Positions 1 to 10,606 of a DNA stretch of 10,606 nt are shown piece after piece. Position 1 is the stretch's first letter, and each line of letters starts with the position of its first letter. The notes under the pieces are model-generated. The model was not told the origin of the DNA, did not search any database, and saw nothing but the letters and a program-made list of their open reading frames with translations. Both the position numbers and the translations under genes were made by a program. This DNA comes from an uncultured Collinsella sp. (lineage in GTDB: Bacteria > Actinomycetota > Coriobacteriia > Coriobacteriales > Coriobacteriaceae), in contig CABQHR010000044.1 in assembly GCA_902463875.1 (NCBI GenBank), positions 1-10,606 on the forward strand. Direction: 5' to 3'.

Positions 1-2
1 CG

Positions 3-779
3 CCGTATGGTCTTGCCGTGGCAGAGCTTGCGGCAAAGGTGGCGGTCGAGGCGGGAGTGACGGTAGTTTCGGGCGGCGCGGTCGGTTGTGACCAGGCCTC
101 GGGTTGGGCTGCGGTCAACGCCGGCGGCAAACACGTCGTGGTGCTGGGGACGGGCGCCGACGTGGTCTACCCGCGTTCGAGCGCGGGGCTTATTATGCGC
201 ACGCTCGATACGGGTGGCGCGGTCGTGTCGATCTCTCCGTGGGGCATGGGTCCGCGCAAGTTTGCCTTTCCGCGCCGCAATCGCGTGATCGCGGCCCTGT
301 CGCAAGCCCTCTTTGTTTCCGAGGCGGGTATGCCTTCCGGGACGTTTTCTACAGCCGAGGCTGCTATGGATTTGGGGCGCGAACTTCTTGTCGTGCCGGG
401 GTCGATCCTATCGCCCGAGTCGCGTGGCACGAATTACCTCATTGCGAACGGTGCTTGCTGCATCATCGACGAGGAATCTATCGAGATGGCTATCTCACGC
501 ATCTACGGCACCCTGCGCTACTCGCGCCCCGATGCTCCCGGCATTGCCGACCTGGATCCAACACAGCAGACCGTGATGCATGCGCTCATCGCCTCTCCGC
601 TCAAGGTCGACGACATCGCGGCGCTCGTCTCGCTCGATGCCGTCGGCGTACTTAAGCTCCTGGGTTCGCTTGAGCTCGAGGGTCTTATCGAGCGCATGAT
701 GGATGGAAGGTATGCGCCCTCCAAGTTTGCCCTTCACGCCCAGACACCCTTCGGTCACAATGGAAAACATGTCAATTAG
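3..779 (+). CDS. dprA: DNA-processing protein DprA, 3' part (5' end outside window)
   Basis: DprA binds incoming single-stranded DNA in the cytoplasm and loads RecA during natural transformation. The frame is open from the first full codon at base 3, so the gene is cut by the window edge; the GTG at 18 is internal. The visible Rossmann-like fold carries the family motifs in order: SGGAVGCD (about 72-95), the VLGTGADVVYP segment (about 141-173), FPRRNRVIA (about 270-296), then SGTFSTAEAA and VVPGSI, and the GTNYLIANGA segment (about 426-455). Bases 558-716 encode a C-terminal winged-helix domain of the DprA type (VDDIAALVSLDAVGVLKLL). The usual AH after the GxD motif is not seen (DQASGWAA), a small deviation. 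The stop TAG is at 777-779 and trmFO begins 14 bases later, so the two are probably co-transcribed. In Bacillus topA lies between them; here it does not. Identity is secure; competence of the host is not shown. Confidence 0.95.
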   Translation, partial: PYGLAVAELAAKVAVEAGVTVVSGGAVGCDQASGWAAVNAGGKHVVVLGTGADVVYPRSSAGLIMRTLDTGGAVVSISPWGMGPRKFAFPRRNRVIAALSQALFVSEAGMPSGTFSTAEAAMDLGRELLVVPGSILSPESRGTNYLIANGACCIIDEESIEMAISRIYGTLRYSRPDAPGIADLDPTQQTVMHALIASPLKVDDIAALVSLDAVGVLKLLGSLELEGLIERMMDGRYAPSKFALHAQTPFGHNGKHVN

Positions 780-786
780 AAAGGTG
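780..786 (+). promoter_or_regulatory. Ribosome binding site deciding the trmFO start
   Basis: AAAGGTG lies 7 bases before the ATG at 794 but only 1 base before the in-frame TTG at 788. Spacing therefore favours the ATG. Confidence 0.7.
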
Positions 787-793
787 TTTGCAG

Positions 794-2131
794 ATGCTGT
801 TTGATCAGGTGACGGTTATCGGTGGCGGTCTGGCGGGTTCGGAATGCGCGATCCAGCTGGCAGACCGCGGTTTTGCCGTTAAGCTGTGCGAGATGCGCCC
901 CCAGGTTAGCTCCCCGGCTCACCATACCGATCACTTGGCAGAGCTCGTCTGCTCCAATTCGTTTAAGTCGACCCGTCCGGATTCCGCGGCTGGTTTGCTG
1001 AAGGCCGAGCTTGAGCGCATGGGTTCAGTCCTGCTCGATTGCGCCCATCGCGCGGCTGTTCCCGCTGGCGGTGCCCTGGCGGTCGACCGCGTCAAGTTTT
1101 CCGAGCTTGTCGAGGCCGAGGTTGCCGCCCGTCCCAATATCGAGGTCGTGCACGGCGAGGTCACGCAGATTCCCGAGGGCCACGTGGTCATTGCCGCGGG
1201 CCCGCTGTGTTCACCGGCGCTGAGCGAAGAGGTCATGAAGCTCGTCGGTGGCGACGCCCTTGCGTTCTTCGATGCCGCGGCGCCGATCGTCGATGCCTCC
1301 ACGCTCGATATGGACGTGCTGTTTTCGCAGTCGCGCTACGAGGAGCAGGGGAGCGGCGACTATCTCAACGCTCCGCTCAACAAGGAGGAGTACGAGGCCT
1401 TTATCGAGGCACTTACCACGGCCGACCGCGTGGTGCTCAAAGACTTTGAGGGCGGCGATCTGTTCCAGGCCTGCCAGCCTGCCGAGGAAGTTGCGCGCAC
1501 CGGCAAGGACGCCATTCGCTTTGGCGCCATGAAGCCCGTCGGCCTCACCGACCCGCGTACCGGACGTCGCCCCTGGGCGGCGATTCAGCTGCGTGCCGAG
1601 AACAAGGAGAAGACCGCCTATAACCTGGTGGGCTTCCAGACAAACCTGACCTTTGGCGAGCAGAAGCGCGTCTTCCATATGGTGCCGGGCCTGGAGAACG
1701 CTGAGTTCTTCCGCTACGGTGTCATGCACCGCAATACCTTTGTCGACGCCCCGCACGTGCTCGATGGCACCTTTGCCGTGCCCGGTACCGGCGTGCGCCT
1801 GGCCGGTCAGATCACCGGCACCGAGGGGTACATGGAAGCCGTGGCGACCGGTCTGCTCGCGGCGCTCAACACCTATGCCGAGGCTATCGGTGTCGCGGGC
1901 GTCGAGTTGCCGCGCGTGGGCGCCTTGGGTGCGCTCGTGGGCTATGCGACCGATCCTGCCACCGTGGGCTATCAGCCTATGCATGTCAACTTTGGCCTGG
2001 TGCCTCCACTCGAGGATGGTAAGCGCCGCAGCAAGCGCGACCGCTACCAGGCCTATGCGGACCGTGCGCTCGAGGCCCTTGATGCCTATCTGGCCACTCG
2101 TCCTGATCTGTTTGGAGGCGACCGGTCATAG
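794..2131 (+). CDS. trmFO: FAD/folate-dependent tRNA (uracil-54-C5)-methyltransferase TrmFO
   Basis: TrmFO makes ribothymidine at position 54 of the tRNA T-loop, using methylenetetrahydrofolate as carbon donor and FAD as reductant. The 445-residue product has the N-terminal dinucleotide-binding motif VIGGGLAGSE (residues 8-17). The HHTDHLAELVCSNSFKS segment contains Cys53, and a second cysteine, Cys227, sits in LFQACQPAEE. These match the two functional cysteines known from Bacillus subtilis TrmFO (Cys53 and Cys226). The C-terminal half has the conserved MKPVGLTDPRTGRRPWA and GQITGTEGYMEA segments. The ATG at 794 is chosen over the TTG two codons upstream because of SD spacing, and it also puts the first cysteine exactly at 53. 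The gene follows dprA closely. Its TAG stop overlaps the proposed ATA start of the recombinase. Length and motifs are normal for the family. Confidence 0.96.
   Translation: MLFDQVTVIGGGLAGSECAIQLADRGFAVKLCEMRPQVSSPAHHTDHLAELVCSNSFKSTRPDSAAGLLKAELERMGSVLLDCAHRAAVPAGGALAVDRVKFSELVEAEVAARPNIEVVHGEVTQIPEGHVVIAAGPLCSPALSEEVMKLVGGDALAFFDAAAPIVDASTLDMDVLFSQSRYEEQGSGDYLNAPLNKEEYEAFIEALTTADRVVLKDFEGGDLFQACQPAEEVARTGKDAIRFGAMKPVGLTDPRTGRRPWAAIQLRAENKEKTAYNLVGFQTNLTFGEQKRVFHMVPGLENAEFFRYGVMHRNTFVDAPHVLDGTFAVPGTGVRLAGQITGTEGYMEAVATGLLAALNTYAEAIGVAGVELPRVGALGALVGYATDPATVGYQPMHVNFGLVPPLEDGKRRSKRDRYQAYADRALEALDAYLATRPDLFGGDRS
2114..2118 (+). promoter_or_regulatory. SD sequence for the recombinase, inside trmFO
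   Basis: GGAGG lies within the last codons of trmFO, 9 bases before the ATA at 2128. No similar motif stands before the GTG at 2206, and the CTG at 2140 would be 21 bases away. The motif therefore supports initiation at 2128. Confidence 0.6.
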
Positions 2132-3048
2132 CCTTTGACCTGTACGACACCGTCGACTCGTTTATCGCCTATATCTCACGTGTCGAGGGACTTTCTCCCA
2201 ACACGGTGACGGCCTACGGCTCGAGGCTGGAGCGCTTTGCTGCCTGGTGCGAGCGCGAGGATATCGATGCTTTCGCTGCCGACGTGCGCACCATTCGCCG
2301 CTATCTTGCCGAGCTTTCGCGTGAGCAGGTGGCTCCCCGAACGCTTGCGGCGCATCTGTCGGCTATCCGATCGCTCTATCGATGGATGGCTGCCGAGGGG
2401 GTCGTGGAGGGCGATGTGGTCTCGGCAATTTCCTCGCCCAAGCTCCCGCGCGATCTACCCGGTGTGCTGACGACCCAACAGGTGGAGGCGCTGCTCAAGA
2501 CGCCTGATACCTCAACACCCGCGGGACTGCGCGATGCGGCGATGCTCGAGCTGCTCTATGCCTCGGGCGCCCGTATCTCTGAGCTCGCAGCACTCAATGT
2601 GGAGTCAATTGCGTGGTCCGAACGCACGCTGCGCCTGTGGGGCAAGGGGAGCAAAGAACGTATCGTCCCTCTGTATCGTCGTGCGCTCGAGGCGACGCGT
2701 CTCTATATTGAGGAGGGGAGGCCGGAGTTGCTCGCTCGGGCAAAGCGCCGTGACCCCGCTACCGGGGCGCATCCGCTGCTTATATCGGCGCGCGGCAATC
2801 GCATGAGTGCCGCCATGCTCAGGCGGCGGTTCCATACGCTGGCGACACTTGCCGGCATTCCGGCCGACATCGCCCCGCATGCGATGCGCCATACCTTTGC
2901 GACCGACTTGCTCGAGGGCGGTGCGGACCTGCGCTCGGTTCAAGAGCTGCTGGGTCATGCGAGCCTGTCCACGACGCAGATCTACACGCATCTCACGCCC
3001 GATCGGCTTAAGCGGGCCGTGGCTCAAGCCCATCCCCGCGGCGAATAG
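2128..3048 (+). CDS. xerC: Tyrosine recombinase XerC/XerD type, probable ATA start
   Basis: Xer recombinases resolve chromosome dimers at the dif site. From 2128 the product is 306 residues, the usual Xer length. The N-terminal SAM-like DNA-binding domain starts with DTVDSFIAYISRVEGLSPNT (about residues 7-26). The catalytic set is complete and spaced as in E. coli XerD: Arg149 in ARISEL, Lys173 in GKGSKERIVPL, His251 and Arg254 in HAMRHTFAT, His277 in LLGHASLSTTQ, and Tyr286 in IYTHL. The frame is open only from 2107 and holds no ATG, GTG or TTG before the GTG at 2206. Starting at 2206 would delete the first domain helix and give 280 residues. ATA at 2128 has GGAGG 9 bases upstream and overlaps the trmFO stop (ATAG). 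The position after trmFO matches xerC (codV) of Bacillus, but sequence alone does not separate XerC from XerD. Function is secure; the start codon is inferred. Confidence 0.92.
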   Translation: MAFDLYDTVDSFIAYISRVEGLSPNTVTAYGSRLERFAAWCEREDIDAFAADVRTIRRYLAELSREQVAPRTLAAHLSAIRSLYRWMAAEGVVEGDVVSAISSPKLPRDLPGVLTTQQVEALLKTPDTSTPAGLRDAAMLELLYASGARISELAALNVESIAWSERTLRLWGKGSKERIVPLYRRALEATRLYIEEGRPELLARAKRRDPATGAHPLLISARGNRMSAAMLRRRFHTLATLAGIPADIAPHAMRHTFATDLLEGGADLRSVQELLGHASLSTTQIYTHLTPDRLKRAVAQAHPRGE

Positions 3049-3097
3049 TGGCTGGTCCGTCCCGCGCCGCACTCAGGTGTGTGGTTTTGATTGCGGG

Positions 3098-3126
3098 TTG
3101 GCAGGAAGAAGCATTCCTGCTATCAT
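3098..3126 (+). promoter_or_regulatory. Promoter of the rpsB-tsf unit
   Basis: TTGGCA (3098-3103) and TATCAT (3121-3126) are separated by exactly 17 bases and resemble vegetative sigma-factor hexamers. TG at 3118-3119 gives an extended -10 (TGnTATCAT). Transcription should begin near 3132-3134, leaving a leader of roughly 130 bases before rpsB. The -35 and -10 spacer is filled by a perfect inverted repeat, listed separately. Confidence 0.75.
3101..3120. repeat. Perfect inverted repeat inside the rpsB promoter spacer
   Basis: GCAGGAA, six bases, then TTCCTGC form a perfect 7-bp dyad. It overlaps the last bases of the -35 hexamer and ends directly before the -10. It is not followed by a T-run, so it is not a good terminator for the recombinase gene. 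It could be an operator, but no regulator can be named. Confidence 0.6.
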
Positions 3127-3132
3127 TCATCG

Positions 3133-3267
3133 GGTTGCTTCACGGCAACAGGTTTTTATCACGCACGCGCGGCTACTTCATACCGTGGTGCCCGGGCTTT
3201 GGTAGCACATGTCCGGGTTGGTTTTGGAGGATGACCCCGCGCGGAGGCAAACCACAGGAGGTTTAAC
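3133..3267 (+). promoter_or_regulatory. rpsB mRNA leader with hairpins
   Basis: This untranslated leader contains two possible hairpins. A small stem near the predicted transcript start pairs GTTGC (3134-3138) with GCAAC (3145-3149). A stronger stem pairs CCCGGGC (3191-3197) with GTCCGGG (3211-3217), including one G-U pair, with a 13-base loop. Three SD-like purine runs follow: GGAGG at 3226-3230, GGAGG at 3243-3247 and AGGAGG at 3256-3261. Only the last has proper spacing (6 bases) to the rpsB ATG. In several bacteria S2 represses its own mRNA through the rpsB leader. A similar role here is inference. Confidence 0.4.
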
Positions 3268-3996
3268 ATGGCTACCAAGATTAATATCCGCACCCTGCTC
3301 GAGGCCGGCTGCCACTTCGGTCACCAGACCCGTCGCTGGAACCCCAAGATGAAGCCGTTCATCTTCGGTGAGCGCAACGGCATCTACATCCTTGACCTCA
3401 AGCAGACCATCCTCGACGCCGACCAGGCCTATACTTTCGTCAAGAACGTCGCCAAGGGCGGCAACGTGCTGTTCGTCGGCACCAAGAAGCAGGCTCAGGA
3501 GGCCGTCAAGAACGCTGCTGAGCGCGCCAACATGCCTTACATCAACCAGCGTTGGCTCGGCGGTATGCTGACCAACTTCGTTACCATCCGCTCCCGCATC
3601 AACCGCATGGAGGAGCTCGAGGCCATGGTCGAGGACGGCCGCATGGCTGTTCTGCCCAAGAAGGAGCAGGCTGTTCTCGGTAAGGAGCTCACCAAGCTCC
3701 AGACCAACCTCGGTGGTGCCCGCGACATGAAGGGTCTGCCCCAGGCTCTCTTCGTCATCGACACCAAGCGCGAGGAGAACGCCATCAAGGAGGCTCAGCG
3801 CCTGAACATCCCCGTCGTCGCTCTGATCGACACCAACTCCGATCCCGACGAGGTCGAGTACGGCATCCCCTGCAACGATGACGCTATCTCTGCTGTCACC
3901 CTTATGTGCGAGCTCATGGCTGACGCCTGCCTCGCTGGCTCCGGCAAGGAGCAGGTCTCCGAGGCCGAGATGGCCGCTGAGCCCAAGGCCGAGTAA
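3268..3996 (+). CDS. rpsB: 30S ribosomal protein S2
   Basis: S2 is a late-assembling protein of the small ribosomal subunit, on the solvent side near S1 and the mRNA exit. The 242-residue product starts [20 protein letters not shown]. It shows the expected segments [20 protein letters not shown] (residues 22-41), GTKKQA (71-76), [11 protein letters not shown] (94-104) and the second S2 signature beginning [16 protein letters not shown] (158-173). A charged helical segment at about 105-140 fits the coiled-coil protrusion. The C-terminal tail is acidic ([12 protein letters not shown]). AGGAGG at 3256-3261 is spaced 6 bases from the ATG. Codon use is strongly biased (lysine almost only AAG, arginine CGC/CGT), as expected for a highly expressed gene. 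It is the first gene of a two-gene unit with tsf. Confidence 0.99.
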
Positions 3997-4041
3997 ATCA
4001 GTCTTAGTTAATTCTTTTTCATCTCTTTGAAAGGAACCACA

Positions 4042-4911
4042 ATGGCCCAGATTACCGCCGCTATGGTCAAGCAGCTCCGCGAGATGACCGACTCCCCGAT
4101 GATGGAGTGCAAGAAGGCTCTCGTCGAGGCTGACGGCGACATGGACGCCGCTGTCGACGTTCTGCGTAAGAACGGCCTTGCCAAGGCTGCCAAGAAGGCT
4201 GGCCGTGAGACCAACGAGGGCGCTGTCGCCGCGTTCGTCTCCGAGGATGGCAAGACCGGCGCTCTGCTCGAGCTCTCCTGCGAGACCGACTTCGTTGGCT
4301 CCAACGCCAAGTTCACCGGCTTTGCTTCCAAGGTCGCTGAGGTTGTCGCCACCACCGAGCCTGCTGACGTCGACGCTCTGCTCGAGAAGCCGATGGGCGA
4401 GGAGACCGTTTCCTCCGAGCTCACCGAGATGATTCACATCATGGGCGAGAACATGAAGATCTCCCGCTTCGCTGCCCGCAAGGCCGAGAACGGCGCGCTC
4501 GCTTCTTACATCCACATGGGTGGTAAGATTGGCGTCCTCGTCGAGTTCGCCTTCGAGAAGGCCGAGACCGCTCAGGCTGAGTCCTTCAAGACCTTCGCTC
4601 ACGACGTTGCCCTTCAGGTTGCCGCCGTCGCACCGATCTGCGCCACCCGCGATCAGGTTCCGGCCGAGACCGTCGAGCACGAGAAGCAGATCTACATGGC
4701 CCAGGCTGCCGAGTCCGGCAAGCCCGAGGCTATCCAGGAGAAGATGGCTGTTGGCCGTCTGGAGAAGTTCTACAAGCAGTCCGTGCTCACCGAGCAGGAG
4801 TTCATCAAGGACAGCTCCCTCACCATCAAGAAGTACGCTGAGCAGGTCTCCAAGGAGCTCGGCGACACCATTACCGTCGTTGCCTTTGACCGTCTGGTCC
4901 GTGGCGAGTAA
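4042..4911 (+). CDS. tsf: Elongation factor Ts
   Basis: EF-Ts is the nucleotide exchange factor that releases GDP from EF-Tu in the cytoplasm. The 289-residue product has the N-terminal UBA-like domain (about 1-55, with VKQLREMTDSPMMECKKALV). It also has the Tu-contacting TDFV motif at residues 82-85 (SCETDFVGSN), the core subdomains (IHMGGKIGVLVEF at about 147-159) and the late KIYMAQA-like segment (KQIYMAQAAESGKP). The ATG at 4042 is preceded by GAAAGGA (4029-4035) at 6 bases. An in-frame TTG at 4027 lies upstream of that SD and is rejected. The gene follows rpsB by 45 bases with no hairpin between them, so both are made from the promoter near 3100. A strong terminator stands directly downstream. 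Codon bias is as strong as in rpsB. Confidence 0.99.
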   Translation: MAQITAAMVKQLREMTDSPMMECKKALVEADGDMDAAVDVLRKNGLAKAAKKAGRETNEGAVAAFVSEDGKTGALLELSCETDFVGSNAKFTGFASKVAEVVATTEPADVDALLEKPMGEETVSSELTEMIHIMGENMKISRFAARKAENGALASYIHMGGKIGVLVEFAFEKAETAQAESFKTFAHDVALQVAAVAPICATRDQVPAETVEHEKQIYMAQAAESGKPEAIQEKMAVGRLEKFYKQSVLTEQEFIKDSSLTIKKYAEQVSKELGDTITVVAFDRLVRGE

Positions 4912-4934
4912 ATAAGCTCTTGTAGCTGGTAATG

Positions 4935-4969
4935 AGCAGGCTGTGGGTTTTACTCACAGCCTGCTTTTT
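4935..4969 (+). terminator. Rho-independent terminator of rpsB-tsf
   Basis: A 13-bp stem forms between 4935-4947 (AGCAGGCTGTGGG) and 4953-4965 (CTCACAGCCTGCT). It has one G-U pair and a five-base loop, and its last base begins a run of five T at 4965-4969. It lies 24 bases after the tsf stop and separates rpsB-tsf from pyrH onward. Confidence 0.92.
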
Positions 4970-4972
4970 CAT

Positions 4973-4988
4973 GGCTCTTATCAGAGCC
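4973..4988. repeat. Short inverted repeat upstream of the pyrH -10
   Basis: GGCTCT, TATC, AGAGCC is a perfect 6-bp dyad with a four-base centre, covering the expected -35 and spacer region of the pyrH promoter. It may be an operator or a second minor hairpin after the tsf terminator. No strong T-run follows. Confidence 0.45.
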
Positions 4989-4990
4989 TT

Positions 4991-4999
4991 TGATATCAT
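4991..4999 (+). promoter_or_regulatory. Extended -10 promoter for pyrH and downstream genes
   Basis: TGATATCAT gives TG, one base, then TATCAT, the same TGnTATCAT extended -10 as in the rpsB promoter. No good -35 is seen at the proper distance (ATGGCT at 4971-4976). The site lies just after the tsf terminator and would start transcription near 5006, about 22 bases before pyrH. A promoter is needed here because of the terminator; the exact site is inferred. Confidence 0.55.
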
Positions 5000-5014
5000 A
5001 TTGAGAGTCTAATT

Positions 5015-5022
5015 AAAGGAGG
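5015..5022 (+). promoter_or_regulatory. Strong SD before the TTG start of pyrH
   Basis: AAAGGAGG lies 6 bases before TTG at 5029. It is an almost perfect anti-16S match and fixes the TTG as start codon. Confidence 0.8.
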
Positions 5023-5028
5023 ATCGCT

Positions 5029-5751
5029 TTGTCCGACATCCGATATAAACGCGTGCTTCTTAAGCTTTCCGGCGAAGCACTGATGGGCGACGGCCAATAT
5101 GGCATTGACCCCAAGGTTACCGACCATCTTGCCAAGCAGGTCAAGGAGCTGCTCGCCGTTGGCCATGAGGTCGGCGTCGTTGTCGGCGGCGGCAATATTT
5201 TCCGCGGCATGGCAGGCGCTGCCGGTGGCATGGAGCGTGCTCAGGCCGACTACATGGGCATGCTGGCAACCGTTATGAACGCGCTCGCCCTGCAGGATGC
5301 CTTCGAGCATAACGATGTTCCCTGCCGCGTGATGAGCGCTATCCAGATGAACGAGATCTGCGAGCCCTATATTCGCCGTCGCGCTATCAACCACCTTTCC
5401 AAGGGCAACGTTGTTATTTTTGCCGCCGGTTCGGGCAATCCGTACTTTACGACCGACACCGCCGCGGCTCTTCGTGCGTGCGAGATCGGCGCTGAGATTC
5501 TGATTAAAGCCACCAAGGTTGACGGCATCTACGACAAGGATCCCGTCAAGTGCGCCGATGCCGTCCGTTTTGACAAGATTACCTATCACGAGGTTCTCGT
5601 CCACGGTCTGCAGGTTATGGATTCCACGGCTACGGCTCTGTGTCAGGATAACCGTATGCCGATTTTGGTCCTCAACATCGATGGCGAGGACACCGTCAAG
5701 CGCGCGCTCGCGGGTGAGCCCGTCGGCACGCTCGTCTATCAGGAGGATTAA
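5029..5751 (+). CDS. pyrH: Uridylate kinase (UMP kinase)
   Basis: PyrH phosphorylates UMP to UDP with ATP, the step after de novo UMP synthesis, and belongs to the amino-acid-kinase fold (usually hexameric). The 240-residue length is typical. Visible motifs are the N-terminal [11 protein letters not shown] (residues 10-20), the glycine loop [11 protein letters not shown] (50-60), the UMP-binding segment [18 protein letters not shown] (133-150) and [13 protein letters not shown] (160-172). The start is TTG, with a near-perfect SD and no ATG or GTG close by in frame before the conserved KLSGEAL. It is the first gene after the tsf terminator. frr begins two bases after its stop, so the pair is translationally close. 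Confidence 0.98.
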
Positions 5752-5753
5752 GC

Positions 5754-6290
5754 ATGGCAGAGAACATCACCGCCCATATGGACAAGTCGCTCGAGTCCCT
5801 CAAGCATAACTTCTCCAAGGTTCGTACCGGCCGCGCCAATGCCAACATTCTGTCCGACATCACCGTCGATTATTACGGTGTTCCCACGCCGGTCACGCAG
5901 GTTGCCGCCGTCAAGACCCCCGAGGCTCACATGCTGCTCATCGAGCCGTGGGACAAGGCGCTCATCAACGCTATCGTCAAGGCCATCGGCGCTTCCGATC
6001 TGGGCATTACCCCCAACTCCGATGGCACCGTCGTTCGTCTGCCGTTCCCGGCCCCCACTGAGGAGCGCCGTCGCGAGCTCGTCAAGGAGTGCCGTGAGTA
6101 CGCCGAGCAGGCCAAGGTGTCTATCCGTAACATCCGTCGCGACTTCAACAATAAGCTCGAGCGCGATGAGGAGCTCACCGAGGACGATGTCCGTCGCGAG
6201 CAGGCCAAGGTCCAGAAGCACACCGATGAGTATGTCGCCAAGGTCGAGGAGCTTCTGAAGGAAAAAGAAGCCGAGGTCATGGAGATCTAA
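5754..6290 (+). CDS. frr: Ribosome recycling factor
   Basis: RRF acts with EF-G to split post-termination ribosomes into subunits. The 178-residue product covers the whole family. Helix 1 carries SLESLKHNFSKVRTGRANANIL (residues about 12-33), followed by the domain II segment VDYYGVPTPVTQVAAV and the conserved LPFPAPTEERRRELVKEC. The C-terminal helices have IRNIRRDFNNKL and an acidic and lysine-rich end. It is a few residues shorter than the E. coli protein (185), mainly at the N-terminus. AGGAGG at 5741-5746, inside the end of pyrH, is 7 bases before the ATG. The stop at 6288-6290 is one base before the GTG of uppS. Confidence 0.98.
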   Translation: MAENITAHMDKSLESLKHNFSKVRTGRANANILSDITVDYYGVPTPVTQVAAVKTPEAHMLLIEPWDKALINAIVKAIGASDLGITPNSDGTVVRLPFPAPTEERRRELVKECREYAEQAKVSIRNIRRDFNNKLERDEELTEDDVRREQAKVQKHTDEYVAKVEELLKEKEAEVMEI

Positions 6291-6291
6291 G

Positions 6292-7086
6292 GTGCAATAC
6301 GACGAGCATAAACTGGTCGAGTACTTTGCCGACGCCCCTGCGGGCGTCGGTTTTTCCGACCTTGACCTCAATAACATTCCGCACCATATCTCGTGCATCA
6401 TGGACGGCAACGGTCGTTGGGCCACGTCGCGCGGTCTTGCGCGCACTGAGGGCCACAAGGCGGGTATCGTCTCCCTTCGCGAGATCATTACCGCCTGCGT
6501 GCGCCTGGGCGTCGACGTGCTTTCTGCCTATGCGTTTTCTACCGAAAACTGGAACCGTCCGCAGCATGAGGTAAACGTCTTGATGCATCTGTTTGCCAAG
6601 ACTTTCATCGACGAGCTGCCGCTTCTGAAGCGCGAAAACGTGCGTGTTGTCTTTTTGGGTGATATTTCAGCGCTGCCCAAGAAGACTCGCGACGTTTTTG
6701 AACGCGGTCTAGCCGAGTGCGCCGATCACACCGGTATGACGCTGGCGCTTGCCGTCAACTACGGCGCGCGTGCCGAGATTACCCGCGCTGTCCGTCAGAT
6801 TGCACTCGACGCTGCCGCCGGTAAGATCGATCCTGCCGCAATTGATGACGACATGGTGGCTTCCCATCTCTATACCGCCGGCCTTCCCGATCCTGAGCTT
6901 GTGATTCGCACCTCTGGTGAGCTGCGCCTTTCGAACTATCTGCTGTGGCAGGTGGCTTATTCCGAATTCTACGTCACCGATACCTATTGGCCCGACTTTG
7001 ATCGTTGGGGCCTTGTCGACGCCATTTTGGCCTATCAGGGCCGTGACCGTAGGTTTGGTGGACTGAGCAAGACCGAGGAGGCTTAA
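6292..7086 (+). CDS. uppS: Isoprenyl transferase (undecaprenyl diphosphate synthase)
   Basis: This cis-prenyltransferase condenses isopentenyl diphosphate units on a farnesyl-type primer to give the C55 lipid carrier for cell-wall synthesis, at the inner face of the membrane. The 264-residue product has the catalytic motif IMDGNGRWA with Asp38, SAYAFSTENWNRP (residues 78-90) and the C-terminal IRTSGELRLSNYLLWQ (205-220) with YSEFY (223-227), which bind the diphosphates. GTG at 6292 is the only ATG/GTG/TTG codon ahead of the conserved IPHHISCIMDGN block, and GGAG at 6281-6284 is 7 bases upstream. The N-terminal extension of about 30 residues is encoded by DNA that also forms a perfect terminator-like hairpin (6329-6355). 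The strict product chain length cannot be read from the sequence; gene order favours the essential UppS. Confidence 0.96.
   Translation: MQYDEHKLVEYFADAPAGVGFSDLDLNNIPHHISCIMDGNGRWATSRGLARTEGHKAGIVSLREIITACVRLGVDVLSAYAFSTENWNRPQHEVNVLMHLFAKTFIDELPLLKRENVRVVFLGDISALPKKTRDVFERGLAECADHTGMTLALAVNYGARAEITRAVRQIALDAAAGKIDPAAIDDDMVASHLYTAGLPDPELVIRTSGELRLSNYLLWQVAYSEFYVTDTYWPDFDRWGLVDAILAYQGRDRRFGGLSKTEEA
6329..6355 (+). terminator. Terminator-like hairpin and T-run inside the uppS 5' coding region
   Basis: CCGACGCCC (6329-6337) and GGGCGTCGG (6342-6350) pair perfectly over 9 GC-rich bp with the loop CTGC, and TTTTT follows at 6351-6355. This has the form of an intrinsic terminator but lies 37 bases into uppS. 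A competing small stem is possible between GTCGG (6346-6350) and CCGAC (6356-6360). It may act as a conditional attenuator; activity is inferred from shape only. Confidence 0.55.
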
Positions 7087-7088
7087 TC

Positions 7089-7988
7089 GTGTCCGATCGT
7101 CCCAAGGCATCTGCTCCCAAGACGCCTGCGCGCAAAGCTGCCACTGCGGGAGCGCCTGCAGCGAAGAGCGGCACCGGTTCGTGGCTGGCGGGCTTTATTA
7201 CCCGTGCCGCCGCCGGTATCGTCTACGCCGTTGTCTTTATCCTGTGCCTGGTTTTGGGTATCGTGCCCACGGCCATCTTTGTTTCTGTCATGAGCGGTCT
7301 GTGCTGCTATGAGTTTTTCCGTATGACAAGGCTTGATGGCAAGATGGCTAACGAGCGCATGGGTATCGCTGCCGCCGTACTCTTTCCGCTGTCGGCGTTG
7401 GGCGATTCGATGTTGCTGAATGCCCTGCTTTTTGCCCTGATGCTCGCTGTGGGCATTTGGTATGTCTGGTCGCCGCGTACCCGCATCTCTGATGTGGCAG
7501 TGACGCTCATGGGTCCCATCTACACTGGCTTTATGCTGTCGGCTATCGTGCTGCTGCGCGATGCCGTGCCCGGTTTTGCCGGCGCCCTGCTTTCAGTGGG
7601 CGTTTGCGCGTCCCTTTGGGTCTCCGATTCGTTTGCCTACATCGTGGGCAGCCGTATCGGCAAGCACAAGATGGTTCCCAAGATTTCTCCCAAAAAGAGC
7701 TGGGAGGGGTTTGTCGGCGGCATCCTGGGCTCGGTTTTGATTTGGCTCATCCTGTGGGCGACGCACTTCTACAAGCTCAGCCTGCCCTATGCGCTGCTGT
7801 GCGGCGTGGTCGTGTCCATTCTGGGCGTTATCGGCGACCTTATCGAGTCGCGCATCAAGCGCGGTGTGGGCGTCAAGGATTCCGGCAACCTTATCCCGGG
7901 CCACGGCGGCATGCTCGATCGTAGCGATTCGCTTATCTTCGGTTGCATCACCGCGCAGCTGTTGCTGATGATCGGAGGCGTGCTGTAA
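7089..7988 (+). CDS. cdsA: Phosphatidate cytidylyltransferase (CDP-diacylglycerol synthase)
   Basis: CdsA joins phosphatidic acid and CTP to CDP-diacylglycerol, the precursor of bacterial phospholipids, in the cytoplasmic membrane. The 299-residue product has a cytosolic-looking basic, Ala/Pro/Lys-rich tail (residues 1-30). Several hydrophobic segments follow, at about 40-62, 62-75, 92-127, 135-155, 163-187, 210-226, 233-252 and 282-298. The family signature lies at 254-281 (SRIKRGVGVKDSGNLIPGHG, then GMLDRSDS). The metal- and CTP-binding residues KD and DRxD are kept, but the residue between DR and D is Ser where a hydrophobic residue is common. Start GTG at 7089 is 7 bases after AGGAGG (7076-7081) and two bases after the uppS stop. 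The stop overlaps the dxr start by one base. Confidence 0.96.
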   Translation: MSDRPKASAPKTPARKAATAGAPAAKSGTGSWLAGFITRAAAGIVYAVVFILCLVLGIVPTAIFVSVMSGLCCYEFFRMTRLDGKMANERMGIAAAVLFPLSALGDSMLLNALLFALMLAVGIWYVWSPRTRISDVAVTLMGPIYTGFMLSAIVLLRDAVPGFAGALLSVGVCASLWVSDSFAYIVGSRIGKHKMVPKISPKKSWEGFVGGILGSVLIWLILWATHFYKLSLPYALLCGVVVSILGVIGDLIESRIKRGVGVKDSGNLIPGHGGMLDRSDSLIFGCITAQLLLMIGGVL

Positions 7989-9223
7989 TGTCCTTCCAGA
8001 CGACGTATGGCCCTGATGGACGCCTTCGCGTTGCCATCCTGGGTTGTACGGGCTCTATCGGCACCCAGGCGCTCGATGTGTGCCGCCAGCATGCCGATCG
8101 CCTGCAGGTGACGGCGCTGTCCGTTAACTCCAGTACCTCCGAGCTCGTTGCCGCTGCCCGCGAGTTCTCGGTTCCGGCGGTTGCCGTGGCCGATGTCGAT
8201 CATGGCGATGACGCCGTGCTGCAGGAGTTGCCCGAGGGAACGAAGCTCGGCGTTGGCGCGCAGGCGGTTTGCGAGCTCGCACGTCGCGACGATGTCGACT
8301 GCGTGCTTGTCGCTATTGTGGGCGCCGCCGGTCTCGAGGCGAGCCATGCGGCCTTGACCTCGAATAAGCGCCTTGCCCTTGCCAACAAGGAGTCCCTCGT
8401 CGTCGGTGGCGACTTGCTTATGCCGTTGGCGCAACCGGGCCAGCTTATTCCAGTCGACTCTGAGCACTCCGCCATTTACCAGTGCTATCTGGGGGAGAAC
8501 CCGCGCGAGGCTCATTGTATTTGGCTCACCTGCTCGGGCGGTCCGTTCTTTGGCTGCACGCGCGACGAGCTCGATCGCGTGACGCGTGCCGATGCCCTCG
8601 CGCATCCCACGTGGGCCATGGGTGCCAAGATCACCATTGACTCCGCCACCCTCATGAACAAGGGCCTGGAGCGCATTGAGGCCATGCATCTGTTTAACTG
8701 CGACCTCGATTTCATTAACGTGGTCGTGCAGCGTCAGTCCAAGATTCACTCTATGGTCGAGTTCGCCGACGGCTCCGTGATGGCGCATCTCGGTGCATCC
8801 GACATGCGTATTCCCATCCAGTTCGCGTTCTCGTATCCCGAGCGTTGGGATACCCCGGCGCCTCGTATCGATTTCCGCGAGCTGGGGCAGCTCACGTTTG
8901 ATGCTGCCGACATGGATACCTTCCGCTGTCTGGCACTGGCCGAACGCGCCGGCAAGACGGGTGGCACCATGCCGTGCGTGCTCAATGCCGCCAACGAGGT
9001 CGCCGTCGATGCCTTCCTGCACGATGGCTGCAGCTTTACCGATATCGATCGCATTGTGGAATCCTGCATGGACGCCCACGATATGCAGGCGGTCGATTCG
9101 TTTGAGCAGCTTCGCGACATCGATTCGTGGGCGCGTGAAAAAGCTGCGTTTGAGCAGCTTCGCGACATCGATTCGTGGGCGCGTGAAAAAGCTGCGCAGG
9201 TGCTCGCCGCAACCCGTTCCTAA
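7988..9223 (+). CDS. dxr: 1-deoxy-D-xylulose 5-phosphate reductoisomerase, with internal 16-residue duplication
   Basis: Dxr converts DXP to 2-C-methyl-D-erythritol 4-phosphate with NADPH and a divalent metal, the committed step of the MEP isoprenoid pathway. The 411-residue product has the NADPH loop ILGCTGSIGTQ (residues 17-27), LANKESLVVGG (131-141), the metal-binding PVDSEHSAIYQ with Asp157 and Glu159, TCSGGPFFG (181-189), HPTWAMGAKITIDSATLMNK with GLE (Glu228, third metal ligand), and LNAANEVAVDAF (332-343) before the C-terminal helical domain. ATG at 7988 overlaps the cdsA stop (TAATG) with GGAGG at 7974-7978. An in-frame upstream start would overlap cdsA needlessly. Residues 372-387 (FEQLRDIDSWAREKAA) are repeated exactly as 388-403. 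Without one copy the length would be 395, the usual range. All catalytic residues precede the repeat, so activity is likely kept. Confidence 0.97.
   Translation: MSFQTTYGPDGRLRVAILGCTGSIGTQALDVCRQHADRLQVTALSVNSSTSELVAAAREFSVPAVAVADVDHGDDAVLQELPEGTKLGVGAQAVCELARRDDVDCVLVAIVGAAGLEASHAALTSNKRLALANKESLVVGGDLLMPLAQPGQLIPVDSEHSAIYQCYLGENPREAHCIWLTCSGGPFFGCTRDELDRVTRADALAHPTWAMGAKITIDSATLMNKGLERIEAMHLFNCDLDFINVVVQRQSKIHSMVEFADGSVMAHLGASDMRIPIQFAFSYPERWDTPAPRIDFRELGQLTFDAADMDTFRCLALAERAGKTGGTMPCVLNAANEVAVDAFLHDGCSFTDIDRIVESCMDAHDMQAVDSFEQLRDIDSWAREKAAFEQLRDIDSWAREKAAQVLAATRS
9101..9196 (+). repeat. Exact 48-bp tandem duplication in dxr
   Basis: Bases 9101-9148 are repeated without any mismatch as 9149-9196, in frame (16 codons per unit). 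The period-48 match begins two bases earlier, at 9099, and breaks after 9196, so the tract is two copies plus 2 bp. Identity at every third-codon position points to a recent event or an assembly error. Confidence 0.97.
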
Positions 9224-9248
9224 CCCATAAGGATTGCTTTTTCGTTTT

Positions 9249-10606
9249 ATGGATACTGTTCTGAGCGTTCTCTCATCGGTCTTTTGGGGCCTGTTGATGC
9301 TTTCCGTCCTCGTGTTTTTGCACGAGGGCGGCCACTTTTTGGCGGCGCGTGCCTGCGGCGTCCGGGTGACTGAGTTCTTCTTGGGCCTGCCGTGCCGCTT
9401 TGATATCCATCACACATCGCGTCGCATTGGAACCAAGTTTGGCGTGACGCCGCTGCTGCTGGGTGGCTATGCTGCCATTTGCGGCATGGATCCGACCGAC
9501 GTCTCGTGTGCCGATCGCGTGCTCGCGGCCATCTATCGCCACGGCCGGGTGACGGTGGCCGATCTTGCCGTCGAGCTCGAGCTGTCCGAGGAGGATGTGC
9601 TCGAGGCCTGTGCTTTGCTGTTGGGCTGGGGCTCTATCGCTCCCTGGTATGAAGAAGGGGAAAAGCCTTCGCCCAGCTACTATCCCACCAAGTACCAGAC
9701 TCTGCCGCGTGACGCGGCGGGTTATACCACCTTTGACGGCCGTCGGTTCGATCGCGGGCATGCGACTGCCGAGGGCGATGTATGGGAACTGCCGTGCGAC
9801 GAGGCCGAATTCCTTGCGCGCGAGCGCTCGCACACCTATTTGGGCCAGGGCTTTGTCAAGCGTGCCTTTATGCTGCTTGCGGGCATTATCGTCAATATCC
9901 TGACGGGTTTTTTGCTCCTTATGAGCATCTATTCCATTGCGGGTGTCACCGTGCCGATGGATACCAACGTGATCGGTCAGGTTGACGAGGGGTCTATTGC
10001 CGCCAAGGCGGGTATCGAGGCCGGTGACGCGATTCTTTCGGTCGACGGTGTATCGTGCTCTACCTGGATGGACGTTTACGATGCCATCGGCAAGGCTGCC
10101 GGTAAGGACGATATCGCCATTGAGTACGAGCGTGACGGCAAGCAGCATTCGACCACGGTTGCGCTCAAAGAGGACGATCGCCTAGGTGTGTATGCCTCTA
10201 CGCAGGTGGTCCGTTTAGACCCCATCACGTCGGCTCGCCTGTCGTTCTCCTATGTTGTGCAGACAGCGGAGGGCGTGATGCGCCTGCTCCAGCCGCAGCA
10301 TACGATGGAGATTCTCGATCAGTCCTCTTCGATCGTGGGTATTAGCGTTATGTCCTCACAGGCTGCTGCTGCCGGCCCTGCCACGTTCCTTTCGTTTGCC
10401 GCCCTCATTTCATTCTCGCTTGGCTTTATGAACCTGCTGCCCATCCCGCCACTCGATGGCGGCAAGCTAGTCATCGAGATCATTCAGAAGATTGCGGGCC
10501 GCGAGCTTCCGCTCAAGGTCCAGACGATTGTGAGCTATGTGGGCATCGCGCTCTTTGCGCTGCTGTTTGTCTATATGCTTCGTTCCGACATCCTTCGATT
10601 TATTCT
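9249..10606 (+). CDS. rseP: RseP-family site-2 intramembrane metalloprotease with inserted winged-helix-like domain, 3' end outside window
   Basis: RseP/RasP proteases cut transmembrane proteins such as anti-sigma factors and signal-peptide remnants inside the membrane. The frame stays open to the window end (452 codons seen). The first membrane segment (about residues 10-30) carries the zinc motif HEGGH (25-29). The membrane-associated loop PLLLGGYAAICGM (68-80), second membrane segment RAFMLLAGIIVNILTGFLLL (205-224, Asn216), one PDZ domain (about 238-308), the zinc-ligand segment NLLPIPPLDGG (395-405, Asp403) and a last membrane segment (426-444) follow. Residues about 82-200 form an unusual insertion in the cytoplasmic loop. 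Within it, 88-135 resemble a winged helix. No stop or well-spaced SD decides the start: AAGGA (9229-9233) is 15 bases before the ATG, and the in-frame TTG at 9234 touches that motif. The ATG fits the N-terminus of the family. The gene follows dxr by 25 bases. Confidence 0.94.
   Translation, partial: MDTVLSVLSSVFWGLLMLSVLVFLHEGGHFLAARACGVRVTEFFLGLPCRFDIHHTSRRIGTKFGVTPLLLGGYAAICGMDPTDVSCADRVLAAIYRHGRVTVADLAVELELSEEDVLEACALLLGWGSIAPWYEEGEKPSPSYYPTKYQTLPRDAAGYTTFDGRRFDRGHATAEGDVWELPCDEAEFLARERSHTYLGQGFVKRAFMLLAGIIVNILTGFLLLMSIYSIAGVTVPMDTNVIGQVDEGSIAAKAGIEAGDAILSVDGVSCSTWMDVYDAIGKAAGKDDIAIEYERDGKQHSTTVALKEDDRLGVYASTQVVRLDPITSARLSFSYVVQTAEGVMRLLQPQHTMEILDQSSSIVGISVMSSQAAAAGPATFLSFAALISFSLGFMNLLPIPPLDGGKLVIEIIQKIAGRELPLKVQTIVSYVGIALFALLFVYMLRSDILRFI
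9510..9653 (+). other. Winged-helix-like segment within RseP
   Basis: Residues 88-135 of the protease read as helix 1 (ADRVLAAIYRHG), helix 2 (VTVADLAVELE), a recognition-type helix (SEEDVLEACALLLGWGSI) and a following turn and strand region. This is the pattern of small winged helix-turn-helix domains. It lies between the membrane-associated loop and the second membrane segment, which is cytoplasmic in RseP. The call rests on pattern only, without a profile search. Confidence 0.6.

Follow-up and report, generated by a model that had tools for sequence, protein, structure and literature searches.

RseP-type proteases read their substrates from outside through PDZ domains, and in RasP of Bacillus subtilis the loop that is central to this study is short. 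The substrate of E. coli RseP pairs with the edge strand of the protease, Gly67-Val70, of which Tyr69 is placed where the membrane meets the cytosol (PMC10024687). RasP works together with EcsAB, and EcsA is reported to affect RasP (PMC7478892). Another M50 protease, SpoIVFB (site-2 protease group 3), has its own soluble cytoplasmic substrate-association domain, a C-terminal CBS domain; this domain aids binding of pro-sigmaK and is reported not to be strictly required (PMC6242693).

The window, by which we mean the whole stretch of 10,606 nucleotides that was analysed, ends within a gene for an RseP-like protease. Compared to RseP of E. coli and Aquifex aeolicus (M50B), the protein (P0001) has one PDZ domain instead of two, and it has ~100 extra residues, with a predicted winged helix, after the edge strand. 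Like SpoIVFB, it would unite an M50 protease and a soluble cytoplasmic domain in one protein. However, SpoIVFB belongs to another subfamily and has its CBS domain at the C-terminus, whereas the winged helix lies in the first loop. A Pfam search of P0001, of which the last residues are located beyond the window, gave no CBS match at E ≤ 1. The features of the gene are as follows.

9249..10604, + strand: rseP-like M50 site-2 protease gene; 452 codons are visible and the gene continues past the end of the window.
9321..9335, + strand: HEGGH zinc-binding/catalytic motif, residues 25-29, from the sequence.
9462..9479, + strand: strand of residues 72-77 (GGYAAI) in the AlphaFold2 model; by way of the GGY motif it is predicted to correspond to the edge strand of E. 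coli RseP.
9510..9701, + strand: predicted winged helix-turn-helix domain, residues 88-151, from AlphaFold2, class-wide profile matches and MarR_2 hits.
9588..9626, + strand: acidic equivalent of the recognition helix (H3), residues 114-126; limits from the model, charge from the aligned helices.
9702..9827, + strand: lineage-specific tail, residues 152-193, from the alignment; missing from deep lineages with a short insert.
9852..9941, + strand: transmembrane segment after the insert, helix 202-231 of the AlphaFold2 model.
9969..10115, + strand: single PDZ domain, residues 241-289 (Pfam PDZ_6, 1.3e-10).
10431..10463, + strand: NLLPIPPLDGG motif, second catalytic segment, residues 395-405, from the sequence.

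P0001 is predicted to be an RseP/M50 site-2 protease. It matches Peptidase_M50 in Pfam (1.5e-42) and reaches 189.4 bits against TIGR00054 'RIP metalloprotease RseP' in NCBIfam, above the cut-off of 147.55 bits for this family. Both zinc/catalytic motifs, HExxH (25-29) and LDGG (402-405), are present at invariant or nearly invariant positions. In an alignment of 111 rows, H25, E26, G28 and H29 of the former motif are invariant, as are N395, P398, P400, P401, D403, G404 and G405 of the second catalytic segment. The extracytoplasmic PDZ domain expected of RseP and the TIGR00054 family is represented by the PDZ_6 match.

The setting of the gene is ordinary. With tblastn we found 20 loci for it, all in Collinsella and the best of them 97–98% identical, and the window itself is 97–98% identical to Collinsella aerofaciens. 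The long plus-strand open reading frames presumably are, in order, dprA, trmFO, a tyrosine recombinase gene, rpsB, tsf, pyrH, frr, uppS, cdsA, dxr and rseP, and a dxr-rseP neighbourhood is a common housekeeping arrangement. Near the 3' end of dxr, the window contains an exact tandem duplication of 48 bases (9101-9196, with copies beginning at 9101 and 9149). This unit is present as a single copy in 15 of 19 Collinsella relatives; the search pattern did not read the other four.

The initial annotation had noticed a gap of ~115 residues between the GGYAAICGM loop and the next segment. This gap is real: GGYAAICGM occupies residues 72-80 and KRAFM starts at residue 204, which leaves 123 residues in between. 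In an alignment, the loop from GM to GFVKR comprises 120 residues in locus L002, versus 13–24 residues in ten short-loop relatives (L143, L144, L145, L149, L150, L151 and the insert-less class members L158, L160, L161 and L162), and hence the net insertion amounts to ~100 residues. The reading frame continues through the insert, and at 19 of the 20 Collinsella loci one tblastn match encloses it, while L020 spans the C-terminal part only. An assembly artefact was ruled out, as the insert is present in independent isolates and MAGs.

Structure prediction, which the initial annotation had chosen beforehand as the test on which its proposal of a winged-helix-like domain could fall, returned a helix-turn-helix fold. 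The AlphaFold2 alignment consisted of 111 rows (P0001 and 110 of 360 listed homologues), and the full-length model had a mean pLDDT of 89.0 and a pTM of 0.82, with pLDDT values of 85–97 for the ten-residue blocks over residues 81-200. Its elements (helices 88-98, 103-110 and 114-126; strands 100-102, 130-132 and 148-151) follow the winged-helix order H1-S1-H2-H3-S2-wing-S3, and the wing is long. They are followed by two tail helices at residues 161-166 and 185-193. The suggested location of the domain, in the loop that follows the edge strand, is supported as well. Helix 1 begins at residue 88, 13 residues past the predicted edge strand GGYA (72-75). In contrast, the insert modelled alone from 18 near-identical sequences gave a mean pLDDT of 59 and a pTM of 0.39, with three helices but no wing. 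The assignment thus draws on the full-length model and on the relatives rather than on the window sequence alone, and with this basis we confidently predict that the insert is a winged helix-turn-helix plus a tail.

Family searches point in the same direction, with borderline scores. MarR_2 (PF12802) was the best Pfam hit of the insert, yet its scores of 19.6 bits for the insert and 17.2 bits for P0001 fall short of the 27-bit cut-off. MarR_2 was also the commonest Pfam family over 57 inserts, with 10 matches at E ≤ 0.01 (best 1.9e-07), and other Pfam matches were stray singles (TetR_C_31, TPR_12, YcaO and others). A precomputed PF12802 assignment exists for 3 of the 360 listed homologues (P0018, P0124 and P0139). 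The RseP frame of genome G006 reached 27.2 bits in the genome search, while the same protein scored 24.0 bits with hmmscan, so that MarR_2 membership of the relatives appears borderline. NCBIfam gave no family for the window's insert, and none of its families matched more than two of 43 inserts. Likewise, a profile of these 43 inserts retrieved nothing better than E 0.081 among solved structures; the first rows (DDRGK1/UFL1, MntR and FtsK chains) were not significant. The insert shares the order of secondary structure with the MarR_2-type winged helix, but it differs from this type in its place inside a membrane protease, its acidic recognition helix, W127 before the second strand, and its long wing. 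G99, L110, L124 and W127 are invariant or nearly so in the 111-row alignment, with W127 nearly invariant.

How widespread is the insert? Profile A3, built from the 43 inserts, matched 279 of 296 genomes of the class, which here stands for a class-level sample centred on G001, the source of L002 (E ≤ 0.001, with up to 15 first-look candidates scored per genome, and with match positions listed for some of the genomes). The same insert thus recurs in most of the sampled Coriobacteriia. The initial annotation had known of no description of the architecture in the RseP family, and had conceded that a widespread and already characterised insert would count against it. The insert did prove to be widespread in the class; in the open-licence papers, however, we found no account of an RseP-type protease that contains a winged helix, nor of any Coriobacteriia RseP. 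Among the 17 unmatched class genomes, two have a diverged insert by reading (G257 and G289), four encode a short-loop RseP (G009, G038, G041 and G044), and 11 yielded no complete RseP, with G096 and G152 showing a fragment at a contig end. The short-loop class members (L158, L160, L161 and L162) come from genomes of 0.9–1.5 Mb.

A phylum-level sample of 346 genomes had 31 genomes in common with the class sample, all of which matched (E ≤ 1.9e-15). In the remaining 315 the best value was 5.0e-6, and the insert did not turn up in other classes. For each genome, scoring covered the 13 best first-look candidates, a depth that could hide a weak relative. Matches between 5.0e-6 and 1e-3 occurred in 42 of these non-shared genomes, and in the 21 of the 42 with a listed RseP place the weak match fell elsewhere than RseP. 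One homologue labelled Candidatus Limnocylindrales (P0223, from a MAG with a longest contig of 3104 bases) has the insert; it is probably mis-binned.

We aligned 65 loops, taken from 63 class genomes (picked by match score) and from L002 and L039. Counted from GM up to the Asn in the transmembrane segment that follows, each loop measured 102–182 residues, and its helix-turn-helix-like stretch ended with a conserved Trp (Tyr in L102). In L093-L102, whose close hits were named Anaerosomatales and Coriobacteriia MAGs, the insert barely exceeds the winged helix, and this loop alignment delimits the minimal domain of deep lineages. The tail is present in proteins that appear, from family labels that we inferred, Coriobacteriaceae- and Atopobiaceae-like. 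Judged from these sequences, the Tyr/Asp/Arg-rich C-terminal half is a lineage-specific extension outside the ancestral domain. In a 572-aa homologue (P0027), a stretch of the winged-helix part and another ahead of the second transmembrane segment are repeated, which looks like a duplication in the assembly or in the gene.

The history of the insert was read from a FastTree tree of 93 proteins, 80 of which from the class, using 326 core columns from which the loop was excluded. The class was grouped with moderate local support (0.779), and the four insert-less proteins (0.913) joined the deep insert-bearing lineages (0.929) at a support of 0.981; the rest of the class was supported at 0.979. 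A single gain in the Coriobacteriia stem, followed by a single loss, is the simplest and most likely reading, and the short loop in the four class genomes is probably a loss. Because these genomes have a short-loop RseP, the winged helix is dispensable in some lineages.

The PDZ domain can be absent as well. Eight proteins (L103 and L125-L131) of 357–372 aa lack it and keep the winged helix, and in all six of them that were scanned Pfam returned Peptidase_M50 and no PDZ. Moreover, 32 genomes match a PDZ-less protein of this kind almost full length within 1065–1113 bases; they were chosen by a short frame among the insert hits, and their number does not represent a rate. One of the 32 is also among the eight genomes that were read, so that RseP lacks PDZ and retains the winged helix in at least 39 genomes (8 plus 31 further ones).

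The winged helix is conserved. Over 19 Collinsella genes, dN/dS increased from the N-terminal core (0.023), winged helix (0.039) and TM2 region (0.046) to the C-terminal core (0.068), tail (0.079) and PDZ domain (0.099), but this order flatters the insert, because pS differs by region (0.17–0.37) and is highest there (0.37 in the winged helix versus 0.26 in the PDZ domain). A high synonymous rate thus accounts in part for the low dN/dS of the winged helix. In terms of pN, the winged helix (0.020) ranks above the C-terminal core (0.0147) and below the PDZ domain (0.0306), with the N-terminal core lowest (0.0045). Mean pairwise identity of the winged helix was 0.50, 0.48, 0.44 and 0.68 in four groups; for the PDZ domain it was 0.37, 0.37 and 0.39 in three groups, the fourth being without PDZ.

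What might the domain bind? The initial annotation had considered DNA or RNA, and this suggestion did not hold up. Whereas DNA-binding winged helices have a basic or neutral recognition helix, this helix had a net negative charge in 42 of the 43 inserts (mean −3.88), versus 4 of 30 MarR_2 domains (mean +0.70) from 20 genomes of the same class. For the domain, the net charge was below zero in 42 of the 43, versus 7 of the 30 MarR_2 domains, and for the whole insert in 43 of 43; p values of these comparisons should not be taken at face value, as the sequences are related. With this acidity of the recognition helix and of the domain as a whole, binding of DNA or RNA by the insert is unlikely. Strictly, the acidity argues against the usual mode of nucleic-acid binding, other modes aside. 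That the insert is a membrane-tethered domain by which the nucleoid or transcripts are linked to the protease thus seems to us highly improbable; the structural match is weak and comes from the model with a pLDDT of 59, and a fold does not show function.

The preferred reading is that the domain binds a partner or gates the protease, which is plausible. More specifically, the insert might be a cytoplasmic protein-docking module near the edge strand that positions or admits substrates, a proposal to which we give about an even chance. The winged helix would have been gained once in the Coriobacteriia stem and built into the cytoplasmic loop of RseP, where it no longer resembles a nucleic-acid binder. 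As a rigid domain tethered a few residues behind the substrate-clamping strand, it could bind the cytoplasmic part of a substrate or a cytoplasmic partner, and this binding might help to admit, hold or position substrates from inside, as PDZ domains do from outside. In favour of docking, the winged helix is conserved, and it is kept where PDZ was lost. Against docking, a spacer can carry a similar charge, and the insert folded poorly on its own. An alternative explanation might be that the insert is a structural spacer or brace, packing on the membrane-reentrant sheet or on the second transmembrane helix and stabilising the protease without any partner. Other Actinomycetota have long inserts in the same loop of RseP (86–95 residues in L132-L135 and 110–129 residues in L137-L142), which gave no Pfam family over the cut-off, and profiles of L137-L142 and L132-L134 were unrelated to the winged-helix insert. 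Because the loop tolerates such unrelated inserts, its size or a bracing effect may be the decisive property and the spacer stays in play; four class members also lack the winged helix. Yet one would hardly expect a plain spacer to preserve its fold and particular residues (G99, L110, L124 and W127) through most of the class, also in proteins without PDZ, and we regard this reading as rather unlikely.

Possibly, the docking site serves one specific cytoplasmic machine, an ATPase or unfoldase, comparable to EcsA for RasP in Bacillus subtilis. EcsB (PF05975) was found in none of 24 class genomes and was detected in the B. subtilis and L. lactis controls; its absence is ordinary, however, because 12 of 14 control genomes lack EcsB as well. 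Furthermore, the match to 9a6w reflects RasP instead of EcsA, and no candidate machine was identified, which makes a dedicated machine a distinctly improbable option.

Our results show that the Coriobacteriia protease with a winged helix is a real and well-conserved variation within the known RseP family, for which we infer a function on the cytoplasmic side, with protein binding and any effect on cleavage as parts of that proposal. In Actinomycetota, the loop after the edge strand emerges as a site at which unrelated inserts are added. A folded domain beside the edge strand, common to most of this gut-associated class and retained when PDZ is lost, makes cytoplasmic control of the protease directly testable. 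In a bolder version of the docking proposal, which we consider doubtful, the acidic winged helix would read cytoplasmic substrate parts or a signalling partner, and would replace the outside filter in the PDZ-less clade. If true, this would amount to inside-out regulated intramembrane proteolysis, in which substrate selection by the RseP of Coriobacteriia has shifted into the cell.
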